Assembly: GCA_004292745.1 (NCBI GenBank)
Contig: RDXH01000034.1
Location: 1-43,582, forward strand
Source: Oscillatoriales cyanobacterium
GTDB taxonomy: Bacteria > Cyanobacteriota > Cyanobacteriia > Cyanobacteriales > Microcoleaceae
Direction of reading: 5' to 3'
Length of the DNA stretch: 43,582 nucleotides
Positions within the stretch are counted from its first letter, which is position 1, and every line of letters begins with the position of its first letter. A program made the position numbers and the translations under genes. Shown here piece by piece: positions 1 to 43,582 of this stretch. Under the pieces are notes generated by a model. The model made no database searches. It saw only the letters and a program-made list of their open reading frames with translations, and had not been told where the DNA came from.

Positions 1-227
1 GATGAGCTTTTATTTCCTCAAAACTGCGTCCCTGATTTGATTCCTCCAGAGCATCAATAGCATTGGCAAGTAAATTCATAAACACCTGGTTTAGTTATCC
101 GGCATAACATCGCACAGCAGGTAAATTTCCATATTCTTTAACAACTTCAATCGCCGGACGTTTTTCCTTAGCTTTGAGGCGATATTTGAGAATCAGTAAA
201 GTGCTATCTATACCATCGTGAATATTG

Positions 228-347
228 TATAGCCTTTCTCAGAAAGATGAGGTACGACTGGGAATAGGGCATAGGGAATAGGGAATAGGGCATAGGGCAT
301 AGGGCATAGGGCATAGGGCATACCTCACTTTTTTGAGAACCGCTATA
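228..347. mobile_element. MITE-like element, family A, copy 1
   Basis: A 120-base element whose ends form an imperfect inverted repeat of about 27 bases (22 matches), both starting TATAGC and ending TGAGGTA. The outer TA on each side fits a TA target duplication, as made by IS630/Tc1-mariner-type transposases (family knowledge; no transposase is present here). The interior is almost entirely a heptamer array. It interrupts the kinase remnant, so an empty-site comparison with 19400-19440 is available. Confidence 0.7.
259..322. repeat. Heptamer array GGGCATA/GGGAATA
   Basis: About nine tandem heptamers (GGGAATA and GGGCATA variants) fill the middle of the element at 228-347. This is the STRR type of short tandem repeat common in filamentous cyanobacteria. 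No coding or promoter role is visible. Confidence 0.85.
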
Positions 348-420
348 AGCAACAGGAGAGCTGCTATCGGCGCGAGAAAAGGTTCTCAGATTATAGTTGC
401 AGTCGAATGACTAATCTCTT

Positions 421-906
421 TTTATATTGTCGCATACTTTCGCTCGCTGTCAACACCGGCAATTCATCCCAGTCTTCTATTTTGTAAAGTCTAAGTATGA
501 GTTCAAAAATACACAATCAGTCAAACATCGAGCGCCACGAAGTGAAGCTCTCTTCGCGATCGCTCCGAAGAAAAGCAATCCGCTTGCGGTTAGGAAAATT
601 TTACTGTTACACAGGTAAAATTTATTTGCGTCTATCTATAGCGGTTTTCAGAAAGATGAGGTATGACTGACAGCTTATATAATAATAAACAAAGAGGGCT
701 GAAGCCCAACTACGTCCGCGAATCTTTTTAAGAAAGGCTATACAAACTAATCTGCACATTTTATGTTAAATTATATCGCGAACGGTAGCATCGGTATTGT
801 GCGATCGCTCGGGCGGTGCCTCAGTACCAATAGTCTCATAGTCGGTAGTTAAAGAGCGATCGCACTGGCGCACCCTACTACTTGTTTATTTATAGAAAAT
901 AATGAC
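421..906. other. Non-coding stretch before the DUF3574 gene
   Basis: Apart from the second inverted-repeat element (637-742) this stretch holds only HIP1-rich sequence. A 63-codon open frame near 427-618 has no recognisable domain, no ribosome-binding site and repeat-like composition, so it is not called a gene. No promoter could be fixed with confidence. Confidence 0.5.
637..742. mobile_element. MITE-like element, family A, copy 2
   Basis: A 106-base relative of the element at 228-347. It starts TATAGCGGTTTTCAGAAAGA and its right end, read in reverse complement, starts TATAGCCTTTCTTAAAAAGA. The interior differs from copy 1: it has no heptamer array and carries a small GGGCTGAAGCCC hairpin. 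TA flanks both ends. Two copies with shared ends and unrelated interiors support a non-autonomous transposable unit. Confidence 0.65.
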
Positions 907-1347
907 ATGAAGAACAAACATCTTAACAGTCTTTGCTTGGCAGGCCTGCTGTTGCTCGTGCCGATTTGTCCGGGGACAATTGCCCGCGCTCAAATTTCCG
1001 AAACTTCCGATACTAACGCCAGTCCAAAAACCTTCCTCAAAGATGAACTGTATTTTGGCTTAACTAAACCCGGAGGCGAGACAATTTCTGAGTCAGAATG
1101 GCAGGAGTTTGTCAAGGAAGTTATTACCCCTCGTTTTCGGGAAGGGCTAACTGTATTAGACGGTTCCGGGCAGTTTCTCAACCAGGGCGGAATATTGATT
1201 CGAGAAAACTCTAAAATAGTTATTTTGATTTATGAAACTAGCCAGGAAAAAAATCGAGCTATTCAGGAAATTATCGAAAATTACAAGCGCAGGTTTCAGC
1301 AGGAGTCAGTGCTGCGGACGACCAGCGCAGTTAAGGTTTCTTTCTGA
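907..1347 (+). CDS. Secreted DUF3574 domain protein
   Basis: 146 residues. The N-terminus is a classical Sec signal peptide: basic start (MKNKH), hydrophobic core (residues about 8-20) and a probable cleavage site after ARA (about residue 28). The mature part carries the DUF3574 pattern: LYFGLTKPGG, then SESEWQEFVKEVITPRFREG (about 60-80), LTVLDGSGQF and a second half rich in charged residues. The family is small, usually exported, and has no established biochemical function. The gene stands alone with repeat-bearing intergenic DNA on both sides. It starts at the ATG in TGACATGAAG and no closer start preserves the signal peptide. I am confident that it is a real exported protein; its role is unknown. 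Confidence 0.85.
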   Translation: MKNKHLNSLCLAGLLLLVPICPGTIARAQISETSDTNASPKTFLKDELYFGLTKPGGETISESEWQEFVKEVITPRFREGLTVLDGSGQFLNQGGILIRENSKIVILIYETSQEKNRAIQEIIENYKRRFQQESVLRTTSAVKVSF

Positions 1348-1430
1348 TTAGCTCATCCAATCAGCGTTTTTATGATATTATTCCTAGTAATCAAGGTCAT
1401 ACCCTCAGAGATAAGTAGGGTGCATTCAAC

Positions 1431-1489
1431 AGTTGACAGTTGACAGTTGACAGTTGACAGTTGAATTTTGACTGCTGACTGCTGACAGT
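1431..1489. repeat. Heptamer array TTGACAG followed by GACTGCT
   Basis: About five tandem TTGACAG units, then about three GACTGCT-type units. This is an STRR-type array in the 321-base gap between the DUF3574 gene and the next small gene. The rest of that gap (1348-1430 and 1490-1668) shows no further structure I can support. Confidence 0.85.
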
Positions 1490-1668
1490 TTAGGAGCGAC
1501 CTCTACCCTTAAGTCAGAGAATTGGAATAATGAATAGTCTGATTTTAATTTCTCCCTCAAAGGGAGAGGCTTTCAACCAATTTTTTCTCGTAAAAATTAT
1601 AATTTGTGGGTATCGATCGCACATTGCAAAAAGTCGCCAGAAAAACCAGCCCGGGAGAAAACAAAAAT

Positions 1669-1875
1669 ATGACGAACGATGGCAACCCAAAAGCCCAAGC
1701 GCCGGATAACGACGATGTACAAAAAAATTTGGACGGTATTGGGAAAGCTTTGATTGTGAGCGTGGCTTGGTCTTACGCAGAGGCATTGGAGCGAACAAAA
1801 CGAGATCGAAAAGAACAGAAAGCTACGCCGGAATCTCAACCAGAATCTCAACCAGAATCTCAACCAGAATCTTAG
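1669..1875 (+). CDS. Small hypothetical protein with PESQ repeat tail
   Basis: 68 residues from the ATG at 1669, which has a GGAG at 1654-1657 upstream. An in-frame start further 5' (1606) would add residues with no recognisable character, so the shorter form is preferred. The centre has a short amphipathic or helical segment (GIGKALIVSVAWSYAEALER) followed by a basic stretch. The C-terminus is three to four copies of PESQ, encoded by a 12-base tandem repeat. No domain is recognised. The composition fits a small cytoplasmic helical protein with a disordered tail. It could be a decayed or spurious frame, but the ribosome-binding site and non-random composition favour a real gene. Confidence 0.5.
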   Translation: MTNDGNPKAQAPDNDDVQKNLDGIGKALIVSVAWSYAEALERTKRDRKEQKATPESQPESQPESQPES

Positions 1876-2129
1876 ACATCCGCCGCTGCGAAAACAGCGC
1901 AATTGCTTTCATCTACAGAAAAGCGATCGACCGCGCACCGGCGAACCATCACAATCATCGCGAGCGATCGCATTGGAATCGACTTTTTCGGCAGATTCCC
2001 GAAATTGTAGCGGTTTGTATGCCATTTTACCTAAATCTATTTATTTTCCCAAAAGGGATTTACATTAAACAAAGTACGGTTTTATAGCTACAGTGTACAG
2101 AACAAACAACCAATTTTGAGATCGGTCTC

Positions 2130-2642
2130 ATGTCTAATTTAAAAATGATTGGCAAAGCGATCGCAGGTGGCATTTGCTTCGGCATCCTCGCCAGCAGCTT
2201 CAACGGCGCGCAAGGCCCAGCATCCGCAGCAGCACCAACAATTGCCGAAGCAGCAGCCCCCGCCGCTAGCAATATCGACAAGCAACTTCTAGGTCAATGG
2301 CAAGGTACAATCCCCTCCGGTCAGTCTTTCACCTTCGTCTTTGCCCCAGAAGGCAAATTGTTCATGATGGGTAAATGCCCCGACGGAGCCCCCTGCGCCA
2401 AAGAAACGAGGTATAAAGTTAATCTCGCTGCAAAACCGATGCACCTGGATGTCAGCCTCAACAAGACCGAAACCGTTGAGACTGTTTTTGAGTTGACTCC
2501 CGAAGGTCAAATGCGCCTTCAGGTGGAAGGCACCAATCCCGGACTGCCAAGACCGAATTCCTTAAACGACCAGGCAACCGTGTTTAAAAAGGTCTCCGAG
2601 ACCACTGCACTGCCTGCTGGCACTCAAGTCATCGGTTATTGA
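2130..2642 (+). CDS. Exported hypothetical protein
   Basis: 170 residues. The N-terminal 35-45 residues are hydrophobic and Ala/Ser/Gly-rich (GICFGILASSFNGAQGP then an AAAP-rich stretch), consistent with an export signal followed by a flexible linker. The mature domain (about 50-155) begins LLGQWQGTIPSGQSFTFVF, includes a Cys pair (GKCPDGAPCAK), and looks like a compact beta-rich fold of the kind seen in small lipocalin-like or DUF domains with a GxW motif. That resemblance is only inference. No family name is assigned. It is monocistronic, followed by a repeat island. The ATG at 2130 is the most upstream start and retains the signal. Confidence 0.7.
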   Translation: MSNLKMIGKAIAGGICFGILASSFNGAQGPASAAAPTIAEAAAPAASNIDKQLLGQWQGTIPSGQSFTFVFAPEGKLFMMGKCPDGAPCAKETRYKVNLAAKPMHLDVSLNKTETVETVFELTPEGQMRLQVEGTNPGLPRPNSLNDQATVFKKVSETTALPAGTQVIGY

Positions 2643-2734
2643 GGAAAATTCTTCCCCCGCATTCGGCAGTTAAGTAGTTCTGGGTTTTGAGTTTTGGGTG
2701 TTGTTATAGGCAGTTTTCAATTCTATGAAATATA

Positions 2735-3024
2735 GTAGGGAAACGGCATTGCACATTGGTGTCAACAACCAGCTCAAACCCAGTCACAGATGGCTGTTTG
2801 ACCATTAAACTTAGATCCCCCCTTAGCTTGCCCCCTACTCCCCCTTAAGAAGGGGGGGACAAGAAGTTACTCAAAGTCCCCCTTCTTAAGGGGGATTTAG
2901 GGGGATCTAGACTTGGCATAAAACCCATATTTCTCAAGGGTTTCAGCCTTAAGTTCACAGGCTTCGATCGCTGGCCTATCCTGATTCTCAGGCAACTTAG
3001 GAGACGGCAATGCCGTTTCCCTAC
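2735..3024. repeat. 290-base GTAG-ended inverted repeat element
   Basis: The ends are a perfect 18-base inverted repeat, GTAGGGAAACGGCATTGC and its complement. Inside lie two C-rich/G-rich stems, the dispersed CCCCCTTCTTAAGGGGG type (about 2815-2912), and a CATTGGTGTCAAC block also found at the right end of the element at 25172-25425. It lies in the gap between the exported protein and rpsA. A further near-perfect hairpin, GACACGGCA/TGCCGTGTC (3041-3059), follows immediately. It has no coding capacity and is probably a non-autonomous palindromic element. Confidence 0.75.
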
Positions 3025-3121
3025 CCCAAAATTATCTGAGGACACGGCACTGCCGTGTCTTGGTCTAAATTAATTTGAAAGCAGTATGTGGGTAAGTTAT
3101 AATTGTCTACTGGACTCTGAA

Positions 3122-3144
3122 TGTTAAAATTAAACGTTTTAACA
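3122..3144. promoter_or_regulatory. Inverted repeat upstream of rpsA
   Basis: TGTTAAAA, seven bases, TTTTAACA: a perfect 8-base inverted repeat about 180 bases before rpsA. It could be an operator or a leader hairpin. No regulator is identified and the AT-rich sequence makes chance a real possibility. Confidence 0.35.
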
Positions 3145-3324
3145 TAGAGTTGAAATTAAGAGCAATGGCAAGCGCCTGTGTGCGGTTGCACCGGGCAAAA
3201 GTTGGCAAAAACTGACTTTCGTAAAAGATTTTGCAAAAAGTTAACTCCTTTTTTACCAAAATCTCTAATATCTGCCTGCACAAACGAAAAACATGAAGGA
3301 GAGAAATCCTAGGAAATTATTCGC

Positions 3325-4416
3325 ATGGTCAATCTCAAAACCACTGTCAAAGATATCGGCTTTACTCACGAGGATTTTGCGGCCCTACTTGATAAATATG
3401 ACTATCACTTTAGCCCCGGCGATGTAGTAGCGGGTACAGTTTTTAGTATAGAACCGAGGGGTGCTCTGATTGATATCGGTGCTAAAACAGCAGCGTACAT
3501 TCCGATTCAGGAAATGTCGATCAATCGAGTCGAAAGCCCTGAAGAGGTATTGCAATCAAACGAAACCAGAGAATTTTTCATCCTCACCGATGAAAATGAA
3601 GACGGGCAATTAACCCTGTCTATCCGACGCATTGAGTATATGCGGGCCTGGGAAAGAGTTCGACAACTGCAAGCAGAAGATGCCACAGTGCGATCGCAAG
3701 TTTTTGCCACTAACCGTGGTGGTGCACTGGTGAGAATAGAAGGGTTGCGAGGCTTCATTCCCGGTTCTCACATCAGCACCCGCAAACCAAAAGAAGAATT
3801 AGTTGCTGAAGAATTGCCATTAAAATTCTTAGAGGTAGACGAAGACCGTAACCGCTTAGTCTTAAGCCACCGTCGCGCCTTAGTGGAACGCAAGATGAAC
3901 CGCCTCGAAGTTGGAGAAGTGGTCATCGGTACTGTGCGTGGTATCAAGCCCTACGGTGCTTTTATCGACATCGGTGGTGTCAGCGGCTTGCTGCACATCT
4001 CCGAAATTTCGCACGATCACATCGATACGCCTCATAGCGTGTTTAATGTCAACGACGAAGTGAAAGTGATGATCATTGACTTGGATGCTGAGAGAGGTCG
4101 GATTTCTCTCTCCACCAAGCAATTGGAACCAGAACCAGGAGCGATGGTCAAAAATCGTGAATTGGTATACGAAAAAGCTGAAGAAATGGCAGCTAAGTTC
4201 CGTGAAAAAATGCTAGCTCAAAAACAAGCTAAAGCTAGCATGGAAATTCCTGTAGATGCGATCGATACTGATGAACTCTCCGATGAAATACTCGAAGACA
4301 TACCATCAGCAATGGAAGAAGATTTGCCGGAAGAAATACCAGTAGCAGTAACGGAAGCCACACCGGAAGCCACATTAGAGGTAGAGACAGAAATACCTCC
4401 GGCGACTGTAGAATAA
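3325..4416 (+). CDS. rpsA: 30S ribosomal protein S1
   Basis: 363 residues with three S1 RNA-binding OB folds at about 31-101, 119-184 and 197-267. The third is the most canonical (GEVVIGTVRGIKPYGAFIDI, then GLLHISEIS). S1 binds mRNA leaders on the small subunit and helps start translation. Three repeats, rather than the six of E. coli, is usual for cyanobacteria and chloroplasts. After the domains comes a basic helical segment and a long acidic Glu/Pro/Thr-rich tail (about 305-363). An AGGA at 3311-3314 lies ten bases before the ATG. The gene is monocistronic, with a strong terminator directly downstream and a roughly 260-base upstream region suited to its own promoter. Confidence 0.95.
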   Translation: MVNLKTTVKDIGFTHEDFAALLDKYDYHFSPGDVVAGTVFSIEPRGALIDIGAKTAAYIPIQEMSINRVESPEEVLQSNETREFFILTDENEDGQLTLSIRRIEYMRAWERVRQLQAEDATVRSQVFATNRGGALVRIEGLRGFIPGSHISTRKPKEELVAEELPLKFLEVDEDRNRLVLSHRRALVERKMNRLEVGEVVIGTVRGIKPYGAFIDIGGVSGLLHISEISHDHIDTPHSVFNVNDEVKVMIIDLDAERGRISLSTKQLEPEPGAMVKNRELVYEKAEEMAAKFREKMLAQKQAKASMEIPVDAIDTDELSDEILEDIPSAMEEDLPEEIPVAVTEATPEATLEVETEIPPATVE

Positions 4417-4433
4417 ATCCGATTCACTGTTAT

Positions 4434-4463
4434 AAAAAAGAGGGAATAACCCTCTTTTTTTTT
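4434..4463 (+). terminator. Intrinsic terminator of rpsA
   Basis: A stem AAAAAGAGGG / CCCTCTTTTT with a five-base AATAA loop, ending in nine T residues, starts 18 bases after the rpsA stop. The A-tract on the 5' side allows termination on the opposite strand too. Confidence 0.9.
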
Positions 4464-4481
4464 AGTTATGAGTTATGAGTT

Positions 4482-4570
4482 ATATCAATTCCGGTTGTAT
4501 CGTCAGGTGATTTAACCGCGAAGGCGCGAAGTACGCGAAGCAAGAGAAGAGAGAGTTTAATACAGGACTC
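4482..4570 (+). repeat. Dispersed TTTAACC-type repeat, copy 1
   Basis: Begins TATATCAATTCCGGTTG, continues GATTTAACCGCGAAGGCGCG and a GA-rich run, and ends near TTTAATACAGGAC. The same order is seen in reverse complement at 18509-18615 and, with CACAGAGA in the middle, at 9042-9112, 10001-10064 and 27096-27172. It is non-coding and belongs to the most frequent intergenic repeat family of this window. Confidence 0.8.
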
Positions 4571-4699
4571 GGAAGAGAGCTATAGTAGGGCTGAGAGCGT
4601 ACTGAATTGGCTAGTGCTGAACTCGCAAAGCAATGGGAAAACAAAAGAAAGTGCCATAGTAATACCTATGGGTAGTTGGTTTGAGCATAAGGAGGTGTC

Positions 4700-4763
4700 T
4701 TGACAAAGGCTTTTCAAAATGGCAGATATATTTAAAAATCTCAGTGGCTTTAGCCCTGAGATT
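4700..4763 (+). promoter_or_regulatory. Possible promoter and leader hairpin of the hybrid kinase
   Basis: TTGACA at 4700-4705 is followed, 19 bases on, by the AT-rich GATATATTTAAAAA. This is a plausible -35/-10 pair with long spacing. Directly after it, 4737-4763 can fold into AATCTCAG / CTGAGATT with a GGCT/AGCC inner part, ending 35 bases before the ATG. Seen: the sequences. Function as a promoter plus leader hairpin is inferred. Confidence 0.35.
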
Positions 4764-4798
4764 GTCAGATCCTCCCCACCCATGACAGCGGGGGCACA

Positions 4799-7700
4799 AT
4801 GGAGATTTCTATGGTCGCTAATGAGCCTGATGAAGAAAATGTACCAGAATCGATCGCACTGGCACAATCGGCGATCGACCCCCAACCGCAAAACACAGTC
4901 GATTCCGCCTTTCCCATCGTTGGGATTGTGGCCTCCGCCGGAGGACTAGAAGCCTTCACAGAATTACTCCATCACTTACCCACCGATACTGGTATGGCCT
5001 TTGTGCTGATTCAGCACCTAGACCCCAATCACGAAAGTCTGCTGACTGAAATTCTCGCCACCACCACACAAATGCCAGTCAGTCAGGTGGTTGACGGGAC
5101 GACTGTAGAGCCGAATCAAGTATACATAATTCCGCCCAACACTAAGATGACACTAGCGAGCGGTGTCCTGAAACTCACAGCCCGCGAGAAAATTTATGGC
5201 AAATATATGCCGGGAGATGCGTTTCTCGTGTCCTTGGCTGCCGATCGCGGACCCAAGGCCCTTGCCGTAGTATTATCCGGGGGAGACGGAGATGGTTCCA
5301 TCGGGATCAAGGCAATTAAAGCAGCCGGAGGTGTGACATTTGCTCAATGCGAAGCCTCCGCAAAATTCGATAGTATGCCAAATACCGCAGTGGCTACAGG
5401 TGATGTAGACTTCGTTCTCCCCCCTCAAAAAATTGCAGAGGAACTGGCAAATTTCCGCGCTGATTCCTGGCTTTCTTGCCCGATATCGACCACCGCAGTT
5501 ACAGAATTAGCGCCAGAAAGCTATGTCCGCACCACTATTTTGGGATTGTTGCGATCGACTACAGGTGTTGACTTCACCCACTACAAAGCCGCTACGATCG
5601 ATCGACGCATCCAACGACGAATGGTATTGTACAAGCTGGAGTCGTTGGCAGATTACGCCGAATATCTGCAAAACCATCCGCCTGAAGTCTATGCGCTGTA
5701 TCAAGAAATGCTGATCCACGTCACCAGTTTTTTTCGCGATCCAGAAGCCTTTCAACAGCTAAAAGAGCTGGTTTTTCCCACGATTATCGCAAATAAGTCA
5801 GTCAAGAATCCCATACGGATTTGGGTGGCTGGATGTTCCACAGGAGAAGAAGTTTACTCGATCGCCATTTGTTTGTTAGAGTTTTTGGGCGATCGATCTC
5901 CCCAGCCACAGATCCAGATTTTTGCCACAGATATTAGCGAAGCAGCCATTAACAAAGCCAGGTCTGGCTTTTACTTAGAAAACCAGATGCTCGACGTTTC
6001 ACCAGAGCGCCGGACTCGCTTCTTTATATGGGAAGGAGGAGGCTATAAAATCAACAAAACAGTCCGCGAATTGTGTATATTTGCCAGACAAAACTTAAAC
6101 AGCGACCCGCCTTTTTCCAATCTCGATCTCATTAGCTGTCGCAATGTGCTGATTTACCTAGCAGATCCTTTGCAAAAAAGAGTGATTCCGATTTTTCACT
6201 ACAGTCTTAACCCCACCGGTTTTCTCCTGTTAGGCTCTTCTGAGAGTATCGGAAAATTTTCATCTTTGTTTAATTCATTGCACAAAAAGTGCAAAATTTA
6301 TGCTAAAGTTTTGAGTGAAAATAGTCAGATATTTTCCTTTGCAACGAGTTCTTACCCCATCGCTCAAGTAAATAAATCTCAGCCCACTAATGAAAACGAT
6401 CCAGATGGGTTTGACTTACAGCAATACACAGACCAACTAATTTTGAATCGCTATGCCCCAACAGGCGTGGTTGTCAACGAGGAGATGAACATTCTGCAAG
6501 TGCGGGGAGACACCAATGCTTACCTGAGACTGACACCAGGGATTCCTAGCTTAAACTTGCTGACAATGGCAAGGGAAGACTTAGCCATCGAACTTCGTAC
6601 TGCAATGTATCAGGCACTGATGCAGAACGTAGTTGTGAGAAAAGAAGGGGTAAATTTGGTCGCGGGCGAGCGATCGAGTCTCGTCAATCTTGAGGTGATT
6701 CCCTTCCAGCCAAAACAGGCCGAATCACGCTACTTTTTGGTTCTATTTGAAGAGGCTTTACCTAGGGCGGTTAACCTGAGTAACGTCAATTCTGAGACCT
6801 TGAATCCTGCTGATTTACAGCGCGAAATTGTGGAACTGAGACAGGCACTTGCCACCGCGAATGAAGAAAAAAATGTGGCTCAAGCGCATCTCCAATCGGT
6901 AATTAAGCAGCAGGAAATTCTCAACCAAGATATCAAAGTTGCCAACGAAGAAATCCTATCCAGCAACGAGGAACTCCAAAGCACCAACGAGGAACTAGAA
7001 ACGGCCAAAGAAGAGATTCAAGCCACCAATGAGGAACTGATCACCACTAACGAAGAACTTCGGAGTCGAAATATTGAACAACATCATATTAATAACGACT
7101 TGATAAATTTGCTGGGGAGTATCAATATTCCGATTTTAATGGTGGAAAACGATTTAAAAATTAGACGCTTTACGCCGATGGCACAGCAACTTTTTAATCT
7201 GATTCCTACAGATATTGGGCGACCTTTTAGTGATATTCGTTCCCATCTTGATGTTCCTGATTTGTCAGGGATGATTTTGGAGGTGATTGAGACTCTCCAG
7301 ACGAAAGAACAAGAAGTTCAAACTCTAGCGGGATATTGGTACATTCTCCGCATTCGTCCTTATCGGACTACGGAAAACCGGATTGATGGTGTGGTAATGG
7401 TTTGGATCGATATTGATGCGATGAAACGCAGTGCCAAAACCTTGGAGTTAGCCCGAAATTATGCTGAAACCATCGTCGAAACTGTTCCCACACCTTTAGT
7501 CGTCCTGGATGCTGATTTACAGGTGAACACAGCCAATCGATGTTTTTATGACACATTTCAGGTTTCATTCCCAGACACATCAAAGATTTCGCTGTTTGAA
7601 TTGGGAAATGGGCAATGGAATATCCCGCAACTGCGATCGATATTGGCAGATATTCTGGTGAGTGATGTTCAGCTTCACAACTTTGAGTTAGAACACGTAT

Positions 7701-9049
7701 TTGAGCAGATTGGGCAGAAAACTATGCTGCTAAATGCTTGTAAACTGGAACGCGAAGACCAAGGTTTAATGATTTTGTTGTCGATCGAGGATATCACCGA
7801 TCGCAGACAGTTTGAGATAGAGCGATCGCAGTTATTGCAGCAGGAGCAGTTGGCCCGTCAACAAGCAGAAAACAGCAACCGTGCTAAAGATGAATTTCTG
7901 GCGAATCTTTCCCACGAACTTCGTAACCCCCTGACTCCCATCCTGGGATGGGCAAAATTGCTGCGCTCTGGCAAACTTAATGAAGCAGAGGTTACTCGCG
8001 CCTTAGATGTAATTGAGCGGAGTGCGATCGCCCAAACTCAGTTAATTGAAGATATTCTGGATATTTCCCGGATTACCAGTGGTAAACTGCATCTGGATAC
8101 CAGTCCGATCGATCTGCTGGTAGTGGTGCAAAGTGCGATCGACGGGGTGCAATTATCAGCGGATGCCAAAAACATCAAAATATTTGCCGAGTTGAGTTCT
8201 GCGACAGTTTTAGGGGATGCTGACAGATTGCAACAAGTGCTGTGGAATCTGCTATCTAACTCGATTAAGTTTACCCCCTCCGGTGGACGAGTGGAAATTG
8301 TCTTAGAGGCGATCGACAGTCACGCTCAAATTCGAGTCAGGGACACGGGAAAAGGCCTTAAACCAGACTTTTTACCGTATATTTTCGATCGTTTCCATCA
8401 AGCTGATTCTAGCACTACCAAGACTAATCAAGGGCTAGGATTAGGATTGTCCATCGTGCGTCATTTAGTCGAACTTCATGGTGGTACAGTGAGAGCTGAA
8501 AGTCCTGGTGAGGGACAAGGAACGACGATGACTCTGAGGTTGCCGCTAGTTTCAATTCCCCAGGAATTAACACCGCCGAGTGATGTAGAACCGACTGTAT
8601 TTACACTACCTTTAAACACCTCAAAAGATGGAGTACCCAGCCTTGAAGGTTTGCAGATATTAAGTGTAGATGATGATGTCGATACCCGTGAGTTATTGAA
8701 ATTTGTCCTGGAAGACTACGGGGCTGAGGTGCTGACGGTGGGCTCTGCAAAAGAGGCGATCTCCGCTTTGACGGAAAACCTTGACAAATATGACATCTTG
8801 ATATCTGATATTGGAATGCCAGAGCAAGATGGGTATTCCTTGATCCAACAAGTTCGTTCTCTTGATGCCGAAGCTGGAAACATTCCAGCCATTGCGCTGA
8901 CTGCTTATGCTAGCGACAAGGAGGTACAAAGGGCGATCGATGCAGGTTTTAACAAGCATATTGCTAAACCTGTTAAGCCTGCTCAATTAGCATTAATCAT
9001 TGCGGATTTAATTGCTCAAAAGAATGCCTTGGGGTTTGTTTCGGAATGA
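4799..9049 (+). CDS. CheB-CheR-PAS-histidine kinase-receiver hybrid
   Basis: 1416 residues. Order: CheB methylesterase (about 38-225; S46, H73 and D165 in LSGGDGDG fit the catalytic triad), CheR methyltransferase (about 245-505; AGCSTGEE SAM-binding loop, then FATDIS and SCRNVLIYL), a Glu/Asn-rich coiled coil of NEEL heptads (about 675-765), two PAS domains (about 770-875 and 890-1005), a HisKA domain with H1039 in SHELRNP, HATPase (about 1135-1245, GLGLGLSIV) and a receiver with phospho-acceptor D1337 (ISDIGMP). It is cytosolic, with no membrane segments. Such hybrids join adaptation-type methyl chemistry to two-component signalling, and their targets are mostly unknown. A second ATG at 4811 is an alternative start. 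The last codons and stop (TCGGAATGA) lie in a dispersed repeat. Confidence 0.93.
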   Translation: MEISMVANEPDEENVPESIALAQSAIDPQPQNTVDSAFPIVGIVASAGGLEAFTELLHHLPTDTGMAFVLIQHLDPNHESLLTEILATTTQMPVSQVVDGTTVEPNQVYIIPPNTKMTLASGVLKLTAREKIYGKYMPGDAFLVSLAADRGPKALAVVLSGGDGDGSIGIKAIKAAGGVTFAQCEASAKFDSMPNTAVATGDVDFVLPPQKIAEELANFRADSWLSCPISTTAVTELAPESYVRTTILGLLRSTTGVDFTHYKAATIDRRIQRRMVLYKLESLADYAEYLQNHPPEVYALYQEMLIHVTSFFRDPEAFQQLKELVFPTIIANKSVKNPIRIWVAGCSTGEEVYSIAICLLEFLGDRSPQPQIQIFATDISEAAINKARSGFYLENQMLDVSPERRTRFFIWEGGGYKINKTVRELCIFARQNLNSDPPFSNLDLISCRNVLIYLADPLQKRVIPIFHYSLNPTGFLLLGSSESIGKFSSLFNSLHKKCKIYAKVLSENSQIFSFATSSYPIAQVNKSQPTNENDPDGFDLQQYTDQLILNRYAPTGVVVNEEMNILQVRGDTNAYLRLTPGIPSLNLLTMAREDLAIELRTAMYQALMQNVVVRKEGVNLVAGERSSLVNLEVIPFQPKQAESRYFLVLFEEALPRAVNLSNVNSETLNPADLQREIVELRQALATANEEKNVAQAHLQSVIKQQEILNQDIKVANEEILSSNEELQSTNEELETAKEEIQATNEELITTNEELRSRNIEQHHINNDLINLLGSINIPILMVENDLKIRRFTPMAQQLFNLIPTDIGRPFSDIRSHLDVPDLSGMILEVIETLQTKEQEVQTLAGYWYILRIRPYRTTENRIDGVVMVWIDIDAMKRSAKTLELARNYAETIVETVPTPLVVLDADLQVNTANRCFYDTFQVSFPDTSKISLFELGNGQWNIPQLRSILADILVSDVQLHNFELEHVFEQIGQKTMLLNACKLEREDQGLMILLSIEDITDRRQFEIERSQLLQQEQLARQQAENSNRAKDEFLANLSHELRNPLTPILGWAKLLRSGKLNEAEVTRALDVIERSAIAQTQLIEDILDISRITSGKLHLDTSPIDLLVVVQSAIDGVQLSADAKNIKIFAELSSATVLGDADRLQQVLWNLLSNSIKFTPSGGRVEIVLEAIDSHAQIRVRDTGKGLKPDFLPYIFDRFHQADSSTTKTNQGLGLGLSIVRHLVELHGGTVRAESPGEGQGTTMTLRLPLVSIPQELTPPSDVEPTVFTLPLNTSKDGVPSLEGLQILSVDDDVDTRELLKFVLEDYGAEVLTVGSAKEAISALTENLDKYDILISDIGMPEQDGYSLIQQVRSLDAEAGNIPAIALTAYASDKEVQRAIDAGFNKHIAKPVKPAQLALIIADLIAQKNALGFVSE

Positions 9050-9112
9050 TTTAACCACAGAGAACGCAGAGAGCGCAGAGGAAGAGAAGAGAGGGATAAA
9101 TAATTCCGATAC
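9042..9112 (+). repeat. Dispersed TTTAACC-type repeat, copy 2
   Basis: CGGAATGATTTAACC, then CACAGAGAACGCAGAG-type units, a GAAGAGAAGAGAG run and TAATTCCGATAC. TCGGAATGATTTAACC also occurs in copy 4 (reverse complement, about 18582-18597), which places the repeat boundary inside the kinase gene's last codons. Confidence 0.8.
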
Positions 9113-9178
9113 TAATTGCGAAAAACATCGAAAGATGAGAAAATAGAAAAAAATAGAAAAATTACGGAGTTTTGATTC

Positions 9179-9913
9179 TTGGTAACTATTAAATGTCGGG
9201 GTATTACTTTCTCTAATATTCAAGCCATTATCTTTGACAAAGATGGCACTCTAGAGGATTCTCAAGAATTTTTGAGACATTTGGGGCTGAAGCGATCGCG
9301 CTTGGTAGATGCTCAAATTCCTGGCGTTGGAGAGCCATTGCAAATGGCTTTCGGTATCGAAGCTGGTAAAATCGACCCCACGGGCTTGATGGCAGTGGGT
9401 AGCCGCAAGGAAAACGAAATTGTAGCGGCGGGATATATTGCCGAAACTGGCAGAGGATGGATAGAATCATTAGCTATTGCCAAACGTGCTTTTGATGAAG
9501 CTGACGAAATGTTAAAAAATAGTCCGCCTTCTCCATTATTTGTGGGCAGTTTAGAAGTGTTGAAATCTCTCTCAGATGCGGGTTTGAAACTGGGAATTCT
9601 TTCGGCTGCTACGACTCAAGCCGTGAAAAAATTTGTGAAAAGTTCCGAATTAGGCGCATACATTCAGTTAGAAATGGGTGTGGATTCTGTGCATCTCAAT
9701 AAACCCGATCCTAAATTATTCTTGTTAGCTTGTGAGAGACTGGGAGTAGAACCGGCAGCAACTTTGATGGTCGGAGATTCAGCGGGAGATATTCAGATGG
9801 GTAAAAATGCTGGTGCAGCGGGCTGTATTGGGATTTGTTGGGGGAAAGCCGAGGCTAGTCATTTGTCCCAGGCTGATGTGACGATCGCATCTTTGGATGA
9901 AATTACAATTTAG
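9179..9913 (+). CDS. HAD-superfamily hydrolase (phosphoglycolate-phosphatase-like)
   Basis: 244 residues with the four HAD motifs in order: motif I FDKDGTLEDS (nucleophile and acid/base Asp at about residues 19-21), motif II LSAAT (about 140), motif III around KPDPK (about 178) and motif IV VGDSAGDIQMG (about 198-208). A helical cap sits between motifs I and II. Such enzymes dephosphorylate small metabolites, and the substrate cannot be read from sequence. Translation starts at TTG 9179, supported by ACGGAG about ten bases upstream; no ATG or GTG in this frame precedes motif I. The gene is followed at once by a TTATTTG heptamer array and is convergent with the TamB-like gene. The protein is cytosolic. 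Confidence 0.88.
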   Translation: MVTIKCRGITFSNIQAIIFDKDGTLEDSQEFLRHLGLKRSRLVDAQIPGVGEPLQMAFGIEAGKIDPTGLMAVGSRKENEIVAAGYIAETGRGWIESLAIAKRAFDEADEMLKNSPPSPLFVGSLEVLKSLSDAGLKLGILSAATTQAVKKFVKSSELGAYIQLEMGVDSVHLNKPDPKLFLLACERLGVEPAATLMVGDSAGDIQMGKNAGAAGCIGICWGKAEASHLSQADVTIASLDEITI

Positions 9914-9966
9914 TTATTGTTTATTTGTTGTTTGTTATTGGTTATTTGTTATTTGTTATTTGTTAT
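9914..9966. repeat. Heptamer array TTATTTG
   Basis: Degenerate then regular TTATTTG units begin directly after the TAG stop of the HAD gene. STRR type. Confidence 0.75.
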
Positions 9967-10000
9967 TCAAAATGACTAATAATATAAAATCCTCTGTTCA

Positions 10001-10064
10001 TCGGAATTATTAAACTCTCTCCGATCTCCCTCTGTGTCCTCTGTGTTCTCTGTGGTTAAATCCT
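10001..10064 (-). repeat. Dispersed TTTAACC-type repeat, copy 3
   Basis: Reverse-complement copy: GGATTTAACCACAGAGAA, ACACAGAGG units, then TTTAATAATTCCGATG. It lies in the convergent gap between the HAD gene and the TamB-like gene, 33 bases from the latter's stop. Confidence 0.8.
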
Positions 10065-10097
10065 TCGTTTTTCTGCGTTTCCAGAGCTTATTTCCTT

Positions 10098-13000
10098 TTA
10101 AAATCTTAATTCATACTCCACAGTTGCTCGATTATCTCCTTGAAAATCAGTGGAACCACGTAACAAAACTTGGTCACTCAAACGATAGCGCAAATTGAAT
10201 TCTGTGGGCTGATTAGCAGACAACACCCGGATGATAGTAGCGGAAAGATTGCGGGTAATATCGCCTCCAATTTCTAATCCGACACCGAGGGAACCGGCAC
10301 CACCATTTGTGGAACCCGCACTAGCCGTGCGCCCTTCTCCGCTACCAATCCTAGTGGGAAATAGCCGGAATTCAGTTAATCCCGTGGCATTTGTAATTAC
10401 AGATTGAATGTTGCCAAATAAGCCTGCACCTGCTAAATTGGCGATCGCCAAGGTACTATCTCCCTTACCTAAAGTTTGGATAAAACTGCCACCTAACAGT
10501 GCGACAATTTCTATTTGCGATCGATTCGGAGAACTTCTCAACTCCAAACTATCGACCAACTGAGAAGCTTTTCCCCTTACCAAGGCTTGAACTCGTACAC
10601 TGCGCACATTCCCAAACAGATTCGGTTCATCTGCTATTTCCGATGCGACAGAATTTCCCGGAGTCCGAAATCTGGTTACTTCCTGTACCGAAGTTGCTAA
10701 TCTCACATCCAGAGTCGGGTCTAATCCTTGGGATGGTATAAAAGTAGCAGTTTGGGGATATCCTCGATCGAGCCTAAACTGGGTTGTAAACAAATTCACA
10801 GCACCGTTTGTCAATCTAATTGTACCCTCCGGGCGCAGATCGTCAAGAGTACCGTTGACAGTCAAACCCCCAGTCGCCCCAAAACTCAATATGGGCGGGC
10901 TTTTAACTTGAATTCCACGCCCCAAGTTTAACTGCAAATCATTTAAACGGACTTCAAAGGAAGGAGAAGAGGAAGTCACAGTTGGAGTCGCAACCGCAGG
11001 AGAAACCGCCACCGAAGGAGAAACCTCAATCGCAGCAGAAGGAGTTTCAGGCGAAGCAGCAGCAGAGACTAACTTTGTCGCACCACCTGCGCTGGGTAAA
11101 AATACCTCGCCCTCATACAGTTCAATTTTGCCACTCAACTGCGGCCGCAAAGCCGTGCCGATCGCCTGCACTTGACCAACTACCTTGCCACGGTACAATC
11201 CTTTAAGGTCCAAACCCAACTTATCTAAATTTACAGCTAAGGGACTCGCCCCATCCACATCACCCTCAGCAAAAGGTACTGACAGCGGAATCACACCTTG
11301 GGCGACAATTTCTCCCTGCGACCACTGTCCCCGAATTCCCTCTACCCGAATGCGATCGCCCTCAAAGCGCACCGCCCCAGTCAGCCCTGTGAGCGGTTCT
11401 GGGAAGGCTTTGGCGCGGACGGTTGCATTTTCAAAATTTGCAATTCCTTGAGCTACAGGGCGTTCCAGGGTTCCTCCCACGCGAATTTGCACCTGTCCCT
11501 TGCCACTAACCCAAGTAAGTTGGGGAGTCAAGACATTAATAATAGCCAATCCTTCATTTTGCAAATTTGCCCGCAAATCGATTTGATTGCTATCGGCTTT
11601 GACTGTGGCAAAAGGCAACTCAAAGGGCAAACTTCCCTGGACTTCAATCGGTTCAGTTTGAGTCACCAAAGCACTACCACCAAAATTCAGGCGGGCGTTA
11701 CTGTAACTGAAACTGCCATCGGCTTTTTTAATCAGTTCTCTATTTAGCGTACCGTCTTGCAAACTCAATTCCCCCGCCAGTTGCGGATTAGCCAAAGTGC
11801 CCGCTAAGTTCGCCCGCAGATTCAAATTGCCGGTGACATCCACAAAAGGCAATTCCACCAGTTTTGCTAACTCTTCGACTGGTAAATTTTCCACCCGCAA
11901 CTGGCCGGATTGAGCTTTTTGGCCCAGTTGTCCAGAAAAGCCGATCGCACTTTTGCCCGATCGAATTTCCAGAGGTAAGATAGTTAGAATCCCGTCCTGG
12001 AAACCTCCCTCAATGCTGAATTGTTGGGCGACATATTTACCCCAGCCCCAGTTATCACCTTTGACATTAAATTTAGCTTGAATTCCGGTTTGCAAAGAAC
12101 CGGCTACGGCAATTTCTCCACCAAAAGTGCCTTGCAATTGATTCAACGGAGGCAAGGGTGCCGATGCTGTGACTGCTTGCTGTTGTTTGAGAAGTTCTTC
12201 AATTTCTGCCAAGCGCTGCAACTGTTCGATTAAAGGGGCTTCCGGCACTCCCACAGCTACAGTTTGGACATCGGCGGCCCTACCGTAAACGGGAGGTTTT
12301 AAACCTCTGGCGAAATCTCCTAAATTGAAATATTGCAGGGCGGCTAAAACTTGTTGGAGGTTTCCCTGTTGGATGTTAACTTTTCCGGCAAATTCTGGGT
12401 TAGCGCCTGCTTTGACATTGCCAGAAATTAAGTATTGACCGGTGTCTTGGCGGAAAATGCCGTTGTTGAGAGTGGCGCTACCGTTAGCGTAGCTAAATTC
12501 TGCCTGGAAACTGTCACCTTTAATATAGCCGATCGCTGGTTGGGCGATCGCAATTTGTCCACTTGCTTGCAAAGTCGCCGGATTCAGTGGCATTTTCCAA
12601 CCGGGCACGTTAACTTGTCCCGAAACCGTACCAGTTATCGGCCCCAAACCAGCATCTTTACCTGGTGACAGATTCAAAGCTGCGAGGGGGAAATCGCTTA
12701 AATTGACTCGCAGAGTTTCGCCCTCAGTTTGGCCGCTAGCCACGGATTCCCCGCGTTTGACTAAGAAAGATGTCGGTAGGAAAGATGGATTTAAGGCTAC
12801 TTCGATTTTGTCGTTGACGCCGGCTAGACGCAAATCTACGCTTTTACCAGAACTTGCATTCACAGTACCCGCCAGTAGGGGGTCAAAAGCTACCTGATTT
12901 ACGACTAAATTTCGCACCGCCACATCGCCAACTAAGCTGAGGGCGCTGAGAGTACCGGTGAGGCGGCCGACAAAATCGACGTTGCCGCCCAAGGCTGAAT

Positions 13001-16000
13001 TATTCTCTGAAGACTTTTTGAGACCCATGGGTCTCAAAATTGCCTGGGCTGAATTATTCTCTGAAGACTTTTTGAGACCCATGGGTCTCAAAATTGCTAG
13101 TTGTTCTGTCGGTAAGGCTTCCAGGTTAAAGTTGGAGAGTTTGACATTCAAATCTAGATTAGAAATTGAAGGCAATCCTTTACCTGCAAGTTCGACGTTA
13201 ACAATGCCATTGGCTGTCAAACCGGGAATTGTAGCGTTCTCAATTTCCACCCGTTTGCCATCCCAATTAAATATGGCATCAAGAGGTTGTTTGAGAAATG
13301 GCAATTCCGAGATGCGAAAACTACCACCGGCGCGAACATCCTGTAGGGGCGGTGCCCCCGTGCCCGCCCGTGTCCCCGGGCTCGCTGCGATCGGGCTCGC
13401 TGCGATCGGGCTCGCTGCGATCGGGCTCGCTGCGATCGGACCTGATAAATTTAGATTACCGTTAAATAGTCCTCGGAGTAGGGGTAAATTTTGGGCTTGG
13501 GAGACTAAACCTGGGGCTTGCAAGTTTTGGCGCTGGGCTTCAAAGGCTTTCTGGAAGCGACTTAGGGCAATTTGTCCGCCGTTAATTGATGCGCGCCAAT
13601 TTCCCGATTCGGCTTGGGCTTTGGCATTGACAAGTCCGCCACCGTTGGCAAGTCGAATTTGTCCTTCGCCGTTGGCCGTGATGCCGTTGGCGGTTAAGTT
13701 ATCTACTGTTCCCAAAAGGCGGACTTTGCCGTCGAGATTGCCATCAATTTCTGGTGGTAAATCTGCTGTGAGTAAACCGGTTTGTTTGAGGGTTTGCTGG
13801 AGATTGGCTAGGGCGATGTCGTTGGTTTCGAGGAATGCTTGCCAGTTGCCGTTTTCTAATTGGGCTGTAGTGTCGATCGCCCCAAGTCCATTGGCCAAAA
13901 TCCGCGTTTCTCCCCTAGCACTAATTCCCTTTGCTGTCAAGTTATCTAAACTGCCGGCTACTTGGAGTTGGCCGTTTATTCTGCCGTCAAATCCTGTGGG
14001 CAAAGTCGCCGTTAGGGGAAACAGTTGGAGATTGCGGATTGTTTGTTCTAAACGACTGAGAATAGGGCGATCGAGATTAGCGACAGCTTGCCACCTTCCG
14101 GCTGCTAATTTGGCCTTAAAATCTACGGTACCATCAGCAATATTTAATTTGCCACTGCTGTTGGCTGCAATCTCAACTGCGGTTGATTTCTCCAGACTGC
14201 CACTGACTTTGATTTGATTGGATACTTGTCCGTCAATGGATTTGAGATTACCTATTTTGGATTTGAGGTTGTTGAGATTTGCCGTTTGCTGAGGGGCAGT
14301 GTTAAACGCTGAGGCTACATCTAACAAGGGCAACCCTAAATCTACCAAGTTGCGGATGGCAGTGCGATCGGTTTCCGCAATTCCTTGCCAATTTCCCTCT
14401 ACTAATTCTCCTTGGAAATTAACATTGCCTGAACCCAGATTCAGTTGGCCACGGCCTGCAACATTAATGCCCTTTGCCGTCAAATCGTCCAGACTACCTG
14501 TAGCTTTAAATTGACTTGATAGTTGTCCATCAATCGATTTGAGATTAGCTATTTTGGATTTGAGATTGTTGAGATTTGCCGTGGGCTGGTTGTCAGTATT
14601 AAATACTGAAGCTACATCTAACAGTGGCAATCCTAAATCTACTAAGCGACCGATGGCTACCCGTTCTGTTGCTGCTATTCCTTGCCAATTTCCCTCTACC
14701 AATTCTCCCTTTAAATTGAGATTACTCTCAGCAATATTGAGTTTACCACTACCTCTAACATTGATGCCTTTCGCGGTTAAATTGTCAATATTTCCCCTAG
14801 CTTGAAATTCCCCTGCCAACTGTCCATCTAACGATTTTAAATTGGTAATTTTGGATTTGAGATTGTTGAGATTATTGATTTTTTCGGCGTTTGAAGTGTT
14901 AGAAGTACCAAGAGTCACAAATGGCAAGCCAATATCTATGAGTCGATTCAGAGCCACTTTTTCTGTATTACCAAAAGCTTGCCAACTCCCCGATGCTAGT
15001 TCGCCATTAACATTCACAATACTGTCAGCTATATTTAATTGTCCTTTAGCTCTAGCGTCGATCGCATTTAAACTCAAATTGTCGAGAGTGCCTGCTGCTT
15101 CGGCAGTTCCGGTGAAGAAACTTGCTAATTCAGGAGGTAAGGAAAGTCCGGGTACAACTGGCTGTAAACTGTTGAGATTAACTCGATCGCCTTTAATCAA
15201 AGCTTGCCATCGACGGCCGACGATGGCTGCATTCACATTCACAGTAGCCTCGCCAATTTTAATAACGGTATTTGGCAAATCCACCGCATTTCCTCCGGCG
15301 CGAACTTCGCCACTAGCCGGAAAGTTGCCCTGGGGTGCTTGCCATTGTACCCTAGCTTGAATGTTGTTTAAAGGGCCAAAAATTTGAGTTTTAGCTGAGA
15401 CACTCCCAAGTTTAACTGTAGCAGGAATTGGGAGACTGTAAATTTGGGCGATCGCATCTGCGGGCAAGTTTTCAGCTTGCAAATCAAACACCAAACCCGA
15501 TGGTGAATTGTTATTTGCCAAGGCGATATCAATTTGACCTTTACCGCCAATTTTACCACCAACAGCAGGCTCCACCAGAATATCGGTCAACGTCAAAGCT
15601 AAGGATGAAAATGGGGGAACTGAAGAGAGAGAATTGGGAGTTGGGCCTGGGGCTGTTCTACCTCGTTCTAGTTTAAAGTTGGTGCTAATATTTTTGAATT
15701 GTAGGCGATCGACTATAGCTGGTTTGGTGGAGGCGATCGCACCTACCATAACTGGCTGCGAAACACTCCCAGTCAATTTAGCATCTAGCTTGACTTCTCC
15801 CGCAGCCACCAAGGGCAATACTACTTTTTGACCTAATTCTTGTTCCAGTGCGCTGATAATGTTTGTCGCTGTCACTGGTGGCACATTTGCTACCAGATCG
15901 AACTTAGATTGCTCCAGATTGAAATTAGCTCCCGTTGCCACTGTCCCTGCTACTTTTAGAGGTATCAAACCGTAATTAGCAGTCAGACTATCAACTATAA

Positions 16001-16919
16001 TATTAGTCCCATTAAACCGCAATTGACCGCTACTATTTAAAATGGGCTGTCTCAGCGCTTTAATGGCTAAATCAACTCCTTGAAAATCAGAAGTTCCGGC
16101 AATGCCAAATACTTTACTGTCTCGTAATTGTACAGTTAAATTACCATTGGCTAGACCTTTATCGAAATAAACATCAGGAACTCTTAGCAACTGGACTAGG
16201 TAAGACAAAGGCAATTTTTGACCTTGCATCTGTATGTTAGTCTGAGCTGTACTCAACAGAGAATCAGCCTTAATAATAAAATTATCACTATTGGTAAAAT
16301 TACCATTTAATTCATAAATAACTCGCTGATTTTGCTGCGTAAATTGAGCGCTACCTGTTTTAATAATTACCGAAATGGGTAGAGGTTTTTTTAATCCCCT
16401 TGCTGGAGCGGGAGCCAAGACTGCACCAACATTTTCAACTCTAATTGCACCAATTTCTGTTTTAAATAAACTGGGAGATTTTGGCTTGTCGAGAGTGGGA
16501 ATATTAACCCAAACTCCTCGTTCGTCCTGTTCGATATAAGCGTTGGGTTTGACTAAGGTAATATCTAACTTGAGAGTGCGGTCCAACAACAGTTGCCAGA
16601 GTGAAAATTGCACTTCAACTGCTTCGGTAGAGGCATAATCGGGATCGGTAGCAGTTGCAGGTAGGCTCGATCGACCAAATCGCAAACTTGTGGGAGAAAA
16701 TCGCTCCAAACTTCCAATGTGCACCGGGCGTTTCACTAGCTTAGTAACTTCAGTTTCCACCACAGGAGCTAACTTTTCGGGAATCCACCAAGCAGCAGCA
16801 GCGGCCGCCCCCACCAGGGCGACAATCCCCAATCCCGTACCGCTAAGCAGTAGAGGACGCCACCAGCGAACAGTGCGAGGGGGTGCGTGTTGATTTTTGT
16901 CATCGTCCGAGTTAGTCAT
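10098..16919 (-). CDS. tamB: TamB/Tic236-like translocation and assembly module protein
   Basis: 2273 residues. One N-terminal membrane anchor (about 23-46, LLLSGTGLGIVALVGAAAAA) is followed by about 1800 residues of repetitive beta-strand sequence (AsmA/TamB-type, with Ala/Gly/Asn-rich LxGxLxxLxA repeats). The C-terminal DUF490/TamB domain (about 1850-2273) includes RLNDLQLNLG, GTLDDLRPEGTI and the terminal FNLRYRLSDQVLLRGSTDF and ELRF. TamB spans the periplasm and works with Omp85 proteins in outer-membrane protein insertion or lipid transport; plant Tic236 is the relative. Several insertions are visible: three 99-residue modules (about 680-890), a 15-base tandem repeat plus REP-like piece (about 1160-1192) and an 18-residue duplication (about 1273-1309). 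The length is usual for cyanobacterial members. No Omp85 gene is adjacent. Confidence 0.9.
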   Translation of the reverse strand: MTNSDDDKNQHAPPRTVRWWRPLLLSGTGLGIVALVGAAAAAAWWIPEKLAPVVETEVTKLVKRPVHIGSLERFSPTSLRFGRSSLPATATDPDYASTEAVEVQFSLWQLLLDRTLKLDITLVKPNAYIEQDERGVWVNIPTLDKPKSPSLFKTEIGAIRVENVGAVLAPAPARGLKKPLPISVIIKTGSAQFTQQNQRVIYELNGNFTNSDNFIIKADSLLSTAQTNIQMQGQKLPLSYLVQLLRVPDVYFDKGLANGNLTVQLRDSKVFGIAGTSDFQGVDLAIKALRQPILNSSGQLRFNGTNIIVDSLTANYGLIPLKVAGTVATGANFNLEQSKFDLVANVPPVTATNIISALEQELGQKVVLPLVAAGEVKLDAKLTGSVSQPVMVGAIASTKPAIVDRLQFKNISTNFKLERGRTAPGPTPNSLSSVPPFSSLALTLTDILVEPAVGGKIGGKGQIDIALANNNSPSGLVFDLQAENLPADAIAQIYSLPIPATVKLGSVSAKTQIFGPLNNIQARVQWQAPQGNFPASGEVRAGGNAVDLPNTVIKIGEATVNVNAAIVGRRWQALIKGDRVNLNSLQPVVPGLSLPPELASFFTGTAEAAGTLDNLSLNAIDARAKGQLNIADSIVNVNGELASGSWQAFGNTEKVALNRLIDIGLPFVTLGTSNTSNAEKINNLNNLKSKITNLKSLDGQLAGEFQARGNIDNLTAKGINVRGSGKLNIAESNLNLKGELVEGNWQGIAATERVAIGRLVDLGLPLLDVASVFNTDNQPTANLNNLKSKIANLKSIDGQLSSQFKATGSLDDLTAKGINVAGRGQLNLGSGNVNFQGELVEGNWQGIAETDRTAIRNLVDLGLPLLDVASAFNTAPQQTANLNNLKSKIGNLKSIDGQVSNQIKVSGSLEKSTAVEIAANSSGKLNIADGTVDFKAKLAAGRWQAVANLDRPILSRLEQTIRNLQLFPLTATLPTGFDGRINGQLQVAGSLDNLTAKGISARGETRILANGLGAIDTTAQLENGNWQAFLETNDIALANLQQTLKQTGLLTADLPPEIDGNLDGKVRLLGTVDNLTANGITANGEGQIRLANGGGLVNAKAQAESGNWRASINGGQIALSRFQKAFEAQRQNLQAPGLVSQAQNLPLLRGLFNGNLNLSGPIAASPIAASPIAASPIAASPGTRAGTGAPPLQDVRAGGSFRISELPFLKQPLDAIFNWDGKRVEIENATIPGLTANGIVNVELAGKGLPSISNLDLNVKLSNFNLEALPTEQLAILRPMGLKKSSENNSAQAILRPMGLKKSSENNSALGGNVDFVGRLTGTLSALSLVGDVAVRNLVVNQVAFDPLLAGTVNASSGKSVDLRLAGVNDKIEVALNPSFLPTSFLVKRGESVASGQTEGETLRVNLSDFPLAALNLSPGKDAGLGPITGTVSGQVNVPGWKMPLNPATLQASGQIAIAQPAIGYIKGDSFQAEFSYANGSATLNNGIFRQDTGQYLISGNVKAGANPEFAGKVNIQQGNLQQVLAALQYFNLGDFARGLKPPVYGRAADVQTVAVGVPEAPLIEQLQRLAEIEELLKQQQAVTASAPLPPLNQLQGTFGGEIAVAGSLQTGIQAKFNVKGDNWGWGKYVAQQFSIEGGFQDGILTILPLEIRSGKSAIGFSGQLGQKAQSGQLRVENLPVEELAKLVELPFVDVTGNLNLRANLAGTLANPQLAGELSLQDGTLNRELIKKADGSFSYSNARLNFGGSALVTQTEPIEVQGSLPFELPFATVKADSNQIDLRANLQNEGLAIINVLTPQLTWVSGKGQVQIRVGGTLERPVAQGIANFENATVRAKAFPEPLTGLTGAVRFEGDRIRVEGIRGQWSQGEIVAQGVIPLSVPFAEGDVDGASPLAVNLDKLGLDLKGLYRGKVVGQVQAIGTALRPQLSGKIELYEGEVFLPSAGGATKLVSAAASPETPSAAIEVSPSVAVSPAVATPTVTSSSPSFEVRLNDLQLNLGRGIQVKSPPILSFGATGGLTVNGTLDDLRPEGTIRLTNGAVNLFTTQFRLDRGYPQTATFIPSQGLDPTLDVRLATSVQEVTRFRTPGNSVASEIADEPNLFGNVRSVRVQALVRGKASQLVDSLELRSSPNRSQIEIVALLGGSFIQTLGKGDSTLAIANLAGAGLFGNIQSVITNATGLTEFRLFPTRIGSGEGRTASAGSTNGGAGSLGVGLEIGGDITRNLSATIIRVLSANQPTEFNLRYRLSDQVLLRGSTDFQGDNRATVEYELRF
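12994..13095. repeat. Tandem 54-base duplication with perfect 24-base palindrome in tamB
   Basis: Two units in tandem (12994-13047 and 13048-13095; the last six bases of the second unit have diverged). Each holds a perfect 24-base palindrome centred on CCATGG (13016-13039 and 13070-13093), flanked by GAGAC/GTCTC. In frame this adds RPMGLKKSSENNSA twice. Confidence 0.9.
13343..13440. repeat. REP-like GTAGGGG end plus four 15-base repeats inside tamB
   Basis: GTAGGGGCGGTGCCCCCGTG (13343-13362) matches the start of the element at 33092-33181. It is followed by four tandem copies of CTCGCTGCGATCGGG (13381-13440, the last with one change), read as IAASP repeats in the protein. The whole block keeps the frame and reads Ala/Pro/Gly-rich. 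Confidence 0.85.
14248..14880. repeat. Intragenic 297-base modules in tamB with heptamer-like seam
   Basis: ATTTTGGATTTGAG recurs at 14254, 14551 and 14848, exactly 297 bases apart, marking 99-residue modules. The seam (plus-strand ATTTTGGATTTGAGATTGTT) encodes NNLKSKI and NLKS and resembles the ATCTAAA-type heptamer arrays found between genes in this window. Confidence 0.8.
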
Positions 16920-17127
16920 GGTTGTCTCTGAGAGATTCGGAAAATTCAGGAAGTAAACTACCCGATGCTAATGCTATCGCATACAGCGCTGGCTTTCAGC
17001 AGCCCTAAAAGATGCCCCTCTCATCAGCAAGTAACTCGCCAACCACAGGGATGGTGAAAGCACTGCCCCATTCTGGGCCATATTCAACATTCTACAGTGC
17101 CACTTTCTCGCGGGAGTAAGTCTCAGG

Positions 17128-17150
17128 TCAAAAATCAAAAATCAAAAATC
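17128..17150. repeat. Short heptamer array TCAAAAA
   Basis: Three TCAAAAA units in the 283-base divergent gap between the TamB-like gene and the DUF3110 gene. Nothing else in that gap was recognised beyond HIP1-like GATCGATC sites. Confidence 0.7.
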
Positions 17151-17202
17151 GACCGATCGATCCTAAGATAAAAAAACGCTGGTTAGGAAAGTTTGTAAAC
17201 TT

Positions 17203-17571
17203 ATGCGAGTGTTCGTCTTACTCTTCAATGCCCGCACGGAGAATGAAGGAATTCATACCATTCAACTCGGCGATCGCAACAAAGTTCTCATGTTTGAGTC
17301 AGAAGACGACGCCATCCGCTTTGGCTTGATGTTGGAAGCTCAGGATTTCCCCGAACCTACTGTCGAGGCGATCGACGAGGAAGAAATTAAGGAGTTCTGC
17401 GATAGTGTCGATTATGACTGGGAACTGGTGCCGGCGGGGGCGCTGGAAATTCCGCCAGCAAACAATGTAACACAGATAGAATGGCAGTCACAGCCGGAAC
17501 CTAAATCTGATACTGACGTTTCTCAAAGCGAACTAGACTCTATTCGTCGCCGACTCGAAGGACTTTTGTAA
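17203..17571 (+). CDS. DUF3110 domain protein
   Basis: 122 residues. The N-terminal 85 residues carry the DUF3110 pattern of cyanobacteria and plastids: MRVFVLLFNARTENEGIHTI, then DRNKVLMFESEDDAIRFGLM, EAQDFPEPTVE and a FCDSVDYDWELV close. The C-terminal 35 residues are polar and probably disordered. The family has no experimentally fixed role; it is small, soluble and widely conserved in oxygenic phototrophs. AGGAAA lies about 12 bases before the ATG. murQ starts 20 bases after the stop, so the two are probably co-transcribed, but no functional link is evident. Confidence 0.9.
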   Translation: MRVFVLLFNARTENEGIHTIQLGDRNKVLMFESEDDAIRFGLMLEAQDFPEPTVEAIDEEEIKEFCDSVDYDWELVPAGALEIPPANNVTQIEWQSQPEPKSDTDVSQSELDSIRRRLEGLL

Positions 17572-17591
17572 TATCTCAAATTTGACAAAAA

Positions 17592-18506
17592 ATGAAGAAT
17601 TTGGAACAACGGGGGCATCTGCTGACGGAACAGGTGAATGTCAATAGCGAGAATTTAGATCAACTAAGTTCGATCGAATTGGTGGACTTGTTCAACCGGG
17701 AAGATGCTCAAACTTTAAGCGCGATCGCCCAATCCCGCGAGCATTTAGCCCAAACGATTGACATCGCTGCTGAGTCTCTGCGTCAAGGAGGCCGCCTGTT
17801 TTACGTCGGTGCAGGTACTTCGGGCCGTTTGGGGGTACTGGACGCGGCCGAGTGTCCACCCACCTTCTGCACCCCACCAGAGCTGGTACAGGGGATTATT
17901 GCTGGGGGTGCCGGCGCTCTGGTGCGGAGTTCGGAGGATTTGGAGGATCGGGCCCAAGATGGGGCAGAGGCGATCGCCCATCGTCAGATTACCAATCTCG
18001 ATGTGGTTGTCGGCATTACCGCTGGGGGTACGACACCGTTTGTAGCAGGTGCTTTGCAGGCGGCCCGCCAGCGGGGTGCGAAGACGGTTTTTATGGCTTG
18101 TGTACCTGTCGAACAAGTCAGTTTTGAGGCTGATGTGAATATTCGCTTGTTGGTTGGCCCGGAGATAGTGGCGGGTTCGACGCGCTTAAAGGCGGGTACG
18201 GTGACAAAAATGGCTTTGAATATTATTTCGACTGGGGTAATGGTGAAGCTGGGTAAGGTTTACGGTAATCGCATGGTCGATGTGGCGGTGACAAACAAGA
18301 AGTTACGCGATCGGGCTTTAGGAATGTTACAAGATTTAACTGATTTGAATCGGGAGGAAGCGGGTTTTCTGCTGGAAAAAAGCGGCAAGTCTGTGAAGTT
18401 GGCTTTGATGATGCACTGGACTGGTTTGGAGAAGGAGGAGTGCGATCGCATTTTGGGAGAGTTTCAAGGGAATTTGCGATCGGCTGTAGCATCAATTAGT
18501 CATTAG
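17592..18506 (+). CDS. murQ: N-acetylmuramic acid 6-phosphate etherase
   Basis: 304 residues, full length for the family. MurQ cleaves the lactyl ether of MurNAc-6-phosphate to give GlcNAc-6-phosphate and D-lactate in cell-wall recycling. The SIS sugar-phosphate-binding domain is clear: GAGTSGRLGVLDAAECPPTF (about 73-92, including the catalytic-region Glu of AECPP), SSEDLEDRAQDGA (second conserved acid), TAGGTTPFVAGAL, and GPEIVAGSTRLKAGT followed by KMALN. It is soluble. No Shine-Dalgarno sequence is visible and translation may be coupled to the DUF3110 gene upstream. The stop lies inside a short ATTAGTC heptamer run. No AnmK or MurNAc transporter gene is next to it. Confidence 0.95.
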   Translation: MKNLEQRGHLLTEQVNVNSENLDQLSSIELVDLFNREDAQTLSAIAQSREHLAQTIDIAAESLRQGGRLFYVGAGTSGRLGVLDAAECPPTFCTPPELVQGIIAGGAGALVRSSEDLEDRAQDGAEAIAHRQITNLDVVVGITAGGTTPFVAGALQAARQRGAKTVFMACVPVEQVSFEADVNIRLLVGPEIVAGSTRLKAGTVTKMALNIISTGVMVKLGKVYGNRMVDVAVTNKKLRDRALGMLQDLTDLNREEAGFLLEKSGKSVKLALMMHWTGLEKEECDRILGEFQGNLRSAVASISH

Positions 18507-18508
18507 TC

Positions 18509-18615
18509 ATATCAATTCCGTTAGCATCGTCCTGTATTAATCTCTCTCTTCTCTTCCTTTGCGTCCTTTGCGCCTTCGCGGTTAAATCATTCCGATGCAA
18601 CCGGAAACGATATCA
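18509..18615 (-). repeat. Dispersed TTTAACC-type repeat, copy 4, with terminal inverted repeats
   Basis: The best-bounded copy of the family. The left end ATATCAATTCCGTTAGCATCG and right end (reverse complement TGATATCGTTTCCGGTTGC, then ATCGG) form an inverted repeat of about 22 bases. The interior contains GGTTAAATCATTCCGATGC. A truncated piece (TATCAAATCCGGTAGCATCGG) follows near 18633-18655. Confidence 0.8.
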
Positions 18616-18677
18616 GTTGTTAGTAGTCATTAGTCATATCAAATCCGGTAGCATCGGAATTATTAGTAGCCGAAATT

Positions 18678-18919
18678 AGGACACTCAAGCGTGCCCATTA
18701 GTGTCAACTTAAGCCTGAAAGCCCGCCAAGTCCGTTGGTCATCCCGCCAGTCCGACAGGGGTTGAAACCCCTGTCTCAAAGCGCAAGTCCTCTCAAAGAG
18801 GACTGATGATGATGAGTTCTTGAGTCCTCTTTTAGAGGACTTTAGCTATTCGGGCGGACAGAAGGACTTGGTGGGCTAACAGCTTAAGTTGACACTCCTT
18901 GGGCACGCTTGAGTGTCCT
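18678..18919. repeat. 242-base multi-hairpin element overlapping the kinase 3' end
   Basis: Perfect 19-base terminal inverted repeats (AGGACACTCAAGCGTGCCC), extended imperfectly through GTGTCAACTTAAGC and CCAAGTCC. Internal hairpins are ACAGGGGTT/AACCCCTGT, AGTCCTCT/AGAGGACT and a second AGTCCTCT/AGAGGACT. The last 42 or so bases encode the C-terminus and stop of the large kinase. A related element lies at 25172-25425, upstream of the same gene and in the same orientation. Confidence 0.8.
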
Positions 18920-21900
18920 CTATAAATATCGGGAGCGCGATCGCAAATTCGGTACCCTTGCCCGGTGCTGAATTAACTGAAATCGTGCCGCCATGTTTCT
19001 CGGTGACAATCTGATAAGCGATCGCCAAACCCAACCCCGTACCTTTTCCGACTTCTTTCGTAGTAAATAAATGGTCAAAAACCTTTGCTTTGACTTCTTC
19101 ATTCATACCCTTACCGTTATCTGCGATCGCAATTTTAACGCTATTATTTTCCACTGAGGTTGTAATGGTAATGCAGTTAGGTTTGACTTGAATTTCCGCA
19201 AAACTACGTCCATGATTAGATTCATCCAAAGCATCGATCGCATTCCCCAAGATATTCATAAATACTTGATTCAATTGCCCTGCATAACATTCTATTTTTG
19301 GTAAATTACCATAATCTTTAATAACTTCAATTTCTGGGCGATTCTCATTAGCTTTGAGGCGATGTTTGAGGATCATAATTGTACTATTAATCCCATCGTG
19401 AATATTGCAAGCTACGGGGCGATCGGTATCCGCACGGGAGAAAGTTCGCAAACTTGTGCTGATATCTCGAATTCGACTTACTCCTTCCTTCATGGAAGCA
19501 ATTAAATTAGGAAAATCTTCTCGAATATATTCAAGATCAATGGTTTCCATTTCCTCCTGAATTTCTGGGTCTAATTGTGGGTATTTTTTTTGAACCAAAT
19601 CGATTAATCCAAACAAATCATTAATGTAATCTAGGGCGGGTTTAATATTGCCCCCAAGGAAACCAACAGGGTTATTAATCTCATGGGCAACCCCCGCCAC
19701 CAAGTTACCCAAGGCAGACATTTTTTCACTTTGCACCATTTGTAGTTGGGTTTGCTGGAGTTGTTGAAATGCCTGTTCAATCTGTTGTGATTTTTGCCGT
19801 AGCTCTATCTCTGACTCTTGCAAGGCTTTTTGGATATACTTACGTTTAATTGCTGAAGCAATTTCATCAGCAACTGAACTTAATACCTCTAAGATTTCAT
19901 CATCTAGAGTATGACGCGCAAACATTGCCATTACGCCCATAATTTGATTTTCAACAATCAGCGGATAACCCGCAAAGGCAATCATCCCTTCCCGTTTTGC
20001 CCATTCTTTATCGCCAACTCGTGGATCATTTAATACATCATTAGTTAAATGGGGGCAACATTCTTCAGCAATCAGCCCGATCTTAAATTTTCCGACGGGA
20101 ACACGAGCATGGGGACCATCTAAATGAATGTATTGTCCAGCACTAGCTTGGAGTTCTAAAACATTTTCAGCAGAATTCAAAGTCCAGATGCGGGCAAAGG
20201 CAGCATCTAGATGTTGCACAATTGCTTCTGTAGTGGATTGCAGCATATCAGAGAGATTTTCATGAGTTGTTAATCCGGCATCCACATCTGCCCGAAAAGC
20301 CAATTTTTTGTTTCGCAACTGAAGTATTGTCAGCATTTGCGCTAATTCTGTTGCTTTTTCATGCTCATTGGCTTCTGAGCGTTGCAGATTTTGGTAAAGT
20401 TGGGCATTTTCTAAGGAAATAGCAGCTTGGATACAGAGGAAATTAATTACTGTCAGGCGATCGCTCGTAAATACCCCCGCAGTCATTTCATTTCTTAGGT
20501 AAAGAATGCCCGCCAAATGTCCTTGATTGAGAATTGGCAAACACAGCACACTCTTAGGATTACGTTGAATCAGATAATCATCAATAACGGGTAAATCTGT
20601 TTGTAAGTTGTCGATGACCACCACAGATTGAGTGCGTTTAACATACTGAATTAATTTGATTGGCACATCAGGATTATCGTCTAAGGGTATTGAACAAAGT
20701 TCTGTGGTTTCAGGGGTAGAAATAGCCCTCACCAGCCAAGTTTCATTTTGGGGCAGAACCAATATACACTTATTTCCTCCAGAGTTTTGCAGAATAATTT
20801 GGGTTAGTTGCTGGAGCAGTTCATCTAGTTCGATCGCACTGGAGAGAGATTGGGCGACTTGGATTACGGAGGCAAAATCTAAGGAATCAAAAATGCTGGT
20901 GCTAGAAATTTTAGTGGTTGAGTTCGTAAAATTTGTGAGGGTTTCTAAGGTATTAAAATTAGATTTGGGTTGTTGTAATATCGGCTGGAGCAGTTGGGGA
21001 TAAAGGGTTTCTAAGTTGACAATTTTAGCTTTTGCTCCCCATTTCGTATAGCAATAATAAGCCTCTTGCATATAGCCAGCGGCAACTTTTTCTTTACCCC
21101 AATTGAGATAGAACTTTGCAGCTAGTTCATTAGCAAGGGCTTCATCTTGAATGAATTGGTTAGCTTTGGCGCTGGTAATGGCGCGATCGTAGTGTTCAAT
21201 GGCATCGGTTTTGTTTCCCAATACCCGATATTTCTCAGCGGCTATCAGTTCCCAACGATGTTGATGATTGCTCGGAGCCAAAGCTGCCCAATGCTGCAAT
21301 TTGTCTTGATGCTGTTGAACTTGGAGCAGAATCGTCTGGCGCTCTTCTGGGGATACGGCTGCATACTGAGTTAATTGAATCAGTGCATCATAAAAGGAGT
21401 AGAGGGGAATCATAAACAACCCTACACCACCATCTAGGTATTGTGCAGTTTGAACAGAGGTTTGAGCCGCTTCCCGATCTTGTCCAAAGAGATAATAGAG
21501 AATAGTTTGGTTTATATACCACATGAACAACGCAAGGCGTTGATTGTTTGCTTGCAGTTGAGGCAGAGATTGTTTCTGGTTAAAAATTTCTCCAGTGAGG
21601 AGATAAGGAACCTCAGCCTGTCCTAATAAATTCAGGGTAGTTTGTTGATAAATTTCTTGAAAATCTAGGGCACTTGCTTGTTTGTATTGCTGAATAATTT
21701 GACGATAAGCTTGCATTGTTCGGGTAAGTTCTCCTAATTCCTGCCCCGCATGGTAAGCGTAATAACAGGAAGCCATAGCAGCGTAGCAAGCCGTCTCAAT
21801 ATCTCCAGTTTCTAGTCCGCTGCGGTATGCCTCTTGTAGTCCCGGTAGCACTTCTGAGAGGGGAATTTTCCAATGTTTAACGAAGGTGTGAACTACGTGC

Positions 21901-24900
21901 CAGTTTCGGCATTTTAATGAGGCTAGATGGAGATTTTCTCGAAGGTTTAATGCCAATTCTCCAAACTTGTAACCATTTTCGATATCGCCCATGATGCCAC
22001 ACAGGATTAAGCCATATTCACCGTAAGCAAATACAGAGATGGGACAATTGCCCGATCGGATGGACAATTCAACTCGCTTGAACATCAGCAATGGCATTAA
22101 GTTAGGAGCTGACTGCAAGGCAGGAGGCACCAAAGCTGTCAGGATTTCCATCGCCGCCAAAAGCTGGGGATCTGTCATGGTGCGTAAGTCTAGCAAACTA
22201 CGGAAGGGTTTATCTGCCCACAGCGATCGCGTTATTCCAAAAGCCTGCCCAATATCTTCTTGGGTGGGTTGTTCTGGAAATTCAATCCCCAGGGAGTGTA
22301 ACACCTGTAATCCAATCTGAATTGCTTCCAGAGATTGCCCTTGGGCTTGGATTCCTAAAATCCGAGTTTGCTGAACCTTGATGTTATCTAGCAACGTTTT
22401 TGTCTGTTGCAGCACGACACTCGCCCACTGTTCCATCTGCTCAAAATCGGTGTTGAGATAGCTCGCCTCGGCAATGTCTTCATGGAGTGCTAGCGTCAGG
22501 GGATAATGGCTTTCCCAAGCATCTGCTGGTAAAAGCTTAATTCCCATTCCGAGATATTCGCTTGCCCCTGCATAGGCTGTAGCAGTTTTAGCTTTTTTTC
22601 CAGCAGTGAGATTTAATTCTGCCAAATTTTCCCGCTCTTGAAGTGATGCAATCAGAGCAATACCAACATTCAAATGATTGACAATTTCAAATAACCGTTC
22701 TTCTCTGTCACTGGTAGAGGAATCTCGTAATAGCCGCCCAATTTTGAGATGTGTTGCTTGTTTTTGGTCGTCTGGAATTAATGAATAGGCTGCTTGTTGG
22801 ATGCGATCGTGCAGAAACTTGTAAGAAACAGTTATTTGTTGTCGAGTCTCTAGCCGTGACTGATTACCGCTGAGGGATGAGGCACTTTGAAAAAACTTAT
22901 AAACTTCGCTTCTGGGTAAAATCAGCCCTTCCTGTAACGCCTTCCACAGGTTTGCCGCTGTTTCTGTTTCCGATTGTTTGGAGACGATCGCCAACGTTGC
23001 CAAATCAAATTGATTGCCAATACAGGCGGCAAGTTTGAGGACATTTTGAGTGGCTGCTGGCAACTTTTGAAGCTGAATTGCCATGAACTCTACAACATCA
23101 TCAGTAATTGCCAAGGCTCTAACTTTGGCAATATCGCACTGCCAACCCCCCCTTGCCCCCAGGGCTGTTTCATTCTCTTGTAGGGGCCGCCCCCCGTGGC
23201 TGCCCCAATCTCTGAAACCCTCATTTGATAGTCGGTGGAGGGGTAGGCACGCACCATCCACTACCCCTACAAAATCATCGTTTTCCGTAGGGGCAATCCC
23301 CCCGTGGTTGCCCCGAAACAGCCCTGCCCTTGCCCCCCCTTGGTAAGGGGGGGTTGGGGGGGTAAAGTCAAAGCTAATCAGTCCATCTTCATACAACGCC
23401 TTGAGAAACTGCGTGGTAAAGAACGGGTTGCCCTGAGTTTTTTGGTAGATTAATTCAGTTAACGGCAAAGCCATTGCTGCTGCACAAGTCAAGGTATCGG
23501 CAATCAAACGATTCACATCTGCTTGACTTAAGGGCGCCAGCGTTAGAGTGTTGACGATCGCCTTTAACTTCTCAATCTCTCCTAGTGTCAGCATCAAAGG
23601 ATGTGCAGGCGATACCTCATTATCGCGGTATGCCCCAATCAGCAGCAGGTAGCCCATTTCACCCTGGCTCATCAACACCTGCATCAGGTTCAGTGAAGCC
23701 GAATCTGCCCACTGCAAGTCATCCAAAAACATCACCAGTGGATGCTCTTTGGTCGTGAATACCCCTATAAACTTCTGAAACAGCAAATTAAACCGATTTT
23801 GTGCAGCGCTGCCTGAGAGTTCAGGAACGGGCGGTTGCGAGCCAATGATGCGCTCTAATTCTGGGATGACTTCGATCGCCACTTGCCCGTTTTCACCCAA
23901 TGCCTTCAGGATGCGCTCTTTCCACTGCGCCAGTTGAGCATCACTCTCGCTGAACAGTTGCCCCATCAAATCCCGCAGGGCTTGCACAAACGCAGACAGA
24001 GGAATGTTGCGGTTGAACTGGTCATACTTGCCCTTGATAAAGTAGCCTCTTTGACGGACGATCGGCTTGTGTACTTCATTCACAACTGCTGTCTTGCCGA
24101 TACCAGAAAAGCCCGCCACCAGCAGCAGTTCAGTTTTGCCCTCACTGACGCGGTTAAAGGCACTCAGCAGCTCGATTACTGCGGCTTCTCTGCCGTAGAG
24201 ACGTTCGGGAATCAAAAAGCGATCGCAGATGTCGCGCTCTCCTAGCGTAAACCGGACATGATTTCCCTTCTCTCGATCGTCGCTCAGACACAGTTCCAGG
24301 TCATGCTTGAGTCCTAATGCGCTCTGATAGCGGTTTTCAGCATTTTTTGCCATCAACTTGGCGACGATTTCAGACAGCATCGGTGGAATCGCAGGATTGA
24401 GGCTGTGGATGGCGGTTGGTTGTTTTGCCAGGTGAGAATGCACCAATTCCATCGGATCTTGGGACTGAAACGGCAGTTGTCCTGTTAGCAGTTGGTAGAA
24501 GCTGACACCGAGGGAGTAGAAATCGCTGCGGTAGTCGATGCCTCGGTTCATCCGCCCAGTCTGTTCGGGGGACAGGTAAGCGAGGGTACCTTCGAGAATG
24601 TTCGGATTTTGAATTTCTGGGGTTTCGCGCGGCAGCAGTGAGGCAATGGAGAAGTCTATCAGCTTGACTTGCTGGGTGTCTGGGTTAATCAGGATGTTGG
24701 CAAGTTTGATGTCTTTGTGGATGATGCGGTTGCGGTAGAGGTGGTGCAGGATGTCGGCGATTTGCAGGGCGATCGGGTAGAATACATCCAGGCACAGGGG
24801 TTTGCCCAGCGCGAACTGGCCGAGCGAAATGCCGCCAAAGTCTTCCATGACCATAGCGTAGCCGTTACGGTAGGGTTCGAGACCGTAAGATTGAATGATG

Positions 24901-25121
24901 CCGGGGCAGTTGAGGTTTTTGGCGATCGTGTATTGATTGCGAAACTGCACCAGTTCGCTGAAACTCGGATGCTCATTACTCAGCAGTTTGATGACAACGG
25001 GTTGTTGGTCTGCTTTTCGCACAGCCCGGTACACGAGGGTGCGGGAGCCGGAGTATAGTTGCTCGGCGATGTCATAGTCAAAAAGGGCGATCGCGCTGTG
25101 CGTAAGCATAAAACCACTCAA
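18876..25121 (-). CDS. Serine/threonine kinase-ATPase-GAF-histidine kinase giant
   Basis: 2081 residues. Order: Ser/Thr kinase (about 15-275; Lys45 in VVIK, catalytic loop H135-K-D137 IKLAN, DFS instead of DFG, SPEQ), AAA-type ATPase (from about 300; Walker A GFSGIGKT with K343, LVMFLDDLQWAD as Walker B), a long helical/TPR-like region (about 790-1400), GAF domains (about 1425-1575 and 1630-1760), HisKA with H1813 in AHEINNP, and HATPase (about 1955-2065, GKGTGLGLAIA). It resembles the HstK class of cyanobacterial dual-specificity sensors; the ligand and output are unknown. It has no membrane segments. Two oddities: residues about 588-659 derive from inserted repeat DNA, and the last 14 or so residues come from a repeat at the 3' end. 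Confidence 0.92.
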   Translation of the reverse strand: MSGFMLTHSAIALFDYDIAEQLYSGSRTLVYRAVRKADQQPVVIKLLSNEHPSFSELVQFRNQYTIAKNLNCPGIIQSYGLEPYRNGYAMVMEDFGGISLGQFALGKPLCLDVFYPIALQIADILHHLYRNRIIHKDIKLANILINPDTQQVKLIDFSIASLLPRETPEIQNPNILEGTLAYLSPEQTGRMNRGIDYRSDFYSLGVSFYQLLTGQLPFQSQDPMELVHSHLAKQPTAIHSLNPAIPPMLSEIVAKLMAKNAENRYQSALGLKHDLELCLSDDREKGNHVRFTLGERDICDRFLIPERLYGREAAVIELLSAFNRVSEGKTELLLVAGFSGIGKTAVVNEVHKPIVRQRGYFIKGKYDQFNRNIPLSAFVQALRDLMGQLFSESDAQLAQWKERILKALGENGQVAIEVIPELERIIGSQPPVPELSGSAAQNRFNLLFQKFIGVFTTKEHPLVMFLDDLQWADSASLNLMQVLMSQGEMGYLLLIGAYRDNEVSPAHPLMLTLGEIEKLKAIVNTLTLAPLSQADVNRLIADTLTCAAAMALPLTELIYQKTQGNPFFTTQFLKALYEDGLISFDFTPPTPPYQGGARAGLFRGNHGGIAPTENDDFVGVVDGACLPLHRLSNEGFRDWGSHGGRPLQENETALGARGGWQCDIAKVRALAITDDVVEFMAIQLQKLPAATQNVLKLAACIGNQFDLATLAIVSKQSETETAANLWKALQEGLILPRSEVYKFFQSASSLSGNQSRLETRQQITVSYKFLHDRIQQAAYSLIPDDQKQATHLKIGRLLRDSSTSDREERLFEIVNHLNVGIALIASLQERENLAELNLTAGKKAKTATAYAGASEYLGMGIKLLPADAWESHYPLTLALHEDIAEASYLNTDFEQMEQWASVVLQQTKTLLDNIKVQQTRILGIQAQGQSLEAIQIGLQVLHSLGIEFPEQPTQEDIGQAFGITRSLWADKPFRSLLDLRTMTDPQLLAAMEILTALVPPALQSAPNLMPLLMFKRVELSIRSGNCPISVFAYGEYGLILCGIMGDIENGYKFGELALNLRENLHLASLKCRNWHVVHTFVKHWKIPLSEVLPGLQEAYRSGLETGDIETACYAAMASCYYAYHAGQELGELTRTMQAYRQIIQQYKQASALDFQEIYQQTTLNLLGQAEVPYLLTGEIFNQKQSLPQLQANNQRLALFMWYINQTILYYLFGQDREAAQTSVQTAQYLDGGVGLFMIPLYSFYDALIQLTQYAAVSPEERQTILLQVQQHQDKLQHWAALAPSNHQHRWELIAAEKYRVLGNKTDAIEHYDRAITSAKANQFIQDEALANELAAKFYLNWGKEKVAAGYMQEAYYCYTKWGAKAKIVNLETLYPQLLQPILQQPKSNFNTLETLTNFTNSTTKISSTSIFDSLDFASVIQVAQSLSSAIELDELLQQLTQIILQNSGGNKCILVLPQNETWLVRAISTPETTELCSIPLDDNPDVPIKLIQYVKRTQSVVVIDNLQTDLPVIDDYLIQRNPKSVLCLPILNQGHLAGILYLRNEMTAGVFTSDRLTVINFLCIQAAISLENAQLYQNLQRSEANEHEKATELAQMLTILQLRNKKLAFRADVDAGLTTHENLSDMLQSTTEAIVQHLDAAFARIWTLNSAENVLELQASAGQYIHLDGPHARVPVGKFKIGLIAEECCPHLTNDVLNDPRVGDKEWAKREGMIAFAGYPLIVENQIMGVMAMFARHTLDDEILEVLSSVADEIASAIKRKYIQKALQESEIELRQKSQQIEQAFQQLQQTQLQMVQSEKMSALGNLVAGVAHEINNPVGFLGGNIKPALDYINDLFGLIDLVQKKYPQLDPEIQEEMETIDLEYIREDFPNLIASMKEGVSRIRDISTSLRTFSRADTDRPVACNIHDGINSTIMILKHRLKANENRPEIEVIKDYGNLPKIECYAGQLNQVFMNILGNAIDALDESNHGRSFAEIQVKPNCITITTSVENNSVKIAIADNGKGMNEEVKAKVFDHLFTTKEVGKGTGLGLAIAYQIVTEKHGGTISVNSAPGKGTEFAIALPIFIEDTQACPRSVNLSC
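23145..23360. repeat. 216-base in-frame repeat insertion in the kinase gene
   Basis: Between the codons for T587 and W660 lies DNA made only of dispersed repeats: C-rich TTGCCCCC pieces at both ends, a 91-base GTAGGGG...CCCCTAC element (23180-23270) and a second GTAGGGG at 23287-23293. The 91-base element matches that at 33092-33181 in reverse orientation. The length (72 codons) keeps the frame. Confidence 0.8.
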
Positions 25122-25171
25122 CTTATCTAAATAATCGGATCAATCCCCGTCGGACTATCGGTTTTACCTGA

Positions 25172-25425
25172 TTGTTGACACTCCTTGGGCATTGCCGTGT
25201 CATAGGTGTCAACTTTAAGCTGTCAGCCCGCCAAGTCTGCCACGGTTCCCATAGTCCGCCAGGGAATGAATTCCCTGTCTAATAGCACAAGTCCTCTAAA
25301 GAGGACTGAAGAACTCATGAGTTCTCTTGAGAGGACTTGAGCTTTGTGAGGCTCGGTTTCAACCCCTGCCGGACTGCGGGTTTGACCTTAAGTTGACACC
25401 AATGAACACGCTTGAGTGTCCCTAC
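25172..25425. repeat. Multi-hairpin element upstream of the large kinase
   Basis: Related to 18678-18919 in the same orientation: GTTGACACTCCTTGGGCA, GTGTCAACTTTAAGCTGTCA and GCCCGCCAAGTC. Hairpins AGGGAATGAATTCCCT and AGTCCTCTAAAGAGGACT follow, then AAGTTGACACCAATG and a right end whose reverse complement is GTAGGGACACTCAAGCGTG. It occupies most of the 459-base region upstream of the kinase gene, so it probably carries or lies within its leader. No clean promoter was identified. Confidence 0.75.
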
Positions 25426-25452
25426 AGCATTTCATAAACCAGGGATATGCTC

Positions 25453-25580
25453 TATAGCAATCCTAAATGATTCGCAAAATTTGTAGGGGTAGTGTCCCCG
25501 TGCCTACCCCTTATCTATCAGGGCAACCACGGGGCCAAGAGCCCCTACAATAATTACGCAAATGATTTAGGATTGCTATA
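25453..25580. mobile_element. MITE-like element, family B, with nested GTAGGGG palindrome
   Basis: 128 bases with inverted ends TATAGCAATCCTAAAT (16 identical, about 21 of the first 23 matching), TA at both borders. Nested inside is a 66-base GTAGGGG...CCCCTAC palindrome (25483-25548). The right border directly abuts the TAA stop of the CAP/RTX gene (25581-25583). Confidence 0.75.
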
Positions 25581-26945
25581 TTATCCATTAATAAAAACAC
25601 TCGATGTAAGCTGACTTTGACTTACACCTTGCACAATTCCCAAATAATTGCTACCAGATTTAATTGCCGTAGAAGCAAGGCTTGCACCTCCATCCAATCC
25701 CAAACTAACAGCTTCAAAAGTCAAGTTAGCAAATCCGATGCCATCGCTCAAACCGATTCTATCTCCCACGGTAAAATCGGTAATCACATCTGCCCTGACT
25801 AAAGTAGCTGAAGCCGACAAACCTCCTCCTAAAATAAACGTATCATTGCCACTACCGCCAGTCAGAATATCTTGACCGCGATCGCCCGCCAACAAATCAT
25901 CGCCATTACCGCCAATCAAGATATCATCTTCCTTGCCACCACGGAGAGTATCATTGCCCTCTCCTCCAATCAGGCGATCGTTGTCGTTATTGCCAGTGAT
26001 CAAATCATTGCCAACACCCCCATCAATTAAATCAGATTCTTTGCCACCGGATAAACTGTCATTACCCCCACCACCATTAATAGTATCCGCACCTTGCATT
26101 CCATTAATAGTATCTGCACCTTCTCCTCCGGTGAGATTGTCTTTCCCAGAAAGGGCAAAAATTGGCAATCCCCCAGGACTTGTCGGCAACTGAGCATCCC
26201 CACTGTCAGATAAGAAATAATTGCCACCGCTGACTGTATTTTTGGGGGCTGTCGTCGGGCTGCCATCGCCTGTAGCATTGGCGATCGGTGTGGTGATAGA
26301 TGCAGATAGATTTGGGGTAGGAGTGGGAGTGGGAATAGGAGTGGGAGTGGGAGTGGGAGTAGGAGTGGGAGTAGGAGTAGGAATAGGAGTGGGAGTAGGA
26401 GTGGGAGTAGGAATAGGAGTGGGAGTAGATATGGGTGTAGTAGTACCGTCAAGAGAAGTAGCAAACACTTGCGTCCAATAGTGATTCCAATTTTCAGTAC
26501 CAGTATCATTGGCTAAAAAATAGTAACCAATGCCAATTTCTTTCAGCTTAGGATCGAGAATATTAGCACGGTGGCCAGCACTGTTCATCCAGGAAGTTAC
26601 AACTTGTTCGGGTGTAGAAGAACCCGCAGCAATGTTTTCCGCCGCCGCTGAGAATTTATAGCCCGTTGCAGTAATCCGACTGCCGATCGAAGAACCATCT
26701 TTTCCGGTATGAGAAAAGAAGTCTTGCAGGGCCATATTTTCGGTGTGATTTGCCGCCGCATTCAGCAACTGAGCATTGAAAGTCAGGGCTGACAAACCAA
26801 ATTTAGTGCGTTCTATGTTGGTAAGTTCTAGAACTTTATCAACAAAAGATTGATTGGTTGCACTTGCAAAACGTTCAGGGGCCAAACCTCCTTCGTTTAA
26901 GATGTCTAAAGGTTGAGTGGCGGAATTATTGATTTGTTCAAACAT
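25581..26945 (-). CDS. CAP/SCP domain protein with RTX calcium-binding repeats
   Basis: 454 residues. A CAP/SCP domain (about 38-168) shows LTNIERTKFGLSAL, FFSHTGKDGSS, GYKFSAAAENIAAG and SWMNSAGHRANIL with the conserved His, Glu and second His. Next is a Pro-Thr (PTPTPIP) linker (about 173-210), then RTX nonapeptides GGxGxDxLx (about 270-375: GGEGNDTL, GGNGDDLL, GGSGNDTF). The end is hydrophobic and typical of secreted RTX proteins. There is no N-terminal signal peptide, as expected for type I secretion through a C-terminal signal (family knowledge; no HlyB/D/TolC genes are adjacent). The role is unknown; an extracellular or surface protein is likely. The linker is encoded by a 6-base repeat run prone to length change. 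Confidence 0.9.
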   Translation of the reverse strand: MFEQINNSATQPLDILNEGGLAPERFASATNQSFVDKVLELTNIERTKFGLSALTFNAQLLNAAANHTENMALQDFFSHTGKDGSSIGSRITATGYKFSAAAENIAAGSSTPEQVVTSWMNSAGHRANILDPKLKEIGIGYYFLANDTGTENWNHYWTQVFATSLDGTTTPISTPTPIPTPTPTPTPIPTPTPTPTPTPTPTPIPTPTPTPNLSASITTPIANATGDGSPTTAPKNTVSGGNYFLSDSGDAQLPTSPGGLPIFALSGKDNLTGGEGADTINGMQGADTINGGGGNDSLSGGKESDLIDGGVGNDLITGNNDNDRLIGGEGNDTLRGGKEDDILIGGNGDDLLAGDRGQDILTGGSGNDTFILGGGLSASATLVRADVITDFTVGDRIGLSDGIGFANLTFEAVSLGLDGGASLASTAIKSGSNYLGIVQGVSQSQLTSSVFING

Positions 26946-27095
26946 GGTGAGTTATAAAAATTGAGATGGGCTTATCTCATATCTACAACTGCTGTACTTG
27001 TTTTCCGTATATCTTCCCGCACAATTTGAATTTCAATCGATTGTCATTTTTGGATTTTAGCTTTAAAAAGCGAATTTCACATTTTCTATTTATCT

Positions 27096-27172
27096 GGGAA
27101 TTATTTAACCGCAGAGGACACAGAGGACACAGAGGAAGAGAATAGAGAGATGAATAATTATGCTGCCAATTC
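27096..27172 (+). repeat. Dispersed TTTAACC-type repeat, copy 5
   Basis: GGGAATTATTTAACCGCAGA, three GGACACAGA-type units, GAAGAGAATAGAGAG, then GAATAATTATGC. It lies in the 286-base gap between the CAP/RTX and NblB-like genes, followed by an ATCTAAA-type heptamer run (about 27195-27225) reaching almost to the stop of the latter. Nothing else is seen there. Confidence 0.8.
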
Positions 27173-27231
27173 CCCTTTAGATTTGAGATTAAAATTATCA
27201 ATGAATCTCAAATCTAAAATCTAAATTTTTC

Positions 27232-27885
27232 CTAGGCTCCTTTTGCTTCCAATGCAACTTGCTCAACTTCATCTTTGGTGAGAATTTCTAGAGCTGCTTC
27301 TGCTTCTGCACCGCCTAGTCGTCTTAGAGCTTGGGCGACTCGGTAACGGATTTGCCAATCTGCGTTGGTAGCGTAGGGGAGGAGTAGGGGAATGGCTCGC
27401 GGATCTCTCAATTCTCCTAATGCACTGATCGCAATGGTTTGGATCAATTCATTGTCGGAAGCTAAGGCATTTTCTAACATGGGAAATGCTTTGGGATCTC
27501 CCATTTCTCCCAAGGCGGCGACGATGCTGAGTTGAACTAGCCACTCGGATGTATTGTCGTAAACTTGCTGTAAATCTGCTAAAGCATCGGTTAGTTTCAA
27601 TGCGCCCAAAGCATCGGCTGCTGCTGCTTGGACGTCGGGTTCTGGGTCGTTGTTCAAGCTGTGAAGCAGTACCTCTAAGGCGTTCGAGAGATTCTCTGTG
27701 CCGAGGGTTGACATTTGGCTGACGGCTGCGTAACGAACGCGGACGTTTTTGTCGCCGATCGCAGTTTGAATCAGTTTATAGGCGATGGTTGGTTCTAGTT
27801 GACGCAGTTGATTGACAGCACGGAGGCGATCGCCAAAATCCTCGGAATTCAGCAATTGTTCGACAGACTCAGGGGTAATACTCAT
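27232..27885 (-). CDS. nblB: HEAT-repeat protein, NblB-like
   Basis: 217 residues from the ATG at 27885 (MSITPESVEQLLNSEDFGDR). It consists of tandem HEAT/PBS-lyase-type helical repeats of about 30 residues (for example VRVRYAAVSQMSTLG, PDVQAAAADALGALK, WLVQLSIVAALGEMGD, WQIRYRVAQALRRLGG). Length and sequence fit NblB, a relative of the phycocyanin lyase subunits CpcE/F that promotes phycobilisome breakdown during nutrient stress. The frame is open for 35 more codons upstream, but those codons are translated heptamer repeat ([10 protein letters not shown]) and are not accepted. No Shine-Dalgarno precedes the chosen start, because repeat DNA reaches to the ATG. Assignment to NblB rather than another HEAT lyase-like protein is probable, not certain. 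Confidence 0.75.
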   Translation of the reverse strand: MSITPESVEQLLNSEDFGDRLRAVNQLRQLEPTIAYKLIQTAIGDKNVRVRYAAVSQMSTLGTENLSNALEVLLHSLNNDPEPDVQAAAADALGALKLTDALADLQQVYDNTSEWLVQLSIVAALGEMGDPKAFPMLENALASDNELIQTIAISALGELRDPRAIPLLLPYATNADWQIRYRVAQALRRLGGAEAEAALEILTKDEVEQVALEAKGA

Positions 27886-27977
27886 GGTAATTTGGTAATT
27901 GGTAATTGGTAATTGGGAATTGGGCATTGGGCATTGGGAATTGGGCATTGGGCATTGGGCATTGGGCATTGGGAATT
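27886..27977. repeat. Heptamer array TTGGTAA/TTGGGCA abutting the nblB start
   Basis: About 13 heptamers, first TAATTGG-type then GGGCATT/GGGAATT-type, run from the base before the NblB-like ATG for about 90 bases. Confidence 0.9.
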
Positions 27978-28047
27978 GACACAAAATCACAAACTAAAGA
28001 TTTGATAAAATATTTTTTTGGTCAATGCCTATCAATATAGGAGCTAA

Positions 28048-28518
28048 TTAAAACTCAGCTACCATTGCTCGGACAATATCTCCCCTCGTGAGGATACCAA
28101 TTACTTTCCCAGCAGTATCAAGCACCGGTAATCGGTGGATTTTGCGCTCGTGCAGAAGTTTTGCAGCTTCTTTGACCGATTTTTCGGGTGTGATACTAAC
28201 TGGATCTCGGCTCATAACTTCTCCTACTGTTTGTCCTAAAGCTTTGTGGAGTTCTTGCTCGTAACGAGAAGGATTTTCTAAGTAAATCACGCTGTCGAGT
28301 ATCATGATGTAAGTGGGGGGAGTTACACCTGTTTCCTGCCACATCAAGTCCGTTTCCGATATGACACCGATCAACAAATCATTGGCATCTACAACCGGAA
28401 GGCCGCTAATCCGGCGAGCAGCTAAAATTTTAATCGCTTCCTTCACTGACATTTCTGCTCGCGCTGTCAGGGGTTCGCGAGTCATTAAATCGGCTACGGT
28501 TTTGGGCATGATTGGCAT
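28048..28518 (-). CDS. CBS-domain pair protein
   Basis: 156 residues made of two CBS modules and little else. The first (about 5-62) contains TVADLMTREPLTARAEMSVKEAI... and ISGLPVVDANDLLIGVISETDL. The second (about 97-153) contains VGEVMSRDPVSITPEKSVKEA... and IHRLPVLDTAGKVIGILTRGDI. Together they form a Bateman module, which usually binds adenosine nucleotides and regulates a partner. Stand-alone CBS pairs are common in cyanobacteria; the partner is unknown. Two starts are possible (28518 or three codons later). It lies 162 bases upstream of the NblB-like gene on the same strand, with a heptamer array between them, so co-transcription is uncertain. Confidence 0.9.
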   Translation of the reverse strand: MPIMPKTVADLMTREPLTARAEMSVKEAIKILAARRISGLPVVDANDLLIGVISETDLMWQETGVTPPTYIMILDSVIYLENPSRYEQELHKALGQTVGEVMSRDPVSITPEKSVKEAAKLLHERKIHRLPVLDTAGKVIGILTRGDIVRAMVAEF

Positions 28519-28630
28519 TTAATTTAATTGTTTCTCTCGATCGATCATATATCTAATCTCCAATCTAAAATCTAAAATCGGTCGATCGCTTGCAAAATTG
28601 TTAAGATATATTAAAAACCGATCCCGATCA

Positions 28631-28954
28631 ATGCTAGAATCCGACGCTAAAAAACCAGAATCCCCACCAGAAGTGCGCTGTGTGTTAGTTTGTCAGCATC
28701 AATCTTGTCTGAGAAATGGTTCAGCAGCAGTGCTAGCTGCTTTTGAAGCCCATCCGGTTTCAGGGGTTAAAGTGGAGGCTAGCGGTTGTCAGGGACAGTG
28801 TAACACCGGCCCGACGGTGCGAGTAACGCCAGACGAAATTTGGTATTGTCGAGTTAAAGTTAGCGATGTGCCCCGGATTGTGGAAGAACATCTCCTGGAG
28901 GGAAAGCCTGTCAAAGCGCTTTTCAATCCGAGAATTCATCTTTATTATTCATGA
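28631..28954 (+). CDS. Thioredoxin-like [2Fe-2S] ferredoxin domain protein
   Basis: 107 residues from the ATG at 28631; an in-frame TTG at 28598 is less likely. Four cysteines are placed as in thioredoxin-like ferredoxins: VCQHQSCLRNGS (Cys spaced by four residues, about 20 and 25) and SGCQGQCNTGP (about 56 and 60), followed by VTPDEIWYCRV. Such domains occur in NuoE-type subunits and as small free proteins in cyanobacteria, carrying electrons or sensing redox; the role here is not known. Its stop overlaps the next start by four bases (ATGA), so translation of the DacB gene is probably coupled to it. Confidence 0.85.
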   Translation: MLESDAKKPESPPEVRCVLVCQHQSCLRNGSAAVLAAFEAHPVSGVKVEASGCQGQCNTGPTVRVTPDEIWYCRVKVSDVPRIVEEHLLEGKPVKALFNPRIHLYYS

Positions 28955-30393
28955 TCGTCCAAGGAATTCTGATTGGTTTATTAACGCTGGTGGGTACTGC
29001 ATCGGCGGTTGTGGCGCAAATTCCAGCAGTTTCTGGGAATATTTGTGCGGTAGATTTAGGTGCAAAAATAGATGCGATCGCCAATCGTGCTGAATTTAGT
29101 CGATCGCGCTGGGGCATTTTGATTCAACCCCTATCTTCTACTAGGACTCTCTACAGTCGTGATGCTCAAAAATACTTTATTCCAGCATCAAATGTCAAGC
29201 TATTAACCACCGCCGCTGCTTTACAAAAACTTGGTGCTGATTTTCGGATCGAGACCTCGGTTTACAGCGGTGAAAATGGTAATTTATACATTGCAGGTAG
29301 GGGCGATCCGAGTATTGCTGAGGCTCAGTTGCAGGATTTGGCTCAGCAGTTGAAGCGGCGGGGAATTAGTCGAGTTAACGAATTGATTGGCGATGACAGC
29401 TATTTTCAAGGTAATGCAGTCCATCCGAATTGGGAATGGGAAGATGCCCAAGCTGGCTACGGAGCACCGATTAATAGTTTAATGTTCAATCAAAATGCGA
29501 TCGAGCTAATTTTATCACCCCTGGCGATCGGGCAACCACTGAAAGTTACTTTTGCTCAACCAAAGCTGACAAATCAATGGCAAATTGAAAATAAGTCTGT
29601 GACAGTCGGACAAAATGAATCAGAATTTATTGAGGTTGGCAGAGATTTCGGGCAACCTCTGCTGCAAGTTCGCGGACAGTTGAGATTTGGTGCAGAATCT
29701 GAGTCGGCTTACGTGGCAGTGGTGAATCCTGCTCATCATTTTTTGCAACAGTTTCAGCAATCTCTGGAGGCGGAAGGAATTGCGGTTAAACAGGCTTTAG
29801 TGGCATCTAATTCTCGCTATTTAAATCAAAAATTAGCAACGATTGAATCGCCACCAATGGCAGAATTGGTGAAAGAAACTAATCGGGAAAGTAACAATGT
29901 TTATGCAGAGGTTTTATTGAGATTGTTGGGGAAATCTACAGGTAAGATGCCTGGGCCACAAGAGGATACAATGGAAGTTGGTTTGAAAGAGTTAAAAACA
30001 ACTTTAACTCAATTAGGTGTAAATCCCGATAGCTATGTATTAGTTGATGGTTCTGGATTGTCTCGCCACAATTTAATTAGTCCAGAAGCCTTGGTGCAAA
30101 CTTTGAGATTAATGGCGAATTCACCTTCGGGATCTGTTTACCGTGCGTCTTTACCTGTGGCTGGGGAGAGCGGAACTTTGAAAAATCGTTTTACTACACC
30201 AAATCGAGTCATTTTGCAAGCAAAAACTGGAACTTTGAACTCCGTTGCAGCGCTGTCGGGATATGTGGAAGTTCCGAATTACGAGCCGCTGGTGTTTAGC
30301 ATTATGGTGAATCAATCGGATCTGTCTACTGCCAAAGTGCGATCGGCGATCGATGAAATTGTGCTGTTATTAAATCGCCTCAGCCGCTGTTAA
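28951..30393 (+). CDS. dacB: D-alanyl-D-alanine carboxypeptidase/endopeptidase (PBP4, S13)
   Basis: 480 residues. Signal peptide about 1-22 (cleavage after VVA). Active-site motifs of the S13 family are complete: S80-N-V-K83 (SxxK), S314-N-N316 (SxN) and K425-T-G427 (KTG). Between motifs 1 and 2 lies the large PBP4-type insertion (GRGDPSIAE..., GDDSYFQGN..., GYGAPINSLMFN). The enzyme acts in the periplasm, trimming terminal D-Ala from stem peptides and cutting cross-links. It starts inside the stop of the upstream ferredoxin gene, a translationally coupled pair with no obvious shared chemistry. The length is normal and nothing is missing. Confidence 0.94.
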   Translation: MIVQGILIGLLTLVGTASAVVAQIPAVSGNICAVDLGAKIDAIANRAEFSRSRWGILIQPLSSTRTLYSRDAQKYFIPASNVKLLTTAAALQKLGADFRIETSVYSGENGNLYIAGRGDPSIAEAQLQDLAQQLKRRGISRVNELIGDDSYFQGNAVHPNWEWEDAQAGYGAPINSLMFNQNAIELILSPLAIGQPLKVTFAQPKLTNQWQIENKSVTVGQNESEFIEVGRDFGQPLLQVRGQLRFGAESESAYVAVVNPAHHFLQQFQQSLEAEGIAVKQALVASNSRYLNQKLATIESPPMAELVKETNRESNNVYAEVLLRLLGKSTGKMPGPQEDTMEVGLKELKTTLTQLGVNPDSYVLVDGSGLSRHNLISPEALVQTLRLMANSPSGSVYRASLPVAGESGTLKNRFTTPNRVILQAKTGTLNSVAALSGYVEVPNYEPLVFSIMVNQSDLSTAKVRSAIDEIVLLLNRLSRC

Positions 30394-30538
30394 AAAAGCC
30401 AACTATAGTATGAAATTTTTACATATTAAGTGCGATCGGCTACAATGAAAGCAGAAAAATTAAAACCAGTAGGTTGCTGGAGTAGGCAGCCCGTTTGGGG
30501 TGCTTGTATAACCAAAAGGTAAGTATAACTTCCACAAT

Positions 30539-31432
30539 ATGAAATTTTTAGATTCCGAACAACAGCATATCTTTGTCGAAACCAACAAAATCCGCTTGCA
30601 CTGCGTTTCCCAAGGTGAAGGCGAACTTGTCTTGCTCTTACACGGGTTTCCAGAGTTTTGGTATTCTTGGCGTCACCAAATTCCTGCCTTGGCGCGTCAT
30701 TTCAAGGTGGTAGTCCCGGATTTGCGCGGCTACAACGATTCGGACAAGCCCGCAAGTGGCTATGATTTGGATACGCTGAGTGCAGATATTCGTGGTTTGA
30801 TCGATCGCCTCGGCTATACAAAAGCTCACATTGTCGGTCATGATTGGGGAGGGGTGATCGCGTGGCATTTAGCTCAAAAATTCCCGGAAAAGCTCAACCG
30901 TTTGGCAATTTTAAACGCTCCTCACCCGCAGCGCTTCGTGCAAGAAATGGCGAGTAACTTAGATCAACTCCGTCGCAGTTGGTATGTTTTTGCTTTTCAG
31001 GTTCCTGGTATTCCCGAATGGTTGATTCAGCAAAACTTGAAAGATTTTGTGCAAAATGTGTTTCAAGGACAAGCTATTCGTAAAGGCTCTTTTAGCGCTG
31101 AAGAAACTAAGATTTATCAGACAGCTTTGGAAAAGCCTGGAGTATTGGGGGCTGCGGTGAATTATTACCGGCAGATGTTTCATCCGCAGAGGCTGTGGAA
31201 TTTGGGGCATCCATGGGAAACGGTGAAGGTTCCTACTTTGGTGCTTTGGGGAGAAGAGGATGCGTTTTTGAGCCACAAACTGGTGGAAGGTTTAGACCGG
31301 TTAATTTCAGCTCCGTTTAGGCTCAAGTTAGTTCCGAATTGTGGCCACTGGATTCAGCAAGAAGTTCCGCAAACGGTGAATCGAGAATTGCTCAGTTTTC
31401 TGAGAAATTCTTCTTCTTTGGTTTTGGGATAG
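30539..31432 (+). CDS. Alpha/beta hydrolase, epoxide-hydrolase-like
   Basis: 297 residues. H35-G-F-P supplies the oxyanion region, and G100-HDWGG holds the probable nucleophile D102, typical of epoxide hydrolases and haloalkane dehalogenases rather than Ser hydrolases. The base is H270 (NCGHWIQQE) and an acidic residue lies in WGEEDAF (about 241-246). The cap domain has Tyr in ETKIYQ and NYYRQMF, as in epoxide hydrolases, where two Tyr hold the epoxide oxygen. The substrate is unknown. It is a soluble enzyme. The 145-base gap to dacB contains no terminator I can defend, so both separate and shared transcription remain possible. Confidence 0.88.
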   Translation: MKFLDSEQQHIFVETNKIRLHCVSQGEGELVLLLHGFPEFWYSWRHQIPALARHFKVVVPDLRGYNDSDKPASGYDLDTLSADIRGLIDRLGYTKAHIVGHDWGGVIAWHLAQKFPEKLNRLAILNAPHPQRFVQEMASNLDQLRRSWYVFAFQVPGIPEWLIQQNLKDFVQNVFQGQAIRKGSFSAEETKIYQTALEKPGVLGAAVNYYRQMFHPQRLWNLGHPWETVKVPTLVLWGEEDAFLSHKLVEGLDRLISAPFRLKLVPNCGHWIQQEVPQTVNRELLSFLRNSSSLVLG

Positions 31433-31513
31433 AAAAATTTTAAATTTAGACAGGACTTACCAGAAAATTCAGTAGAATCTACATTATTTAGGGATGATTA
31501 GACAAAACATAGT

Positions 31514-31619
31514 TATACCATTTTCATAAAGTCCTACTACAGATGTAGTTCAAAGCCCCCCCTTGGCAAGGGGGGGTTGGGGGGGTAGATATGTAGCGCT
31601 ACTTTATGAAATTGATATT
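31514..31619. repeat. Palindromic element with CATAAAGT arms and C/G-rich core
   Basis: Left arm TATACCATTTTCATAAAGT and right arm (reverse complement AATATCAATTTCATAAAGT) enclose the CCCCCCCTTGGCAAGGGGGGG stem and a GGGGGGG run. The core is the same dispersed C/G motif as at 2815-2912 and in the kinase insertion. It lies in the convergent gap between the hydrolase gene and recA. Confidence 0.7.
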
Positions 31620-31702
31620 ACGTCTATGATTTATTTGACGGCAAATAATTAGCCCCTGCAATCAATCAGTTGAAAAGAGTCCTGGAGGCACAGCCAAACT
31701 AA

Positions 31703-31779
31703 AGCCCCGACTTGTTTAACAAATCAGGGCTCTAACCGCAGAATAGTGAACTACTCACCGCTAACCTGGAGTACCAGGT
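31703..31779 (-). terminator. Hairpins at the recA 3' side
   Basis: Two hairpins follow recA on its strand: ACCTGG/CCAGGT with a four-base loop (31764-31779) and AGCCC..TTGT/ACAA..GGGCT (31703-31731), the latter followed on the minus strand by TTAGTTT. They could serve as the recA terminator, though the T-tract is weak. Confidence 0.45.
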
Positions 31780-31812
31780 ATCGCGGGAGTTCTTTACTGA
31801 CAGTCAAAAAAT

Positions 31813-32925
31813 TTAGATTTCTTCCAAATCTTCAACATCTTCCATATCTTCTAAATCTTCTAGATCCTCATCGTCCACAGGAGCGACAGAATTAGCAGAA
31901 ACCACAGCACCAGTAGCAAGTTTTTCTCTGACTAATTTCTCAATTTCATTTTTGAAATCGATATTTTTCTCCATGTGTTGGATTACTTTGTCTCGTCCTT
32001 GAGCAATGTTATCGCCGTTGTAGCTATACCAAGAACCTTTTTTCGTAATTACTCCCATTTCGTCGGCCAAGTCTGTCAAACAGCCTAAAGTAGAAATGCC
32101 TTTGCCAAATACAATGTCAAATTCGGCAATGCGGAAGGGTGGAGCAACTTTATTTTTAGCAACTTTAACTTTGGTGCGGTTCCCGTACTCTTCTGTGCCT
32201 TTTTTCAAGGTTTGAATCCGCCGAATATCGAGTCGCACGCTGGCGTAGAATTTGAGAGCGTTACCCCCTGTTGTAGTTTCGGGATTGCCGTAAGTTACGC
32301 CGATTTTTTGGCGCAATTGGTTGAGAAAAATGACGGTACAGCCGGATTTGCCGATGTTGCCGGTGATTTTTCGCAAAGCTTGGCTCATCAACCGGGCTTG
32401 CAAACCCATGTGGGAGTCGCCCATGTCGCCTTCAATTTCGGCGCGGGGGACTAGGGCTGCTACGGAGTCAATAACTACGATATCGACGGCGACGGAACGG
32501 ACGAGTTGATCGACTATTTCTAGTCCCATTTCTCCGGTGTCGGGTTGGGAAACTAGGAGATTTTCAATATCGACACCCAAGGCTGAGGCGTAGGTGGGAT
32601 CTAGGGCGTGTTCGGCATCGACGAAGGCGGCGATTCCGCCGGATTTTTGGACTTCGGCGATCGCGTGTAGCGCTAGAGTGGTTTTACCGGAACTTTCTGG
32701 GCCATAGATTTCAATGACTCGGCCTTTTGGCAAACCGCCACCCAAGGCGATGTCAAGTGTCAGGGCTCCGCTGGGAATGGTTTCTACCCTCATGCGAGTG
32801 GCGTCTCCCAATCGGACGATCGCCCCTTTGCCAAAGCTGCGCTCGATCTGGGATAGTACCGCAGTCAGGGCTTTTTGCTTTTCGGGGCTTTCAGTAATTT
32901 TTGTAGACGTATCTTTTTTTGCCAT
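31813..32925 (-). CDS. recA: RecA recombinase
   Basis: 370 residues. Walker A G75-PESSGKT82, Walker B-like [14 protein letters not shown], the L1/L2 DNA-binding loops around [14 protein letters not shown] and [17 protein letters not shown], and the NQLRQKIG motif are all present. RecA forms filaments on single-stranded DNA for strand exchange and, where LexA is used, stimulates its self-cleavage. The C-terminal tail is extremely acidic ([18 protein letters not shown]). A weak LexA-like site just before the start was considered and not accepted. It is monocistronic and convergent with the hydrolase gene. It starts at ATG 32925 (MAKKDTS), standard for the family. Confidence 0.97.
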
Positions 32926-33091
32926 TTGCGGTACACAGGTAGGGCCCTTGCGGAGCTTGTTGATTAACTGTACAACACGTATGTTAGCAGTTATTTTGGG
33001 GGTGGGGAGGTTCTGGGGAGATTTGATTCACGATTCTTGATTTTGCTGAAGTCCGGCAGCCGCCAGGGCTGTTTCATGCTCAGGAAAATCA

Positions 33092-33181
33092 GTAGGGGCG
33101 GTGCCTGTGAGTGCCCGCCGAGCCCATAGATGATTTGTGGGCGTTTGAAGTTCTGGGGGAGCCACGGGGGGCGGCCCCTAC
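33092..33181. repeat. 90-base GTAGGGG...CCCCTAC element
   Basis: Starts GTAGGGGCGGTGCCTGTGAG and ends GGGGGGCGGCCCCTAC. In reverse complement it begins GTAGGGGCCGCCCCCCGTGG, the same 20 bases as the element inside the kinase gene at 23180. GTAG lies at the foot of the stem on both strands. It sits about 30 bases before the GT39 gene, where a promoter or ribosome-binding region would be expected. Confidence 0.85.
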
Positions 33182-33214
33182 AATAGAATGAGGAGGTTAG
33201 AGAATAGCTAGCGC

Positions 33215-34831
33215 ATGGCATCTACAATACGTCAAGACCAATCTGTCGATCGCACTAATTCCCGGTGGCTGCTGGGCTTATTGGCGATCGCTATTTTACT
33301 AGGCATCGGATTTCGAGGCTTTGAACTCGATCGCAAACTTTACTGGCACGACGAAGCATACACCTCGCTGCGGGCTGCTGGTTTCACTAGACAAGAAATC
33401 GACGACGAACTATTCCAAAACCGGATTGTTCCCGCGCCGGAATTACAAAAATATCAGCGCATTAAACCAGGAAGTACAGCAGCAGACACAATCCATTCTT
33501 TAGCCCTTGAAGACCCACAGCATCCGCCTTTATACTTTCTGATGGCTCGCCTTTGGATGGAGGAATTTGGCAGTTCTCTGACAGCATCCCGTACTTTACC
33601 AGCACTATTAAGTTTGCTGTCCCTGCCTTTAATGTACGCTTTAGCTCAAGAACTTTTTGCCTCACGTTTAACGTCGTTATTAGCGACAGCACTGTTAGCC
33701 TTATCTCCCTTTGATATCTTATTTGCTCAGACCGCAAGGCAGTATAGTTTACTGACAGTAACAGTTATTGGCAGTAGTTTGCTGGTGCTGAGAGCCTTGC
33801 GGTTGCAGCGTTGGAAAAATTGGGTGTTATATGGATTGTCGATCGCTGTTGGTTTATACACCCATCCTTTTTTCATCTTAACACTAATTGCACAGGGCAT
33901 ATTTGTGATGTGTTACTGCCTGTTTTTTGCCAAGACCAAATTGCGAGGTCATGTAATTAATTCACATTTTTTCTTGTCAGTAATAGGTGGCTTGATTCTT
34001 TATGCTCCTTGGATTTACGTCCTAGGTACTAATCTGCAAAGAGCTTCAGATACTACAGATTGGACGCGAGTTGCTCCCGGATTACTTTATTTGGTCAAAT
34101 TGTGGATTTTGAGTTTTACGGCGCTCTTTTTTGATTTAGATTTCGGTTTTTATAGTATTTGGACTTTTCTGGCTCGACTGCCATTTTTGATTATAATTGT
34201 AGCAGGTATTTACCAAATATTTCACCGCACCAGCAGTGCCCATAGGTTATTTATTTTACTATCAATTTTTGTGCCTTTTTTGATGCTAGCATTGCCGGAT
34301 ATAATCATCGGCGGTAAACGTTCTGCTGTGAGTCGTTATCTGATTTCCTGCTTTCCGGGAGTGCAGCTAGTGGTGGCTTATTTCCTCGCAAATAGCGTCA
34401 AAAATCGGCAGCGGTTCTGGGAATTCATTTTGGCTGGGGTATTTACAGCAAGTATAGTATCTTGCGTTGTTAGCGGTTTTGCTGATACTTGGTGGAGCAA
34501 AGACGTGAGCTATTTTAATGCTGAAGTCGCCCAGAAGATTAATCAAGAGGCGATCGCTAATCGGTCAATCAAAGATACAATTGTAATTAGCGATCGCGGC
34601 AACGATTTTACGAATATGGGCGATTTGCTTTCTCTGAGCTATTTGCTTGACAAAGACGTGCGGCTGATGTTAATGAGTCAGTCACCAGACCTGGAGATGC
34701 TGAACAAATATTCGGCTCCCCTGGTGTTTCGGCCTTCGGAAAAATTGCGATCGGCATTTAAACGAAATCAACTGCGGTTAGAGCCTGTATTAGCGAACGC
34801 TAGACTTTTTCGAGTGCGGCGAGCTGCGTAG
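33215..34831 (+). CDS. Glycosyltransferase family 39-like membrane protein
   Basis: 538 residues, with about ten hydrophobic segments spread from residue 18 to 415 and a soluble C-terminal tail (about 425-538). The first loop has the Asp of KLYWHDEAYTSLRAAG, typical of GT-C (PMT/ArnT/GT39) enzymes, and a later loop has EDPQHPPLYFLMARLW followed by QTARQYSLL. Such enzymes move a sugar from a lipid-phosphate carrier to an acceptor on the outer face of the plasma membrane. Donor and acceptor are unknown. It is followed after 56 bases by the ATP-grasp gene, probably one operon. It starts at ATG 33215, close behind a palindromic repeat. Confidence 0.85.
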   Translation: MASTIRQDQSVDRTNSRWLLGLLAIAILLGIGFRGFELDRKLYWHDEAYTSLRAAGFTRQEIDDELFQNRIVPAPELQKYQRIKPGSTAADTIHSLALEDPQHPPLYFLMARLWMEEFGSSLTASRTLPALLSLLSLPLMYALAQELFASRLTSLLATALLALSPFDILFAQTARQYSLLTVTVIGSSLLVLRALRLQRWKNWVLYGLSIAVGLYTHPFFILTLIAQGIFVMCYCLFFAKTKLRGHVINSHFFLSVIGGLILYAPWIYVLGTNLQRASDTTDWTRVAPGLLYLVKLWILSFTALFFDLDFGFYSIWTFLARLPFLIIIVAGIYQIFHRTSSAHRLFILLSIFVPFLMLALPDIIIGGKRSAVSRYLISCFPGVQLVVAYFLANSVKNRQRFWEFILAGVFTASIVSCVVSGFADTWWSKDVSYFNAEVAQKINQEAIANRSIKDTIVISDRGNDFTNMGDLLSLSYLLDKDVRLMLMSQSPDLEMLNKYSAPLVFRPSEKLRSAFKRNQLRLEPVLANARLFRVRRAA

Positions 34832-34887
34832 GGTTTCGATAGTATCAATAGACATAAATAGTTATATAGATTAGCGGAATCAAACCT

Positions 34888-36411
34888 ATGCAAGAGTTAA
34901 AAGATGTTGCGTCAGAATATGGCCAGCAATTTCGTAATCTTCAGAATGAATTGCGGGAAAATTGGCACAAAAACGAAGAATTCGACGGCGGAGATTGTGA
35001 CATCATCGTCATTCCTTCTATCAGTTTAGATCAGCAAGAAATGCAGAAAGTTCCAGGTGCTTACCACTACGAAGAACGGCATTTGTTTTCGTTGATTCGT
35101 CTGCGAAATCCTCGCACGCGCCTGATTTATATTACTTCCGAGCCACTGCATCCAATGATCGTTGATTATTACTTGCAATTACTCCCCGGAATTCCTTTTT
35201 CACACGCGCGCGATCGGCTTTTGCTATTCTCTACTTACGATGCTTCTCCCAAATCCCTCACCCAGAAAATCTTAGAACGCCCCCGGTTGATGGAACGGAT
35301 TCGCTCTTCCGTGCGGCCGAGACAATCTTATATGGTTTGTTACAACTCCACCCCCTTAGAGCGGGAGTTATCTGTAAAGTTGGGAATTCCTTTGTGGGCA
35401 AGCGATCCAGATTTGCTCTACTGGGGAACAAAAAGTGGTAGCAGACAAATTTTTGAAGAAGCTGGTGTGCCTTATCCTGACGGTTCTGAGCTAGTTTGGA
35501 ATGCGGCAGATTTAGCAGCAGCAGCAGCTCAACTGTGGGAACGCCAGCCCCATTTACAAAGAATCGTAATTAAGCTAAATGAGGGCTTTTCTGGGGAGGG
35601 AAATGCGATTTTAGAACTGAAATCCATCGCTCCTACAGCACTTGCGGAAAAAGCAAAAGTAATCCAGGATTGTTTCCCTAATTTGCGCTTTCAAGCAGCG
35701 GGAGAAAATTGGGAAAATTTCAGCAGTCGCATCCCCGAACTAGGGGCGATTGCCGAAGCATTTATCGAAGGAAAAGAAAAGCGATCGCCAAGCGTTCAAG
35801 GTAGAATTGTACCCAGTGGCGAAGTAGAAATTCTTTCAACCCATGACCAGATTTTAGGAGGTCCAGACGGTCAAATTTTCTTGGGTTGCCGATTTCCGGC
35901 GGACGAATCCTATCGCATAGCGTTGCAAGAATTCGGCAGAAAAATCGGGCGTAACTTGGCAGAAAAAGGTGCTTTAGAGCAATTTGGCATAGATTATGTG
36001 GCTGTGCGGCAAGATGACGGTCTATGGGATATTCAAGCAATTGAAATTAACTTACGAAAAGGTGGCACAACTCATCCTTTTATGGCGCTGAAGCTGTTAA
36101 CAAATGGTCGTTATGAGGGTGCTACGGGTGCATTTTATAGTCAGCAGGGCCGTCCGAAATATTATGTGGCTTCTGATAATTTAAAAAAAGAGCGCTATCG
36201 GGGATTATTGCCGAATGATTTGATGGATATTATTGCGGATAATCAACTACACTTTGACAGCGGTACTGAAACTGGTACGGTGTTTCATTTAATGGGTTGT
36301 TTGTCGGAATATGGTAAATTGGGATTGACAAGTATTGGCAATTCTTCCCAAGAGGCAGAGGAAATTTATAATAAAGTTGTGAAAGTTCTCGATCGAGAAA
36401 CGTCATGCTAA
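34888..36411 (+). CDS. PGM1-like peptide ligase (ATP-grasp)
   Basis: 507 residues. The N-terminal third (to about 190) includes DCDIIVIPSISLDQQEMQKV, LSVKLGIPLWASDPDLLYWG and GSRQIFEEAGVPYPDG. The ATP-grasp core follows: RIVIKLNEGFSGEGNAILEL (about 228-247), IAEAFIEGKEKRSPSVQGRI, and the Mg/ATP-binding end AIEINLRKGGTTHPFM (about 384-399). Relatives are called PGM1-related peptide ligases, after the pheganomycin enzyme that joins unusual amino acids to peptides. The substrate of the cyanobacterial members is not known to me. It is soluble and probably co-transcribed with the GT39-like gene. The N-terminal portion and the context do not reveal a biosynthetic cluster. Confidence 0.8.
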   Translation: MQELKDVASEYGQQFRNLQNELRENWHKNEEFDGGDCDIIVIPSISLDQQEMQKVPGAYHYEERHLFSLIRLRNPRTRLIYITSEPLHPMIVDYYLQLLPGIPFSHARDRLLLFSTYDASPKSLTQKILERPRLMERIRSSVRPRQSYMVCYNSTPLERELSVKLGIPLWASDPDLLYWGTKSGSRQIFEEAGVPYPDGSELVWNAADLAAAAAQLWERQPHLQRIVIKLNEGFSGEGNAILELKSIAPTALAEKAKVIQDCFPNLRFQAAGENWENFSSRIPELGAIAEAFIEGKEKRSPSVQGRIVPSGEVEILSTHDQILGGPDGQIFLGCRFPADESYRIALQEFGRKIGRNLAEKGALEQFGIDYVAVRQDDGLWDIQAIEINLRKGGTTHPFMALKLLTNGRYEGATGAFYSQQGRPKYYVASDNLKKERYRGLLPNDLMDIIADNQLHFDSGTETGTVFHLMGCLSEYGKLGLTSIGNSSQEAEEIYNKVVKVLDRETSC

Positions 36412-36446
36412 ATCTGCTGGAATGATATCACCCATCAACCCACAAA

Positions 36447-36590
36447 CCCCGGCGGTTGAAACCGCGTCTACACAAATGAAACCCGACGAGAGCGGGTTGA
36501 AGAATCGATCGCACAGTGCTCTGAAATTCCATATTTCTTAGTCCGCGGAGGCGGACATCGTTTGTATAGACGCGGTTTCCAACCGCCGAG
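36447..36590. repeat. Inverted repeat CGGCGGTTGAAACCGCG with inner GTCCGC stem
   Basis: The arms CCCGGCGGTTGAAACCGCGT (36448-36467) and CGCGGTTTCCAACCGCCG pair, extending through the CTACACAAA/TTTGTATAG bases. Inside are CCCG..CGGG and GTCCGCGGAGGCGGAC hairpins. It fills the convergent gap between the ligase gene and lepB and could end transcripts from both sides, though it has no T-tract. Confidence 0.75.
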
Positions 36591-36604
36591 AATTTGAATG
36601 GTAG

Positions 36605-37213
36605 CTAATTTTTAACTGGATAAAGGGGCGAAGAGTCGATGGAACCTGTGCGATTGAGAGGCCAAAAACGCACAATTGCCCTACCAATAATATTGGGCTT
36701 GGGTACATAGCCCCAATAGTGACTGTCGCAGCTTTGGTTGCGGTTGTCGCCGAGCACCAAGTAAGAGTTTTGAGGTACTACTGCTGGCCCATAGGGATAA
36801 TGGGGAATTTCTTCAATATATTTTTCCTGTAGGGGCTGCTTGTTGATATAAACTTTTCCCTCTCTGACTTCGACGCTGTCTCCTGGAAGTCCAATTACTC
36901 GCTTAATATAGGCATCTTTGATTGGCGGTGGTTGTCCCGTACACAAGCTAGCCGAGTCTGGAGGTGTAAATACGATAATATCTCCTCGGTGAGGATCTTG
37001 AAATCGATAGCTCACCTTATCGATAATTAAGCGATCGTTAATTTGCAAAGTGGGGAGCATCGAACCTGTTGGAATGTAACGAGCTTCGGCAACCAGAGTG
37101 CGGATGCCAAAGGCTAAGACTGCTGCTAAACCGATGGTCTTAATTCCTTCTATCCAAGGGTTTTCGGTGTCCTGGGGTGGTTTTTCGTCGCCTGACTTGT
37201 CTAAACGAGTCAT
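36605..37213 (-). CDS. lepB: Signal peptidase I
   Basis: 202 residues from the ATG at 37213 ([13 protein letters not shown]); an earlier in-frame start at 37285 would add 24 residues without membrane character. One N-terminal membrane segment (about 24-42, [19 protein letters not shown]) and the catalytic dyad S51 (PTGSMLPTL) and K104 ([12 protein letters not shown]) are present, plus the [14 protein letters not shown] box (family motif GDNR.NS.DSR, here with Ser-His in place of Ser-Arg). It cleaves signal peptides on the outer face of the plasma or thylakoid membrane. Its length suits the small one-TM class. It is monocistronic. Confidence 0.93.
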
Positions 37214-37245
37214 AGAGTATTGTAGTGACTGAGCTGGATACCAAT

Positions 37246-37280
37246 TTTGACACTCCCTGTCCGTCAATAGACAGGGATTA
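37246..37280 (-). repeat. TTGACACTCCC hairpin resembling an IS200/IS605 end
   Basis: TTTTGACACTCCCTGTC, eight bases, GACAGGGATTATTC: a perfect 7-base stem flanked by TTGACACTCC and GATT. Many cyanobacterial IS200/IS605 (TnpB-type) elements end in this kind of hairpin. The element body is absent, so this is at most a remnant. It lies upstream of lepB. Confidence 0.4.
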
Positions 37281-37445
37281 TTCAATAATTTTACAGTATA
37301 AATTTACTAATATCAACAATTAGAATCAAAGAACTAAACAACTAATATTTTTTAAGTAAATTTATGTTTCTTAGTATTCAGTCAACTATTTTAAGTATAA
37401 AATGTTTCCCAGCTAGCAAGCTGTTTACTCAATTAATTGTATCTT

Positions 37446-38771
37446 ATGGCTCCCACATCAAGTTTGTTGATCCGCCACGCTCGTATTCTTTTGCCCAATG
37501 GTGAGTTTTTGCCAGGGGACGTGCAAATCTGCGATGGCAAAATAGTCGGAGTTGCTGCTGAAATTGTCGCATCGGGCGATCGGGAAATAGACGCGAGCGG
37601 TTTAACTTTGTTACCGGGAGTAATTGACCCCCAGGTACACTTCCGCGAACCGGGTTTGGAACACAAGGAAGATTTGTTTACGGCTAGCTGTGCTTGCGCT
37701 AAAGGCGGTGTCACCTCGTTTTTGGAAATGCCGAATACGCGACCTCTGACCACCACTCAAGCTGCTTTAGATGATAAATTGCGCCGCGCGGCCGAGAAGT
37801 GTTTGGTGAATTATGGCTTTTTTATTGGAGCAACCTCTGAAATTTTACCAGATTTATTGAGCGCCCATCCGACATCGGGAATTAAAGTTTTCATGGGTTC
37901 GATGCACGGCGACTTATTGATGGATGACGCAGCAGTGTTAGAGGCGATTTTTGCTAAGGGCGATCGGCTAATTGCGGTACACGCCGAAGACCAAGCTAGA
38001 ATTAATCAGCGTCGTCAGGAATTTGCTGGGATTTGTGATGTAGCGATTCACTCACAAATTCAAGACAATCAAGCTGCTTTGTTAGCTACTCAGCTAGCCT
38101 TAAAACTTTCTAAAAAATATCAGCGCCGCCTGCATATTCTGCATCTATCTACCGGAGAAGAAGCGGAGTTTTTGCGCCAAGAAAAACCGAGTTGGGTGAC
38201 AGCAGAAGTGACACCACAGCATTTGTTGTTAAATAGCAGCGCCTATGAAACCATTGGTAGTTTAGCTCAAATGAATCCGCCTTTGCGATCGCCCCGCGAT
38301 AACGAAATACTGTGGCAAGCTTTACTCGACGGCGTAATTGATTTTATCGCCACGGATCACGCGCCGCACACCTTAGCTGAAAAAGCTCAAACTTATCCAA
38401 ATACACCGTCGGGAATGCCCGGTGTTGAAACTTCTTTACCTTTGATGCTGACGCAAGCAGTCGCGGGAAAGTGTACAGTTGCTCAAGTTGCTAATTGGAT
38501 GTCAACGGCAGTTGCTAAAGCTTACAAGATTCCGAATAAGGGTAAAATTGCCCCTGGTTTTGATGCGGACTTGGTATTGGTCGATTTGGAGAAGTATCGC
38601 CCGGTTGTGGGAAAAGAAATGGCCAGTAAGTGTGGCTGGAGTTCCTTTGAAGGTTGGAACTTGACTGGCTGGCCTGTGGTGACAGTTGTGGGAGGAAAAG
38701 TGGTTTTTGAGAATGGGAAATTGGATACAAATGTGAGGGGAAAAGCCTTGACATTTGACGCAGATATGTAG
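37446..38771 (+). CDS. pyrC: Dihydroorotase
   Basis: 441 residues from the ATG at 37446. It catalyses the reversible ring closure of carbamoyl aspartate to dihydroorotate in pyrimidine synthesis. Amidohydrolase motifs: PGVIDPQVHFREPG with the metal-binding HxH-type site (about 63-71), SGIKVFMGSMHGD (Lys of the KVF block, possible carbamylation site), VHAEDQ, LHILHLST and FIATDHAPHT (catalytic Asp). The length fits the class I/DHOase-hydantoinase-like type (about 425-450). The stop codon TAG is the TAG of the GTAGGGG that opens the repeat block at 38768, so the original 3' end may have been altered by that element. Confidence 0.93.
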   Translation: MAPTSSLLIRHARILLPNGEFLPGDVQICDGKIVGVAAEIVASGDREIDASGLTLLPGVIDPQVHFREPGLEHKEDLFTASCACAKGGVTSFLEMPNTRPLTTTQAALDDKLRRAAEKCLVNYGFFIGATSEILPDLLSAHPTSGIKVFMGSMHGDLLMDDAAVLEAIFAKGDRLIAVHAEDQARINQRRQEFAGICDVAIHSQIQDNQAALLATQLALKLSKKYQRRLHILHLSTGEEAEFLRQEKPSWVTAEVTPQHLLLNSSAYETIGSLAQMNPPLRSPRDNEILWQALLDGVIDFIATDHAPHTLAEKAQTYPNTPSGMPGVETSLPLMLTQAVAGKCTVAQVANWMSTAVAKAYKIPNKGKIAPGFDADLVLVDLEKYRPVVGKEMASKCGWSSFEGWNLTGWPVVTVVGGKVVFENGKLDTNVRGKALTFDADM

Positions 38772-38961
38772 GGGAGAAGCATTCGGGAGACAATCCATGA
38801 AAGATACACAAAGTATTGTGCCCGAATGCAACGCCTGGCCACAACCAAAAATCGCGATTCAGAATTCCCCATCGCGGTTTACCTGTGGGTTTGGGCGAAG
38901 CATTTGGGCCATTATTCACCCATACGATATAAGATTTTTTGCCCAAATGCTTCGCCCCTAC
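38768..38961. repeat. GTAG-bounded BIME-like repeat A
   Basis: 194 bases. Left end GTAGGGGAGAAGCATTCGGG; right end in reverse complement GTAGGGGCGAAGCATTTGGG (18 of 20 match). Two hairpins: GCATTCGGG/CCCGAATGC (38779-38829) and a perfect 17-base stem GGGCGAAGCATTTGGGC with its complement (38893-38909 and 38941-38957). The repeat thus looks like two head-to-head REP units. Confidence 0.9.
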
Positions 38962-39042
38962 GGGTGATGGAATCCGGAATTGTTACTTGGCAATTGACAT
39001 TATCCAAAATAGTTTGATAAAATCCTATTATCGGTAAATCAC

Positions 39043-39237
39043 GTAGGGGAGAAGCATTCGGGAGACAATCCATGAAAGATAGACAAAGTATGGTGCCCGA
39101 ATGCAACGCCTGACCCCAACCAAAAATCCCGATTCAGAATTCCCCATCGCGGTTTACCTGTGGGGTTTGGGCGAAGCATTTGGGTCATTATTCACCCATA
39201 CGATATAAGATTTTTTGCCCAAATGCTTCGCCCCTAC
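39043..39237. repeat. GTAG-bounded BIME-like repeat B
   Basis: 195 bases, nearly identical to repeat A and in the same orientation, separated from it by an 81-base spacer (with CTTGGCAATTGACATTATCC) that recurs between C and D. The right-hand stem is at 39169-39185/39217-39233. It ends 47 bases before the RAYT start codon. Confidence 0.9.
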
Positions 39238-39284
39238 GGGTGATGGAATCCGGAATTGTTAAAATTTACAAAATTAACAAAGCT

Positions 39285-39899
39285 ATGAAATATAACCCCG
39301 AAATCCACCACCGGAAATCTATTCGCCTCAAAGGTTATGATTATACACAACCAGGGGCTTACTATATCACTATCTGCTCTTACCAAAGGCAATGTTTGTT
39401 TGGTGAAGTTGTAGCAGGAATCATGAAGCTAAATTTAATTAGTGAAACCATTCAATATTGTTGGCATCGTTTGCCAGAACATTTTCCTTTTATAGAATTA
39501 GATGCTTTTGTGATTATGCCAAACCATCTGCACGGAATTATTTTGATAGCTGACGGCAATACTAACAAAAGTCAATTATTCAAACAGCCGATAATTCAAC
39601 CTGTATCATCTGATCGGATACCTAAATTGCCCAAAGGAACAGAATCAGGTTCATTAGGGGCCTTAGTACAAAACTTTAAATCAATAGTAACCCGTCGAGT
39701 CAATCGCCTAACTAGGAATTCTGGTACAATATGGCAAGAGGGCTATTATGAAGAAATTATCCGCGATGAACGAGCTTATGATAATATCAGAAAATATATA
39801 GTTCAAAATCCTTTAAAATGGCATGATGACGAAAATTATACGCTCCAAAATTGCGATCGCAACACAAGATCCCCATCCAATTCCCTAAAAATAAATTAA
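39285..39899 (+). CDS. REP-associated tyrosine transposase (RAYT, Y1/IS200-like)
   Basis: 204 residues from the ATG at 39285; the frame is open further upstream but that part is repeat B. The N-terminus RKSIRLKGYDYTQPGAYYIT is typical of the cyanobacterial Y1_Tnp family. The HUH metal site is H81-L-H83 in FVIMPNHLHGII. The nucleophile is probably Y154 or Y155 in WQEGYYEEIIRDERAYDNI, followed by YIVQNPLKW. RAYTs bind and cut single-stranded REP hairpins carrying a 5' GTAG-like tetranucleotide and are usually single-copy, domesticated relatives of IS200 transposases. The gene is intact. It lies between two copies of a roughly 490-base direct repeat, each holding two GTAG-bounded palindromes, which strongly suggests its substrate. 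Confidence 0.9.
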   Translation: MKYNPEIHHRKSIRLKGYDYTQPGAYYITICSYQRQCLFGEVVAGIMKLNLISETIQYCWHRLPEHFPFIELDAFVIMPNHLHGIILIADGNTNKSQLFKQPIIQPVSSDRIPKLPKGTESGSLGALVQNFKSIVTRRVNRLTRNSGTIWQEGYYEEIIRDERAYDNIRKYIVQNPLKWHDDENYTLQNCDRNTRSPSNSLKIN

Positions 39900-39912
39900 T
39901 TACCCAAAATCA

Positions 39913-40107
39913 GGTAGGGGAGAAGCATTCGGGAGACAATCCATGAAAGATACACAAAGTATGGTGCCCGAATGCAACGCCTGGCCCCAACCAAAAATCC
40001 CGATTCAGAATTCCCCATCGCGGTTTACCTGTGGGTTTGGGCGAAGCATTTGGGCCATGATTCACCCATACGATATAGGATTTTTCGCCCAAATGCTTCG
40101 CCCCTAC
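39913..40107. repeat. GTAG-bounded BIME-like repeat C
   Basis: 195 bases, same orientation and sequence class as A. The 17-base stem is at 40039-40055/40087-40103. It begins 13 bases after the RAYT stop codon. With D and their common spacer it forms the right-hand copy of the A-B block. Confidence 0.9.
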
Positions 40108-40188
40108 GGGTGATGGAATCCGGAATTGATACTTGGCAATTGACATCATCTAAAATAGTTTGATAAAATTCTCTTATCGGTAAATCAC

Positions 40189-40383
40189 GTAGGGGAGAAG
40201 CATTCGGGAGACAATCCATGAAAGATAGACAAAGCATTGTGCCCGAATGCAACGCCTGACCCCAACCAAAAATCCCGATTTAGAATTCCCCATCGCGGTT
40301 TACCTGTGGGGTTTGGGCGAAGCATTTGGGTCATTATTTACCTATACCATATAGGATTTTTCGCCCAAATGCTTCGCCCCTAC
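40189..40383. repeat. GTAG-bounded BIME-like repeat D
   Basis: 195 bases, with stem at 40315-40331/40363-40379 (one mismatch, GGGT for GGGC). Its terminal CTAC, read on the minus strand as GTAG, supplies the TAG stop of tsaE; the adjacent ATTCCATCACCC flank, shared with A-C, encodes the FHHP end of that protein. Confidence 0.9.
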
Positions 40384-40859
40384 GGGTGATGGAATGAATC
40401 AGGATTGTATAAGGGCAAATCCTGTAATTGCCAATTACCAATCAATTCAATTTGTCGCCCCTGGTCGCAATAATTTAAACAAATTTGCAAATAATTATCT
40501 GGTTTGTAGGGCAATTTTTCCGCCCATTCAATCGCTACAATTCCCAAATCCATTTCTAATCCGTCCCAATAACTTTCTAAGTGCAAAGCCTCCACTTCGT
40601 CTGTTTCTAAACGATACAAGTCTAAATGATAAAGAGGAATTCTCCCTGTTAAATACTCGTTAATGAGGGTAAAAGTAGGACTTTCAATGGAATCTTGAAT
40701 TTCTAAACCTTCAGCGATGCCTTGAACTAAAGTAGTTTTGCCAGCGCCCAAATCTCCTTCTAATAAGATGACAGTGCCGGCGGGGAGCGATCGCCCTAGT
40801 GTTACACCCAACTTGCGCGTAGCTTCCGCATCGGGAAGAGAAAGTATGATTTTAGTCAT
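40380..40859 (-). CDS. tsaE: tRNA threonylcarbamoyladenosine biosynthesis ATPase TsaE
   Basis: 159 residues. P-loop G35-DLGAGKT42, SPTFTLINEY and the YHLDLYRLE box, plus IVAIEWAEKLP (Walker B-like region), identify TsaE. This ATPase works with TsaB and TsaD to place threonylcarbamoyl on A37 of ANN-decoding tRNAs. It lies four bases after yvcK on the same strand, so it is almost certainly co-transcribed. The last four residues (FHHP) and the stop come from repeat D. The natural C-terminus of this family is variable, so activity is probably unaffected. Confidence 0.93.
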   Translation of the reverse strand: MTKIILSLPDAEATRKLGVTLGRSLPAGTVILLEGDLGAGKTTLVQGIAEGLEIQDSIESPTFTLINEYLTGRIPLYHLDLYRLETDEVEALHLESYWDGLEMDLGIVAIEWAEKLPYKPDNYLQICLNYCDQGRQIELIGNWQLQDLPLYNPDSFHHP

Positions 40860-40863
40860 TAAC

Positions 40864-42264
40864 TTAAATATTTTGGGCGCGACTGTACCAACGCAGCAAC
40901 ATCCCAGCTAATCTCTGAGAATTGTGACGAATTAAACCGGTATTTTCATCTTCATCCATGACATTGGCAATCACAATTCGCCGCCCCAATTGCGTTACCG
41001 CTTCTCGATCGAGTACCACAGGATAGGAATTCTCCTGAGAATAACGGATCAAAGCCTTTGCAGAAGGGACTTTTCCTTGAACTACTACAGCATCAAATAG
41101 TGGCCGGCCGCAAGCACGGTCGATCGCCCGAATATGATCCGCTACCGTATATCCATCAGTTTCCCCCGGCTGAGTCATAATATTGCAGACATAAATGCGC
41201 GGAACTTGACTATTGGCGATCGCCTCAGCAATTTCCGGCACCAACAAATTCGGAATTACACTGGTATACAGACTCCCTGGCCCAATAATCATAAAATCAG
41301 CTTCCTGAAGCCCTTCCACAGCCCTCGGCAAAGCCGGAGGATTAGCAGGAGTGCAGCCTATTTTGAGGATTTGCCCGTTAGCTTTGGTAATGCTGGACTC
41401 CCCCTCAATTCTCCGGCCGTCCGCCAGTTCTGCCCACAAAGAAACATCGCTCAGAGTAGCCGGCAGCACTTCCCCCCTCACGGCTAAAACTTTAGAACTA
41501 GCGGCGATCGCCTGTTCCAAGTCTCCAGCAATATCACTCATCGCCGTCAAAAACAAATTCCCAAAACTGTGACCAACCAAACCGTCACCGGCCCGAAAAC
41601 GATATTGAAACAACTCAGTCAATAACTTTTCCTCATCAGCCAAAGCAGCCAAACAATTGCGAATATCACCCGGTGGTAGCACCCCAATTTCTCGCCGCAG
41701 CCGCCCCGAAGACCCACCGTCATCGGCAACGGTGACAATAGCAGTGATTTTGGCACTATAGTCCTTCAATCCTCTCAGCAAATTGGACAGACCCGTACCG
41801 CCACCGAGGGCGACTATTTTCGGTCCGCGGTGCAACCTGCGGTGATTGAGGAGTCGATCGACCAATTCCTCGTTTCCTTCGGGCATCAGCACTTGAGTAA
41901 TTGAGTTCAAACTGCGGGTTTGTCCCCACAGAATCAACAAAATCCCGGTGGCGATGACTAGGGGACCCGATATGTAATTGGGAACGACTTCCGCAATCCA
42001 CGTCAAAAAATTTCTCAATAATTGCAACAAAAAGAAAATGGGAGTCATCCCAGTCCAGATTGCTAAACCCAAACTGGCAAGTACCACACCGCTAGCACTG
42101 ATCAGCAGCCAGCGTTTCACCAACAGTCCGGGGGATAACCACTTAAACCACTGGTGAACTCGCCCGTTTCGCAAAGAGGAAGGGTAAGGATTTCTGGATT
42201 TGGTGACAACCTGTCTCGTTTTAGCCCAAACACGCAGGGCTTTGGGAAATGAACTAATTGACAT
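40864..42264 (-). CDS. yvcK: Gluconeogenesis factor YvcK/CofD-like protein
   Basis: 466 residues. Two hydrophobic segments (about 49-70 and 77-112) anchor the N-terminus, followed by the YvcK fold: [20 protein letters not shown] (about 149-168), [59 protein letters not shown] and [17 protein letters not shown]. YvcK binds UDP-sugars in Bacillus and affects wall synthesis and carbon use, and is related to the CofD transferase. The membrane-anchored form is common in cyanobacteria. It is the first gene of the yvcK-tsaE pair; the 164-base gap to the divergent ATPase gene holds promoters for both directions. Confidence 0.92.
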
Positions 42265-42428
42265 GGTTAATTAGTCTTAAGGGTATGGGAACAGCTAAAC
42301 CTGACAAATTTAGAATACAAGAGAGTTTTGATTCTGACAGTCAATTTAAGTTATTAATCATTAGTCAAGACTGATTAGTCAATAGCTAGACTGATGACTG
42401 GGGAATGATAACATCTTAATCGCATCTT

Positions 42429-43211
42429 ATGGCTGAGCCACTAATCGAACTCAAGGGGATAAGTAAGTCCTTCAATCAAACTCCAATCCTCGATGGAGTC
42501 GATCTGAAGATTTATCGGGGAGAGGCCCTGGCAATTATTGGCCCTTCCGGGACTGGGAAATCTACGATTTTGCGGATAATTGCGGGTTTGCTGGTTCCAG
42601 ATGCCGGTGAGGTTTTTGTTCAGGGACAGCGCAGGATAGGATGGGTGGACGACGTGACCGATCCGATCGGGATTGGGATGGTGTTTCAGCAAGCGGCTTT
42701 GTTTGATTCGCTGACGGTGGAGGAGAACGTTGGTTTTTTACTTTACCAGCATTCTAAGCTGTCGCGCCGCCGGATTCGGGAATTGGTGGAGGAAAAGCTG
42801 GAGATGGTGGGTTTGCCAAAAATTGGCGATCGCTATCCAGCCCAGTTGTCTGGGGGAATGCGGAAGCGCGTCAGTTTTGCCCGTGCCATTATGGCTAATC
42901 CCGATCATGCTAGGGATAATCCAGAGGTTTTGTTGTACGACGAACCCACCGCGGGTTTAGATCCCATCGCTTCGACGGTAATTGAAGATTTAATCCGCGA
43001 TTTGCAGAGGGCTCAGGGTGTGTGCAGCACTTATGCGATCGTCACTCACCAAGACAGTACCATCCGTCGCACAGCCGATCGCATCGTGTTCCTGTATCGA
43101 GGTAAGGTGCAGTGGGAGGGCCAAGTCAGCGACATTGCAACGACAGATAATTTATTAATTCAACAATTTTTTAGTGGCAGGGTTACTGGGCCGATTCAAG
43201 TCATTGGATAG
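42429..43211 (+). CDS. mlaF: ABC transporter ATPase, MlaF-like
   Basis: 260 residues. Walker A G38-PSGTGKST46, Q-loop GMVFQQAALFDSLTVEENV, signature LSGGMRKRVSFARAI, Walker B VLLYDEPTAGLDP and H-loop VTHQD are complete. QQAALFDSLTVEENVGF is characteristic of MlaF/Ttg2A ATPases, which drive lipid transport between the inner and outer membranes with an MlaE permease and an MCE-domain protein. Plant TGD3 is the chloroplast relative. No permease or MCE gene follows in the window; the next reading frame is not one of these. The stop is inside an 11-base duplicated TCATTGGATAG that begins a heptamer array. Confidence 0.88.
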   Translation: MAEPLIELKGISKSFNQTPILDGVDLKIYRGEALAIIGPSGTGKSTILRIIAGLLVPDAGEVFVQGQRRIGWVDDVTDPIGIGMVFQQAALFDSLTVEENVGFLLYQHSKLSRRRIRELVEEKLEMVGLPKIGDRYPAQLSGGMRKRVSFARAIMANPDHARDNPEVLLYDEPTAGLDPIASTVIEDLIRDLQRAQGVCSTYAIVTHQDSTIRRTADRIVFLYRGKVQWEGQVSDIATTDNLLIQQFFSGRVTGPIQVIG

Positions 43212-43520
43212 TCATTGGATAGTCAGTTGGCAGTTGGCAGTTGGCAGTTGATAGTTGTCAGTTGGCAGTTGATAGTGGTTAGTAGACAGTGGTTAGTTGG
43301 CAGTTGGCAGTTGGCAGTTGTCAGTTGGCAGTTGGCAGTTGATAGTTGGCAGTTGGCAGTTGATGGTTGGCAGTTGGCAGTTGATGGTTGGCAGTTGGCA
43401 GTTGATGGTTGGCAGTTGGCAGTTGATGGTTGGCAGTTGGCAGTTGATGGTTGGCAGTTGATAGTTGGCAGTTGGCAGTTGATAGTGGTTAGTAGACAGT
43501 GGTTAGTAGACAGTGGTTAA
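43199..43520. repeat. Long heptamer array TTGGCAG/TTGATGG/TTGATAG
   Basis: More than 40 tandem heptamers. A 21-base higher-order unit (TTGGCAGTTGGCAGTTGATGG) recurs about five times between 43344 and 43460, and TAGTGGTTAGTAGACAG occurs at both ends. The frame stays open across it (WQLAVDG repeats) only because 21 is a multiple of 3. Confidence 0.95.
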
Positions 43521-43546
43521 TTGTTAGTATTGTTGGGAGATAGCAT

Positions 43547-43582
43547 ATGTCACAAACAAACTTTCAGAAGTTAGATGTTTAT
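43547..43582 (+). CDS. Start of a gene cut by the window edge
   Basis: GGGAGA eight bases before the ATG, then twelve codons reading MSQTNFQKLDVY. The NFxKLxVY start resembles small four-helix-bundle (S23/intervening-sequence) proteins, but twelve residues cannot settle it. Confidence 0.5.
   Translation, partial: MSQTNFQKLDVY

Follow-up and report, generated by a model that had tools for sequence, protein, structure and literature searches.

In the BIMEs of E. coli, two REPs are arranged as inverted copies with their GTAG-like ends outward. Quentin et al. 2018 (PMC6006769) present TnpA-REP subclass 2.4 as abundant in Cyanobacteria and equate it with RAYT group 4 of Bertels 2017. In the section of that paper on the subclass, its REPs are described as long, carrying GT[AG]G, having a stem base of three G-C pairs and, for some of them, a double foot. 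The same paper already covers the subclass together with its long and double-foot REPs and its occurrence in cyanobacteria. Subclass 2.4 is large, and no biochemical study was found in the literature covered. In parallel, Di Nocera et al. 2013 (PMC3733652) reported the GTAG-12, GTAG-15 and GTAG-16 REP families in filamentous and unicellular cyanobacteria, and the part of the article devoted to them presents REPtrons with repeat-specific RAYTs. Finally, the passage of another article on Microcystis aeruginosa PCC 7806 describes 152-bp direct repeats around a ParE/ParD-like toxin-antitoxin pair (PMC7935541).

The locus described here lies in a contig of an Oscillatoriales cyanobacterium, in a stretch of 43,582 nucleotides that is called the window. 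Like subclass 2.4 as presented in that section of PMC6006769, its RAYT gene, RAYT-A, is flanked by long REPs with a GTAG foot and G-C pairs at the stem base. The protein motifs are NHLH, WQ and YIVQNP against NH[IFV]H, WQ and YIxNNP in the same section, WQ being the same and the others one position off. Unlike what is presented there, the window unit combines two long hairpins whose loops are 31-33 nt. In the pages of PMC3733652 that define the GTAG REP families, stems measure 6-13 bp and loops at most 15 nt, longer inner loops being confined to some Bradyrhizobium elements; this comparison with the window units is one of descriptions and not of consensus letters. In each 195-nt unit, two long hairpins stand in inverted orientation with their GTAG feet outward, as in the REPIN, which is made of two inverted REPs with GTAG-like ends outward in the portion of Bertels and Rainey 2011 (PMC3116915) drawn on here. 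In contrast to the REPIN and the BIME, the arms in the window are about 70 nt each, the linker is long and dispersed copies are few in the genome of the window. The initial annotation had judged the repeats much larger than classical REPs, which is correct, and long and double-foot GTAG REPs were already described in the subclass section of PMC6006769. A short-string search of open full texts retrieved no paper printing the window stem as the partner of a RAYT. Its one match was PMC7935541, in which the PCC 7806 repeats contain an inverted repeat, GGGCGAAGCATTCGGA, that is the stem of the window units, and bracket, in the passage concerned, the ParE/ParD-like pair and not a RAYT.

The RAYT-A locus and its repeat units

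An ORF of 204 aa is framed by four direct units of 194-195 nt in two tandem pairs, in agreement with the initial annotation, which had placed a RAYT between two tandem pairs of a repeat of about 195 bases.

37437-38771, plus strand: left neighbour, dihydroorotase by sequence, last codon on the foot of unit 1
38768-38961, plus strand: unit 1, GTAG-hairpin, linker, hairpin-CTAC (blastn, fold)
39043-39237, plus strand: unit 2, direct copy (blastn)
39285-39899, plus strand: RAYT-A (TnpA-REP) gene, NHLH and Y171 (profile matches, dN/dS)
39914-40107, plus strand: unit 3, direct copy (blastn)
40189-40383, plus strand: unit 4, direct copy (blastn)
40380-40859, minus strand: right neighbour tsaE (Pfam TsaE, 127 bits), last codon on the foot of unit 4

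The left neighbour, which we take to be pyrC, and tsaE are convergent, and the units lie exactly at both gene ends. The pyrC stop TAG (38769-38771) is part of the GTAG of unit 1, and the tsaE stop TAG (40380-40382, minus strand) is part of the CTAC of unit 4, read as GTAG on the minus strand. By blastn the units are about 96% identical to copy 2, with start-to-start spacings of 275, 871 and 275. The GTAG start and the CTAC end that had been claimed for the repeats are seen in all four; at the inner feet of both hairpins, which were also checked in the units, GTAG is absent. A search of the whole window against Rfam gave no family at the gathering score.

Each unit consists, in order, of GTAG, a left hairpin, a linker able to form a third, weaker hairpin, a right hairpin and CTAC. 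The two hairpins foreseen in the initial annotation, one of them with a 17-base stem, are present, the right one having a perfect stem of 16 or 17 bp. In the left one the upper stem, of 9 bp, is perfect (GCATTCGGG/CCCGAATGC), and the lower stem is broken in the window copies, with three of 16 modelled pairs unpaired and one G-U. Folded as single-stranded DNA, unit 1 reaches -44.2 kcal/mol, whereas 200 shuffles that preserve dinucleotides average -22.0 (sd 3) and none of them was as good (z -7.4), so that the fold is far beyond chance. In 23 right hairpins, 96.9% of the cells are paired and 12 are double-changed, against a shuffled mean of 3.8 (0 of 500 as high), the double changes falling mostly in one column that goes from U-A to C-G. 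For 21 left hairpins 92.9% of the cells are paired with 2 double-changed cells, a paired percentage that 87 of 500 shuffles reach, and covariation support is weak. The stem base reads GTAG-GGG; pairs 5-71, 6-70 and 7-69 are always G-C in the 23 right hairpins, and pair 5-71 is G-U in six of the 21 left ones.

RAYT-A carries N80-H81-L82-H83, W150-Q and Y171. The HUH site (HLH) and the Tyr motif had been recognized from the start; N80, H81, H83 and Y171 are invariant in 16 aligned RAYTs, and NHLH, WQ and Y171 as a whole are invariant or nearly so. Pfam Y1_Tnp scores 23 bits for a cut-off of 23, and NCBIfam NF047646 (REP_Tyr_transpos) 72 bits (E 4.6e-20), which is below its cut-off of 80. A profile of RAYT-A relatives compared with solved chains gave one match, TnpArep 4er8 (E 7.8e-5), in the Tyr region only. 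In its own genome RAYT-A is single copy, with one paralog, 46% identical, on contig C407. The paralog has the motifs NHVH, WQ and YIINNP, and another palindrome, GTAGGGGCGGGTTT...AAACCCGCCCC, forms an array after its gene. RAYT-A was also searched on plasmids (5 records, all below 60% identity) and in phages (1 record).

Among the genomes of the genus, tsaE is present in 27 of 29. RAYT-A adjoins it in four of these 27 (G000, G297, G294 and G269), a 25-aa RAYT fragment lies beside it in one (G299), and a solo unit with unchanged outer boundaries and without RAYT is found in two sister species (G228 and G219). Neither a RAYT nor an A half-site occurs at the other 20 loci over the stretch of at most 1.5 kb read beside tsaE, which includes pyrC in 16 of the 20. 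In one interval (L204) a DUF433-DUF5615 pair is found instead, and similar ORFs were seen by eye in several others. Four species of the genus retain the RAYT gene at a single orthologous locus, with differing unit numbers. Its dN/dS is 0.22-0.49 among the four orthologs (six pairs), and RAYT-A at pyrC-tsaE is under purifying selection. The solo unit would be the expected remnant of recombination between direct units.

Relatives of RAYT-A and their hairpins

Within the order, RAYT-A finds a match at E <= 0.001 in 187 of 291 genomes. The stem GTAGGGGCGAAGCATT, sought at up to two mismatches within 1.5 kb at the 29 top-ranking loci other than the window, was present for 13 of 14 other RAYTs of at least 55% identity and for one of 15 below this value (p 3e-6), the 55% cut having been chosen after the data were seen. 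Six relatives at 52-53% identity (L062-L065, L067 and L068) have no GTAGGGGCGAAGCATT stem; five of them, from genus g3, possess a 28-nt GTAGGGGCGAGG palindrome, which is located inside the gene in L062, L063 and L065. Palindromes were found inside the tnpA-REP genes of relatives L062, L063, L065, L075, L077 and L079, and none inside the RAYT gene of the window. In the same way, REPs are described inside some tnpA-REP genes of subclass 2.4 in the corresponding section of PMC6006769. The architecture of the window locus recurs beside RAYT-A orthologs from further families of the same order, and the pairing of RAYT and repeat proposed from the window is found again in relatives. The whole bipartite architecture also stands away from the RAYT gene in copies from G139, G165, G152 and G055.

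A scan of genome contigs is considered here for the best 80 of a larger number of named RAYT loci. Within 1.5 kb of these best 80 genes, GTAGGGG occurs 318 times and the reversed 7-mer 56 times, and two or more occurrences are seen at 70 of the 80 loci versus 13 of 80 for the reversed form. The stem named GGGCGAAGCAT belongs to the RAYT-A unit and GGGCGGGTTT is the RAYT-B stem. Among the best 80 loci, the A stem flanks 18 and the B stem 11; the former belong to Chloroflexota, Cyanobacteriota, Thermodesulfobacteriota, Gemmatimonadota, Nitrospinota, Tectimicrobiota and Myxococcota, with one unplaced. On a quick tree of 113 RAYTs, in which 51 of 109 inner branches are weak and A is not one clade, label A requires 8 changes versus a mean of 30 and a minimum of 23 in 300 shuffles, and label B requires 9 versus a mean of 13.4 and a minimum of 11 (300 shuffles), it being understood that near copies add to the clustering and that the labels rest on short motifs. 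Hairpin stem type clusters on this RAYT tree, whose members come from many phyla, and tends to follow the RAYT family.

Copy numbers across genomes and a MITE in the own genome

The initial annotation had expected repeat copies to go with the RAYT clade, to be judged notably by counts of the GTAG-stem core. For the core, the counts read literally speak against this expectation. At least 20 matches of the 16-mer core occur in 67 of 291 genomes, namely in all ten with an ortholog of at least 59% identity and also in 57 of the 281 others, and genomes without a close ortholog reach 298 (G193) and 222 (G032). The 16-mer count was rejected as a proxy for RAYT-made repeats, MITE arms having been found around the cores. 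In 20 core-rich genomes picked for no or weak RAYT-A match, NF047646 had a match in 19 and exceeded its cut-off in 17. Other RAYTs were tried as mobilisers of the A core and rejected, since the core lies within 1.5 kb of just one of 30 loci (L081-L110), and no mobiliser is therefore shown for it in those core-rich genomes. Several of the 30 loci carry other GTAG hairpins.

The own genome contains 140 half-sites of the 16-mer versus 2 for the reversed pattern. The matches listed were grouped into 77 distinct elements, the window cluster counting as one and sites near stretch ends being left out. An arm of the GGGWGCATCYC MITE at three mismatches or fewer is present at 65 of the 76 non-window sites among these matches listed (both arms at 32, one at 33). 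This threshold was adopted after a random-position control, which gave 13 of 2000 at three mismatches or fewer and 281 of 2000 at five or fewer. With a looser threshold there are 45 two-arm copies, and an 8-bp duplication with at most one mismatch was observed in 32 of the 45 among the matches listed (20 perfect), versus 11 of 1980 mispaired flanks (1 perfect). The genome shows 48 occurrences of the MITE end pattern, against 0 for the control, and the palindrome is absent from two of the 30 MITE-end loci read (L301 and L317), which may represent ancestral forms, excision products or deletions by slippage. The core also lies within a second outer arm (TATAGCAACCGCC), seen in L025 and, of the five G032 copies read, in three (L151, L152 and L154), and within a third outer arm in G074 and G108 (L157 and L160). 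Besides the four window units, the own genome holds a single bipartite relative (C376) plus a few lone hairpins, and the RAYT system there hardly extends beyond its own locus. The core count of the own genome is mostly MITE, and core counts mislead. No paper on REP cores inside MITEs was found in a literature search that was not wide.

Counts of the arm motif of the unit itself (CATTCGGGNGACAANNNATG, at most one mismatch) do separate genomes with and without a close ortholog. The motif is present in 42 of 291 genomes, and one unit may give two matches because the arms are inverted repeats. At least ten matches were counted in five of the ten genomes with an ortholog of at least 59% identity versus one of the 281 others (p 9e-8). 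The five are G180 (30), G152 (23), G139 (17), G055 (13) and G165 (11), and low counts were obtained in G000 (4), G269 (2), G062 (1), G173 (0) and G020 (0). G000 had 10 raw matches, of which 6 were set aside as another repeat (CATTCTGG); its raw count would bring the tally to six of ten genomes. G101, with 19 matches, has only a broken, distant relative. In family f32, the four genomes with RAYT-A have 13, 17, 23 and 11 matches, and the six others 0, 3, 3, 0, 0 and 1. In genus g75, G180 reaches 30 with RAYT-A, and G167 and G127, where a RAYT profile search gave no match, have 7 and 6. The early idea that the RAYT moves or maintains the repeats is consistent with their dispersal in G152, G139, G055, G165 and G180 and fits poorly with the own genome, where they are hardly dispersed.

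Interpretation and significance

The locus is probably a REPtron, composed of a RAYT closest to TnpA-REP subclass 2.4 / RAYT group 4 and of its cognate large REPs, assembled in REPIN/BIME-like units. By the likeliest mechanism, RAYT-A would bind the unit hairpin in single-stranded DNA, guided by GTAG, would nick at the GTAG foot through Y171 and would copy or rearrange the units. Recombination between tandem direct units could in turn delete the gene and leave one unit.

The units might also be passive structural elements, such as 3'-end hairpins at the ends of the pyrC and tsaE transcripts, next to a decaying or domesticated RAYT that does not act on them. Their exact placement at the two convergent gene ends, their scant dispersal in the own genome and the 20 of 27 genus loci without unit and RAYT in the stretch seen all suit this explanation, which is nonetheless unlikely, given that the RAYT is conserved (dN/dS 0.22-0.49), that units of this type accompany the RAYT clade in other families, where they are dispersed, and that stem type clusters on the RAYT tree. 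Much less probable still is that the module is a common IS200/IS605-like insertion sequence with ends repeated by chance. Such an element would share the HUH superfamily and have repeats on both sides, yet the genome holds one copy and one 46% paralog, the protein is of RAYT type rather than IS200 type, and the gene occupies the same orthologous position in four species of the genus, with varying numbers of units.

As for the dispersed GTAG-core palindromes of the own genome, to attribute all of them to RAYT-A is hardly credible. The excess of half-sites (140 versus 2 reversed) and the 16-mer common to cores and window units point in that direction; against it stand, among the matches listed, the MITE arm at three mismatches or fewer at 65 of 76 non-window sites (random 13 of 2000) and the 8-bp duplication in 32 of 45 two-arm copies versus 11 of 1980 mispaired flanks. 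More tentatively, the REPtron reading could be extended to a scenario that we regard as possible, though somewhat doubtful, in which cognate pairs of RAYT and REP stem travel and evolve across phyla, as in the GTAGGGGCGAAGCATT versus GTAGGGGCGGGTTT lineages, and the palindrome has been captured in the centres of unrelated MITEs, a DDE-type transposon then spreading REP-like hairpins without a RAYT.

A warning follows for cyanobacteria, in which short GTAG-core counts can count MITEs. Moreover, a single genus in which one locus occurs with the RAYT, with a RAYT fragment or with a solo unit, together with families that have or lack RAYT-A, offers a way to test both whether the RAYT sustains its repeats and how it recognises the stem.

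Surroundings of the RAYT module

In several sister species, a DUF433-DUF5615 pair stands between pyrC and tsaE where the RAYT module would be, as assigned by Pfam at locus L204 (756-1421) and judged by eye from similar ORFs in the others. Near the end of the window, an ABC transporter ATPase gene is followed downstream by a long stretch of short tandem repeats of the GGCAGTTG type (43215-43520).

A second RAYT and GTAG elements in the same genome

A second RAYT, 46% identical, was found on contig C407 of the same assembly, with GTAGGGGCGGGTTT...AAACCCGCCCC palindromes arrayed after it (L012:2119-2830). A 14-mer of this palindrome array gave 167 matches in the genome, versus 6 for the reversed pattern. 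A CRISPR-like array whose repeat, delineated by eye, reads GTTTCCATTCAATTAGTTTCCCCA(A/G)CGAGTGGGGAG adjoins the C407 RAYT and its palindromes (L012:2990-3540).

The MITE that generates 8-bp target duplications was also observed in two copies devoid of the GTAG palindrome (L301:1501 and L317:1501), in which the GTAG foot is the site of the join and a 2-3-nt C repeat is present at the junction. At four other loci (L307, L313, L324 and L325), the lower stem of the MITE core differs from GCGAAGC, being for instance GCTATAGC; the two arms of L307 and L313 have changed in concert, so the hairpin is preserved. Another copy, with a perfect 8-bp duplication (L020:1456-1530), lies within a gene, read from the DNA, that we take to be Fic-like from its HPFRDGNGRTAR motif.

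Palindromes in or beside other RAYT genes

Beside a RAYT of genome G209, GTAG-TGAGGACTT hairpins are repeated in tandem with a period of 67 (L094:674-1333). In six relatives (L062, L063, L065, L075, L077 and L079), the RAYT gene itself contains GTAG palindromes, as has been described for TnpA-REP subclass 2.4 (Quentin et al. 2018, PMC6006769).
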